Shown here: positions 1 through 64,000 of the stretch, piece by piece | Layout of the letters: each line of letters opens with the position of its first letter | Position numbering within the stretch: the stretch's first letter is position 1 | DNA from: Coniochaeta sp. PMI_546 | Taxonomy: Eukaryota; Ascomycota; Sordariomycetes; Coniochaetales; Coniochaetaceae | Assembly: GCA_021432605.1 (NCBI GenBank) | Contig: MU271145.1 | Coordinates: 2,232,001 to 2,296,000 of the forward strand | Direction: 5' to 3' | Length of the DNA stretch: 64,000 nt | The notes under the pieces: generated by a model | Databases searched by the model: none | Told to the model about the DNA's origin: nothing | Seen by the model: only the letters and a program-made list of their open reading frames with translations | Translations under genes and position numbers: made by a program

Positions 1-1393
1 GAAGCTCAGCCTGGTCGATATCCATGCCATTATTCTCTTCCAGGGGCTTCCGATTCCCGCTCACCACCCGGCCAACGCTCGATCCACTGGATCCCGGGCG
101 CATGATCCGAGAGATTGGGGGCCTAGCCTTCTTCAAATCTCGGGAGGCAGTGGCCCCAATCGTGGCAGCTCCTGAGTTCGGTTTCGGCACATTTGACTTT
201 GGGAATACGTTGAGTCGCGCGCTCCTCCGCGGTTCTTCGCCCGGATTCTGGCGCGTCTGACCAGGATGCGCAGGGTGCCCAGAGACTGTGCGTTTCCTGT
301 CAGCTGCAGCTATGGAGAGACTGGACCCTCGGAATATCGATGAGGTGCTGTCCGCTAGAAGCTCCGTCGGCTGGTCCTGGGTCTTCTCTCTCTTCTTTGA
401 TCCTACACGGTAGCTCATCCGTGGCGGAGGGTCGATCATGCTCTGGTCTGTCGCGCCGCGTGCCCTCCTAGCGGGAGCTTGTGGAGGCTCAGACGGATAT
501 GTAGCACGGGGTGCAGGGACATCTCCTGTTGAGGCATGGCCTAACGGTGTTTCTGTCCCATCAGCGCCGTTGACGTTGCCTGTGCTCGCCGCTAGCCGGG
601 ACCGAGCTGCGGCAATCTTGGACATGAAGTCGTTTTCACCCGACTCCGAGAAGATGATACTATTGCTTGGTGCATCTTGGTGTGATGATGAGCGTGGTAT
701 ACCAAAGGGGTCATTCACGTCCTGGACGACCGATTGCAGGGCTGACTTCTTGTGTATCGGCTCTAGCGGGTTCGTCGCAACACTCTCTTTCTGATCCGCA
801 GCTGTACTGCTGGACTCGAGGTCGAAGTTTTTGAGCAAGGTTTCGTTCGCTTTGAAAATGTTGGGTACCCTGACGCTGACGCCCATGTCGCACAGGCTGG
901 TAAAGGCGTCCCACATGAAGGGATTCGACTTCAAAGCTTCCTCGAAGTTTGAGATAGCCTTCTTCTTGTCGTCATATCCGCGATACAGCTTCCCCAGTAG
1001 GCAGCAGACTGCTGCAGTATCGGCATAGGGTGCTCGGGCACCGTTACTATGCTTTCCAAGGTTGCTCTTATTGGCCCATAGTCCTCTGGATTTCTCCAGC
1101 GCTGTGATGCCATCCTTGTACCGGTCCAACTGCAGACAGGCCTGCGCAAAGACAAAAGCGCATCCAAGGTGTATACCCCTGTACCCCGCAGACTTGCTGA
1201 CTTCATAGGCGGACTGATGGTCTCCGAGTCTGAGATGGCACAGGGCGACTATGTAAGCGGATTCGCCCGACCGAGGATCCTGAGCTTGCAGTCTCTCAGC
1301 GAAGAAGAGCGCGTTGTCGTATGTGAAGTTGTCGAGGTGATAAAACACTGTCTGCTTCAGCAGAGCAGTGACCGTAGCACCATTCGGCGCCAT
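1..1393 (-). CDS. cdc27: Anaphase-promoting complex subunit Cdc27/APC3/BimA, N-terminal part (cut by left edge)
   Basis: Scaffold TPR subunit of the anaphase-promoting complex, the nuclear ubiquitin ligase that drives mitotic exit. The frame opens at an ATG at 1393 and stays open without an intron to base 1, giving about 464 residues; the C-terminal TPR superhelix lies outside the window. The N-terminus begins MAPNGATVTALLKQTVFYHL and runs into the Apc3 domain with stretches such as YDNALFFAERL, AYIVALCHLRLGDHQSAYEV and FAQACLQLDRYKDGITALEK, which are helical TPR-like pairs. A further TPR-like stretch (KKAISNFEEALKSNPFMWDA) follows near residue 155. From about residue 190 the protein becomes a Ser/Pro/Arg-rich linker, including GRVVSGNRKP near the edge, as in fungal BimA proteins. 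Family assignment rests on this architecture and motif memory, not a search. It is divergent from the 2541 gene. Confidence 0.87.
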   Translation of the reverse strand, partial: MAPNGATVTALLKQTVFYHLDNFTYDNALFFAERLQAQDPRSGESAYIVALCHLRLGDHQSAYEVSKSAGYRGIHLGCAFVFAQACLQLDRYKDGITALEKSRGLWANKSNLGKHSNGARAPYADTAAVCCLLGKLYRGYDDKKKAISNFEEALKSNPFMWDAFTSLCDMGVSVRVPNIFKANETLLKNFDLESSSTAADQKESVATNPLEPIHKKSALQSVVQDVNDPFGIPRSSSHQDAPSNSIIFSESGENDFMSKIAAARSRLAASTGNVNGADGTETPLGHASTGDVPAPRATYPSEPPQAPARRARGATDQSMIDPPPRMSYRVGSKKREKTQDQPTELLADSTSSIFRGSSLSIAAADRKRTVSGHPAHPGQTRQNPGEEPRRSARLNVFPKSNVPKPNSGAATIGATASRDLKKARPPISRIMRPGSSGSSVGRVVSGNRKPLEENNGMDIDQAEL

Positions 1394-2540
1394 GATGTAG
1401 CCAACAGAAAACCGGAACCCAACCAAAACAGAGCGACGATCGAATGCTACCGGTGTGGACGATCCATAGGGATCGTATGTGTGCCTCCGCCGTCACAGAC
1501 AAGAACCGAAGGAGACCGGACGTTCTGCTCGATTCACGGTGGGCCGTCTGGTCAGTGGCAAGCACGAGCAGAGTGCGGGCGAAGCGTCGGAAGTGCGTCG
1601 GAGGGGTTCCTCGCAAACAACTAATCGTAAAGATGGGGCTGTATTGCTGGTGCCTTTGCTCGGATCGATCGAGAAGATGCTGGATTAAAAATTATGTACT
1701 GGACAGGCGTAGAGCAACCGACGAGATATCGTGATCCAATCACGATGTCAACGGGCTCCGGTATAACTCAACGTGGGGATAAGCTTCGCCAAAAGTACTC
1801 GGGTGGTCTCGATATGTCGTATTGATTAAGAGGACAATAGCAGGTACGATTTCGGCAAGGCAGGGTGCAGGTAGGACGTGGTTCAAGGTCGTCGAATGCT
1901 AGGAGACAGACATATCCGACAACTGTGAGTCGAGGGTGAGGAAACAGCGGCCCCCGTCAGGGAAAGGTGAGAAAAAAGGGAGCCCTGCCTCGCACCTTGG
2001 TCCGTCCAGCTATGATACGACACAAGTGGCCCGTAGATACAATAATCAGGCAGGAGCTGGCCTGAGAACAGTCGAAGGCGACTTCGTTTTTCTACGTTCT
2101 TTTTGCGCTACGAAGGCGGCACGTAAGGTAACTCTGTCCTTCGCGATGTTGTGATGCTTGCAGTTCACCCACTATAGCAATCCAAATGATTGGCTGCGCG
2201 TGCTTCTTAGCCTTGGTGGTTGGCACCCGGGGCAACAGCGAACCGCCTGCAAGCGCCACCTTGCGGACGGCGCTAGAGGAGCATTTCAGCCACTGTATTT
2301 TAGACGACTTTGCCGACGTAGCCACACCTTTGGGCTTTGATCCCGTAACTGTACTAGCGTCAAGCTACCTTAGTGAAGGTACCACCACCTGGTTTAGTGC
2401 CAGCTGGTTTTCTCACCAGCTTCTCACTGCTCTATCTACGTCACTTGCATTGCTGTAACGAACGAGTTCTCTGTGTTCCCCCAGACCCCTTTCTTCCCCC
2501 CTTGAAACTACAAGCAAGTGAATATACGATATATCTCACC
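1394..2540. other. Divergent intergenic region, cdc27 / SND2-like gene
   Basis: About 1.15 kb between two genes that point away from each other, so it should hold both promoters and 5' leaders. A CCAAT box lies at 1736-1740. Short open frames here have no recognisable protein features, and I support no gene. Confidence 0.6.
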
Positions 2541-3029
2541 ATGGCACAAAAGGCAAGAAAAGACCGAGCCAAGAGCAACGCTGTGGCACTCAACAATCTT
2601 CACATTGGCTCTGCTGTGGTTAATGGCCTCTTCATCCTCTTCCACTACTTCTTCAAGACGCGGTCCCTGTTCTGGTGGTTCATCGTGTCTATCCCCAGTC
2701 TCGTCTGCCAATTCACGCTGGAGAGAACTGGAAGGCCGAGTTATGACCCTTCTACTGGTGCTCTCAAGTCCTCGGGCGAGGATCTCGCCGCCCAGGGTTT
2801 GACTGAGTATATGTTCGATGTGATCTGGGTCACGTGGGGAACCGTGCTTCTCGTCATCTTCTTCGGCAACTGGTTTTGGTTAACGTGGGCTCTGGTGCCC
2901 GCTTACGGAGCATACAAGGGCTACGGCTTGATGGGCGCCGCGAGACAGTTGGGCCAACTGAATGGCATGGCTACTGGCGCCGAGGGTGCCGCGCCTGCTG
3001 GGAATCGCAAACAGCGACGAGCGGCCTAG
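2541..3029 (+). CDS. SRP-independent ER targeting protein, SND2/TMEM208 family (DUF788)
   Basis: A 162-residue intronless membrane protein. The start ATG at 2541 (MAQKARKDRAKSNAVALNNL) matches the short basic N-terminus usual in the TMEM208/SND2 family; the frame is open further upstream but without conserved sequence. Hydrophobic segments follow at about residues 20-45 (VVNGLFILFHYFF, then SLFWWFIVSIPSLV) and 95-125 (WGTVLLVIFFGNWFWLTWAL). The C-terminus is short and basic (GNRKQRRAA), as in family members. In yeast Snd2 helps deliver proteins with internal or C-terminal membrane segments to the ER independently of SRP; that role is inferred here. It is convergent with the DUF3605 gene, with stops under 100 bp apart. 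Confidence 0.85.
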   Translation: MAQKARKDRAKSNAVALNNLHIGSAVVNGLFILFHYFFKTRSLFWWFIVSIPSLVCQFTLERTGRPSYDPSTGALKSSGEDLAAQGLTEYMFDVIWVTWGTVLLVIFFGNWFWLTWALVPAYGAYKGYGLMGAARQLGQLNGMATGAEGAAPAGNRKQRRAA

Positions 3030-3124
3030 ATCTCCTCTGTGTCAGCCCCGAAGCGCAGCTATTCCAGCAGATTTGTTATGGAGAACATCTATCATCGTCG
3101 TCTATAGTCTAAGCTTGCTGTGTT

Positions 3125-3846
3125 CTATGGACAAGCCGGGTCTCTCGTCCACTCGGCAAGCTGGCCTGGCTCTACATCTTTGACCATCACATGGATGTGC
3201 TCCAGCGCCCTGACGCTCTGCAAGGCGACCCAGTTCTTGAACCACATAACTCTATCCTCCCCACCGGGACCTAGCTTGTCAACAAAAAAACGCTTCACAA
3301 AGTCGCCTACGATTTTCCGGCTCTCAGGCGTCATATCCCCTGTCTCGGGATCGGTTGCGATGGCTGTGCGAGACCACACGACAATGTGGGTGATGCCCGG
3401 TCCAAAGCCGTATGGCCAGTCGTTGAGCAGGACACGGTAGTCAGATGGGTCGTCAAACGGCACACTTGATGCTGGCTGGAAAGGAGGTCGACCCCAGGCC
3501 TTCGGCAGGCGGTGAGCAAGGAGATAATTTGTCATGCTGCCATACTCGGCCTTGGTTTCAGCAGTCCATATCATATACCGGCGCAAGTCTGACGGCTTCC
3601 TCTTGAGGATGGCTAGATTGTTGGTTGCTGTTCATGGTTAACTACCGATCACTTGCGTTTTGTTATCTTCTTTTTCTTATGGGATGTATAGAAGATAGAC
3701 TTACCGATGATCTCCTTGAGTTCGTCCCAGTAATGGTACTGATACTCTTCATCTGTCAAAGACAAGACATACCTATCCGTATCGGTGAGTGGAAACGGCG
3801 CCTCCTCCACCTCGACGTTATTGGCGTTATCTCCATTGTCTCCCAT
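3125..3846 (-). CDS. DUF3605 protein, N-acetylglucosamine-induced protein 1 (Ngi1)-like
   Basis: Two exons (3846-3705 and 3627-3125) flank a 77-bp intron at 3628-3704 with donor GTAAGT and acceptor CAG, giving 214 residues. The junction restores DELKEIIATNNLAILKRKPS, and both exons carry family features: PFPLTDTDRYVLSLTDEEY, RRYMIWTAETKAEYGSMTNY, and DYRVLLNDWPYGFGPGITHI with VVWSR. These match the fungal DUF3605 family, whose named member is a GlcNAc-induced cytosolic protein of unknown biochemistry. The start at 3846 (MGDNGDN) was chosen because the upstream in-frame extension (ATG at 4017) is not family-like, though it cannot be excluded. Function remains unknown. Confidence 0.82.
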
Positions 3847-4425
3847 CGTGCCGGTCCCAACCTTGAACCTCAACTGAGTTGCCCTTGTGTTGCATGAAGC
3901 TAAGCCGAAGGGAGTGAGGGCTGTCAGTCGGGGACAAAAAATAGGGCCGGACAAGATCCAGTGCTTCTCAGTGACAATACGTTGCACAACCGGGCGTAGA
4001 AGATGCGAAATCGGCATGATATGGCAAGGTACATTACCTTACCTTACCTTATGTACCTTACATTGATTCAAATGATGTGGATGATGCGCGCTGACGCCGT
4101 GGAGTCTGATTTGACCAATGAGCGACCGAGGGCCGCACTTTTCACCGCCCACCGTTTCTGAGATCTCCCAGGATTGAAATGCCGGTGCACGGCAGGAAAC
4201 GGGATGAGCGGCGGGATCTAGAAAAATATCGGCCCACTTCGGTCCCTCAACAAGTCGAACTTCTCATCTCAGTCGGGACCCGATGCGGAGGAACCCCTTG
4301 AGCTCTAGGTCCGATTCTTGCTTTTTTTAAGAAGCTTCTCAAACACGGAGGGGTATCATTGACGGCGACGCTTACTCCCATTCTTGACAATTCGGAGCTG
4401 TCGAGCTCAAACAACGGCGATCAAC
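3847..4425. other. Divergent promoter region, DUF3605 gene / cbr1
   Basis: About 580 bp between divergent genes. It contains a cluster of ACCTT repeats (see the separate repeat entry), an ATTGATTCA-type stretch and pyrimidine tracts before the cbr1 start. No gene is supported. Confidence 0.6.
4027..4060. repeat. Short tandem ACCTT / TACCTTAC repeat in promoter
   Basis: Between 4027 and 4060 the pentamer ACCTT recurs three times in tandem and again after a short gap, preceded by AGGTA. Similar TACCTTAC or ACCTACC stretches recur upstream of other genes in the window (44955-44977 and 46195-46220). It may be a regulatory element or simply microsatellite-like promoter sequence. Confidence 0.6.
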
Positions 4426-5485
4426 ATGTCCGAGCCAATGCTCTCCAAGAAAATGTTTGATGGGATATACATACCCGCCGGTCTGCTCGTTGTCGGCACC
4501 GTCATTGTGAAGAGGGAGTGGACGCCGTGGGCCGTCCTTCTTGCCGTTATTCTGGGTGCAATTAAGGCATACAGAGTCCGTAAGTATAAAGCTTTTCAAA
4601 AAGGATCGGCTCTCCTGCGCACTGGCGAGACTAACACACCCTCCCACGCAGAACCGAAGAAGGTGCTCAAGCCCGACGTCTTCCAGGAGTTCGAGCTCAA
4701 GGAAAAGACCGTCATCTCCCACAATGTCGCCATCTACCGCTTCAACCTGCCCACCCCGAACTCGATCCTCGGCCTCCCAATCGGCCAGCACATCTCCATC
4801 GGCGCCGCCATCATGCAACCAGACGGTAGCGCCAAGGAGATCGTGCGCTCCTACACCCCGATCAGCGGCGACCACCAGCCGGGCTATTTCGACCTGCTCA
4901 TCAAGTCGTACCCCACCGGCAACATCAGCAAGCACATGGCCGGCCTCGCCGTGGGGCAGACAATCCGCGTCAAGGGCCCCAAGGGTGCCTTCGTCTACAA
5001 GCCCAACATGGTGCGCCACTTTGGCATGATTGCTGGCGGTACCGGCATCACGCCCATGCTGCAGGTTATCCGCGCTATCATCCGCGGACGTGCGGCGGGC
5101 GATCGGACCCAGGTCGACCTCATCTTTGCCAACGTCACGCCCCAGGATATCCTGCTCAAGGAGGACTTGGATGCGCTCGCGGCCGAGGACAAGGGCTTCC
5201 GGGTACACTATGTGCTGGACAAGCCGCCCGCGGACTGGACTGGTGGTGTCGGTTATGTCACTGGAGATATGATTACGGTATGCTCACCTACTGTCACCGT
5301 TTTATGTTGGACTGCTGTGGCTAACGTTTATCCAGAAATGGCTTCCCAAGCCTGCTCACGATGTCAAGATCCTCATCTGCGGACCGCCTCCTATGGTCAG
5401 CGGTTTGAAGAAGACTACCGAGGCGCTCGGCTTCCAAAAGGCACGGCCCGTCAGTAAGCTTGACGACCAGGTGTTTGCCTTCTAA
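4426..5485 (+). CDS. cbr1: NADH-cytochrome b5 reductase (membrane-anchored)
   Basis: FAD enzyme passing electrons from NADH to cytochrome b5 (or, in fungi, to ER desaturases and sterol enzymes) at the ER or outer mitochondrial membrane. Three exons (4426-4579, 4652-5277, 5336-5485) with introns of 72 and 58 bp give 309 residues, the usual family length. An N-terminal hydrophobic anchor spans about residues 12-48. FAD-binding RSYTPIS and [15 protein letters not shown] are present, followed by the NADH domain with [16 protein letters not shown] and, in the last exon, [15 protein letters not shown]. The protein ends DDQVFAF, the typical C-terminal aromatic tail. Intron 1 is a multiple of three with no stop, so frame alone would hide it; the junction [12 protein letters not shown] and clear GTAAGT/CGCAG sites support removal. 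Confidence 0.95.
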
Positions 5486-7045
5486 GCGAGCATGTGCCAT
5501 GTGCGCTTGTAATAGATTAGCTGTAAGGTGTCGAGATGATACATGGTGGTCTCGTCACCCATCAGTAGACCGGTCTCCGTCCTACAACAGGCTTCAAAGA
5601 CCTCCTGTTGGGCACAGTGTTTCCAAGAACAATAGACTTGATTCAAGGAATGAGTCAGTACTAGCCCTTGACCACTGGCAATAACATCGGCTCCTGGCTG
5701 GGTTCATGGTGTGCTGTGAAGTCCAGTAACTCATATCTCACTTCTATTCAGCCCACATTGCTCTCGCCTGGCCTCGATGACTTATGCACAAGGTGATGAA
5801 CGCCTTAAAACTCAATACCTATCTATATTGGCATTTTCAAGACCATATTCCTTTCGTGGTCCCGTACTGGATCGCCTACATACATGTACGGTATTCTTAC
5901 AAAGGGGAGTCTAAAGGGTTCCTGTAAGTCTGAGTCGTAGTCGAAACTCATTTGATCCACATACTTAGGTTGCATTGTGCGAAGAGCGTGTCACTTCCCG
6001 AGACCTCATCTTCGGTCACGTTTATGGTCATCACAGGGCGAGTAGCGAAGGCACGTTGCTTCGAGGCATCCTATTTGAAATGGCCTCCGCCTTGGTTATA
6101 GAGTTTAAGAAGCTGTTAGACAAAGATCTAGCTGTGGGAAGGTGCTGGATCAGGAGCCTGCCGATCCACTCTTCCAGCTCTCGTAAATGCCTTTGCTTCA
6201 TGAGGTGCTGCTGAATACCGCATAGATGCATTCGTTGCTCCTCTGAGACACAGAACATGAGCCGGCTTCACTCTATCACACTTGCTCCGGCAGTTCACTC
6301 ACGAGAGCACCTCAGAAGGAATTGCACGATCAAGTGAAACTCGAGCCCGCCTTCGGGTTGAGCCTCACATGAGGGCTGGACAGTTGATAGAGAACCTTAT
6401 CCGGCGCAGCACAACACATTGCCCGAGAACGTGGCCGGACGGCAGGAACTGGGGAAAGGACGGTGCAACATTCCCAGCGATAGCAGCAATGGCAAGAGGG
6501 ATGTCCAGTTGGCGATGCTGGATGGTTCGAGAGCACTAGATATTCCGCCCGATCACAGGTTGTGTCTAAATCCCTTGCCATGTGACCAGCAGGTCGGTGG
6601 TTTGTATTCGAGTCCGACAGCCTCAGACAGCTGGACTCTGTTCGCATGGCCGACCTTCTGGACTGGGACCCTTGAAAGTGAACCTCCTTAGCGACTGACG
6701 GCTTAGTGAGGAGGAGCCACATCCCAGACAGTATCGTCTAGCATCGGAAGGCAATCAGCCTTGGAACTCCAATACTGGAACTTCGGTCTTCGGAACGGTA
6801 GTTCACAAAGACCTGCTATTAGGCTCACGTTGTGGTCACGTATTCATACATCAACTTAGATGTTGCGGACGCTTGATTCGACATGGATTGTTCCGGTGGC
6901 CACCACTCCTGCAACTTATGAAGATGGAGCCCGAATATTGGGTTAGAAATGATCCGAAAGACTCGCGTTCGTAGGACACTTTCACTTTGCAAGTAGTGTT
7001 GACGCAATTTTCATCATTTTTTTGTTTAGGGAGACTGATGTGGGC
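5486..7045. other. Gene-free interval between convergent cbr1 and prolyl hydroxylase genes
   Basis: About 1.56 kb between convergent genes. Several short frames exist on both strands (for example 130 codons on the minus strand at 6330-6722), but none shows a family motif, a signal peptide or sensible splice structure. I see nothing else definite. Confidence 0.5.
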
Positions 7046-8041
7046 TTACTCGAGGCGGCCCCAGCTCCAGATATTGAGTCCAACCTTCACGCCCTTCATA
7101 ACAGGCAACCCAGCATGCCATGTCTCTTCATAGCCTCGCCCGCTTCCGTCGGACCGGAAGTTCTCCCAGTACACCGCGTTCCCGGCGATGGGCTTGAATA
7201 CAGTACCTGCAGTAGACTCAGAATCATCCGCAGATGCGCATTCCACAAACTGGCACCACCTTGCGTCCGCTCTCCGTCGCAGCAGAGGGAACTCAGTGCC
7301 GCCCCCGACCAGACTCGCGTCGTCATCATCGACCCATGCCATAAAGCTGCTGACTCTGCCCCAGCCCCCTCGCTCGGGGTTCCAGTCGAAGTGATGGCTA
7401 TAGTGGCCGCCCGGGCGGTATCGCTGTACGCGAAGGCGCTCGATCCATACCTCCTCACGCCAGCCCTGCAGCGAGCGAGCCCGGGCTTCCACGCACCTCA
7501 CCGTCGCCGTGCGAGGGATGAGAGCGACTTCCGAGTCACGAACCGTTGGGTCACGGTGGGTGGAGCTGCCAGCGTCATGTGTCACCGTTGAAGGCGTAAA
7601 AATTGGTTCGCTTGTGCGGCACTTTCAGCAACGATCTCCTTGATAGGTGTGATAAACAACAGCAATAAGAAAGACGACATATGGTAGGTTGTTCGTTACA
7701 TCCCTCAAGTAGCGAAAGCGTAGGAGGGCTACAGACGGATAGACCGTTACATACCTGATACCTAAGAGATGTGCTCTGTCCTCAGCAGAGAGGAAACCTT
7801 CGACGTAAAGCACCAGAGGCTCTCTAGAGAAGATATGAACCGAATACGCATCTGGAGGGCAGGCTATGCCCGTCGCGTTTACATCATCGTCGTCCTCCAA
7901 CGCCAGCAGCTCGGTAATGAGTTGCGGTCTCGGCGTGCGTCGAATTTGAGGGACTGCACCGGGTGAAGAAGATATCAGCTGCGAGATTGGATCGTGAAAC
8001 AGGACGAGAACCGCGACCAAGCCAACAATATAGGAGAACAT
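7046..8041 (-). CDS. Prolyl 4-hydroxylase-like 2-oxoglutarate/Fe(II) oxygenase, ER membrane type
   Basis: Two exons (8041-7755 and 7610-7046) separated by a 144-bp intron at 7611-7754, giving 283 residues. The start ATG at 8041 gives MFSYIVGLVAVLVLFH, a signal anchor. The spliced join reads LLGISEPIFTPSTVTHD, the typical entry into the P4Hc domain. Iron ligands are visible as HHFDWN (the HxD pair) and the distal His in ETWHAGLPVMKG; the 2-oxoglutarate-binding Lys lies in VKVGLNIWSWGR. FMAWVDDD corresponds to the family's core strand. These proteins hydroxylate proline or related residues, but the substrate here is unknown. The intron is long for this window, so an extra small exon inside it is possible. 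Confidence 0.88.
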
Positions 8042-8528
8042 GACCAATCACGAGAAACCAAGATCTTTTCCCTACAATTGCAGTTCAGCTCTCCCTTTCT
8101 AATCTACAACGCAGACTCAAACAGAAACAAAACCCACAATAATCGTCGGCCTTTCATGTCAGCGAACGCGCCTGCCCGTCCGTGCTGTAAGCAGCCGCCA
8201 ACAGAGGCATCTCCACCGCAATGTACCTTCCGTTTGCGCATCTTAAAGTGAAGGTTCTCTTTCATCATTTCAGTTTTGAAAACCCTTGTCTTTCGTTTTC
8301 TATACCCCTTCAATTTGATCTCCTTCTATTCCACAACATCTGTTCTGTGTCGCGCGTTCCATCTAACAACAGAAGGCCAATGTTCAAATGCACCCTTTAC
8401 AACGGCACAAAAGTTTACGTACGGTGTACCACTTAGCGCCAAATCAATGAGGGTCCTTAACACTAGAAGGCTCGGGAACAACAGAATATTGCTAAGGCAA
8501 AATAAGCCCAACCACTCTATCAATAGCA
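8042..8528. other. Intergenic region, prolyl hydroxylase promoter to tRNA-Glu
   Basis: About 490 bp holding the promoter of the minus-strand oxygenase and the 5' flank of the tRNA gene. It is locally AT-richer than the rest. No gene is supported. Confidence 0.5.
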
Positions 8529-8621
8529 TCCGGTATAGTGTAACGGTTAACATATCGCGTTTTCATGACCTTCCCTGGTCTAAGATCCGCGGGGCTCGGG
8601 GTTCGATTCCCCGTACCGGAG
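8529..8621 (+). tRNA. tRNA-Glu (anticodon TTC) with a 21-nt intron
   Basis: A full cloverleaf folds by hand. Acceptor arms are TCCGGTA (8529-8535) and TACCGGA (8614-8620), with discriminator G at 8621. The D arm contains GTGTAACGGTTAACAT. The anticodon stem is TCGCG (8555-8559) with CGCGG (8588-8592), and the T arm is CGGGGTTCGATTCCCCG. The loop TTTTCA places TTC at 8562-8564. An intron of 21 nt (8566-8586) sits after position 37, the canonical place. The mature length is 72 nt, as in yeast tRNA-Glu. Internal A and B boxes are intact. Confidence 0.95.
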
Positions 8622-11600
8622 AACATGACGAACGAGATCAATTTTTTTGACCCCTTTCATCGTCGCCGTTTTCCAAGGCGGGGTCTGTATTGTTATTCTA
8701 CGAGATGAATAGTCTGCTTTCTGGTTTCTTTTGACCCTTCTTGTTGGTCAATGGTGGATCTTGATTGGCAAATCAAGCGGTTCTGGTAAAGTCTCTGGAA
8801 AATATCAATAACAACCACGAAGGCCATTACAAATGATTAGAGTGGCCGACAGACAGGATTGTGCAGATGCTTCTGCTACCGCTGGACTTGCTGCAATGGT
8901 CAAACCAAAGCTGTGAAGTCTCTGTCCCTCTTCCTGCATGTGGCCACAATCTGCTACAAATCAATCAATGAATGAGGCATGTTCACTATTCGTCTATTTG
9001 TGATCTCGGTTGTGGCGACAAAGGGATGTCGAGGAGGCCTAGTACCAGGTAAGTATCAGAATGCTGCGACTATGCGCAAAGGAGGGTTGTAGGTCGCACC
9101 CTATCAAGCAGCTCGTTCCAACGTCGCGGCCAGCTGCAAGAGAGGAAGGGAAGGCCCCTGGGGTCTGCCAAGAACAGAGAGGAAGAATGGGGACTGAGCG
9201 AGTTGATGACATGAAGCTATCCAGACGATTGCGGGGAAGCGGAATCGACACCGTCTAGACAAGGACATAAGCTAAAGGTTGCGCGTCTACCGTTGTTCCC
9301 AGCTCTCAGGTCGAAGTGGATGTTGCTTCTCCCAGACCATGAAGACACGACAGTCAAGGTCAATCCTTCCACCCAGCAACCAAGATTCGTTCCATCGGTT
9401 CAATCAAATTGAAAATACCTCTCTTCACTGAGCTCCGTTTAGCCATCCGCTGCAGCCTGCTCCCGGGGCACCCATGCCAATATGAACCCGGGGATCAATC
9501 TCGCAACGGCCATGACTTACGATGCAACACAGTCAAATCTAACAAACACTAGCTAACCATGTAGATTGACGGCGCGAAGTCCTACACCGCCAAGATCATC
9601 TCAAGCATGACCATCGCCTTCACCAAGGACAGCCAACCTCCAACTGCGATAGGTAACAGAGACTCAGAGCTGTGTAAGTTAGTCTCCAAGCTGGCAGGCG
9701 TCAAATCGTCGTGCTAATGGTCACAGCCAGTGGCGGGCATCAGCCAGGGCCAGAGTCAGGAACACATGCCCGGTAGTCAGCATCATTGATCCGTGGATTC
9801 TAATATAGATAGGTTTCATGGTTTAGTGATACTGTCCCAACCACACCACGAGTTCCGCACACTCAACGGTGAGATTATCACGGAGATATCGCCCGGTATC
9901 AACCATGGCCTAGGGCATACATTGTCCGGAAACGTGTCACTTGCTCAATCCAGATCGTCGGCACCACACATGTTCGTGTCGTTAATCGAGCCTCGTGAAC
10001 ATGGGACATCCAACATGCACGATGAAGTAGGACCCCCAAGTTGGGATGACGAGATTGGGGGGAGAGACCTTAGGCACACCGTAGCAGTCTGTTCTCAGCG
10101 CTCGACAGCGCCGTCATCCACTAGGATGTCTCATGGATGCAGTTCCAGAACTTCTTCTACAGGGCAGACTTCCGACTGCTTCATCCTAGCCAATCCGTAT
10201 GGAAGTACCACTTCGTACCGAGCATATCACCCACTAATCGTACCGCCTTGTACATGCGAGTACCTGCGCCAGATCCTTGCCAGAAGTGGACTGCGAGTCT
10301 GGAAAAAAAAGTAGAGCAGTCTGTCATCAACAGGACGAGCTCGGGGCGTGGCGCAAAAGCTTGTATCTTTTGGAGCACCCAGGCATCAGCTTGCCTCGGA
10401 CCCGAAAGAGCAAGACGCCCGCTGTGAGTGGCAATGGCAAGGGGCCGTGGAGATGTCTTCCGACAGAGATGTGCGATAAACAATGGCGACTACGGGCAAT
10501 GCCTCCGCAGATCGTGGGTCATGCGAGTGAGATGGAGGGTATCTGACAGAAAACATCTTGGTGTCAGGATACCGCAGTGCCGCAGGTATGCGCTTGAAGC
10601 CACGCCAGCCGTACGGTAGCCACCGCCACAAAGTCGACTGAATAGCATGTGACTCTGTTGAGAAGGTTATCGGGCGACTCTGGCGAGCAAGTGTAGGACC
10701 CCTAGCTGACGGATTGCGATCTCACGGAAACGGAAAGCTGTGATCTGCGGAGTACCTAGTCGCACCCGTCGCCGCTCGTGGGGAACATGCACCGCCAAGA
10801 CCTTGATTTGGCAGGAGCCGCGCCCTCTAGAAGGGGCTCATGGGATCACTAAAGAGCGCTGCGGCGGTCAGGGAGGGGGGTGGGGCGGCTTCCATGGAGA
10901 AGCAAAGATCCAAAGTGGGCGGCGGGTGGCTGCTCGATGTACTAGTCTCCAGTAAACAGCTTCGGGACGACTTCCGTCGGTCAAATCACATGAGCCAAGC
11001 GGGTTGTCTGAGTTTGATCGTGCATCTCAGCTTCATTGTTGGGACCAGCACTGTGGTCTGATGTTCGACAGCGGCTACCATTTGTGAAGGATAAGATGGT
11101 GTTCATGCTTCCGCAGTTGCATCGCATGCAAGACATCAATGCAAAGTGCCTGATCTAAGGCTTGATCACGATGTCTTCTACACGATTATGACCTTCTCCA
11201 TGGGATGATACTACGTAGAACTCTGCATAGAATCTTCTGAAATTGTATCCGTGACTGAGGATACCGTAAAAACAGGAATGCCTCGTCTGGGTCAGCGACA
11301 TCTTATTCTCAGACCCGATAATCTTGCCCGCAGGCATAAAATGTAGAAGCCCATCCTTACGTTTAGTTGATACCGAGGTCGTCGCAGGGAAGTCACAAGA
11401 TTATGAGTGACCCCAGTATTCCGTGTGTGATGTGGGTGTGAAGGAATGATTCAGGGATCAAGTGAAGTCAAAAGAAAGGGGCCGGCACCGAGTTCAATTG
11501 TTAGTGCGTCTTGGCATCCCGCATCCGAGCCCGGAAAATGCGGGAAGTCCCACTCAGCCAAACCGATCTAGGCTGTGCAATTCCCGACCACCGATGGCGG

Positions 11601-14064
11601 ATAAGTAGAAACTCTATTGTGCCTGCAGCGTCGTCACTCACTATAAGCTTTCTAATTCAATGACCCATAAGGAAATGCCGTCAAGTGAGCAGGCGGCCTC
11701 TGCCCCTCGTGTTCATAGTTTTCTGCGGAGAGAAGAGTCGACAGCCTCGGGCCGGTTCATCTGGATCTCACTTTGCAAGGGAAAGATACCCCTACCCAAT
11801 GTTCAAGCAATGGTGCCAGATGCAAGAAGTTTTGCCAGTACTTCTCCGATTTCCCATGAGTGGGCTATCTTGTCTACCACATATTGCACGGCCCTATTCT
11901 CTCACGAGTTCATGTCTGCAGCCGTAAGTCGGAGGCGCAGCGACAGATCACGACAGGACTGGGCGTTTCAAGGTCTCTTTGGTGACTAGGAGTAGGCAAT
12001 GTGTTCTCGGCCTTTTCTAGGATGCTTCTAGCATTTGCACCTATGCATACAAGCGTCGCAGGCTTTGACCGGTCTCTTGGCGGGTGCCACGTTTTTTGGT
12101 GTGGTCGGTGGTAGTGATCTCAAGATCCAGATCGCGTTGTACTGCCGACACGTCTCATGCTCAGACGTCCGAATATGGACAGTTATGTCTCCGTCGCTGA
12201 CGACTGGAGCTGGCGGCCTGCATGTCTGACCACACAGGTTCGGGACCGGGCGAAACCTCCGGACAGAGGACGTGCCTGCATTTGGCACCCAGTGTCGTCC
12301 AATGTGGGCGCCTTCTCGGCGGCGACAATGGAAGCCCAAGTGTCTTCTCGCTGTTGTCTTTGCACACGAACACGGTCTCGCAATGCCGTTTCTTCATGTC
12401 GATTAAAGTGGCACAGATCTCTCATCTTGATTGTCTTGGATCGGCACAACACCCGGGCTGCATGTCTTGGTGACCTGTTCCCTTGTTAGCTCACCCCCTT
12501 TCGGACCCGTGTCTCGCAGGGTTCTCCCACTGCCAGGCTGTTCGTCCTCTGGACGTGTCCTCTGACCGTGAAGTGGCGGTATGTAGACTCGTCGTCATCA
12601 CGGAATTATCTGCTCACTTGCCATTTGATCTGGGCGGGTGCCAGGAGCTCACTTTCAACGTCACGGAAGGACGTCGTGTCATGTGTGTTCTTCAGCTCCC
12701 CGGTACATTCGGTCACGGTAGACACATGCCATGCCAAATGCTTGGATCCTAAAGTGGGAATTAAGGGCGTTCTGCGTTGAATTCGGTTCCGAAAGCATGG
12801 TAACGTGGCGATATCAACGCATCAGTAAGGATTATGCTTTTAACAGCGAAACCTTGGACTCAGTGGACTCATCATCAATATTTCCTCCTTCACGGAACGA
12901 GTTCTTGGCTCGACAGCCCGCACCCTGACCGCCTCTCTCGTTGCGTTCCTCTCTTGATTCTGTGGCGTAAGTTGTGTATCGCCTTGATCTCGTTGCGTAA
13001 CCCGGGATGTGGCATGGAGGAAACCCTGGAGACCTGAGGTACATAACCATCAACGTTCTGGGAGGCGGAACTTCCCTTGGTGGCCCAAGAGGGCTATGGA
13101 TCAAAGCCCTATCTGACAGCTGTGTAAGGATGAACCATGACGAGTACCAACTGCCTGTATGGCGACAGAAACACAATGCAAGCAACTCGTCACACCAGCG
13201 CGGAAGATCAGCCCGTAGACAGTGGCGCCACTGTCCTCTTCATCTATGCATGTCTCGAATCGGATCGCACTTAGCGTTGGATGATGTGGTGGTCTCTCTG
13301 CAGTGGCGGAGTAGGGATGTCTGGGGCAGTACCAGGAGCCGGCACTTCTCCATCTTGCTATCGAAGGACGACGAGATGCTCCACGAAGGTCGACCTATGG
13401 TGTTCCGATGTCCTACTACGGTCTCCGCAGTACGGAGACGGTTACAACTGGTTCAGGGCACAAGACAGATGTCTCGTGAGGTGTTTAGGTTCGTACTAGG
13501 CTCAGACATATGCATGGGCACCGGATATGTTCAATGAAGGTGGCGCAAATAGATGAGTGGTTGTGGCCTTGTTCTTCGCAGTGGCTGTGATGCCGCAGCT
13601 ACTCTACCCACAGCTGTCAACTAGCAAGAAGGACAGTACAAGGAGGCCACTCCAAAAGAGGTTTTGGTGATGTTGATTAAGCTGCCTGTGATCAGAGGAA
13701 CCGTCGATACATTGATAAGAACAATTGATGCTCTGCAAATACAATGGCCTCCCGTTTACCAGATTCCATTCTATGATCTACTCATGGTTGACTCCGCTCG
13801 CTTTTTTCGACCGAAAAAACACCCCGGGTCCAGGGCTCCGTGTCCAGGGTATCAAACGACCCAGTGAAAGTGATACTAAATGAGATCATCATGCCCGCAT
13901 ATCTCGTCCGTATCGCCATTCTATTCCAGCAAGTGCATGACCCGCGAATGGGAAGTAAAGAAGTAAGACATCAGCAGGTCGTAAATAGGGCGTGATTGTC
14001 CGCTCCATGTGCAACAGCCGTGAGAGACAGGCATGCCAGGAGACGTAGACCGAGAGGAGATTGG
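8622..14064. other. Gene-poor region 3' of the homeobox gene
   Basis: About 5.4 kb with no gene I can support. Short frames occur throughout without recognisable domains. Base composition is mixed, not the AT-rich pattern of heavy RIP. Exon-like pieces with splice motifs appear at 9565-9772, and coding-looking runs without known homology at 10137-10330, possibly decayed genes or non-coding transcripts. A T6/A6 hairpin lies at 13802-13819. Confidence 0.45.
8642..8648 (+). terminator. RNA polymerase III terminator of tRNA-Glu
   Basis: A run of seven T, 20 nt after the tRNA 3' end, the usual Pol III stop signal. Confidence 0.85.
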
Positions 14065-15688
14065 TTAACAGTGGCGCCGGCGCCTCTTGTCTGACTCGCC
14101 ATCCATGAGTTGGCCATCCTCGGAAGATTCATCGGACGAACGACGCTTCCTGCGGTTGACGATCTCGCCGTTAGGGGTAGGTTCAGAAGACATCTGCGGC
14201 GAAAGTCCGGCTTCATGACGCATATTTTTGATATCACGTCGTCTCGCATTGATGCAGTAGTTCGAGATTTGTTCTGTAGATAAACGAGGATTGTTAGCGC
14301 CAGTCCTGCCAAACTATCTTCTTGACAATGATTGATGAAACCCAGTGAGGATACTAACCTGGCGAGAGACCTGTCTCTGCGATCCATTGTTTCTTCGTCT
14401 CTTCATCCGGATAAGGGTGGTGCAGGTGGTTCTTAAACCATGCCATCATTTTCTTCTTCGCTTCTGGAGGCAGGTTACCGCGCTTCTTGCGTTTCGCCAT
14501 CTCGGCAAGCGGCCCCGATCCATCACTCCTCTCTAGACGGCCAGCGACATGATAGCCTGGAGGAGCGGCATAGCCCCCGACAGGATACGTGTTGGCAGGA
14601 GCAAAGGGATTACCGGGACCGCTGGGACCCAGTCGGTAGGAACTTTCGTCGTGAGCGTCTGAAAGCCACGCGCCGGTCCGGTCATACAGCATTGACGCAG
14701 AGCGTGAATGTGCGTGGCTTGTAGGGTGATAGAACCCAGTGGTGAAGGCATCAGACAGCGATCGAAGATCTCTGGTAGGCGCACTATGAGTGATAGCACG
14801 GGTGTCCGTGAACGGAGGACGCTGGTTGATCTTGGCTCTTTCCGAGGCCGGAGCCCGGTCGTTAGTATTATGCGTCTGAGCTCGCAAGGCAAGCGTAGTC
14901 ATCCAGCAGCCACTTTCGGGCTGCGTAGTGTATATGAGTTGACGTTGCTCTCCTAATCTGCGTCTTCTGGTGGGTTCTGAATCCTCTTCCAGGTCGCGGT
15001 TTCGTATCCCTGCCATCGGCCTCCACTCCGACGGCCAACGGTCTGAAGACCTCGTGACTGATGGTAGGACACGCGGTTCAGCGGATCGTCCATGCGAGAA
15101 CGAACTAACTCGAGCGTTCCGAGCAGATTCTGGGATGGGCTCCCAAGCTCGTCGGGGGGAGTAGCAAAACTGACGGCTTCGGGGAGAATTCGGGAGGCGA
15201 CAATCATCTCCTGGAAGCCGGTCAATGTCTGCTCCCTCTGCAGAGTCGTTTCGCTCCGATAGGCTTGATCTGTCTTCATACGATACGGCGGTGAAGGAGT
15301 CGAGCGAGTGCATTCTAGGCCAGCTCTCGTGCCGAAGATGCGTGTAATGGCCACCTGGAGTCGCCGGTCCTGGGGAATCGGCGACCGTTGATGGACTGGG
15401 ACCGGCGTTCCTGCCGTTGAACTCCGCGGGCTCCGCTTCTCCAAGCATCTAGCTAATCGTCAGTTATCACCACTGTTAGGCGAGGGTCAAGGGACTGCCT
15501 CGTACTTCTCGTATAGACGGGAGTCGCGGCAGAGCGACCTCCGCCGGGGCGTTGAGGCCATATGACGGTTGAATCCATTGTAGTGATGTGGCGTGCTCGT
15601 CCTCATCGCCATCCCTAAGTCGTAAAGGTCGGAGTATGTCCCTAGCTCTGGGAGCAGGGTCCCTGCGGGAGAACGAAAACTCTCCCAT
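14065..15688 (-). CDS. TALE/KN-type homeobox transcription factor
   Basis: A nuclear DNA-binding regulator. Three exons (15688-15506, 15448-14359, 14273-14065) with introns of 57 and 85 bp give 493 residues. The homeodomain starts near residue 380 with KRKKRGNLPPEAKKKMMAWF and carries the three-residue TALE loop (HHPYPDE). Intron 2 splits the domain, and the join restores ETGLSPEQISNYCINARRRD. Asn51 and Arg53 (INARRR) are kept, but the helix-3 positions usually Trp-Phe or Trp-Met read Tyr-Cys. A long disordered Ser/Arg/Pro-rich region precedes the domain; the tail after it is acidic then basic (ESDKRRRRHC). Exon 1 (MGEFSFSRRD ... ALPRLPSIRE) is inferred from an in-frame GT/TAG join; an alternative start is the ATG at 15448. 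Targets are unknown; fungal KN factors often act in development. Confidence 0.88.
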
Positions 15689-17050
15689 TCTATTAAAACG
15701 CTCCTCCCTGAGAGTATCGAAGAGTGGTAGTACCAGCGGCTCAGGAGACAGACTAAGAAGACTAGTATCTTCCCACGTCTGTCCTACTCGATGGCAGCCA
15801 AGTGTTGGAAATCTTGCTGGATATTTGGGAGGACACGGTACTTTATGAAGAAGAAAACTGTCTCTTGGGTGTCTTTGGTAGCTGAGCGATAAATCCTAGA
15901 AAGCCTCGGGGGTAGTGGTGGGACGGAAAGAGGCGATGGCAGGCATTTGTAGTAGGACGGCAGAAGTGCCGTCTAACCTATGAAGGGTCACTACGAGCCA
16001 ACGAGACCAGATGTCGTGCACAGTCACCGGACAGGGTTGAAGTTGTTGTAAACCCTCGTTGCGGATCCGGGTCTGTGCGATATAGATACTTGTGCTGAGT
16101 TTCTCCGAGAGAAGGATTGAACCCAAGGGAAGCAGTATAGAAAGCTCGAGGCCAAGGGTTCAGGTTGAGACCAAGCTCAAGAAGGAGAGGAACAGCGGAG
16201 ATATATAAGTGATCCTGCAAGGAGAAGGCACTCTGGCCTTGGATCGAGACGAAGTGACTGTAGTTTGCTCGAAGCTCGGTAGAAGATGAAGGCCTAAAGG
16301 ATGGCGGATGAGGAGGGCAAAAGAGAAGAACGGAAGCCAGCGAGTCGTAGACATCCGAGACTAGCTATACCGTGGCTAACAATGGAACAGGCAAAGTATA
16401 AGTGTGCCAGTACCTACCTTACGCAAGGAGGATGGAGACGGCGCCTGACGGACAGCCCTTGAACAAGCTATAGTTGGCTGGCTACCACCAGGTACAGAGG
16501 AGTAACCTCCCGCGCCAGATCCAAGTTGACAGGTTGATAGCAGTGCCGGGGGTTGCCTCCAAGTTTCCAGGGTCTCTGGAGTGGTGGGCGTGGTGGGGAT
16601 CATGATTGTTACAAGGCCTTCCTGGCCCTTCTTTGGGGTTTGTTGCGGATACCTGGGATGAATGGTGGCGTATGGGATGCGTGCTGCAGTGCATAGTAGC
16701 GACCATACCATAAGGTACTTTAGGTAGTAATCCGCAGACCATGCCATGGTTTAGTCTGGTTGGCAAGGACCTAGGGTCAAGAACCATGAACCTGGTAAGA
16801 GACAGCTGTACACCGAGGTACATTTTCCATGTGTCTGTGGGGCTCCAGCACTGGTAGCGTCAAGCATGGTCCCGTCGGAGGCGACAATGTACCACCGAAG
16901 CACAAGCCAATGTTGAGAAGGGCGAGTTCCCAGTCTGGCAATTGAAGGATCATTATGTAAGGTGTAGGTAAGGGTAGGATGGTCGGGGCATGTTGACAAG
17001 GTTGAGCAGTAAATGGGCATATCGTCCCAGTTCCGTCAAACATGATGCAA
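15689..17050. other. 5' region of the homeobox gene, possible spliced leader
   Basis: Minus-strand sequence upstream of the homeobox start is pyrimidine-rich in places and carries a 110-codon minus-strand frame (ATG at 16747) ending at a good donor (GTAGGT, 16417) with a TAG acceptor at 16361. This may be a spliced 5' leader with upstream open frames or a separate small gene; its peptide has no recognisable domain. Confidence 0.35.
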
Positions 17051-20000
17051 GAGCTAGCAAAGCTTACTGGGACCTTGGTGTAATTGTGCTATTGTGTTCG
17101 GTCAAATAACCGTGTGAAGCGTGATGAAAGATGAGATAAGTGGACGGATGCTTAAAGTGCCATACTCTCTGGACTCGAGCACATAACCCCTACCTCGTCC
17201 TGGCCTCGCAATGAGACTACCATACTTCCCTCCGAGGCAAGCACAGAAGACTATGTAGACGTCGACAGGCAGTGATGTCGATTTGTACTTTCCCTTGTGG
17301 ATACTACTTGAGCTCTCGTCCCTTCAGCCTCTCTTGAGCCGTCATTAACATCATGGAGTGTCTGTGTGCTCCTTGCGATGCTCTCCAAGCGTTGACGAGA
17401 CTTTCGAAGCACCAAGCCGACGATACTCCGATATATGGTGTCAAGGCATGCGACCTTTATGTGTTCGCCTTGCTCGAAACGTTCCATTTGCTGCAACGTC
17501 CGCGCGAGTCAGAGCAGCCAATGCTTCGCCAATGCACTATTTGGCGTGGCGACGTGATCGAAGCGACTGGTCCTCTCCGACACATCCTGTACATTTTGGC
17601 TCTTGTGTCAGTACAGTGGCGTGCAGTGGTGTGGAAGTGGTATCAGTACACGTCAGAGAGGATCGGCCATTCTTCTCGGTTGCTCGGTACTGAGGACCGG
17701 CGGCCGCTGCGAAATTAGCCCGCCTAGGTCGTCGTCCTTAAATCACGGAGTATACGTACAGTGGCCATCATGACAGAAGCAGTCATGGAAGCGGGCCACG
17801 GGCCAGAGAGCGACGAGCCATTGTGTGTATAGCCAAGGTCGTGGCCTATTGCCAGCCTTATTGATCGCCAATCAAGACATCAAGACTGGACCCTGCTTTC
17901 GCCAGCACAGCACATCTCCGGGGGTGCAGCGAGATCGAAACACTGGCGCTGGATGAGAGCGGTTTGGGTGCCAGGGCCATGCATACCCAACAACCCTCCT
18001 TGCAGTCGGGCTAGACCTACCCCAAAAGCTCAAATATCGCACGCTTGGGACAATGAGTCCAAATCCCTTTGAACTCTCGCGAACGTTGTAGACGTGTGTC
18101 CTATTACACCTCAGGCCATAAAGGTTGGCGTCATGGTTTGTGCTGTCGAGGCGTCATGCAAAAGAGACACTCGCCGGCACGGAGGTGATCCACCAGAGAA
18201 CCACATCTTTGTGCGTTTCGGTACCTACCACAGTATGTTAGAAGCGTCCTGCGATACCCACGTTGTTGAATTCGATGGCCAGGGGTCGGGCAGATCTGAC
18301 CGTAGGGTTTGAGAGATCGGACAAGGGGTGGTGGTTATCCAGCATAGCTTCCAGAGCCCGCGATTGGCTTCCCAGAAAATGTCATCTAGTTTTCCGGTCT
18401 GTCAAGGCCTCATACGGCTAGCAGCTTTGGCCCGCTAACTGCGCCTTGCAGCAGGTCGCGGACCAACGGCGAGAAGGATTCCACGGCCGCGGGACGATTT
18501 AGGACTGAGATTGCTAGGCCTAGCGTTTTGCGGGATCGATCTTTGAGCACAGCCGCCACCAGACTCACAATTATGCTACACCATGCCGCCCAAACGGCGC
18601 TGGGCTTGAGCCTCGTGATGAACGGTTCGCCGTCGAGCTTCGAGCCCGTGAGCATGCTCTAACGACAAATCAATGAATCATGATGCGGATATGCTCCTAG
18701 GATCCTTCCGGTCTGCGGGGCTCTTGACCACTGCCGCGTGAAGAGAACCACAACAATCTAGGCCTCGCATTCTCCGCATGTCAACTATCGCACTAGGTCC
18801 ATTTAAGATCACGTCCCTTGTTCCGGACCGCTAGGGTCGCCTTCACAATACCGTAGCTCGCAGCCGCCAAGTCGCACCAATTGCAGAGCGAATTTCTCGT
18901 GAGCGTGTCCAAACCAAGCCCACTGTCCACATCCACATTCACTCCCGGCAGAAGGATAAAACTACGGCGGGTGGTGACACATTCACTGAGAACGCTCACG
19001 GACGCTGAGGCGCTATACGCGCAGAGCGGATATTCGCGAATACACGTCGACAAAATCAAGGGGAGCAGCGAGCTCACCAGCAAGCCTTGAACCTTCGCCC
19101 GTGGTAAGATCAGGAGCGCTCAGCCAGACATTTCAGCGGCGAAGTTCAGTCCAGATATCTTTGCATTCGAGAAAGTCTGGAACCACTCTTGACATTTAGC
19201 ACCCTTCAATCCCGATGCCCAAGAGATGAGATGGTTGCACAACCAAGGATTTAGCTCGTCCAGTGGTGTCCAAAGAGGCGGTCATTTCCTTCAAGCCACT
19301 GGCTTCCGAGTTGATTGTCACCATCCCAGTGGACGCATTCTGCAGGTTCTGTCACATACGTCTAGAGCCCTGCACGTGCCAATGCACCCGACAGCCAAGT
19401 TGGTACGATTACGCCGGCGTGCATGGCTTCCAGCAATCAAGATCTCTGGATCATCTCATCCGACCAGTCGAATATTCACCGAACCACACCACATGAGACA
19501 ATGATTCACGACCGCCGAGGTGAACGGCAAAGCAGGGCTGTGGACGATCGTATTCTCAACTTGCTGCTTGCCGGCCTGGATGCGACACAGTCGTTTGCCC
19601 ATCCTGTGGTTTCACGAACCGGGTCCGTGACGTCGTCATGCTACTGCAAGGTCTTCCCTTTTCGAATGTCAATCATACTCGTATTCATGAACAAGAAGGT
19701 CGTGCAAATCGACATTCTCTCGGAGAGGGAGGAGGGGGGTTGAAGGGTCCTGCAGCCACCGTCCGACCTGGATACGGTTACAATTTCCTGCTGCAGCTAA
19801 TATGATCCGGCATCGACACTTTGTGCAAGACTTCCAAGTGAGCGAATGCCACTGATCTCACAGCAGGAAGAGCATTAGCACCTGCTTAAAGTCTAGAGCC
19901 GGCAATGATGATGATCCCGACTGATGACCTATTCCAGAGAGGTACATATTCGTGGTTATGCAAGGGGATGGTGGAAGCTGTTGGCTGCCCGCCCAAATGT

Positions 20001-23000
20001 GCTGTGGCTATCCACCAGTCATTATCGTGCAGTTCCACAGCTCCGCCGTCTTTCAGTTCCACAAATCAGTCATGCATGCTATGGCCGGCGGTTTCAAAAC
20101 CGAATCAGACACATGAGAAAGTCCCAAGCACCGACTCTGGTGGCATAGGCTTCCTCATCTGTGTTCGCTGCTCTGTACATAGTAGACGTTCAACTCGACG
20201 TGTGCCTTTGCAACTGGGCGAGTTTACTTTCTTTCAGCGGCTGGGGTACTCCCTGTATGTTTTGGAGTCCCTTCGCGACAATTTCTAGAAATGGCAAAAG
20301 CGGACGGGAGAAGACAAAGCCCTGGTAACCCCCGGCATATCTGGATCTAGTTGGAACGCGACCAGCCAGTGGTTTTCATCGGACCGTTCGCCGGTTCACC
20401 CCCTGAACAGACGGTCTCCACGGTCCAGCCGTGAGGGACAACCGGCACAACCCGTCCACTCGCGTCGTTTCGGTCGCGCCTAAAAACGTTAATCGATCAA
20501 CACAACGGAGGCGTGACTGTGAACCGGGAGGACTCGCGGATCGTAGCATACTACAGTATACGGGACAGTACGACTTCATCACTGAATTGACTACTGCCAA
20601 CAACAGACCAGCACTTTCTTCTGAAGAGTAAATGTCCACCAGGTCCTCATCATACAAGATACACTGCGAAGGATTATTCGATGGATAGTCTGCACGAATT
20701 GACAGCCGCAATGTACGTTCTGGACCCGGACATTTGTCCAAAGCCCTGGGTCACCTGCTTTCGGGCCTGAGTCTAGGATACAGTACATTATGGTCAAGCA
20801 TAAATGACATACCAACAGTGTGGAAGCACAGGCTGATGCACCAAACAGAATTCGAACTTGGGATGGGACACGGTATCGCCAATCTTGCAGCACTCGGGCG
20901 CCGGCAGAACGACAAGTCCCGGAGCACAGAAGATGGTCGATTTCCCTCAAGCCCACTTTTGGATTGCTCCAGCCCCGGTCCCTTGACCCCTTCAGTTATG
21001 ACTGCACGCTCCTGCGTGGACCAGCTCCAGGATTATGTACTCCAGATGTTCACCGTCACCGACGGGTAGTGGCGTCTTGGGCCGTCGACTGGCTTGGAAA
21101 GACTGTCACTCAGCATGGAGCGGCCATCCTCCATGGGGACTGCCCCTATAATCGTACTATACCTCTCTCCGTAACCTCCACGCTACTACATAGTGGTGTT
21201 GGACCGGTCCCAACCGTTGCGGGCAGGTCTAATGGCAGGTTTCAGCTTGCACGGGTCACCCCTCCGCTGTCCCACGCTCTACTGTTACGCAGTTACACAA
21301 CTTTCTTCCGACGAATATGCGCCATGAAGGCTGAGAGTGGCCAGCGGTTACTGGTCTTAACTGTACCTTGTTCCTCGGGGGATGACGACAGCCCATTGCT
21401 ATGCGCGCGGATTGGCGGTTTACCGAGCTTTCAACAACATCCGCCCCTGCGGGCGTACAACGGTGGTCAATTAATACGGGGAGCATGCACACCACCTGCC
21501 AAATCTGCCATCTGCCGGCATGATACGGCCGTGGTGACGGTCCACAACCAAGAGTTTATAGTGCCTAACATAAAGGACCAATGCTCCCAGACGTGATGAA
21601 AGCTCCCAGACGTGATGCAAGCTCTCAGACGTGATGAAAGGGTGCCGCGGTGAGGGACCAGCCTCCAGCTGCGTCGACAGCTCATAAGCCGCTCCTCCCC
21701 TCAGCATTCCCAGTAGAATGCGAGGCTTGTGACGTTTCTCGCTGAGGACTCACGACCCGCATGTCGTCGGCGGCCACCGACTGCATCTCGCTGTTCCCGG
21801 CATCTAAGCCGAAACAGTGAACATCAGTGAACATTGGTGACTGCTCACAAGCTCGACTTCGAGGTCGACAACTCCAACTCGAAGGTTGGCTTCTGCGCAA
21901 GTTATATACCACCTCGTGCCTAAGTCTCACACCTCTCTCGGATCTTGGTTCGGCGACAGAGGCTCACGGGACGAGTTCTGCTTGCTTGACCAGCTTGAGC
22001 GACGAGGAGGATCACGTCCAACTTCACTATGCCCTCGGCTTTCACAAATAACATCTGGTGGCAGATGCTATGAAATCATGAGGGAAACAAAGTTGGACCT
22101 TGAAGGTAGGGCCAGTTTCGACCTCACATGGCAAGTCACTATGAGCGGACAAACCATCCAGTCGGGCCGCGTAGCTTGAGATTCTGCACCATCCTGCACC
22201 TATCTACATGGTATCTGCTCCTGATCCGGGTACTTCTGGTACTTCCAGCATCAACGACGCTAGACAGACCTCCTCCTTACTCTGTATTGTTCTTCTCTCT
22301 GTTTTCTATCCTGCTCATTCTTGTGGCTTATTATATGTGCACTAGGCATAGGATGGATGATGAGCCTTTGAGATACTCATCAAGGCCGTTGTGAGAATCA
22401 TCGAAGGAGATGCCTTGCACTGAGACCACCTATATGAGCTACTTGCTGAGAACCAGCGTCCCATCACTCAACCTTCTGTCTAGTGGACGCATTTGAGTGG
22501 AATTCTTCCTTTGGAGGAGCCTCTTGGCCCGTTCGTGAACCAGCCAGGTATCCTACCACATGCGAACGCCCAAGACAGTCGGCTGCAGAGGGTGTATGCC
22601 GACATTTGGGCTTAACCGATGCGAACATGCATATCCTTGTCCTGTCGGTGAGCATCAGTGCTTCTTCAGAAAAATGCACACCATCCGAAAAAAGCCTTTC
22701 GACCGAGTTTACAGTGCAGTGCACCCATGTCTTCCTCCGTTGCTCAAAATGGCTCAGCCAGCTGATCAACCCCATGGCCAACTTACGTATATATGCACCC
22801 TTAGCTCGGTGAGGAGCTGTCAACTTTGACAGCATGTCAAGGGGCCTGGTTAGCGTGAATGAGACCGAGGCTAACGACAGGGGTTGCTTCATCGCCTGCT
22901 CAAGTGCATGCAGTATCCACGCCAACTTGCGCATGTACAGCTTTTCGTCGTGACGTATTCTTGACTACAGTATGCACCTCTGTAGGCGTTTCTTGCGAGG

Positions 23001-26000
23001 CTTCAGACACTCGCCGTCTCGCTTTCAATATGGCCAACTCGTACTCGTCCCTGTCGAGGAGTTGCCGTCTGTGGACGAGCATGGCAACGGCGGCTCTACT
23101 AGCCTCCATTCTCCCTATTCGTCATGTTGATACTTTACCAACTGTGTTATGAACCTGTCACACAAGGCTTTATCAAAATCTCTTACCATGTACGTGTAGT
23201 TGGAATGACAGGATGAACGGGTGCTGGGTTCACTGGTCCTTCAGATCCCAGAAATGGCCTGCCAAAAGGGCTCCATTTTCGCCTTCCCAGACCTTGACCT
23301 GCTTTGACTTATTGGGGAAGGATTGTCATCAGGAAGCCGCATCTCAACTCTGCTATGCTAGCACGGAACAAGCTGGCGCTAGTGGAGTCTCATCTCTGCC
23401 CCAAGCAAGCGTATGCATGGTTGATGGACCTGTCAACGGTGCAGGATGTCGTTGCCGCAGTCTGTACCAACCCTTCTCTCCTCTGGACGGCTCATCGGGA
23501 CCCAGGCTAAGACAAATCATGCCCTGGGGTGGCTACGTGTAAAGTCTGAGCGCTCGCTGGCGAAGGGAACTTGGATCGATCCGTGACAGGCCTCCTTGTC
23601 CTTCTTCTCTCTTCCTCGAACATCTCCCGAGATTCCAGCATGAGAGTGGACGCGTACTGGTGCAGATCTTCCCCCATGTCCGTTCGCCGACCGGCAATCA
23701 AAACTTATGGGCGAGCGGTCTCCATGGACCCTATTCAGTCTCACGGACGCGAACGGTGGATACTATCGCCAGGGCTGCCAGGGCGAACCATGTTTCAGCC
23801 GGGGTATGCCCCTTCGTAGGGTTCAACCGTTGCTGCGCAATGTGGGTGTGGGTATTGGTGTGTGCTTGTTGTGTGTGTGGCTTCACCTTTGGGCTTCATC
23901 ACTCCTCCCACGTATTCGTTGCGCTTTTATCCTCGCTCGTTTTGACCTGCTGAAGTCCACTTAAGTACTGTTTTCTCGGTCGCCAATGCTTTTCTCATTG
24001 CAAGCTGATAGTGCTCAGCTTCATGTATTCTCTGCATCAAAAGCTCTTAGAGGTGAACCTAACCGCGGCCGTAGCTGCGCGGCCGCGTGTGGTAGCGCTG
24101 ATACACGCGTGCTCTTGCACGAGCTTCGAGGAAATACAGGCTTCTCTCGGATGATTATTCTGGCTCCACATGCGAAACATGGCAGCCACTTTTACCAGGA
24201 GAACTACTGTCCATGGGTTTACATCATGGAACACGCCGCAGTAGGCATGGTACGATGTTGGGATCGCATTTTGACAGAATGCTCACGAGCGCGAGAACTA
24301 TCATCCCCTCGACATGGTATGATGAATTATCGCCTCGGATCCTTGTCTCCAACTCGGCGCTCTCGACAGCATCCCCCTATCAAGTACATGAAACTGGTTT
24401 ATCTCGTCTGTTATGTTTCCTTACTCGTGCGGAGCAGAGAGTCGATCTTCCGATTTCCCTGTGACGGGGCGCGTCCCCTTACGGCTTAGACGCACGAAAC
24501 GTCCGTCCTGTCAATATATTCGACATAGACGGTCGAATCAAAGAAGCAGGAGCAGCTGCGGGAGCAATGCAGCTGCAGCTCACTAAGACAAGCGAGAATA
24601 AAGTATTGCAGCTAATGCTACCTCTAATCATGTTAGAAAAGTGTCGCATACAGGTAAGATGGCAACCTCCAATCTAGACAAGTCTAGCCGGCAGCCATCA
24701 AACCTGGTTATTCAACATGTCGAGTTTCTTTTGACAGGCTTGGTCGTCCTGGTGGAGAGTGGTGGAGCGTTTCCAACAACCCCCCGCCCCGTCACGTCAC
24801 CGCTTGATCTACATATGCCGCCGCAACTCGATTTGATGACAGGTGGGAAACGGAAAGCCACTGACGTCCCGTGGTTGTGGGCCAGACCGTTGCAAATCAG
24901 GTCACAGGAGACCCCGGCTGCGATTCCCTGCTGAGTATACCTGTAGTCATATACACGTGAAGTGTACTGTGCAGGCATATACACCCCGGGAGATCCAGCT
25001 CTCTAGTCCGTAGAAGGCTAGGCTTGAGAACGCCTCTCTTGACCGGCCGGAACTCCTTTGCGGGCGGACGTTTGGCAGGATCCGTAACCGGCAGCTTGGC
25101 TTCAAGCTTGCGAAGGGCCGGTCTGCTAGCTTCGCTCGTTTCCGGTAACTACTGCACTGACAGGGGCTGCGTGTAGATGACTGACAAATATGACAACTGA
25201 CAAGATTAGGCGATGTACTGCTGCATTATACAGCGCATTCCTGTCACGGGCTGCCCTGGATCCGTAGATTCACCGAGCATGTTGTAACATGTGAGCCAAC
25301 GGGAGATAGCATAAGATTTGTGCACGCGACTGAACAAGTAACATATTCAAACACAGGCACAATGCCAAAACAGTTGCGGCTGTGCAAATAGATGTTGGTC
25401 CAGTCGCGAAGCTATAACCTCGTCTCAATCCCCCCCTTTGATTGCTCGGGTTTTAAACCTCATTAGGAGTCCACTTCGTCCGGCACTTGAGACAAGGACG
25501 GACCATCGCGCTTCGAAACGGATCGACGGATCGCCTAGATCGACTGATTGACTGGCTTTTCACCTTGTCGTCAGTCAGCCTGACGAGTGGATGGAGATGG
25601 ACTGGACGGCTTTCGGGCCCAACCCTCTCGGCGCCGTCGTTACGAGATTGAGAACTCCTGAAACGTGCTGCGCCTTTCAGATGGCCTTACTGCGAGATAC
25701 GACTTGAGCGTTGCAGACGTCAACTGTCTGAACAGCCACCCAATCGCATCTCATCGTGCTCAGCGGCCCTACGCCACCTGTGACTACCACGCCATGTGGC
25801 TGCTGTATCCTCCTTGGCTTGACACAAATGGTAACTGACAGATGCACGTTGCATTCCCAAAAGAGGACTCTGTGGCTCTCTCATATCGAATCGGGCCTGA
25901 AACTGACGGGGTATCCTTGCTCGGGGCGAACGTCTCGCAGTCCCCCGGCATTGGATAAACTCATTGTGTTGATCGTAAACCAGAGAGTCCCGGCAATGAC

Positions 26001-26362
26001 ACGCCTGCGTAGTAGATTCATAGCCTCATAGTACTCGCTTGGACTCTGGCCGAGTATACACCGAAGGGCAAACGTGACGACGCCGAACACTGAACTTCAA
26101 GTCAACCGAGCTTCAACCTAGAACCCTGAAATATAGGTATCTTATTGCTTCCTCCGAAAATTCCGTAGTGTAACGCCAGCGCATCACTCGCAGGTATCAT
26201 CATGTATCCAAGAGCCAAGAAAGACCTCCAGTCTGAAAGATCCAAGTACTCCAAGGTAGACAGACGTCAACAAAGAGACGTCCCAGACCAGATCCCAAAA
26301 CGCCCAGACACGATCATGCATTCACTCATCACATATCCACCTTTTCCAGCCCATTCAGGACA
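17051..26362. other. Large gene-poor region
   Basis: About 9.3 kb without a supportable gene. Frames are short and scattered on both strands, with no family motif, and base composition is near that of the rest of the window. The only clear structure is a 19-bp tandem repeat at 21583-21639. A plus-strand frame at 17353-17718 (starting MECLCAPCDALQALTRL) and a minus-strand frame at 18793-19083 look somewhat protein-like but I recognise neither. Confidence 0.45.
21583..21639. repeat. Three tandem copies of a 19-bp unit
   Basis: Units at 21583-21601, 21602-21620 and 21621-21639 follow the consensus GCTCCCAGACGTGATGAAA. Copy 2 has CAA for AAA at its end and copy 3 has CTCTC for CTCCC. No gene is nearby. 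Confidence 0.9.
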
Positions 26363-29300
26363 TCACTTCGCGCCAGGCTTGATCCTGAATCTCCAGAACG
26401 AATGTCCGCCCGCCTGCGTCTGCACCCTCCCCTTCTTGTGACTCTCATCCGCCTCGCCCTTCGCACCGGCAGCCCCAACCCCAGCCCCAGCCTTCTGGAA
26501 ACCCGGATCGCTCCTGAGGCTTTCATCATTCTCAAAATCATCAAAGTCATCACTCGTCGGCGTCCCAAGCGGATCCCCAAACTTATCCACCTCCCCACCG
26601 CCCGAAGCCGCCCTGTTATATTTCGGCAGCGGCGTCCCGGGCGTGGCAGGCCTCTTTCCGGCCCCAGCCTCCTCAGCCGCCGCAGCGGCCTCCCGCATCT
26701 TCTCTAGGCCCCGGACAAGCGGCTCGACCATTCCGGGATCGAAGTCCTCGCCGTCCCTCTGCTTATCCTTCCTGTAGCTCGGCGCCGGGTCGACGGTGCG
26801 GTACGTGGGCGTCCGCATCGGCCGTAGCGCGAGCGCCTTCTTGTACAGCGCCGGAAAGCGCATCTCCAGCTCTGCCTCGAGCTCGCGCTGGTGCTCCTCC
26901 ACGGCCCTGACGCGCTCCGCCTTCTTAGAGGGGATCAGCTCCGTAGGCGCGCGGTCCGAGTTATCGCGTTCGCGGAGCCAGGCCCTGTAGCGTTCCTCCG
27001 CTTCTTCCGACGCGGACCCGCTGGTGGTGGATTGCTGCCGGAGGCTGTCGAGGTATTCCTTTGCCCGCTTCGTCATCTTGTGGCCGCTGATGTACTTGTC
27101 GAACGACGACGAGAACTCGTGGTAGTGGCCCTTGAGGATGAAGCACTCCCCGCCCCACCCCTTGCGGCGGAACTTGTCGTATATGGCGTCCGCGACGGGA
27201 CACTCCCAGCTGAACTCGACGACGCGGTCATAGAAGACTACGCAGCGCGCGTGTGACCACTGCGCGAAGGTGCGGCGGCTCTGGTCGTCTGTGAAGGTGT
27301 CTTGTATCATTTCGAGTGAGGTGTTCTCGATGAAGCTCACCGGGGCGCGAAGATTGATCGCTTCGTGGATATGGGACTTCTCGAAGGCGCTGGGGGCTCG
27401 GAGGTCGACAACTAGGACTTTCTTGGTTGGGAATATGTCTAGGAGCTGCTGTAGTTCGCCTGGTAAGATCATCCGTGCTCCGTCCTTTGTCTCGGGTGGC
27501 AAGTCGTTGATCTTTAGATTTTGCAGGTTTTTGTTCATCTTCTCTTGCTGGCGGCGGTAATGGAACCAGACCTGCCGTTTCGTCAGTGCACTGTTCTTCG
27601 CAATAGCAAGCATAAACTTACATCAACATCGTGCGTCTCGATCCCAAGGTTCGAGGCTAAAAAGTCTGTAACAGACGAGTCCGGCATAGGTTCCTTCTGG
27701 AAATATTCCTCGAGCCGTTCGATAACATGCCTTGCAAGTCTAGGAGTCCTCGGAACCTCTTCCTCAGCACCATAGACTCGTCTGCGGGAGCTCCTGGTGT
27801 GACTGTGAATCATCGTCCTAGCAATACCCTGCTGCATAAGCTCGCCACCGCCCGCGTCCAGGCTGGACGATGATGTATGCACTCTCGAGAGGGTTCCTAC
27901 AGTCGGCGCCGAAGCGGACGAAGGGTGAGGCCGTGCGGTCATGCCGCTTTCTAGTGTTGTTGTTAACGGAGTCGGCATCGGGCGCAGTGAGGGGGCCGTT
28001 TGTATGCGGTTGTTCCCAGCGATCAACGACCTGCTATCTCGTGCTGTTCTGGACACAGGGAAATGACGGATGTGGTCTTCATGTTCCTTCACGAATGTCG
28101 TGCCGGTATAAGAGGACTGATTATCATCTGCGATCGTTTCCGGTTCCACCTCTAGGTTCCGCGTCGGAGCGACTTGACTTGTCGTCGGGGCCTCAGTTCG
28201 GACTGGTACATCAGCCTCAGTTGTTGTGCCTTGCTCTGCTGTTTTCTTCGAAAGGAGGAGATTGTTGGATCGAATGAAGGTAACGAATGAACACGCTGGA
28301 TCGTCAGGTAGAAGGTCCCAAACCATCACTGGTAACGATAGTAGCAGCGTTGTGGAATGGCTTTTGAAAAGGCCCTGGACCTTGCAGTGCTTAGCAAGGG
28401 CCGGGAATGATGCCAGCCATTGCTCCCACGCCTCCAAATCCAGTTGTTGATCATCCTCTAGAGCTAATGAGATCAGGACGTGCGGATTATCCTCGTTCGG
28501 TTCGTTGGCTCTTACGAGCTCGTTGCTCGGCGGATCTATGCTCTCGTCTCCAAATCGACCGATGCGAGGTACACTGGGTTCTTGGGGCGGCGCTGGTAGC
28601 CTCCTGGCTTCAGGAATAAGTCTGCTGAATTCAATGCTTGCTGCCTTGTGGTCAGAGGTCATCATGAAGTGGACTGGAGTCGACCGAGCTTCGAAACGTC
28701 TTCCATTGATCATTATCGGTCTCGGATGTTTTAACCGTGCTAGGATCTCTGCGTGTAGCATGGCCGCTGAAAATGTGCGGTGGCTCCATTCGGACAAGAC
28801 TTCGATAAGCACGTTGGTGAATGAGTATCGACCTGGATCGGGTGCTATGGCGTCCCAAGCCGAGGCGGATATTGTCTCTGTTATACTTCGACCGGTGGCA
28901 AAGGTAGCGCTTGCAGCTCCTGCACAGCAGTCCAGCAGAATCAAACAGTCCGATATTGACCTCTCCAAGAGGATCTGTATAGCACTCCATCTGTCGCACA
29001 CGTTAGAGCAATGTATCATATATGCGAGACGAAGAAATGTGTCCTACTGCAGTGTCGGTGATCCTGTGCGGCGAGTTGCGCACCAAGTACTTTGCCTGGA
29101 CTCATCTATCCTTGCATGTCCGGCGTAGTAGACAATGAAAAGCGTGTCTTCAGAGTCGTGCTTCGTGATCATGTCCGCCACCTTCACGGTGAGGGCGAGC
29201 TGGGCGTTATCGGAGGGAATGGCAAAGACATCTGTCTCATAGTTGTAGCTTTCCCGAAGACACTTCTCCAGATCGTCCAACTCCGGCACGACCCATAGAT

Positions 29301-29764
29301 CGTCGGTTTGCCAGTGTAGCAACAGAGCTTGAACTTTGCTGTACCTCTGTGTCGACCGCACCTGGTTGGGGAATGCCCTATCGGCGGACTATGGCGATGT
29401 CAGTTGGAATACGGCACTTACCACTGGCGTGTTGACTTACATCTTGCACGGCCTGAACAAAGGAATCTAAATGTTTGACATGATAGCTCACACGGCTGAT
29501 ATCATGAGTGGCCGACGGTGTGCCAGCCTCAACAGAGCCATACTGGAATGAATCCTGGCTGTTAGCACGGGGTCTCTGGACGAGACCTTGGTCTCGAGGC
29601 ATCTTGAGTACAGAAGATTGGACGTGTAGTGCTCATGTCAAGAGAAGAAGAGAAGTATGACGGAGCAATGGACATACAGTCGAATCTGCGCTGCTTAGAC
29701 TATTGATATCGGCCGGCATCCGAGTCCGTATTGGGATGAAGTACGGCGACTGTGGGTCAGTCAT
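26363..29764 (-). CDS. Caspase-like / homeodomain-like / rhodanese-like fusion protein
   Basis: Five exons (29764-29678, 29602-29441, 29388-29048, 28990-27622, 27571-26363) with introns of 75, 52, 57 and 50 bp give 1055 residues; all four joins keep frame. Residues about 95-300 form a peptidase C14-like fold: ALLLHWQTDDLWVVPELDDL, then FIVYYAGHAR (catalytic His about 174) and CLILLDCCAGAAS (Cys about 218/219). The join SPTLQWSAIQILLE is typical of fungal caspase-like proteins. Residues about 605-665 resemble a homeodomain (LARHVIERLEEYFQKEPMPD, then DVDVWFHYRRQQEK) with the W-F and R-R of helix 3 but Tyr in place of Asn51. From about 693 a rhodanese fold follows (KVLVVDLRAPSAFEKSHIHE), where the active-site Cys position reads Asp (VVFYD, about 768). 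The C-terminus is low complexity. The 5' exon is the least certain. Function unknown; the role could be regulated proteolysis or signalling. Confidence 0.8.
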
Positions 29765-30394
29765 GGCGACGACCGAGACTAGAAAGCTAGCTCGCGGAGG
29801 CCCGATGGATCTCAAACAGCCAGGAACCGCTCAGCTCGATGAAAAGGAGAGCGTGTCGGTGGAGAAATCAGATGGAAGAAGAAGGTCGACGAGACAGCTA
29901 AGTCTGACAATCATTAACTGGAGCGGCTAACGAAGCCACATTTTTCGGTCCTACTGTCATTATAGGAAGAAGAGATGACACTCAGAAAAGAATATCACGC
30001 CCTTCAGTCACCGAGCAGCCGGATGATGCAACCTCTTCCATGTCGTCCAGGGCGGCTGAGCGCAGCGGCGGCACCGGAGGCAGCACACAAGAAGCCACTC
30101 GGTATCCTAAACGGGCTTAGCTGCTGATCCCCTCGGTGCAGAATGCGGGAGTTGGCGAAAGGAGACGCACAGACCACGGAGTCTGACCGTGGTGGTTGGC
30201 TGCCGTGGCACGTGCGTCCGAGCTGAGCCAACCTTAACGCACGGGCCACTGGGCAGCTACACGTGTACCTCTTTGGACAGTAACGACCGACGGACGACCA
30301 GCGACCAATCAACACCAGACCTCCAACGAGGTATCAAGAACTTCAACGACCACCAAGTGATACTGCTCGAGCAGTTGCTCTTGACTTGCCCAAT
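29765..30394. other. Divergent promoter region, caspase-like fusion gene / pbn1
   Basis: About 630 bp between head-to-head genes, holding both promoters. It contains repeated CGACCGACGG-like and CACGTG-like (GGCACGTGCG near 30207) sequence. No gene is supported. Confidence 0.5.
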
Positions 30395-31997
30395 ATGCGG
30401 CAGCGTGTGACATTCATCACCAAGCCAGTAGATGCCCTCGACCCAGACAAACTCAGCATAGTTGACGGGACACTCACCGGTCCACTCATTTCTGCTGTTC
30501 GTGAAGACAGACTGACGTTTGCTCTGGATGAGCTACCCGGCGCTATTCAAAAGATCTTGAAAGATTCCCACGAGCTACATATCAGATGGTCAAGTCCTAC
30601 GCCATCCGAGACTGTGAGCCCTCTGGTTTCGAGGATTCCGCCTGGATTTCACGTGTTCTATACTCCCCGGAACGCTTCAGCTGCCGAGTCGTGAGTACGC
30701 CGTTGCGCTAATTCGAAGCGAAGGCTATGTACGCTAATGGAAGGGATAGAGAATCACTATGCCTGGCTCTACGGAGCCTGTTCGGGGACATCAACTGCCG
30801 CACACCAAAGGTTTGTCTGACATGCCTAGATCTATAACAAATGGACCCTAATATGATCAGCACTCCTTCACGTCACTTGAACAAGGCCGTTTCTCGCATG
30901 CCACGTCCTCTCAGTACTTTCAGCAGATGGACAGCTTGGCGCATTTCTCTGCTCATATGAAGAAAGTGCTGTGCCTACCTGACGATTCTGCATGCATCGC
31001 CGAATTGGCAAGGCTCGATGATGCAGCCTCTCTGGACATCTCTTATGATACCATCTCCCATGCCCTAAAATTTACTGTCACGTCACCTTACAAGAGACAG
31101 GAGATGCATATAACCTCCACGCCTGGTCTCAGGACAGAGGTGGGCATCTTGGCGGAAGACAAACCTCCCAACCTCGAACCATACGAGGTCGGTGTCTCTG
31201 GTCTGCTCACAGTTTTGGGCCAGGATTCAAAGGCATCGCCAACTCTGTTCTCCTTCCCATCACGACATAGGCAGGGCCAGGGTGCCTTTGATGTCAAACT
31301 TCTTGAGCCCACTGGCTTGCACCCAACCCTGCAGATAAGAATCAACTCCGAACGGCCTCTGGATGACTCGTCCTGTTCGCCGCACGCTTACTTCACGCTG
31401 CCGCGATACATCTTTCCGGACAAGTACCAGTTATCCGACGATCTCTTTCTCAACTCCAAGAACCTCACCGCGCTCCGCTACATCTCTCAACCGGTTGATC
31501 TCGAAGCGCCGGAATACGTCATGGACCTGTGGGGATCAGCAGTGCTCCTAGAGCTATCCCCCAAACAAGACCATATCCTTCAGCGGGGCTGGACCGCAGA
31601 GGTGCCGTTACATCTGCGGTATCTGTCGCCGACGGAAGGCGGATATCGCAACAAATCTATCCCCTACCCAGTGGTGTTCTGGGCTTGTCACGCAGAAGAG
31701 GGCACCAAGTTCCCTACTAACCCATTCGAACGCGTCAACCTAGGCTACGATGGCCTCTTTGGACCCCGTACGGTCTTCTTCCACATCCCTGCTGCGCCCG
31801 GTCTCGACAAGCTGCAGAACACAATTAGTGTTCCGGTACTCGATGCCAACAAGACGGAATGGGTAAATACCGGAACCGCGGCGGCCATTCTACTAGGTTT
31901 TGCTTGGGTACTGTGGAAGTTATATGTGTCATACTCGCAGCAGAACAGCAAACGGCCTCTAACGTCAAAAGACGTCGAGGACAAGAAGAGGAAATAA
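30395..31997 (+). CDS. pbn1: Pbn1/PIG-X, cofactor of GPI mannosyltransferase I
   Basis: ER membrane glycoprotein that partners the catalytic subunit Gpi14/PIG-M adding the first mannose to GPI precursors. Three exons (30395-30690, 30750-30810, 30861-31997) with introns of 59 and 50 bp give 497 residues. The start (MRQRVTFITKPVDALDPD) matches fungal Pbn1. The middle 61-bp exon supplies SLCLALRSLFGDINCRTPK, and the third continues HSFTSLEQGRFSHATSSQYF. The PIG-X domain is visible as PHAYFTLPRYIFPDKYQLSD, YVMDLWGSAVLLEL and LHLRYLSPTEGGY, then a Cys in VVFWACHAEEG. One C-terminal transmembrane helix lies near residues 456-475 (AAILLGFAWVLWKLYV) with a short basic tail. It is tail-to-tail with the sulfotransferase-like gene, 44 bp apart. 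Confidence 0.92.
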
Positions 31998-32041
31998 TTG
32001 TAACATTTAGATGCTAGCATACATGTCTACATTGGCAGCGC

Positions 32042-33214
32042 TCAGAACTTGAGCGCAAACGACTTGAGGTACTCATAGTGCGGGACATTCTCGTTGACGC
32101 ACTCGCGGATGACCTTCTGCGCCTCGTCACCGTACTTCTTGCGCCATTCCTCATCCTCTTGCTCCTCGGTGACGTTCTTCTGCATTGTTGTCAGCATTGT
32201 AAAGGCCATACTTGAAGGGGGAAAAAGTGAAAAACTCACAACTCCATGCTCCCTGGGCTTCAAGTACGTGCTCCCGATAACATCATTATGGAACCCGTTC
32301 CACTTCTCAAACGTCTTGACCGCGTAGTCCTGGCTCTCCTTGTCGTCCCAACGCAGCATATCCGGGGTATAATCGATTCCAACCTCCTTGCAAAACGCCT
32401 CAATCACCTCGGCAGGGTGATCCAGCAGGTCGTCCGCATCCACGACCGTGATACTCACCTCCCCCTCCTTGGTCGGCGGCTGCTGCTGCTGGCCGGCCAG
32501 CGCGGGGCCGATGATGCCCTGGTCCTTGAGGTAGTCGAATAGCCTCCGCAGCTCGACGTAGCCGGCCTCGCTGGGCATGAAGTGGTCGAAGCCAGTGACC
32601 TTGTCGAGGGGCGGGACCGTGCAGCGGAAGTAAGACGGCACGGCCCGCCGCGGGTGACGGATCAAGAAGGTGAAGTGGAACTTGCGCAGCAGCGCGGTGG
32701 GCAGCACCGTCGGGTTGCCCGGCTCGGAGACACCGTTGGCCTTGTCGGCGTCCCCGTTCACCTCCCCGCCGTTGACGCCGTTGGTGCCGGGCTTGGCGGA
32801 GCCCTTGACGTTGGCGTCGATGAGGGAGGGGGCGATGTGCGCCTCGCCGTCGTGCGGGACGATGTAGTAGATTATGTCCTTGATGAAGGTGCGCTTGCCC
32901 CCTTGCTTCTCGAGATCGAGAAGCCGGTCCACGACGTCCTTGTAGGTCTCGTTGGCGTAGCCGGACTTCTCTCTCGTCTCCGGGTCGTTCTCGAAGCGTG
33001 TGCTGAGGCGCTCAGGGCCGTAGTAGAAGGCTTCGCCGAACGGTTCGTGGACGCAGGTGAGGATGTCCCGCCTGGTCATGAAGACCTACATGGCTTGGGT
33101 CAGACAACGAAACTGGTGTAAGTCACGGGTAGCGTGGAATGGTTGGTTTACCCTCTCAAATGCTGTGGAACAGGCACGTGGGTGCGTGGCCACGAAGATT
33201 GGTCTGGAAAACAT
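32042..33214 (-). CDS. Sulfotransferase-like P-loop protein
   Basis: Three exons (33214-33152, 33085-32240, 32179-32042) with introns of 66 and 60 bp give 348 residues. Exon 1 encodes MFSRPIFVATHPRACSTAFE; with exon 2 it forms the PAPS-binding 5'-phosphosulfate loop THPRACSTAFERVFM. A second PAPS-like motif, FLIRHPRRAVPSYF, sits near residue 170. Between them is a Gly/Asn-rich linker (TNGVNGGEVNGDADK). The C-terminal part includes VVDADDLLDHPAEVIEAFC and VPHYEYLKSF. This matches fungal proteins annotated as sulfotransferase family or P-loop NTPases; the acceptor is unknown and no signal peptide is seen. Intron 2 has no stop, so its removal rests on GTGAGT/TGCAG and the smooth join EHGVKNVTEEQ. 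Confidence 0.8.
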
Positions 33215-34072
33215 GGTGGATTTATGGTTTAAAGAGGTGTACTACTATTTCACAGGTGATGTCGACGATATAGACGTCTAGAGGGATCAATGGAAATATG
33301 AAAGAGTATATGACGACACTAGACCTGGACTGATGTTGATCAGGGACCAACGATGGTTTTGTATAGTACCTTGCTTGGACGGAACCCTACATTACGCTTA
33401 GCTATCGATCTACCGTGATTTGTAGCTCCAGTTTCCGAGAAAGTAGCGCAAAGCTCTGCAGGGCGACCACATAATTGCAGCCGATCTTGGACAGCTCTGA
33501 AGTTTCTTCATCCCGGTCCGACCAACTGCTTGGTACGTTCTACATTTTGAGGGTATGCATGTACGTAACCCGACGGCAACTTAAAACCTTGCCAACGCGG
33601 GCTGGCGGGGGCGTGGGTCGCGGGTCTCCCTCGTAACAGGACGCGAATACAAGGCGGAACAGGGCTGGAATGAAGAGATTTCGACTGTCAAAAAGTAAAG
33701 CCTTGTTGGAGCTCCCACGCGAAAGAGGGCCCAGGCAAGGTGTGGCTAAAAAGTCATGACAGTTGCGTGGCGGCCAGAAAATTAGCGAACGCCAATGCGT
33801 GGGGACGGACACAAATCGTGAAGTCTGAATGGTCGGGGCGATCTCCGATTGCCGAGCTACAGCACGATGACGGAACATGTATTTTCATTAGCATTCAACT
33901 TCAGCGGCCTCGCCAATGATCTCTTGTTCAGCACAGATGTCGCGTGCTCCAGCAAGGGTAGGTAGTTTGGATGTGCTGTTCGTTTTGCAAGTGTGAGACC
34001 TGTGAGAAGAGTCTAGATGTTTTGCCTCTTATATGTTGATGCTACTACCCACCCATGAGGCAACAGGTATTG
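33215..34072. other. Intergenic region upstream of sulfotransferase-like gene
   Basis: About 860 bp: the promoter of the sulfotransferase-like gene and the 3' flank of the lipase gene. A 112-codon minus-strand frame (33540-33878) lacks any recognisable feature and is not called. Confidence 0.5.
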
Positions 34073-35260
34073 TTACACTGCAGCGCTGACTGCGGAACTC
34101 GGCGCCTTCGCCGGATCCGGATCTTGGGTGCAGTTGGCCCGGGTGAGCGAGAAGAAATACGTTCCGTGAGCCTGCCATTAATTCGAAGGTCAGTGAGATT
34201 GTCACCAGAGAGTTGGGAAGAGTCGTGCGTATCGCACCGAAGTCACGCCAGGACTGCTTGTCCCGTTCCTGACCGCTCCAGCGTTGCAATTGATGTCCGA
34301 CTGTCCGTTGCACACGACAATATCACTTGGTGAGGGGTCTGGCTCTTTGGATATCCAGTACTCTGTTCCGCCGTGATAATAGCCTTGCGATTCCTTGAGC
34401 TGCTGTGGCACCGTGTCGTTCAACGATGTGATGCGGTAGAATGACTTGTTCGGGAAGCCCGCATCTTGGTATGCTGCAAACTCCTTGTTTCCTGCCGCCA
34501 GCCCGGCGAAGGAAAACGCGGTGACCTTACCCGGTCCCAGGGTATGAGCAATGGAGGTGCCGCAGAGAGCAACCTCAGCGCCTGACAGATTGGTCAGACC
34601 TGTCTCCCATACTATCGCTCGCCGGCTACTCACCACCAAGAGAATGCCCAGTCACTACGACTTTGTATCCAGGATATAGACGCCATGCGGCCTCAATGCC
34701 CTGAACGATGTTGTCGACATTAAGCCCACAAGCTTGTTGATATCCCTCGTGGACCTAGACGCACCGTACTGGTTAGGCATCGAAGCTGATCCGGCCGAGT
34801 AAGCTACAGACCTTGCAGTCTTGACAGCCCGATGACCCAGTGATGTTGTACGGTACGAGATTTCGCATCCCATTCCTTCGATTATCTTCGTCGTCGTCTG
34901 GCCTGGTCGTCAGCTAGCTTGTATCCGGCACGGAGCTATCAGTGGTCGTACATGTTCCACGAAAAGACAACTAGCTGGAGCATCAGCGTTCTGTCACGTT
35001 TGACTGAAGAATATTTCGCAGATAGTACGCACTATGATCCATTTCCGTTGTCCGTCCACGGCAAGAAAGCCCTTTGCCCCAGTCGTGTAAACCTGCAGCC
35101 TCTTGGTCCCCTCAGGATAGGAGCAGTTGGGCATCGGGTAAGCGTCCGCCGAGAAATGTGCGCTATACACCATATTATCGAATGTCTGCTGGTCGACCGC
35201 AGCAAGGCACACGGTAGCAAGAGCAAGCGTGAACGCGAAAGCGAGCATCTTAGTAGCCAT
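34073..35260 (-). CDS. Secreted class 3 lipase (fungal lipase/feruloyl esterase fold)
   Basis: Extracellular serine esterase. Six exons (35260-35033, 34970-34952, 34897-34812, 34754-34634, 34581-34238, 34171-34073) with introns of 52-66 bp give 298 residues. The second exon is only 19 nt. A signal peptide is clear (MLAFAFTLALATVCLAA, starting at the second ATG). Family landmarks appear in order: DQQTFDNMVYSAHFSADAY, LSFRGT (oxyanion region), GSSGCQDCKVHEGY, GHSLGG with catalytic Ser about 149, SLNDTVPQ (Asp about 207) and YYHGGTEYW (His about 221). The last exon restores the terminal H..YF......C pattern (AHGTYFFSLTRANC). If intron 5 is retained the protein would stop early after SSPGVTS. Substrate (triglyceride or plant ester) cannot be told. 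Confidence 0.88.
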
Positions 35261-35753
35261 GATGGTCGAGGCCGCGTTGATTCTTTCGAACTAAGATGGT
35301 AGCCAGCTAGCGATGAGATTGAGCTTGACTTGTAGCCTCGAAGCTGCCCGCCTCTGCTCGCATAACGAGTCATTTGCCAAAATCGTCATCCAAGGCTCGT
35401 GCTAATTGAGGGGAAAGATATTGCGGTCCCTGTAATAGAGACTCACGATTTAGGCGCGACCGAAATTATGGCTGGACTAGATGAGAATTACCGGTATCTC
35501 CCGAATGTGAGACGTCCCGGCAAAGGGCAATGCATGCATATACGCCTCGACTTGCTGATGAAGGCCTATATTCCAACGCCCTACCATACACCAATGCCTA
35601 TGTATGTACAATATATTACAGGAGCACGCCTCTCCACCGTTGCGAACACCGAATATGGGTACAACGCCCCCATACTTTCCAGTATCCCAACCTTCTTCCA
35701 TGCGTGAGCTGCTCAAGCCACAAGGTAGATTTTATAGCGGTTGGGTATCCGGC
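35261..35753. other. Intergenic region upstream of the lipase gene
   Basis: About 490 bp between the lipase start and the Mhr1 stop; it should hold the lipase promoter and the Mhr1 3' end. No gene is supported. Confidence 0.5.
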
Positions 35754-36606
35754 TTAGGCTGGTATCGCGTTGGTCGGTTCCTGTGTCGCTGGGGTTTGTT
35801 CGATAAGCGGCTGTTCAAGTGCCGCTGGCGCGGCCTCCAAATCCTGAAGGGCCGTGTTATGCAGGCCCAACACATGCTTAACGTTCACCGGCCACGACTG
35901 TGCATAGGCCCGGTCAACCTCCTCCGCCCAGTAGATCGTCGCTTCGTGTAGCTCGCCCGGTTCCTGGTCCTGTGGTTGCTTCGCCCATATTCTGTTTCCC
36001 TTCCCCGATCCTCCCAAGACCGCTGCAATATCCGCGACGCTGTTCGCCTTTTGGTCGTTCAAGGCCTTACCCAGTTCGTAACTATTCCCTCTCCCCGGCT
36101 TGATAAGCTTCCTCATCTCGTCGATGGTCTCCTTGTCGCCCCACTCCAGCTCGTGTCGTTTCCTGAACTCGCGCAGTTTGTGGAGTACGGATCGACCGAC
36201 CTCTCCCTGGCCCTCGGGGAACTCTATCACTGCCATCGGCCTCCAGTAATCCTTACGTATAGATGCTGGCCTGAGCTTCTTGCCGTTGAAGGGTATCTGC
36301 CGGAGGGCTTTGTTGGCCTGCCTGCCGTCAGTTCATCGGTCATGATGAATGTGCCAACGTTCCACCAACCTTTAAGGGTGCTGTGTGAGAGTATACGACA
36401 TGATTTGAATACGTGTGGTTGAAGAGGTATATTTTCTCGGCATAGCTGACATCTGGCTTTGGTCCCTTTCGTCCCTTGGGTGTCGGTTTGGGTGTAGGAT
36501 CTGGTTTGGTACGGCCCATTCGGGCTCTGGTATGGGCTGCTCGAACCGAAAGACGTGGTAGGCCAGCCACCAGCCGGCCAATTGAGAAGGAGGATGTCGA
36601 GTTCAT
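35754..36606 (-). CDS. mhr1: Mitochondrial large-ribosomal protein mL67 / recombination protein Mhr1
   Basis: Mitochondrial protein; in yeast Mhr1 works in mtDNA homologous pairing and is also the mitoribosome protein mL67. Two exons (36606-36371/36370 boundary, i.e. 36606-36370, and 36317-35754) with a 52-bp intron give 266 residues. The N-terminus is an Arg/Ser-rich presequence (MNSTSSFSIGRLVAGLPRLS), followed by a Pro/Lys-rich stretch and then EKIYLFNHTYSNHVVYSH. The join gives APLKANKALRQIPFNGKKLR and PASIRKDYWRPMAVIEFPEG, the family core (Y.F....T..VVYS, then GKK..P..IRKD.W.P). Residues about 105-170 are charged and helical; the C-terminus is Ala/Glu/Pro-rich. Divergent from hsp98. Confidence 0.9.
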
Positions 36607-36828
36607 GGTTATCAGAGTCGCGCGACTTGATCGCAGCTGCTAGACGTGTGGTCCTGCTGCAGTTCGCGATGTTCAGGCAAGCCGTAAAAATTCCGGGAGC
36701 TGCGACTAGCTAGTCGAACATGATTGGTCAAAACAAGCAGCTGTCGGCCATCGGTTTTTCCGAGCGGCGGAAACAGCCGCTGTGTGGGGGGCTCACCAGC
36801 CTCACGAGGCGGACTTGGCTGACTGTAA

Positions 36829-36833
36829 CCCCT
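36829..36833 (+). promoter_or_regulatory. STRE-like CCCCT element upstream of hsp98
   Basis: The pentamer CCCCT, the stress-response element core bound by Msn2/Seb1-type zinc-finger factors, occurs about 510 bp before the hsp98 start. A five-base match is weak evidence on its own. Confidence 0.25.
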
Positions 36834-36856
36834 CGTTGTGGCTGGTGCTGCCGAAT

Positions 36857-37165
36857 TTAGCGTGCGTTGAACTCCAATGGGATCAGATCAAGAATGCGGG
36901 GCATCGCCGGAGCTTGTTTCCAGTGCATTCTACACAGTAGCTTGGCGATGATATCAGTCGAATCGCTCTGCTGCTTCCTGAACCATCTGGGCCCCACGAG
37001 AGAATCATCCCACCTTCTCGAGACGGCCAGTTCGGGATAGAACATTCTCAACATCACATCACCCAGCGCTCGCTGCTCTCCACTTCTGCTCCCAGGCGTC
37101 AAGATAAATATTTCGCCTCCGTGCAACCACTCCTGCATTTCCTGTTTCCTTTCTAGACCAGACAT
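36857..37165 (-). CDS. Possible small hypothetical protein in the hsp98 upstream region
   Basis: An uninterrupted 102-codon frame from an ATG at 37165 (MSGLERKQEMQEWLHGGEIF) inside the mhr1-hsp98 spacer. It has balanced amino-acid use, no signal peptide and no recognisable domain. It would overlap the hsp98 promoter and run toward mhr1. It may be chance; transcript data or conservation would decide. Confidence 0.25.
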   Translation of the reverse strand: MSGLERKQEMQEWLHGGEIFILTPGSRSGEQRALGDVMLRMFYPELAVSRRWDDSLVGPRWFRKQQSDSTDIIAKLLCRMHWKQAPAMPRILDLIPLEFNAR

Positions 37166-37339
37166 CTTGAAAATACAGCTCTAATATACCCAACAACAAG
37201 TCTACGCTCTGCGAGTGTGACAACGAAGCACCCCATTACGCTTCAATCGAGTCTAACCACCCGACTCACAACCACGCACAAACATACATTCTATAATACC
37301 ATACCTCTTTTCCTTTTTCTTATCTAATACACGCCCATC

Positions 37340-40126
37340 ATGAATTCCAAGATGGAGTTCACAGACAGGGCCAAGAAGGCATTGGAAGATGCCATGGTCC
37401 TGGCAGAGCAGTATGCTCACTCTCAGCTACTTCCCGTCCATCTTGCAGTAGCCCTCATCGACCCTCTTCCAGATCAGAGCAAGGACCAGCAAAATGCACC
37501 ACCAGGAACAAACGCTTCTCTCTTCAGACAAGTCATTGAGAGAGCTCATGGCGATCCTCAACTCTTCGACCGCGCGTTGAAGAAGATGCTGGTCCGGCTG
37601 CCTAGTCAAGACCCCCCACCAGAGCAGGTGTCGATGGCACCGTCATTCAACAATCTCCTCCGGAAATCCATGGAACTCCAAAAGGTGCAGAAGGACACCT
37701 ACATCGCCGTCGACCATCTGATCAGTGCCCTAGCGGAGGAGACTTCGATACAGACCGCGCTGAAGGAGGCCAACGTCCCGAAGCCGAAGCTCATCCAGGA
37801 CGCCATAACTGCCATCCGCGGCACGAAGCGAGTCGACTCCCGCAATGCCGATACCGAGCAAGAGAACGAGAATCTCGCCAAGTTCACTATCGACATGACC
37901 GCCATGGCACGGGAAGGCAAGATCGACCCTGTCATCGGCCGAGAGGAGGAGATCCGCCGAGTCATCCGTATCCTGTCTCGACGGACAAAGAACAACCCCG
38001 TACTCATTGGTGAGCCTGGTGTCGGTAAAACCACCGTCGTCGAAGGTCTTGCGCAGCGGATCGTCAACGCCGATGTCCCCGACAACCTCGCAGCATGCAA
38101 GCTGCTCTCTCTCGACGTCGGTGCTCTAGTTGCTGGCAGCAAGTACCGAGGCGAGTTCGAGGAGCGGATGAAGGGCGTTCTCAAGGAAATCTCAGAATCG
38201 AAGGAGATGATCGTCCTATTCGTAGATGAGATCCATCTCCTCATGGGTGCTGGCTCGTCTGGCGAGGGCGGCATGGATGCTGCCAACTTGCTCAAGCCCA
38301 TGCTTGCCCGTGGCCAGCTACACTGTATCGGAGCCACTACTCTGGCTGAGTACCGCAAGTACATCGAGAAGGATGCCGCCTTCGAGCGTCGGTTCCAGCA
38401 GGTACTGGTCAAGGAACCCTCGATTGGCGAGACCGTCTCAATTCTCCGCGGTCTCAAGGAGAAGTACGAAGTACACCACGGTGTCATCATCGCCGACAGT
38501 GCTATCGTGGCTGCCGCCAACCTTGCAGCCCGCTATCTGACATCTCGCCGGCTTCCTGATTCAGCTGTCGACCTGATCGATGAGGCAGCAGCGGCCGTCA
38601 GGGTCGCCCGTGAGTCTCAACCCGAGATCATCGACTCCTTGGAACGCCGGCTCCGGCAGCTCAAGATCGAGATCCACGCGCTGTCCCGTGAGAAGGATGA
38701 TGCATCGAAGGCCCGTCTTGCCCAGGCCAAGCAAGATGCGGAGAACGTCGAGGAGGAGCTCCGCCCGCTTCGTGAGAAGTACGAGAGCGAGAGGAAGCGG
38801 GGCAAGGACATTCAGGAGGCCAAGTTGAAGTTGGAGCAGCTCAAGGTGAAGGCTGAGGATGCCAGCAGAATGGGCGACCACGCTCGTGCTGCAGATCTTC
38901 AGTACTACGCTATCCCCGAGCAGGAGGCGGTCATCAAGAAGCTGGAACGTGACAAGGCAGCTGCAGAGGCTGCGCTCAGCGCCGAACATGCCGACACCGG
39001 CGGTTCTATGATCACTGACGTTGTCGGGCCCGATCAGATCAACGAGATCGTGTCACGGTGGACCGGCATTCCAGTCACCCGACTCAAGACTTCTGAGAAG
39101 GAGAAGCTCATCCACATGGAGAAGGCTCTGGGCAAGATCGTCGTCGGCCAGAAGGAGGCCGTTCAGTCAGTATCCAACGCCATCCGGCTGCAGCGGTCCG
39201 GCCTGAGCAACCCGAACCAACCACCAAGCTTCCTCTTCTGCGGTCCATCCGGTACCGGTAAGACGCTGCTCACCAAGGCGCTTGCTGAGTTCCTGTTCGA
39301 TGACCCCAAGGCCATGATCCGGTTCGATATGTCCGAGTACCAGGAGCGTCATTCATTGAGCAGGATGATTGGCGCACCACCAGGATATGTCGGCCACGAC
39401 TCTGGCGGTCAACTTACCGAGGCTCTGCGCCGGAAGCCCTTCTCAATTCTGCTGTTTGACGAAGTTGAGAAGGCTGCGAAGGAGGTTCTCACTGTGCTCC
39501 TTCAGCTCATGGATGACGGCCGCATCACCGACGGCCAAGGCAGAGTCGTCGATGCCAGGAACTGCATCGTCGTCATGACGTCCAACCTTGGCGCCGAGTA
39601 CCTGGCTCGTCCCAACGCCAAGGACGGCAAGATCGACCCGACCACACGCGAGCTCGTCATGAACGCCCTGCGGAACTACTTCCTGCCCGAGTTCCTCAAC
39701 CGTATCAGCTCGATTGTCATCTTCAACCGGCTCACACGCAAGGAGATCCGCAAGATCGTGGACCTTCGCATCACGGAGATCCAGAAGCGGCTGGCGGACA
39801 ACAACCGCAACGTCATCATCGACATCTCGGACGAGGCAAAGGACAAGCTTGGCGCTGCTGGCTACTCGCCCGCCTACGGTGCTAGACCTCTCGGCCGCCT
39901 GATCGAGAAGGAGGTGCTCAACAAGCTCGCCATCCTGATCCTCCGTGGAAACATCAAGGACGGCGAGAAGGCCCGCGTCGAGGTTGTCGATGGCAAGATC
40001 ACGGTGCTTCCCAACCACCAGGACAGCGATCTGGGCGATGAGGAGATGATGCTTGACGAAGATGATGAGGATGTTCTTTCGGAGCTTGCGCCGGACTCTA
40101 TGGATGAGGATCTCTATGATACTTAG
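37340..40126 (+). CDS. hsp98: Heat-shock disaggregase Hsp98/Hsp104 (ClpB family)
   Basis: Hexameric AAA+ ATPase that, with Hsp70/Hsp40, pulls polypeptides out of aggregates in the cytosol and nucleus; needed for thermotolerance. Intronless, 928 residues, the usual length. Order: Clp N domain ([20 protein letters not shown]); AAA1 with Walker A GEPGVGKT near 224, the pore loop [13 protein letters not shown] and Walker [11 protein letters not shown]; the coiled-coil middle domain about residues 410-540 ([20 protein letters not shown]); AAA2 with GPSGTGKT near 635, the second pore motif [10 protein letters not shown] and FDEVEKA; and the C-domain [20 protein letters not shown]. It ends in an acidic tail ([20 protein letters not shown]), as in eukaryotic Hsp104. 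The second ATG (MEFTDR) is a possible alternative start. No disabling change was seen. Confidence 0.97.
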
Positions 40127-40805
40127 GAGGATGGAGTCCGCCATATAAAGTCTGAAGGCATGAGTGTGGATTGATGATTGACGATGAGTTTGCGCCTGTA
40201 CTTAATTAAGCTGTTGCGATGAGTTTAGGGACAATGTCATAGAGATGGCATATGGAGTCTCGGCATTATTAGGGGTTGGGAGTCATTGGCATTAGTCCAT
40301 AGGAATAAAGGGATAAATTCCATATAACTGAGGTTTTCACAATATAACATAAATGTGATTGTATCATTCACAGCTACTTGCTGTGGCGTTCTGTTCGACG
40401 AAACGATCTACAAGACAGGGCAAGCAGACTAGACTATACGAGCAAAGCACCTGATCCACGTTGCACACAAATCCCTCGGTAAAGGTGTGGCATTTGATGT
40501 ATTTAAGGTGATGGACAGGTAAGGTAGCCAGCCCATGTCGCTGCCCTAAAGCTCGTGATCCCACACCAATGCAAAGCACTCGCACCGCCTCAAGAGACAA
40601 TGTAATCATGACGTCCCAGATCAGCTGATCGCCATGTCGACTCAGCGTCGAGTACCTCAAACTGCTATGGCTGCCTTACCTCTTCCAAGATGAATCGTCC
40701 AGTGTTCATAAACGCGAACAATGCTCAACCGTGTGCATTTTCTCCTGTGTATCAGCTATCTCGCTCACCACGGCACCCAAATACTTACTTAGCCGTCTAC
40801 ACCTC
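40127..40805. other. Intergenic region after hsp98
   Basis: About 680 bp: AT-rich hsp98 3' flank followed by the promoter of the next plus-strand gene. Nothing else is recognised. Confidence 0.5.
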
Positions 40806-42004
40806 ATGCCACCCCCAGCATTCCGCTCCACCTTCAGCAGAATGGCCACGCCACAGCTTATCTCGCCAGCAACCCTCGCCCGCTTCACAAAGGCCCAATC
40901 ATCCGTCTACGGGCCCCTACCCTCCCCTCTCACCCCGCAAACAGCCCAAACCTGGTCCCCTCCCACATCCCCCGGCGCGGGCGGCCACCGCGGCCGGTAC
41001 CTCTGGACAGACGCCTTCGGGGTGCTCAACTTCCTCACCCTGGCCGGCACCGGCACCTCCGAACCCCCCGACCGCCGGAAGGAGGCGTATCTGGTCCTCG
41101 CCGGCCGGCTGGCGGAGACGGTCCACGACGTCCTGGGCCGGACGAGGGATGGGGTTTCCAGACTACCCGGCGCGACCGACGGGGCGCCGCTGGCTGGCGG
41201 GTTGAGGATCGGGAAGGTCGAGGAGGCTGGACCGGATGGGGATGGGATGTACCACCATTACGCTACGCTGTGGATGTTTGCGTTGGACCGGCTGGGGCTG
41301 GCGACTGGGGAGGGGAGGTGGGCTGAGCTGGCTGTTCAGCTTGGGAGGGCGAGCAGTAGGTCGTTTGTTAGGCGGGAGGGGGGGAGGTTGAGGATGGTGT
41401 GGAAGGTTGGGGTGGATGGGAGGACGGTGTTGGTTCCTAGCGAGGGGCATCTGGATGCCGCGACGGGGTTTGTGGTTTATAGGTTGGTGCAGAGGGGGGC
41501 GGAGAGGTTTGGGGTCGGGGAGAGGGTGCTGGAGAGGGAGATTGAGGAGTATAGGGAGCTGATGGGCCGGGAGGGCAGGATGGCTGCTAGCAGGGATGCG
41601 CTGGATTTGGGCATGGGGTTGTGGATGTGTCACTTCTTCAGGGGGGAGGACTGGGCGGTACGGCTCGGGGAGGAGAGTTTGAGGAGGGTGCCGGCGGTTT
41701 TGAAGGGAGTCATGGCGAGAGGTGCGGAAAGGAGGCTTGCTTTCAGGGAATTTGGGACTTGTCTTGGGGTTGGTTGTTGGGGTGGGGGCGATGAGGAGGT
41801 TGAGGCTGCCGTACACGAGATATTGACCTTTTGGGAGAAGCATATGGAGGCGTCGACTGACGAGGACTTGAGGCCCATCTCGTACGTGATGTATGCGGCG
41901 GCTTTGATTCCTGGGGGTGAGTATCGCTGTTCTCTTACACAGCGCTAGGTGCTAGGCTGACCTTGACCACAGCTTTTCGGGATGGATTTCTGGACCAAGA
42001 CTGA
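40806..42004 (+). CDS. Conserved-looking fungal protein of unknown function
   Basis: Two exons (40806-41916 and 41973-42004) with a 56-bp intron (GTGAGT/CACAG) give 380 residues ending ALIPGAFRDGFLDQD. The first ATG of the frame is at 40806; MATPQLISPATLARFTKAQS at 40842 is an equally good start. Notable segments are GRYLWTDAFGVLNFLTLAGT, RRKEAYLVLAGRLAETVHDV, YHHYATLWMFALDRLGLATG, ALDLGMGLWMCHFFRGEDW and RPISYVMYAAALIPG. The mostly helical pattern recalls an alpha/alpha-barrel enzyme fold, but I do not recognise the family. No signal peptide. The coding strand is extremely purine (G) rich between 41200 and 41800, unlike its neighbours, which creates a long antisense frame that is not a gene. 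Confidence 0.75.
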
Positions 42005-42246
42005 CGTCCCAACGAGGGTCACCTAGCTACAAGAGCGCCACTTTCATGAACTCTGCAACACCGACATGAACCTCTCCTGTTTGGAAGATGCCATTGTCAC
42101 CTAGTGACTCGGCTCAAACTTCCAAAGTCCAGTGCGCAGTTTCTCGGATGCCATGACTCGTAAGGTATCCATATCCTTCCCCACCCAGATCAAGTTTGAC
42201 ACTATGGGTCATGAACGCGACCTGGACGTAACAGTGACAGCTCTCA

Positions 42247-42321
42247 GGTCCGATGGTGTAGTTGGTTTATCACGTCAGTCTAACACACTGAAGGTCCCCA
42301 GTTCAAGCCTGGGTCGGATCA
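42247..42321 (+). tRNA. tRNA-Val (anticodon AAC)
   Basis: A cloverleaf folds by hand. Acceptor arms are GGTCCGA (42247-42253) and TCGGATC (42314-42320), with discriminator A at 42321. The D arm contains GTGTAGTTGGTTTATCAC. The anticodon stem-loop is TCAGT-CTAACAC-ACTGA, placing AAC at positions 34-36. The T arm is CCCAGTTCAAGCCTGGG. No intron; 75 nt. One G-U pair is in the acceptor. Confidence 0.95.
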
Positions 42322-42326
42322 TTTTT
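42322..42326 (+). terminator. RNA polymerase III terminator of tRNA-Val
   Basis: Five T directly after the discriminator base, a normal Pol III stop. Confidence 0.8.
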
Positions 42327-42471
42327 GCTGCCGGGCGTTTTGAGTCTTGAAATTTCATAGGAGTGCCATGTGAGGATCATGGAACTACTAGGGGTATTAG
42401 AGATTGATGTATTATTCGTGTATCAACTTTTCGTTTTTTTGCGCACCCCCTTCGACCAATGACTTCCCAGC

Positions 42472-44837
42472 TTAAATAGGGCAGTTGGGCACGCCGGCTT
42501 GCCACTTGGCCTTCGCATACGGAATCAGGTAGTCCTGAGAGGTGAAGTTCTCCGACACGTACGGAGTAACCATAGCGCTGGTAAAGTTGGCTCCTAAGAA
42601 TGCAAGCACATAGGGCTCAATACTGCAAGCGGGCGACACGGTTAGATGTGACAATCATATGGTCGGATCGTTGGTAACTTACAAGTCTACAAAGACAACA
42701 TCTGCAACTTTAGGCGTCCCCGTGGTAGGTAGGTTGGCGACGCCCTGGAAGTAGTTGGGAATACGGTATGACGGTATCTTTGAGTGAGCCGTATCGTCTC
42801 CGTCAGTGCCAAAGTCGTCGGTCGTGGTGTAGCCGGGGACAAGGTCCACGACCTGGCGCCGGGAAACCCCCCGCGGCTCGGACTCAAGGCCGCGAGCCTT
42901 GATCTCCGCAAGAGGAGCGACGACGGGGTCAGCGCAGGTGTCACGGGGAAGAGGCGTAGAAGCGAACCTCTTCTTAGAGGCTCCGCCGGCGTTAAGCCCT
43001 GCAAGAAGTGTGTTTGCGAGGTCGTACGGCACATCCGGGATATACAACCAGACGTCGCGGAAGGGAGACACGATGAAGTTGTCGTCGTACGTGAAGGGGC
43101 CCTTGTACAGGTCGAAGCGAATACCACCAGTGTTGCTGTACACGTATCGCACCTTGTCGGCCCGGGCAGGGTTAACGACTGAGGTGGCAAGCGCATCAGA
43201 GAGCACAGTGAAGATGTTCTTCGGATCGTTGAAAGGAACACATGTCTGGCAATACGAGTCCGGGACACATCCGTAGAGCTCGCCAAGTTTGAGTTCCTTC
43301 CGGTATTCCGTGATGTCGTTGGTCACGCGGGTGCCCGAGTTATAATCAAATGCACCGTCATCCTGCTTGCCCACGGCATGGTATTCGAAGGTATAGCGGT
43401 TCCAGTCCAGGTATCTGCGAGAGTAGACAAAGGGAGACGTCGACGTGTTCGTAGCCTTCCTGGTCGGGTTGGCCACACCGCGGGGGTTCTTGACGCCGGT
43501 GAACCCACTGTTGGAGGAATCAAAACCGCTCATAGAGAACCAGCCAAGGGTCTCACAGTAGCGACCGGACTCCAGGGCGGTGCTGCTCTCGTCGAGGACA
43601 GCAAAGTCACGAATATGGCTATGTCCGCCAAAGATTTGGATGGGTGTCTTTGGGTGCACCTTCCGGATGGCGTCATGGATGATGCCAAAGGTGCTCCCGC
43701 CTGTTGAAGGGCGAGCAATGTTGTGCCCAAGAAGCAGGAAGACGTCGACCGGCTCGGTAGTGGAGATGGCTTCCTTGAACCAGTCCTGCTGCACCATAGT
43801 AGCGGCCTTGATGACCTTCGTGACGTTCGTGTTGCCCGTGAAGTCATAGAGGATACCGAAGGCCATTATCCTCAACCCTGAAGAAGATATTAGTATATAT
43901 GCTTCTGATGAAGGCCGAATCCTCCTCGATGAAGTCGAAGCTACACTCTTTTACTCCGCTCAGAAGCGAAAAAGTGTACTGGATATACTAGTGTGTGGCA
44001 TTTCAAGCCGATAGATAGGCGAACGGGTGAAATGGGAGAGTGAGAAGCACTTACCCTTCTGCGTGGTGAAGTACTTGTAAGTCTTTCCAATGTAATCCCA
44101 AGTTCCAGTAGCAGGGTTCAGAGCCTGGACGTTTGAGGTCAAGTACTTGTCGCCCCAAAACTTGCTGAACTCGTCAAAGACCTGGTAAGCAACCTCGGTC
44201 ACGTACAGCTCATGGTTTCCTAGCATTTATTAGACACCAGCATCGGACACTAACAAGTAATAGTGCGGTGCTCACCAATGGTCAGTAGATCGTAATCAAG
44301 TTCTTCGAAAACCTTGTTCGAGACTTCGCCGTCCGGAGTGGTGGCATCACTCAAACCGGTGCCATCGTGCAGGTCACCTGGATCGCAAGGGTCAGCAAGG
44401 AGCTAGCAACCGTGTGACGAATATCCATACCGGTATCGACGATAAGCAGGTCAACACCCATGTTACCAGCCCGGTGCTTCATATGCTTGGCGAAGGTAAC
44501 ATAGTCGCCCCAATCAGCGCCATAGTTGCGCTCTTTGAGATGGCCCTCCAGCCAGCCGTGAGTATCAGTCTAGAGGATGCTGCTCAGTACACATGCCTCC
44601 AGTTATATGCAGACTCTCCGGGACACGTACCGTGTGCATGATGTTCAACTGACCCCATTCCAGAGGTCTGGTAGGACCATATGATGCTCCAAGAGCGCCA
44701 GGCTGCATCCTCTTGACATGACGGACGTGCTCGACGTGGTTGACCGGGCCATAGCAGCTATCACTCGATCCGCTGCCACAAGCACTTGCCACCGGGAGAA
44801 TGGCGGCCAAGCCGGCCACAATGGTAAGTGACTTCAT
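42472..44837 (-). CDS. Secreted calcineurin-like phosphoesterase, 5'-nucleotidase-like (yeast YHR202W family)
   Basis: Six exons (44837-44631, 44569-44431, 44377-44276, 44219-44055, 43877-42683, 42622-42472), with introns of 61, 53, 56, 177 and 60 bp, give 652 residues. A signal peptide opens it ([19 protein letters not shown]). Metallophosphatase motifs occur in order: [36 protein letters not shown] and [10 protein letters not shown], giving the full set of metal ligands. A C-terminal 5'-nucleotidase-like domain follows ([20 protein letters not shown]). The C-terminus is formed by the last exon ([14 protein letters not shown] ... VPNCPI). Likely a secreted or vacuolar phosphoesterase; substrate unknown. 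Every exon join keeps frame and restores a known motif, so the model is firm apart from intron 4, which is longer than its neighbours. Confidence 0.92.
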
Positions 44838-46746
44838 GGTTCCTGTCGAGCTCTCGAGTCGGTGCCTCGATTAGAAAACAAGAAGCGCAAAGACAAGCAA
44901 GGGCAGGCAGGAAAGCCAGAAAACGAGATTCGATCTGCACGGAAGAGCCCTGGTCCTACCTTATATACCTTACCTAGCTCCGTACGCAGCAGTGTTCCGG
45001 TAGGACTGCAGTGATCGCCGCTTCCTACCTGCTATAAACTGCATAGTGTCTATGGATTTCGCCCCAGGGCCGTGGATCGTGGTGTTGCATTGGACACGGA
45101 AGCTGCAGTCAATATCACCGCTTTGCAAATCCGGAGCCCCCCCATGTGTCAGGGACCGCACAACAGGAACCGATACCCGATCCCGATCGATTGGCCAGCT
45201 TTTTGATTATTGACTGAATGGCAGTATGTTCCCCTCATCGAATGAAACCCCGGAACGTGGTTGAAATGCTTCGGTGAGGAGACCTGAATTGGGTTGCAGA
45301 CGGGCTGGACACAGCCGATGTCCGCCAAGAAGGCGAGATAAGAGCCAACGGCTACGAGTCTTGGCTCCACGTGCCGGAAAGCTTGGGAAGGTGCGATTAG
45401 AGGACATCTTACCGCATTCAGCAGGTCCCCAGCCACAGCTCGCCTCGCCGGGGTGCAGGTACAATAAGGTCGCACTGAATTGATGCTGCACGTGGAGCGT
45501 CAAATAGTTGTCTGCTTTGATAGCAGTGGCGCTAATTACAACTAACCTGGAAGTTTATCGCGTCTCGTTCTGGATGTCGACGCGTGAGAGCTGCCTTCAC
45601 TTTGATTGGCAGTCCGGCATACTGAGCGATGGATTCTCTCTCACTAGTTCGGGCGCAAGACGAGGTTGCTGCGCTGCTGGCCTCATTCTGCAGGATTGGT
45701 CGCTGGACTTGGCTTTTGCCCCGAAATATGACGACAGTCGTCGGGCGGTCAATATAGGGAAGTAGCACTAAATTGGAGTAGGTTGTCTGACCTCTCTGTT
45801 CCCAGACCCAGCTCTAGACACCTTAGTAGCAACTAGTAAGACGTAGCAATCTAGTTGATCTATCTCTTGAGAGAGAGAGTAGGAAACAAACTCCGTACTG
45901 CGCAGAGCCAAAAGCCGGAGGTTGGCAGCATACAATTGTCTTCTTAGGCAGAGAGCGTCGGCTAGGGCGCTCGCCATCTCCATGCCAATCATCACCTTCA
46001 CAGTCACCCCCCCAATGCATCTCTCCGATAGCAGTACAGCATGTGTTTGGAGAAGATGAAAAGACTGTCTGTATGCAAGCGTTGAGATGCAGAGTTGAGA
46101 CGCGCCGCGCCGCGCCCGCACCCCCGTCCACATTATTGTAGTCCCGGCGATCCCTGCCAATCAGCTTCCAGAGGGTACTTACATACACAGGAAGGCACCT
46201 ACCTACCTCAGGTACCTTACACGGAGACATTCCAAGGTGCTCAGGGTGTTGAAGTTGGTACAAGTTGGGAAAGCGACGCGAAGCCCTTGAACTACTGTCA
46301 CTGATTGTGGCAGCTGTATCATTTCTTGGTACTCAGGTAAGAAGCAATGGTACGCCCATATAGACTTGATGACTATGGCTAGTACAGCTGAAAGTCATAT
46401 CTCACAACGCCCTACAAGCACTGTGTACCAGGCAGGCTACTCTTGCTCTAGGCGAGAGCAATAGGAATCTCATTGGCGCAGATCTCTGGCAAGCAGGCGT
46501 TCCCTCGCAGAAAGGTCATCGAAAGAAGCTAGCCCAGGACTTCCGTGGGTGCCGGAGACATTCGGCGAGGTTTGGGATACAAGAAATCCTTACACGGCAC
46601 TTTTGGAATCCATGTAGCCTTGCAACTTTCAAGTAGCGTCTCACGAGAAGAAAGAGTCCACGTTCCCAAGACACACTACCAGACGGCAGCCTCAAACCGC
46701 CTCCTTCACCTCGGTACTGGATTGCTACCACGCCACCGTAACCAAC
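44838..46746. other. Long 5' region of the phosphoesterase gene / 3' flank of the GH30 gene
   Basis: About 1.9 kb. It includes TACCTTAC/ACCTACC stretches at 44955-44977 and 46195-46220, a short GA run near 45871 and a CGCGCC repeat near 46099. Short frames on both strands carry no recognisable features. Confidence 0.45.
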
Positions 46747-48225
46747 TCAAGAACCAGCAGCTGCAGCAATAGAAGCAGGCGTGATCAAGAACGTCGTGAT
46801 CGACCTCCCCGCCACCGAGCCAGAAACAGTCCCGTCCGTCCCAACCGTAGCAGTAGTCTTCTCGCAGTTGTGCGTCCCGTCCGACACCCAAGCACCGGCA
46901 CTGGCAGGCGTCACTCCGCCCGAGACCTTGATACTAACACTCGACGCCGACGACCCCGTACTGATAGTCACGACGGCAATCGTCCCGTCAACATTCTTAA
47001 ACGCCGCCGTCTTAACCCCCGACCCTCCCGAACTGCCGACCCTGACCGCGCCAGGCCGCACATACCGGCTCCAGTTCGCCAGCGCCCACAGCCGTCTCGA
47101 CACCTCGATCGTATTGGTGCTATTATCCACCTTGATCAGCTTCTCGTTGGTATTCGGATTCGGCCACTGCACACCCTCCCAATAGACATATCCGCTGATC
47201 CCATTATTCACCAGCGCCCCGTAGACATTATTCGCCCACGTCAGACCCTCGCCGGCACCGCCATTGCTGTACCACGCCGTCGTCCACCCGCCGTTCAGGT
47301 CGCACTGCTCGCTCAACCACACCGGCACCTTGGTGTTCATCGTCCCCGACGGCCCGCCCGTGTACGTATGGCTCGTCACAGCCTTGAGCATGCCCTCCGC
47401 GCCCGCGGACTTGATCGCGTTGGTCATGGTAACCTGGTTCCCCCACCCTTCGCTATCGCAGCACGCAATGCCCACCTGGTCGGTCAAATTATTGCTCTGC
47501 AGCGTCGCATACAGCACCTTGATGAAATCCGCCGCCTGGTTCCCGTTGGAGCTCATCGAGGCATAGCTAGCCGCGAACTCGGGCTCGTTCAGGAACCCCA
47601 GGTGCGTGACATTCACCCCCGCCGCGGCGTAGAACCTGACGTAGGCGACGAGGTAGTCGGCATAGGCCTGGCGCCAGTCGCCGGACGAGCAGGTCGCCCC
47701 CGTCACGCCGCAGATGGACCCGCCGTTGGTGTCCCTGCCGTTGGTCTTCATGTACCCCGGCGCGCTCCACGCGTCGGCGTAGAAGGTCCGCACGCCGTAG
47801 GTGCCGGCCGCCTCCTGGGCGACCCACAGCTGGCCCGAGTCCTTGCCGTCCCACTGGTACTGGGGCGTGGCCTTGGGCCCGCCCGGGTTCTTGGGCGCGA
47901 AGGTGTTCATGTGGTCCGAGGACGAGTCCGGGCTGGACCCGATCCCCGTGCGGATGATGGTGAAGCCCGCTCCCGTCGTGGTGTTGAAGAGCAGGTCCAG
48001 CAGCTGGCGCTGCTTGGTCTTGTCCGACATGTTGGTGATGAGGTTGGCGCGCTGGAAGGCGGTGCTGAAGCCGAAGCCGTCGATGGTCTGGTAGGTCTTT
48101 GTCAGGTCGACGGTGATGGTGCTGCTGGACTGGCGGGGGTCTAGGTCCGGGGCCGGTAACGGTGCCGGGCCCGCGGCGGCGCCCCAGGCGAGGACGGCCG
48201 CTAGGAGAGTGGAGGGGAGACGCAT
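46747..48225 (-). CDS. Secreted glycoside hydrolase family 30 (xylanase/galactanase type)
   Basis: Intronless, 492 residues, start ATG at 48225. A signal peptide (MRLPSTLLAAVLAWGAAAG) is followed by a short pro-region ending DPRQ. The (beta/alpha)8 barrel begins YQTIDGFGFSTAFQRANLI. Further GH30 landmarks are TGAGFTIIRTGIGSSPDS, TFYADAWSAPGYMKTNG, GFLNEPEF (acid/base Glu about 212) and VPVWLSEQCD (nucleophile Glu about 305). The C-terminal beta-sandwich includes RLWALANWSRYVRPGAVRV. The segments resemble fungal GH30 endo-beta-xylanases (subfamily 7) more than glucocerebrosidases, but a beta-1,6-galactanase cannot be ruled out without alignment. It acts outside the cell on plant or fungal wall polysaccharide. 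GC-rich codon use. A Zn2Cys6 regulator lies upstream on the same strand. Confidence 0.92.
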   Translation of the reverse strand: MRLPSTLLAAVLAWGAAAGPAPLPAPDLDPRQSSSTITVDLTKTYQTIDGFGFSTAFQRANLITNMSDKTKQRQLLDLLFNTTTGAGFTIIRTGIGSSPDSSSDHMNTFAPKNPGGPKATPQYQWDGKDSGQLWVAQEAAGTYGVRTFYADAWSAPGYMKTNGRDTNGGSICGVTGATCSSGDWRQAYADYLVAYVRFYAAAGVNVTHLGFLNEPEFAASYASMSSNGNQAADFIKVLYATLQSNNLTDQVGIACCDSEGWGNQVTMTNAIKSAGAEGMLKAVTSHTYTGGPSGTMNTKVPVWLSEQCDLNGGWTTAWYSNGGAGEGLTWANNVYGALVNNGISGYVYWEGVQWPNPNTNEKLIKVDNSTNTIEVSRRLWALANWSRYVRPGAVRVGSSGGSGVKTAAFKNVDGTIAVVTISTGSSASSVSIKVSGGVTPASAGAWVSDGTHNCEKTTATVGTDGTVSGSVAGRSITTFLITPASIAAAAGS

Positions 48226-49125
48226 GGCGGGCAGCGGCAGAGGCTTACTGCAGGTTACCTCCTGTTCCGTCTGTTCGGCGTGGCTTTGCTGTTGTCTTCT
48301 GCCGCTCTTATTATATCTTTTGCACCGCGTCTCCGCATTCTATACCTCACCAAAACATGTTCGAGTGGAGGTGCTTCTATATTGCCTGTATGGGAAGCAT
48401 ATTAATTCTACAAGGACCCCAACCCGCAAGGTCGAATCCAGAGGTGAGAGAGACGCTGCCCTCTGGTTCTACCCCATGATTCCAAGATTTTGTGTTTGCA
48501 CATAATGGTACATATTTGTCGGTCCCTATAAGCTTCCGTATGGTGTGTAATCTGCCGGCTGTTGTTTGGTGTATTCGCACATCAACCGCAGCTTCAGGAG
48601 CTAAGAAGTATGCGCGAAGCTAAACCACTCCAGCTCTCCTGATATACCGTCGCCAAGCCCGCAAGCGTGTGGGGTAAGTAGAGTATCGTTTGTCCAGGAA
48701 AGCATAGACCGAACTCGACGAGGCACGGATAAATAAATTGTATATAACCCAAAGGTCGGATGGTAGTGGCTTCCTGTTCTCCGGCGGGAATTTAGCCATA
48801 ACCACCAAGGCACAACCTAGGCATTAGGATTAGGTCAACTTGGACCTGAGACGGTTCAAGGCAACTTAAGAAATGTCCGAGATTGAGTCTGTGTAGCATT
48901 GCCGGGATCGAATTCTCCGAGGAAGCACATGGCCCTCCTCAAGACAGGTCAGTTGTGGATGTGCAATTCTGCCGGAGCTGACATATCCAGGTTCTTGGAA
49001 GGGACCTCGGCTTGCCAGTGCCGATTGGTCGCGAGTCTGGTGAGAATACAAGGCCGATGAACATCGAAATCTCCGCCGGCTCCTTTGTGGCAGCTCGGGG
49101 CCACCGTGTGAGCGCGTGGTCTGGT
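48226..49125. other. GH30 promoter region
   Basis: About 900 bp between the GH30 start and the stop of the Zn2Cys6 gene; the presumed GH30 promoter. No gene is supported. Confidence 0.5.
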
Positions 49126-51212
49126 TCAGAAAACAAACCCCTGAAAGGGAATAGGGTCAAACGACTCCCAGTCGGCGGCAGCTCCCATCAGGCTCTGCCA
49201 GAGGCTTCCTTCCAGATCCTCCATAATCCCCTGCGTGGCATCCGTCACAGTCATCGCCCCCGTCGTGGCAGCCTTGGCTAGGTTATCGTTGAACCTGATG
49301 TCAAACTGGCCGCAGAGCATGTCCCTCAAGATCTTGAGCTTCTCCGCCAGCTTTCTGAAGGGGTCTTCCGGAAGCGCGGCAGTCTCCCCTCCTGCCACTG
49401 CCCGAGCAGCCGCCGTCCTGTTCCGTCGATCGGCCATCTGCTGCATATCTTGGATCTGCCTGTCGACTAGATCATCGAACTTCAGCTCCTCTCTCACGAT
49501 CCTCAGGTCCCACCCAGGGTAATCTAGCGTGACCAGCTTCAAGACCATGAGGGAGGCGTAGATGAAGTCGAAGGAGCACATGCATACGAACCGCGGCTGG
49601 TCACTGAGCGGAACGGCGAATTTGTTCTTGAAGAAGGCCTGCGCAGCCTTGACACAAGCCCAGAGGAACTCAAGCCTATCTGTCACCGCCAGCCCAGTGT
49701 TCTCCTGCAGACCGATCTCGTACAGTAACATCTCGGCTACGTATTTGTGACCGACTAATGAGGGGTTAGCCCTTATGTGTGGTGGGACCGAGTCTCTAAA
49801 GGTCGCGATTTGTTGCTGGAACGACTTGATGATGAGGCTCATTGGTAGATCGGACGTTTGATGAAGCGTTTCGTTGGTACGGAAGCTGAGGGTCAGTGAG
49901 ATGGATTGGGCCAGTTGCTGGGCGCGGACGAGCCAGACTAGGGCCTCATCAGTCGGGTATTCCATTCGAGTCTCAAGGATGCGGCAGCAGGCTTCTAGGT
50001 GGGACGTATTCATGAGCGCGTCTGGTTTCTTGTTCGTTGTGAAGACGCTGTAAAGGGCTTGTAAGTAGTCTGTGCATCTTAAGCTCACAGGATGGGGAAC
50101 ATCCTCACACAGTAACCAAGTAATACGTCCCAGCAAAAGCACGCATCTCCTCAAGAGATTGTGACGAATGGTCTCTCTCCTTCAACAAGCCAGGACCCTT
50201 TTCGTTCAAGCCCAAACTCATGCATATCGATCTCGCCAGATACAGCAAGTTCGTCATCTGGAAGCTGTTGAGGTTGTAGTGAAACCATGATATTAAGATC
50301 TGTAGCGCTTGCAGCAGATCTAGGCTCTTCTGGGGCTTGGTATAGGCAGCCTGACTGATGTCTTTCAGCAGCTGGTTGCCCAACGCTATCTGCCGCGGTC
50401 CATCCAGGCGACATGCCTCCATCATGATTGCCTTCCAGAGAAAGGGACGCTGCTGCCGGACTTGGTCGGAGCCCGGTCCCGGAGGAATGACGACGAAAGG
50501 ATAGAGATGCTCAATATTTCTGTACCCAGCTAATAGGACATCGGCGTCCTCCCCAGTAGGCCACAGGGATTTGTCATCTTCATCCGGAACGCGCACCGTA
50601 CTCGCGCGAGGTGTGACTTCGGTAAGGGGTGTGGAAACCGAAGAGCCGAATATGGTGTTTGTGATATTCCAGGAGTTTGTCCGTTGTCGCACGTCGTCAC
50701 AGGCGAGACGAGACGGGGTGAGAACCGGAACTATCGGAGCTTGCCTGTCCTCGGCCGGAAGAATGGGCGGAAAGAGGTGCTGAAACCTGGGTTGACATTC
50801 GTGCCTGAAATGGTCCAGGCTTGGAGAAGGGGGAACTGGACCATCGGTGATGACTACCGACTCGGCAGACCCAGGCGGAGTGGGCACCTGCTGCTGCTTC
50901 TGGGCGGTCTCTATGCGTGATGTGAGGTCCTCTAACCTCCGCTCAAGCTCCGCCACGCGCGTGGTCTTGGGCTCCTTCCGCCTCCGGGGAGGGGCCGGTG
51001 TCTGTGATGGACATTGCTTGTTTAAGCGATGGCAGCTGCGGAGTTGTTAGTAAATCTGGACACGGACAACACCGGCGGCTGCGGAGGTTAACCGAACTCC
51101 TTTCTTACCGTTCGCACTTATTAGGATCCGGCCCCGGGATGCATCTCGCCTTAGCCTTGGCACAAGTTGAACAAGCTCTCGGTCCCTTGCTCCTCTGCTG
51201 CAATAGCTCCAT
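49126..51212 (-). CDS. Zn2Cys6 (Gal4-type) fungal transcription factor
   Basis: Nuclear DNA-binding regulator. Three exons (51212-51109, 51035-50109, 50047-49126) with introns of 73 and 61 bp give 650 residues. The zinc cluster is split by intron 1; the join gives CSTCAKAKARC, then CERCHRLNKQC, with all six cysteines in the normal spacing. A basic linker (APPRRRKEPKTTR) and a coiled-coil dimerisation stretch (VAELERRLEDLTSRIETAQK) follow. The middle region carries fungal_trans-like motifs (EHLYPFVVIPPG, RPFLWKAIMMEACR, LSLGLNEKG, the last-but-one region MRAFAGTYYLVTV). The start (MELLQQRSKGPRACSTC) is the first ATG in the exon. Targets unknown; its position upstream of the GH30 gene suggests, without proof, control of polysaccharide breakdown. 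Confidence 0.9.
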
Positions 51213-52314
51213 GCTTTCTCCGCTTGAGCTGTTATCAATTGAACAGACTTCGTGGCAGCTTCAAAGACAAGACATGAGATAGGATCAAGTTAAGAGATGA
51301 CAGGGAAAAGAACGAGAAGGCAGAGACAAACGACGCGCAAGCCTGAGGAGCGCCATGCCGTTGAGCCCGCGCCTGGTCAAGAGGACGTACTACACTTACA
51401 CAGTCTCAACAGTCCCAGAACGGAAATCATGGTGCAGATTCAATTGCCCTCCGGCGGAGACGGGTAACAAGATCCCTCCGACGCTCCGCTTGGGCTTTAC
51501 AACTTATGGCAGGATATTTCTGTTAGCGCGGTACAAGGGCCGTCTTTTGGTGCTGCCTTCGGTGTTGTCTCGGGTGTCACTGTAAGGGATGCCCATACAT
51601 CGAGATTCATGGGCAGATGGTCGATTAAAAGCATAATAGTACGTGTGTATGTTCGTCGGTGGTTTATTTGGGCGTATTCTCAGATTTTGGTCACAGGAGG
51701 TCTCTGTCTCAACAGACTCATGAGAAGTAAACATCTAACATCAGCAATCCATAAGCCCAGGTATAATCTAGCGCTGCTAATTGGCCATATGCCTGCCCCA
51801 TATGAGCGGGAGGAATTTGCGCCGTGCCCACTTTCAGTTCATTGATCGTGGTTCGTGTCGTGTTTCGAGGTTTGAGAAAGAGGTAAGAGCTGCTTCAATG
51901 AGATTCGCTATTCGCTCGAAAATATGTTCGCTTGTTAATCGTAGGCATGACGGCCATGTTATAGTGTAATTCACCTTCAAAACGGTCGTACATATCACAG
52001 GAAGTGGTGTTATTAAACAGTTGACAGGCAAATAGATCGCTCAAAAGCGATGCCGTATCTTATTTGGTTTTGATATACTAAAATCCTATATGTCGAGATG
52101 TCAGACCTAGGCCGGCATCTGCACAGGCAGTCACGAAGCGAAGAGGTACAAGGCCAGTCAAGGACAACGGACGGCTCATGCCTGAATTTCCTGTCTCTCA
52201 ACTCCATCGCTGCTCGCTCGAATGAACGTAATGTAGACCCTGGTCCGATGAGCTCCCCTGAATGATTCTTGGCAGACGATGGGTCTACGAGATTGTCCCA
52301 GTCGGCACATAAAA
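51213..52314. other. Promoter region of the Zn2Cys6 gene
   Basis: About 1.1 kb between the Zn2Cys6 start and the 3' end of the aminolevulinate synthase gene. It is AT-richer near 51600-52100. No gene is supported. Confidence 0.5.
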
Positions 52315-54250
52315 TCAAGCAGCAGCGCTCACGGTGGAGCTGATACCTTTGATCTCACGTTCCAGGAGTCTTTCGGTGAGTCCGACGGGCTTGTTGGGGC
52401 TCGCGGCCAGGATCTCTCGTGCCGCCTGCGCAATACCAAGATGCTCGTCAGTCCACAGAGGCTTCTCGACAACGGGCGTGGACTCGCCAACGCCGATGAA
52501 GCCACCTTTGGCTGCCCAGTCGCTGGTGCGATTGATGCCAAGCTCGGACCAGATCGAATCGATAGCATCGACAAGCTGGTCCCTGTACTCCTTGGTATGG
52601 CCGGGTGTCGGTGTTATGCGCAGTCTTTCCTGGCCGACCGGTACCGTGGGATAGTTGATGCTCTGCACGTAAATGCCGTGGTCCTGCAACAACATGTCAC
52701 TCGCCCGTTTCGCAAGCTCCGCGTTTCCAACCAGGATCGGGACAATGTGACTCGGGTTGGGGATGACAGGAATGTCTCTCTCATCCAGCGCCTCCTTGAC
52801 AGCACGAGTATGAAGCTGCTGCAGGCGGCGATCGCCGTTGTATTCCATCTGGTATTCAATCGCTGCCCTTGCGCCGGCCATGACAGCTGGCGGAAGAGTC
52901 GTGGTGAAGATGAATCCCGGTGCGAGCGACCGCACAGTGTCGACTAGCTTGGCGCTGCCGGCGATATAACCGCCGACGCAGCCATAAGCCTTGCCCAGTG
53001 TTCCCGTGATGATGTCGCAACGATCCATGATAGTACCCTTGGGACGGCCTTGGGCATGTGCTTCGAAGTCGAGGTGCTCAGCAACGCCAGCGCCGTGTGG
53101 CCCGTACATGCCGACGGCATGAACTTCATCGTTAAAGGTGATAGCCCCGTACTTGTCAGCAAGATCGCAGATAGCCTCGATCGGACCAACCGAACCGCAC
53201 ATGCTGTAGACAGACTCAAACGCGATAATCTTCGGGACATGCAGAGGTAAGGACGCCAGCTTGGCCTCCAGGTCCGCCACATCATTGTGTTTGAAGATGA
53301 TTTTGCGTGCGCCGGAATGACGGATGCCCTGGATCATGGACGCATGATTCAGACTGTCCGACAAAATCACACAATCCGGCAGTTTGCTGCCTAGTGTAGC
53401 AAGGGTCGCGTCGTTCGCAACATAGCAGGAGCTGAAGACAAGCGCCGCCTCCTTGGCATGCAGCTTCGCAATGGTGTTTTCCAATTCCACAGCATGCCTA
53501 TTATGGCCAGAAATGTTACGCGTGCCACCAGCACCAGCCCCGTACTCGTCCAGGGTCTCATGCATGGTCTGCAAGACTCGAGGGTTGCGACCCATGCCTA
53601 GGTAATCATTGGCGCACCAAACCGTGACGCGGTCTTCCTTGCTCGCCATATGCGCACGCGGGAACTCCTTGGCAAGACGATTGATATTGTTGAAGTAGCG
53701 GTACGACTTGTCCTTGTGCTTCTTGTCGAGCTCCGCGTTGTAGAAGCCCTCGTAGTTGAACTTAGCTTCAGACTGAACTCCGGCAGCCAATGACGTCTTA
53801 GAACCGCTAACATGATGGTTCGATGCAGCGTTGGGAGGCAAGGGAGCTATGTACAGTCAGCAATTGAGGTTCATATCGAGGGAAGGATGAGGGTCACAAA
53901 CCCTTGTCTCCGGCAACGAAGAGCGACTGGCCCTCGACAGGCCGCGCCTGCGGGGTACGGCTGGTGTGCAGCTTCGCCTTGCCTGGCTTGTCATGACCGG
54001 CAAAGGTCGACAGCCCAGCAACGCGGTGGGCGCCAGTGACGCCGGCGCGGCTGAAGCGAGCAGACTGGACCGCCATCGCCTTGCCCATCACGGGGCAGCG
54101 GTTGGCCAAGACCTGGAGCTTGGAGATGGTACCGCCGCAGGGAGACGACTGAGTTCGGGTGACGGCGGTCGACATGGCGCGCAGGCTGGCGGCCGAGGCC
54201 TTCTTCATGAAGGGGCACATAGCCTTCGACTGGCGGAGCACGGAATCCAT
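52315..54250 (-). CDS. hem1: 5-aminolevulinate synthase, mitochondrial
   Basis: First enzyme of heme synthesis: glycine plus succinyl-CoA to 5-aminolevulinate, PLP-dependent, in the mitochondrial matrix. Two exons (54250-53902 and 53846-52315) with a 55-bp intron give 626 residues. The presequence ([20 protein letters not shown]) is basic and contains two Cys-Pro heme-regulatory motifs, [10 protein letters not shown] and NRCPVMGKA. The catalytic core shows [52 protein letters not shown], the PLP-binding [15 protein letters not shown] and [13 protein letters not shown] with the Schiff-base Lys about 402. The C-terminal part has [20 protein letters not shown]. The CP motifs suggest import or stability is held down by heme, as in animal ALAS; that is inference. 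Neighbours are unrelated. Confidence 0.97.
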
Positions 54251-55543
54251 GGTGACGATTTTGCTCAGGATTGGGAGTGTGCTCTCGAAGAAGGTCACGC
54301 ACAAATCGAGGGGGGCAAACTTTGCCAGACGAACGGCAGAAGTGAATTTAGAGGTCAGACCAGGGGTTCAAAGCGTAAATCGAGAGATGAGAACGAAATG
54401 GCAGAGGAGAGGGTTGAAAGGCGCCAGAAAAGGAGTTGAAGCCAACCTTGACAACAGCGGAAGAGGGAGGCAATTGGCTTTCCTAAGAGGGTAGAAAGTA
54501 TAGGAAGATCGGGTGGACGACTCATTGCATTTTCTGTGCCGGACTTTCGGTATGTGGCTCCTCGTTTCTGTCCCAACTTTTGCCCCACCCCGCCTTGACC
54601 CTTGAACACTTGACGTGAGATGCAGAGAGTTCCTGGGGCAATTACCTTGATCGTGATTCGTCCAAAATTATATGGAAGCTGCGATCCCGGGAGGTCCCAC
54701 CTTTGTTGGCTGGGTACCTATTGTGGTATGCAGGGTACGACACCGGCTCTAGACTCTTTCCCTCGGACCACCCGCCAGGTAGTGTCTACCGAGATATGTC
54801 CGCCCTCTTCTCTGGCATTCCATGTAGACGTGACTTACTGTGAAGAACCTCAGTAGTAGCTCTGGGATGGGCTGACTACGATGTCGCATACCCGAAGCAC
54901 AAATTCATCTATCTAGTGTATACGCTCTCTGCGGATCGGTTTTGTTTTTAGGGACAGATGTTCACATCAGACACACGCTCCCGGAAATCCACGCTCCGTC
55001 TTGAGCTGAATATTATATTCATTTTCCGTAGGTATCGAAGTCTAGCGTGCGGTCTGTGTTGCACAGGAGAGCATCCTCCACATCAGACTTTTGTGGCTTG
55101 TTGGAAGGCCTCCGATGCCTTTTCTATCCATCCAGAAACCCGACCGGATCTTTCCCAGCGAAAGGCTACCAGTCTGCGATTATTCATCCCAACCGGGTCC
55201 ATCGAGACTATACCCTCTGTATAGTCTCGTACCCAGATACCGTAATGCCCATCCTTGCAGCTTTGCCCACTCCCGCAGACACCCGTCATAGACATCATTG
55301 GTGGCATATGCGTGTCATGATGTGACTCGGGATCACACTGGAAACCACCGCAAGAAGTCATTTGCAAGTAGGAAATCGATCCAGGGGTATCTAACGAGCC
55401 AGTTGACGCCAAAACCAATGCGGGAAGACAGATTCAGCCACCGTGTTCCCATTAGAAAATTGAAGAGAAAGAAAAGAAAAAGAGAGAAAATAAGAAACCC
55501 AAAGGCGAACCGAACCGGTCTGAGGGAAAATATGTACGCTCAA
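54251..55543. other. Intergenic region between ALAS promoter and SNF2 gene 3' end
   Basis: About 1.3 kb with the ALAS promoter. It contains a perfect 11-bp inverted repeat at 55203-55229 and, overlapping it on the minus strand, a 92-codon frame from an ATG at 55361 to 55083 (begins MTSCGGFQCDPESHHDTHMP) of unknown meaning. I do not call it a gene. Confidence 0.4.
55203..55229. repeat. Perfect 11-bp inverted repeat, 5-nt loop
   Basis: Arms CGAGACTATAC (55203-55213) and GTATAGTCTCG (55219-55229) are exact complements around CCTCT. It could form a hairpin or bind a dimeric protein; it lies in the spacer downstream of the SNF2 gene. Confidence 0.9.
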
Positions 55544-58500
55544 TCAGTCAATCACCAATGCGTTCTCTGCAGAGTCACCTGCCTGCGGCACAGACGACTG
55601 CGGTTCAGACGGCTGTTGTTGAGTTGGACGAGGCTTGACAGCATGTCCTTGGAGTGACTGCTGTCGGGACGATTGTCGTAGTGGTGGCAGTAAATTGGCT
55701 GGCCGTTGCGATGACTTCGGCGTGACGTCTTGCGGTGACTTCCTTCGCTCGACCTTTTCGTTGGCCACTGCCTCTTTCGCCCAGGTCGGGAGGTGCGGCC
55801 GTGTCTGCTGGTGAGTAAAGGCTCCCTGCCGGAGCATGTCAACCTCCATCTCGACTCTCCCCAACTTCTGTGCTGGCCCCGGTACCGTATAAACCTGCTG
55901 CTGCTTTCGACTCTTGAGGCGGTCGAACCCCCGTCCCGTAGGTATAAGTATGTCTGCAGGTGAGCCTGACATTCGGACATTCGCGTGGACGTGCTGTGTG
56001 AGAGTGGTTGCGTTAGCTAGTTGGTATCTCCGGCATCTGACTGGCGGGTGCGTACGCTTGTGTCATGGTCGGCACGTAATAGCTTTCCCTTGAAGGTTGC
56101 CTCATCCATGTCTTCATATGTCTTGACGCAATTTGATATCTCCTCTCGATTCATTTGCCCGAGCTCCCTAGCATTGATTAGGCCAAAGAGGATCGCCATG
56201 CTAAACCTCGAAGAGTTCTCGAGGATTTTGACCAGCGAAGAATAGAAGTCCAGCACCAGAATGTCTTCAGCATAATTTGGGTCGTTGTGAAGGACCGTCG
56301 CTAGTTCGTTTATGAATTCGTCTGGCACTGGTGCCGTGCGCTCTAGGTCGCCATCTAAGGTGTCATGCGTTTTCCAGAGCATGTCCTGGAGACGGCGCTG
56401 CTTTATGGCAGCCGATCTGAGAAGACCTTGGTCTTTAGACAGTTGTCCCTGTTGATCAGATTGCTCTTGGACAGATCGCTGTTCGACACCTGACGGGGCG
56501 AACTGCGTTCCGGTACCTAAAACAGGTGCCATATTACTAAGAGGCCTTGGTCCATGTGTCTGAGATGCATTCGCATGGCCAGCGGTCGGAGATTTGACCC
56601 CTTGGGGGACCAGGCTTGGATGACCAGTCATACCAGCCTGCCGTGCTAAAGGCCCTTGAACACCATTAGATGACGTTAGTGAACTACTACCATCCGCCAC
56701 GGTGAGAGCTGAACCATCACGGGCAGCCATCGAGCTAGAGCTAGGTAAGACGTCTAGAGGAACAGTGGACTTCGCTAGCTGCAACCCACTTGCCGTGGAA
56801 GTCACAGTCTCCTCTAGCGACGCTGAAGAGAGAGACTGAGTGAACAAAGACTTCTGCATTTCTGCAGCATAGTCCGAACCAGCCCAAGCATTAGCGCCAC
56901 GCTGATGGTTTTTTGCAATCCACTCGGAGATTTCCTTGCGGTCGTCGGTCGTCAGAATGGAATCATCCGGCTCCTCCTCTTCGAATGTCTCGGTCATTAT
57001 GATTCTTCGAATGCTATCTCCCATCTTCGGGGAGTCGAGTAGGGAGTCGAGCACCACATCTTTACCCGAATACGTAGAGATGTCCGCGGCCTTCGGGGGA
57101 ATGGAAGGTAACCTCCCATCCTTGGGGAACAAGTCAAATGCCCGCTTGGACCATGACAACGGGTTCTTTTTATCAACAACCCTCGACGCTAGTTGCATCT
57201 TGAAGACTGAACGATTCTGAACCGACTCCTCGAAAGTCTCGCCGACAATCAGCCAGTAGACGAAGACCGGTTTCGTCTGGCCGATCCGGTACGCGCGTCC
57301 TACCGCCTGTTGCTCCTCCATTGGGACGTATTTGAAGTCAAAGATGACCACTCGGTTTGCGCCATGGATATTCAAGCCCTCGCCGCCAGCTCTGGTCGAT
57401 ATGAGATACACCTCCGCTGTTCCGTCGTCATTGAACCTCTTCACCGCGCTCTGTCTCTCTGTACTGTGCGTACTTCCGTCAAGGCGGTACCAGCTCCGTT
57501 TCTCCCTTCGAAACATCTCCTCAAGGAAATCAAGGGTTGCAAGGTGTTGTGAGAATACTAGAACCTTGTCTCCAATCCGCCTACACTCATCCAGAATCTT
57601 ATTGAGAATGACCATCTTCCAAGAGTGCGAGATATTGTCCAGATTCCGAGTAGACACTGTAGCCAGAAGTTCGCCTTTGACGTCTTCGGAGATGTTGATG
57701 CTTGCAACCTCGGCAGCTCCAGTAGTAGTACCCTCTTCATCAGGGCTCAAAGATGCCGGGGTCCCATCGCCTGAGAGGTCTGAAAGAGGCGTTCGCCCAG
57801 CCCTTTGCTTCTTGAGTCTCTTCTGATAGATTGATGGATGTGCTAAAAGCACAGCAAGGTCATTGACAAAGGTCCAGATGCTGGTCATTCCTTTGTTTAA
57901 TCGTTCCCTCACCTCAGAATTGTAGACGATACGCTGAAGATACGCTGAATAGGCGGCAAGCTGGAGAGGCGTGAGGCTTAGATAGAGAATGAACTCTTTC
58001 TTCTGCGGAAGATCATCCTTCAGAGAGAGAATACCCATTCTGTGGACAAGTGGAGAAACGGTCTCTCTGAGAACGTTGAGGGTCTTGACGGCCAGTCTCT
58101 TGTCACTTGGTGTGCTGTCGGCATGGAGACCTAGAACTGGAGCCTCGTACACTTGTTTGAACTCTGGATACGGCCCCAGGTAGTTCGGGGCGACCCAACT
58201 GACCATGTGATAATAATCAGCCACGTTGTTAGTCAGCGGGGAGCCGGTCATCGCGATACGACTTGCAGCTCTGAAGTTCTGGGTGACCTGGTGAATCTGG
58301 GAAGTACTACTCTTCAGTTTATGCGCTTCGTCCGCGATAACCATGTTAGGGGTCTCCAAAAGAATTTCCAGCAACTGAGAGTCTTTCGAAAGTTGTAGAA
58401 ACATTGGGTATCCCATGACTAGGACGCCCCCAGTCCGTTGCCATGTAGACACGCACGCGGGTCGCTGGCCCTTCGAGAGCGCTGCCTCGATCTTGTAGAT

Positions 58501-61500
58501 GTGGCCAAGGAAACCCACTTCATTGTCGGCTAGCGGCTTTCCTCCTGGACCCTGTAACGGGGTCCAGATATTGAGTTCGTCAATCCAGTTGTCGACCAAG
58601 CCAGAAGGACACAAGATCAGAGTTCTCGACTCCCTCAGCTCTTTCGGTATCTGCTTGTATACTGCCTCCTTTTCGTGCAAGGAGGCCTCAGCTATTGCTA
58701 CAAGCAACGTGATGACCTGCATAGTTTTGCCCAAGCCCATGGTATGCGCAAGCAAGCACCCTTGTCGAACTTTGGACTTTACGACAATTTGATTCCACAT
58801 GAAGCGGACACCCTCAATCTGATGGTCTTTGATGACATGGCGGGTGCGTGAGTTGATATAGATCAGGTCCTCGTCGTCTTCTTTTGTCTCGTTGATGATG
58901 AACCTAGCCATGTCCTTTGGAACGGCGTCAGCAATCTCTTCTCGTAGCCTTCGCCTTTTGCTGTCGAACAACGCTTTCTGCTGAAAATTCGTCTCCCGAA
59001 TGTCTGCTGCTTCAGGGTTGCGAAGGATGCGGCGTTTCTGCTTTTGGAGACGTGCTACCCGCGATTTCTTAGATGGCGAAATAGGCATGTCATCCACTTC
59101 TTCTGTCTCCTCTGCCTCATCTGCCTCATCTATGCCTTGCCATTCAGGCTCTGATCCGCTCGGAGGGGAATTCTGCATAGGAATATCGGTTTCTGCTGTA
59201 CCATGTTGGCCTGATGCCTCAGCCTCTGTAACCCCTTGGGTATGCGATGTATGAAACCCACCAGTCGTGGAAACATTGCGGAAACCGTGGAGTACACGCG
59301 ACAGCTGGCGGTAGAACTTGCGGAATAGGTCCGGCTTGTGGAGTTCCTCAAGTAGCCTGAAATCATTCCTGTCCAGTGACGCCTTCAGAGGATGCGCAAA
59401 CGCACTGTGGTCGATCCAGGAGATGTAAAGCTGTACGAGACCCAGTGAGACTCTTGCGTCAATATATGATGGTTCCTCCGGACGGTCCGTCTCTGCCTTC
59501 GCCATTGCTGATGCCACACAGCTTTCCCAGAATAGAAGGCCCTTCTTGCGTCCCGTATTTTGCACAGCTGTGTCTAAACTACGTCTGAGATCGGCAGGCC
59601 ATTTCCAGAGAAGAGCGATCAAGAGTCCTGTTTGGCTTCGGTCTTCATGGGCCCAATACATAACCCCTGGCTTTGCGATATTAACGATGTCATCGGGACC
59701 GGGGCGGCGTGGTATCTCGGGTGCTTGTAAAGCCTGTTCCACCGCCGGAAGGTCCGGGGATGTCCAATCATTCGGTGTGGTCAGCGGAGGGGCCAAAGGC
59801 CCAGCCAACGTCCCCGCTATCGTTGCGTTCTCGGTGTCTTCGATCTGCGTCAGGTCATAGTCAACAGCCTCACTGGCAGGCGTCTCCTGCTCCTTGTGCT
59901 CCGTGGTAGGTGTGACAGGCACACCATCCGGAGCAGTAGACACGGTAGTGTCCAAGATGGGAAGAGGCGGACAGTTCCCATCGGTGTCCATCAATGGGCC
60001 TTGATCGACGTCCATAGGGTCATCCGTATGAGGATTTCGGTCCGCATCTTTCTCAGAAGGCGGATGCTCGTCAACCGGCTCGTCCACAGCTTGACCACCT
60101 GTTCCATTGTCGAAATGTGGCGTGTCAACCTGTCGCTCCACCTCGAACAGCCTGTCCAAGGGATTGCCTTCAACATTGAATGGATAGGATTCTTCTTGAA
60201 GATGCTGTTCGCCCTCGTCGTCAATAATGAACTGGTCAAGACCATCATCCGAATCGCTGGTGAGCACGTCCTCGGCGTCATTCTCCCGGTTAACAGGCAC
60301 TTTCTTCCTCGCGGCAGGTCGGCGCAACTTGCGTGGCTTTGGCGGCTCCACAGGGCTGCTGAGAACCTGTATGCGGAGCCGCTCGGTCTGCCGCTGGCCC
60401 ACGCTTAATTCGAAATGCTCCATTTGTTTCTCGAGTTCGCCTCGATTGGACCACTGCTGTTCACGAAGTTCCTGAGATATCTTGTTGATGCGGATATCTA
60501 AGGACCGGCAACGGGTTGCCGCATCGGAGATAAGGCGCTGGCGGGAGTTGTGTCGACGAGCATCGTTCCATAACTTATTGGCCTTCAAAAGCTCTCTTTG
60601 CTTCTTTTTCTGATTCCAATCATCCTCATACGACCCGATGGCGTCTTTGATCATCTCGTCAATCTCATCCTTGCTGAGGAAGGATTTCTTGAGGGCCTCA
60701 AGTTGTTCTCGTTCCGCTTCTTCCTCTTCATATTCTCTCCATGTCTCTGAGTCGTACTCTTCGTCAGACTCGCCGAACAAAGGGAGCAACTGGTCACTAG
60801 AACCATCTGAAGCCGCGCGGGACACTTCAGAATTTGAATGTTGTAGAAGAAACCTCTTCATTGCCCTATTGACTTGGAGGCAGCGCCCGGGGTAGTCGCT
60901 TGTCATTTGGACGAAACTGAACTGTGTGCCAGAGTCTTCGTGGCCGATTGATGTGTCAGGCTTGAGCATATCTCCGAGAGTAATGCCGCGGTTACCCAAG
61001 TAAGAGAATCTTGATGTACGGTCTGCATGACTGGAACCAATGCCGAATTTGGGCCTGACAAGAATGTCCGCCTCTGTGGGTATCGGCATGAATGTGGTTC
61101 CTAAAGGAATGCTGGTCAAGACTGTTGGTGCTATCCGCTGTTTCTTCTTGGGAGGCTGATCAAGAAGATCCCCAGGCGGCGGATGGGTTCTGCCTATTGT
61201 GGTCGATAAGGCAGCGTCCGCTGTTAGGGTCAAGCGGGTGTCATCAACGGCTTTATCATCCAGTATAGAAGACTGGTCTGCTGCGGGAGAGAGCTGTGGA
61301 CTCTTGCCATTCTCCTCGGTAATCTGGGCTGAGGGTGATGCTGGCGACAGTCTTGAAGCGGGTCCTCGATCATGAACCGATACGCCTGTGCCGTCTCCTG
61401 GTTCGTTCTTTGGTTTCTCGTCCAAGCCTGAATCGTCTGACTGTTCCCCAGAGCTTGCCCTCTTCCATCGTTGGTATTCCGGGCTGCGAGCTTGAAACTG

Positions 61501-61767
61501 TTTGATAGCTTTCCGAATGGACAGCTGCTGAGGGATCTTCTTGATCCCCAGACCGTCAAAGAGATCCTTTAAGGAACCCACAGTGTCCTCATACGTCAAA
61601 AGAGCTTCACCGTCAACCTCAAGTTCTGTGAGCTTCGCAGACAGGTGAAGCGGATCCGGAAGCTTTTCAACTGGTGGCGCTTTCCAAGAGCGTTGTGGTG
61701 TGCAAAGTTCCTGGACGACTCTGGCCACCTTCCAGAGGTAAGGGTCGTCATTGTCGTTTGCGTCCAT
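55544..61767 (-). CDS. SNF2-family chromatin remodelling ATPase, ATRX/Rad54-like
   Basis: Large nuclear DNA translocase. Two exons: 61767-56056 and 55993-55544, with a 62-bp intron at 55994-56055 (GTACGC donor, CACAG acceptor, GCTAACG branch), giving 2053 residues. Without splicing the frame stops at 56017; the last exon adds 149 residues starting HVHANVRMSGSPADILIPTG. The N-terminal 900 residues are acidic and disordered, with a coiled-coil near 345-460. The helicase core starts near 970 (HVIKDHQIEGVRFMWNQIVV): Walker A HTMGLGKTMQVITLL (about 1007), DEAH box VIADEAHKLKSS (about 1144), then LVFSQHLATLDFLEEMF (about 1400), RAGGEGLNIHGANRVVIFD and QAVGRAYRIGQTKPVFVYW. The extended inter-motif region and C-terminal helicase spacing resemble ATRX/Arip4-type proteins. 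Probably a role in recombination or heterochromatin. Confidence 0.92.
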
Positions 61768-63018
61768 GCCTGGTTACCTTTTTGCCACCGTAGGCAGCCT
61801 GCATAAGGTCAATATCCAGAGATAGTGTGGCAAGGAGGCGAGGATGGGGGCTTTATTGAGTGAGTAAATATAAAGGGCAAAGCTTGCTTGCAGGAAATAT
61901 GAAGCACGGGAGATGGGTTTAGAGGTTGATGGACAGTTGAGCTTTGTTTGGAACCGAGAGCTTGGAAAGGAAGTTGACTCACATGGAAGCAAGTTGCCAG
62001 CACTTCCTGACCCGCTATGTTGCCTTTCATGTGCAGTAGAAGGCCTTGGGAGATGTGATGGAACTTGGCTGTTTCTGACGGTTGACGCCCCAGTGAGCTC
62101 GCAAATATTCCAGAGCCTCCGAAGGTGTTACTCTTTGTTGAGACTCGACTTCTGCGATTTGCGAACTTGAAAGGGCAATAGGATGGCCGTATCACTGTGT
62201 CGGTGATACCAGTTCACACGATATGTTTAAGAACTGCGTACAGAGACCGCATCAACCGATCAAACCTGGGCAAGAATGGTTCAGGTCCACGCTTGAGACA
62301 GCACCGAATTCGAGAATGTCAAGCACGAAAATTGAATGACATGGCCGTGTCTTCGAGTGGTTGGTAGCGAGAAGATGAACAAGTCGTGGGTGGGTACGAG
62401 CGTGTGCACACCTGTAAACCTTCAGATGGAAACTTATCTGAAGCGCGTAGAGTGCGAGACCACAGCGCGTATTTTACTGCAGGGGCAGTGTGGGGTGGAA
62501 TTTCGATGGTAGTAAGATAACCTGGAAGTTATGGTAACCTAGGCTGCGGAGGGGTCGATACCTTAAGCTTTCGTTCTCAACTCATTACCATTAGCAGCAC
62601 TGTAGATACACGCTCACACGTAAGACTACCGGTTACCCTCGTGATGACTCTTTTTTAACCAAGGTACTATGATGGATACAGTTGCGGTACAGCTTGAGCT
62701 TCTGAGAAGTTCTGATGGTTGAGAGTAGTGGTCGCTAAGCTTGATTGGGTTAGTAGCTTACACACACAAAAGCGACTACGGGTCTATACAGTTGAGGCCT
62801 AGTCTACTAGGGTAGTGTGTCTAGCCGCTGGCATATTTTATGGGCCTGATCTCGCGACATCGGGAGAATACAGGTTCTCATCGTCCACGGTTGCCCATGC
62901 CCTCAATTCCTGTCGCTGTACTTACTACCAGCTTGTAACCTCCACCTCACGAAGCTCGTCCACAGCTCTGCGGCATTTTGATCGATTTAGGTCACGGGGC
63001 TTCTACTCCAGGGAACAG
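61768..63018. other. Divergent promoter region, SNF2 gene / glutathione synthetase
   Basis: About 1.25 kb between head-to-head genes. Short plus-strand frames lead into the glutathione synthetase exon without an ATG before 63019. No separate gene is supported. Confidence 0.5.
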
Positions 63019-64000
63019 ATGTCTCCTCTGACAGAGAGGTCACACCCTCCGGTCCTGGAGGAGCAGGAGAGTGAACGGCTTGTTCAGGTTGTCAAGGACT
63101 GGACAGTCGGCAACGGCCTTGCTGTGCGACCACCAGCTTCTGTTGCTCCAGCTGAGCTTGATCCGCGAGGCGTCCTAGCGACAAGTGCGCCGGTCACCCT
63201 GTTCCCAAGTCCCTTTCCGCAAGTCTGCTTCGAGCAGGCCAAAGCTGTCCAGACAGCTTACAACGAGCTCTACGCCAGAATCAGCCAAGACGAAGATTTC
63301 ATCAGCCGGGTAGTCCAGGAGTAAGTCTGCATCTGCCTCCGATAATGCGGAATCGACTCCTTTAGACCCCGGCTCTGACTCTTCATGCTATGCTAGAGTC
63401 ATTGGTGGCGATGACTTCATTGCCAGTCTTTGGGATGTGCACCTCAAAGTAAAGAAGGAGGGATACGTTCAGGTTTGTTTTTAAGTCTATGTGCAAAGGG
63501 TCGGGCTGCACTGACAGGCTGTAGCCCCTGTCACTTGGTCTATTCAGATCAGACTATATGGTTCACCAAGAGAGCCAAGGAACAGGCGGCCAGCAGAGTA
63601 CCCCTCAGATAAAGCAGGTCGAGTTCAACACCATCGCTTCGTCATTTGGTGGTCTCTCAGCCCTCACGTCTTCACTCCACAGGTGAGACCCCCCGTCGGC
63701 ATTGCGATTCGCTCTACTAACCCTCACTAGATTCCTCGTGGCTACCGAGTATCCCTTACTAAAGGCTTCTGGGGCCCACGGCCAGTACGATCTCCCACAA
63801 AACAAGAGCACCGAAGGTCTCGCTGCCGGCCTCCGGGCTGCATACACGGCCTATGGGGAGTCCCAGCTTGGGCACGAGACTTGCGTCATCTTCCTGGTTC
63901 AAGGCGGAGAACGGAACATCTTCGACCAGCGCCACCTTGAATATGAGCTGCAGCAAGGCTCCAGAACGCCAGTCTTCCGTCTTCCATTTTCCGAAATTTT
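63019..64000 (+). CDS. gsh2: Glutathione synthetase, 5' part (cut by right edge)
   Basis: Second enzyme of glutathione synthesis: gamma-glutamylcysteine plus glycine plus ATP, in the cytosol. Four exons are visible (63019-63320, 63397-63472, 63525-63682, 63731 to the edge) with introns of 76, 52 and 48 bp; about 268 residues are present, roughly half of the usual eukaryotic enzyme. The only in-frame ATG before the conserved region is at 63019 (MSPLTERSHPPVLEEQESER). Conserved stretches are PVTLFPSPFPQVCFEQAKAV, VIGGDDFIASLWDVHLKVKK, LGLFRSDYMVHQ and QVEFNTIASSFGGLSALTS, the last two being substrate-site motifs of the eukaryotic GSS fold. It continues DLPQNKSTEGLA and VIFLVQGGERNIFDQRHLEY. The ATP-grasp C-terminal lid is beyond the window. 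Confidence 0.95.

Follow-up and report, generated by a model that had tools for sequence, protein, structure and literature searches.

The described relatives of the gene analysed here are fungal homeobox genes of the class that includes PAH7 of Podospora anserina, MoHOX4 (MGG_06285) of Magnaporthe oryzae and NCU00100 of Neurospora crassa, and the papers on them are cited here for the individual sections that deal with these genes. In those sections of PMC3360767 and PMC2779367 the family is treated as one of homeobox transcription factors, its members having been deleted and named since 2009. The deletion phenotypes of pah7 and MoHOX4 in Podospora and Magnaporthe are mild: only the perithecium pattern is described as altered in the former (PMC3360767) and smaller conidia are described for the latter (PMC2779367). 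Deletion of CsHOX4, the named MoHOX4 ortholog, in Colletotrichum scovillei is described as giving larger conidia (PMC8406175), and altered expression of transcription factor genes is reported for the Mohox4 mutant (PMC3675110). A rhodanese domain is given as characteristic of the class in the 2017 Aspergillus flavus paper, according to which the A. flavus ortholog is absent (PMC5666362). PMC3360767 further describes pah5 and pah7 as ‘tightly linked’ in Podospora and notes a non-canonical His at ‘position 54’ of PAH7, which is taken to be homeodomain position 50 in the present numbering. The main texts of PMC3360767, PMC2779367, PMC5666362, PMC8406175, and PMC3675110 do not contain the word ‘caspase’ (0 occurrences), and a search of the open-licence PMC literature for homeobox/homeodomain with caspase and with rhodanese or metacaspase retrieved no paper that was relevant by its title. 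The original prediction that no described system couples a caspase-like domain with a homeodomain and a rhodanese domain does not hold for the gene class and its rhodanese domain, both already in print (PMC5666362); the caspase part was not found in that literature.

A second described system to be compared is bacterial. In the sections of PMC7159879 cited here, EACC1 systems consist of two genes, including that of the membrane protein EACC1, in which the caspase is constant and the C-terminal domain is one of up to 50 alternatives; auto-proteolysis has been proposed for them.

The gene under study is encoded on the reverse strand (26363..29764, ATG to stop) of a window of 64,000 nucleotides from Coniochaeta sp. 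PMI_546, and in its chain a caspase-like domain comes first, then a middle domain that has no name, and after it a homeodomain and a rhodanese domain. By sequence it is a member of the PAH7/MoHOX4/NCU00100 class, with which it shares long similarity, a non-TALE homeodomain and a rhodanese domain (PF00046 and PF00581, both over their cut-offs), and linkage to a TALE homeobox gene. The latter is an ORF with a Homeobox_KN domain (14354..15448, reverse strand; PF05920, E 6.5e-8) about 11 kb away, probably the pah5 ortholog, and its linkage here, as of pah5 in Podospora, supports orthology to pah7. The search for homologs of similar length returned 348 proteins (BLASTP coverage 41–100%), 120 of which were listed and aligned with the window protein (121 rows), the other 228 being left out. 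The closest among the matches listed were P0001 (87% identical) and P0002 of Coniochaeta sp. 2T2.1 (80%), with P0003 of Coniochaeta ligniaria at 90% identity over 77% of the query; P0026, P0028, and P0035 are named pah7 and P0064 is MGG_06285. Elsewhere in the window, a PIG-X/PBN1 gene (30852-31997, forward strand; PF08320, E 2.1e-68) is divergent to the caspase-homeobox gene, and a long ORF at 37328-40126 (forward strand) with ClpB-type AAA domains (AAA_2, AAA_lid_9, ClpB_D2-small) encodes an Hsp104-like chaperone.

The gene model has five exons (29764-29678, 29542-29441 or alternatively from 29602, 29388-29048, 28990-27622, and 27571-26363). Intron 1 probably spans 135 nt (29543..29677), its shorter 75-nt version ending at 29603, and is followed by introns 2 (29389..29440, 52 nt), 3 (28991..29047, 57 nt), and 4 (27572..27621, 50 nt), each with GT..AG borders. 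Protein models of the relatives disagree on the stretch between the two intron-1 acceptors (29603-29543). The ATG at 29764, the stop at 26363 and the open chain of 1055 residues over four GT/AG introns were reproduced as originally predicted, with the exception of the end of intron 1, which is probably 60 bases further on, at 29543, to give a protein of 1035 residues. Residues 30-49 of the 1055-residue model are missing from P0003, whose shorter form is obtained in the window with the acceptor at 29543, and the dyad of P0002 is numbered 20 lower. In the alignment, 84-116 of the 121 rows have gaps at these residues, about 17 of the gapped rows being without the entire N-terminal flank; of the rows in which the flanks are present, most are without these 20 residues. 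Use of the nearer acceptor at 29603 is possible as well, because about 33 of the listed relatives have residues aligned at 30-49; the two acceptors are in frame, and both may be used through alternative splicing.

The exons lie in different frames and the ORFs of some relatives contain the rhodanese exon only, as would be expected if two adjacent genes, or a mis-assembly, had been taken for one. Two genes are very unlikely, because four relatives join caspase Cys, homeodomain and rhodanese domain in one listed protein without a splice. In P0268 and P0273 the chain continues from the caspase Cys via the middle domain and the homeodomain to the rhodanese domain with no insert, and P0249 and P0253 differ from this only by an insert exactly at the intron-4 position, which looks like an unspliced in-frame intron; several other relatives start or stop at this splice point. 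The caspase Cys and the rhodanese Tyr767 are found in 120/120 listed relatives and the homeodomain Trp48 in 116/120, so that the predicted fusion is borne out by the survey of orthologs for the same domain order, and the C-terminal half alone as query returned 48 proteins. A single gene joined across intron 4 is on this sequence comparison all but certain, and a pair of genes or a mis-assembly extremely improbable.

The caspase-like domain (28591..29494, reverse strand; residues 46-310 of the 1035-residue model, with introns 2 and 3 inside) was recognized by PF00656, NF047832, and its predicted fold, which matches caspases and MALT1 at 9–16% identity in structural alignments. The dyad residues in 1035-residue numbering are His154 (YYAGHA, codon 29116..29118) and Cys199 (LDCCAG, codon 28924..28926). 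A caspase fold with a His/Cys dyad, as had been predicted by eye, is thus supported by the Pfam match and by the predicted structure. The fold and the dyad are common to the caspase superfamily (clan CD, C14: caspases, the MALT1 paracaspase, metacaspases), from which the window protein differs in its low structural identity, in the residue that follows the dyad His and in its whole-protein score. Gly is the usual residue after the dyad His in this superfamily; here Ala directly follows it in 120 of the 121 rows, with one gap. The Peptidase_C14 match (residues 121-264 of the 1055-residue model, E 0.0016) scored 18.6 bits with the whole protein and 22.6 bits with the segment alone, against a curated cut-off of 21.4 bits. 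PF00656 was matched by only 5 of 44 chosen relatives at E <= 0.1 and is a label on one relative (P0007) among the 120 listed, the domain being mostly overlooked by standard annotation.

Among the listed relatives and the window protein the dyad Cys is found in 121/121 rows and the dyad His in 120/121, the one exception (P0053) being a gap at the His, so that the dyad is intact in 120 of the 121. Columns conserved to at least 95% make up 161/264 of the caspase-like domain, 45/81 of the middle domain, 32/128 of the rhodanese domain, and 8/60 of the homeodomain; the caspase-like domain is the most conserved of the four, far above the homeodomain, which is the least. The N-terminal domain is probably an active caspase-like cysteine peptidase.

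The best curated caspase profile was that of the EACC1-associated caspases (NF047832), which the window protein matched with an E-value of 1.5e-8 and 34.4 bits; with a cut-off of 140 bits it is not a member of that family. Eight caspase segments, five of the PAH7/MoHOX4 family and three of a paralogous C2H2 family, were used as a test set for caspase profiles: all eight matched NF047832, seven matched Peptidase_C14, and three (best E 1.7e-4) matched the CASPase-like domain at the N-terminus of Raptor, a domain not known to have protease activity. In the own genome (33.5 Mb, 24 contigs) NF047832 matched at two places, both below the 140-bit cut-off and neither of them the window gene; the ordinary PF00656 gene on C7 was touched by it with 22 bits. 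The genome searches with PF00656 and NF047832 missed the PAH7-class gene of the window, whose exons are read apart there. The fungal and bacterial proteins, compared by the caspase gene alone, have a similar plan, in which the caspase stays constant and the C-terminal domains vary (PMC7159879, in the sections cited above), and a second constant domain sets the fungal proteins apart from the bacterial ones.

This second domain is the conserved middle domain (28255..28497, reverse strand), alpha/beta in the structural model, which is common to the paralogous caspase-C2H2 family (hhalign between the two middle domains: 98.5% probability, E 1.5e-15). The linker between it and the homeodomain is long and poorly conserved.

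The homeodomain (27530..27759, reverse strand) is split by intron 4 in helix 3, and some relatives have an intron at the same position. PF00046 matched residues 615-664 of the 1055-residue model over its cut-off (E 4.6e-10); the splice falls inside this match, after residue 653 and before residue 654. This match and the predicted fold agree with the homeodomain-like helix-turn-helix that had been proposed, with intron 4 in its last helix. The homeodomain model was matched in all 44 chosen relatives. Asn51 is the normal homeodomain residue and is normally needed for base recognition; the window protein departs from this rule for a sequence-specific homeodomain transcription factor, since Tyr638 (1035-residue numbering, codon 27557-27559) occupies position 51, a difference from the PAH7/MoHOX4 class as described. 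The residues at this position in the 121 rows (120 listed of 348 relatives plus the window protein) are His (83), Arg (11), Asn (10), Tyr (6), Gln (3), and rarer ones (4), with four gaps; Asn51 is thus present in 10 of the 117 rows that have a residue there, including some Podospora relatives. Trp48 (117/117), Arg52 (116/117), and Arg53 (108/117) are mostly kept and Asn51 is not, which suggests selection on the homeodomain fold and probably none on canonical base recognition.

The rhodanese domain is of the MKP type (27086..27469, reverse strand; PF00581 over its cut-off at residues 694-808 of the 1055-residue model, E 4.8e-8). Its predicted structure matched the MAP kinase binding domain of MKP5 in Foldseek (2ouc, E 3.6e-6), with the USP8 rhodanese ranking next or first, and the rhodanese fold named in the original prediction is upheld by the profile and the structure. 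By sequence, DUSP6 (1hzm) was matched with an E-value of 0.0051. The MAPK-binding domains of MKP5, MKP7, DUSP6, and DUSP16 and the rhodanese domain of a fungal rhodanese-PTP were some of the best matches by structure and by sequence. Active rhodaneses and Cdc25-type phosphatases have a catalytic Cys in the active-site loop; the window protein has Asp748 in its place (1035-residue numbering, codon 27227-27229), as does DUSP6 in the alignment, and the site is occupied by Asp in 110 and by Ala in 11 of the 121 rows, with no Cys. In this respect the domain resembles the MAPK-binding domains of MKPs, which are non-catalytic. A basic docking cluster is the motif of those domains, and no conserved Lys/Arg cluster of the MAPK-docking type was found at residues 731-746, in the rhodanese domain; also unlike MKPs, the window protein has no phosphatase domain after the rhodanese domain by Pfam. 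The only other rhodanese match in the own genome (L022; G000:C22:240500-247500, 1061-4432, reverse strand) is 28% identical to the rhodanese domain of the window protein and likewise has Asp for Cys, and its next ORF contains HCSAGCGRTG, which we take to be a tyrosine-phosphatase-like signature.

Further relatives of the caspase part were found in the own genome on C17, C7, C3 (at 1052k), and C14. The gene on C17 (L018; G000:C17:460000-466000, ORFs 3320-3781 and 1186-3291, reverse strand; 869 residues when spliced) combines the caspase-like and middle domains with C2H2-like fingers, which replace the homeodomain and rhodanese domain, and its family aligns with that of the window along the whole of the caspase-like and middle domains (hhalign E 1.4e-42). 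Pfam C2H2 models gave no match to the L018 protein at E <= 1, and the fingers were recognized in the sequence itself and by source names of the relatives, for example ‘C2H2-type domain-containing’ and ‘Putative peptidase C14, caspase domain, Zinc finger C2H2-type’. In the alignment of this family (121 rows, 120 listed of 417 homologs plus the query) the dyad Cys is kept in 121/121 rows and the His in 91, being replaced by Tyr in 25 and by others in 5, and the conserved columns number 73/229 in the caspase-like domain, 50/85 in the middle domain, and 112/189 in the fingers. Judged by these alignments the pattern is reciprocal, in that the PAH7 family keeps the protease while its homeodomain drifts, and the C2H2 family keeps the fingers while it is losing the protease. 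Of the remaining paralogs, L019 (G000:C7:1720500-1727000, about 2927-4238, reverse strand) has kept the His motif (YYNGH) with DAA in place of the Cys motif and is likely a pseudo-caspase, L021 (G000:C14:522500-528500, 2222-3551, reverse strand) has a C-terminal region rich in Pro in addition to both dyad motifs (YYGGHG, LLDCCYGG), and L020 (G000:C3:1048500-1055000, 2591-4159, reverse strand) is divergent, carrying CYAGH and a changed Cys motif (LLGCHV).

Our preferred reading, to which we give a probability of about 0.5, is that the family functions as developmental caspase-like proteases with docking or releasable modules at the C-terminus, so that proteolysis may be the chief activity of the window protein and is most likely the conserved output of the family. 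On binding a partner or signal through its middle, homeodomain or rhodanese part, the protein would switch on its peptidase, which would then cleave a bound substrate or the linker of the same chain while spores and fruiting bodies develop; catalysis, trigger, substrate and any self-cleavage are what we infer in this reading. Several results argue against it, namely the Ala after the dyad His, the scarce and low-scoring Pfam matches, the likeness of three test segments to the Raptor domain, and, as regards docking, the rhodanese domain without a basic cluster. The invariant Cys by itself is no proof of catalysis, because the C2H2 family keeps its Cys throughout despite 30 losses of the His. 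The homeodomain matched in every chosen relative, the Asn51 of some Podospora relatives and the transcription factor genes reported as changed in the Mohox4 mutant (PMC3675110) leave room for a role in transcription, and would fit the alternative of a homeobox transcription factor in which the caspase fold is only a regulatory or dimerisation module and the homeodomain binds DNA non-canonically or via partners. Papers with developmental phenotypes call the family transcription factors in the sections cited (PMC3360767, PMC2779367, PMC3675110, PMC8406175), Trp48, Arg52, and Arg53 are retained, and the sister C2H2 family strongly keeps its fingers while the dyad His is lost; we nevertheless regard this alternative, the main rival, as less likely than the protease reading, with Asn51 absent in 107/117 rows, the homeodomain the least and the caspase-like domain the most conserved of the four, and the dyad untouched.

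It is also conceivable, if rather unlikely, that the protein cuts itself in the linker and so sets free its homeodomain-rhodanese half, which would then move to the nucleus or dock on a kinase. The long, unconserved linker and the constant caspase and middle domains with differing C-terminal domains, including DNA-binding ones, in two families are in line with such a release, as is the auto-proteolysis proposed for the similarly planned bacterial systems (PMC7159879), whereas the part to be released has lost Asn51 in most rows as well as the rhodanese Cys. The earlier suggestion of a protease-triggered release of a DNA-binding or phosphatase-like module accordingly keeps its switch as a possibility, the DNA-binding module being doubtful and the phosphatase-like one unsupported.

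We tentatively suggest that filamentous fungi may have modular switches made of a single chain, whose EACC1-like caspase and middle domain are constant and whose C-terminal domains can be exchanged, two of these having originated as DNA-binding domains (homeodomain-rhodanese and C2H2 fingers); the families would have decayed reciprocally from an ancestral protease-controlled transcription factor, and MoHOX4/PAH7 would now be mainly a developmental protease. If this is true, such proteins would parallel, in eukaryotes, the bacterial arrangement in which one constant caspase is paired with interchangeable effector domains. The family is filed as homeobox transcription factors, yet its most conserved part is the caspase-like domain, and if the protease is active, the mutant phenotypes in conidium size and perithecium pattern would be those of a caspase-like protease.
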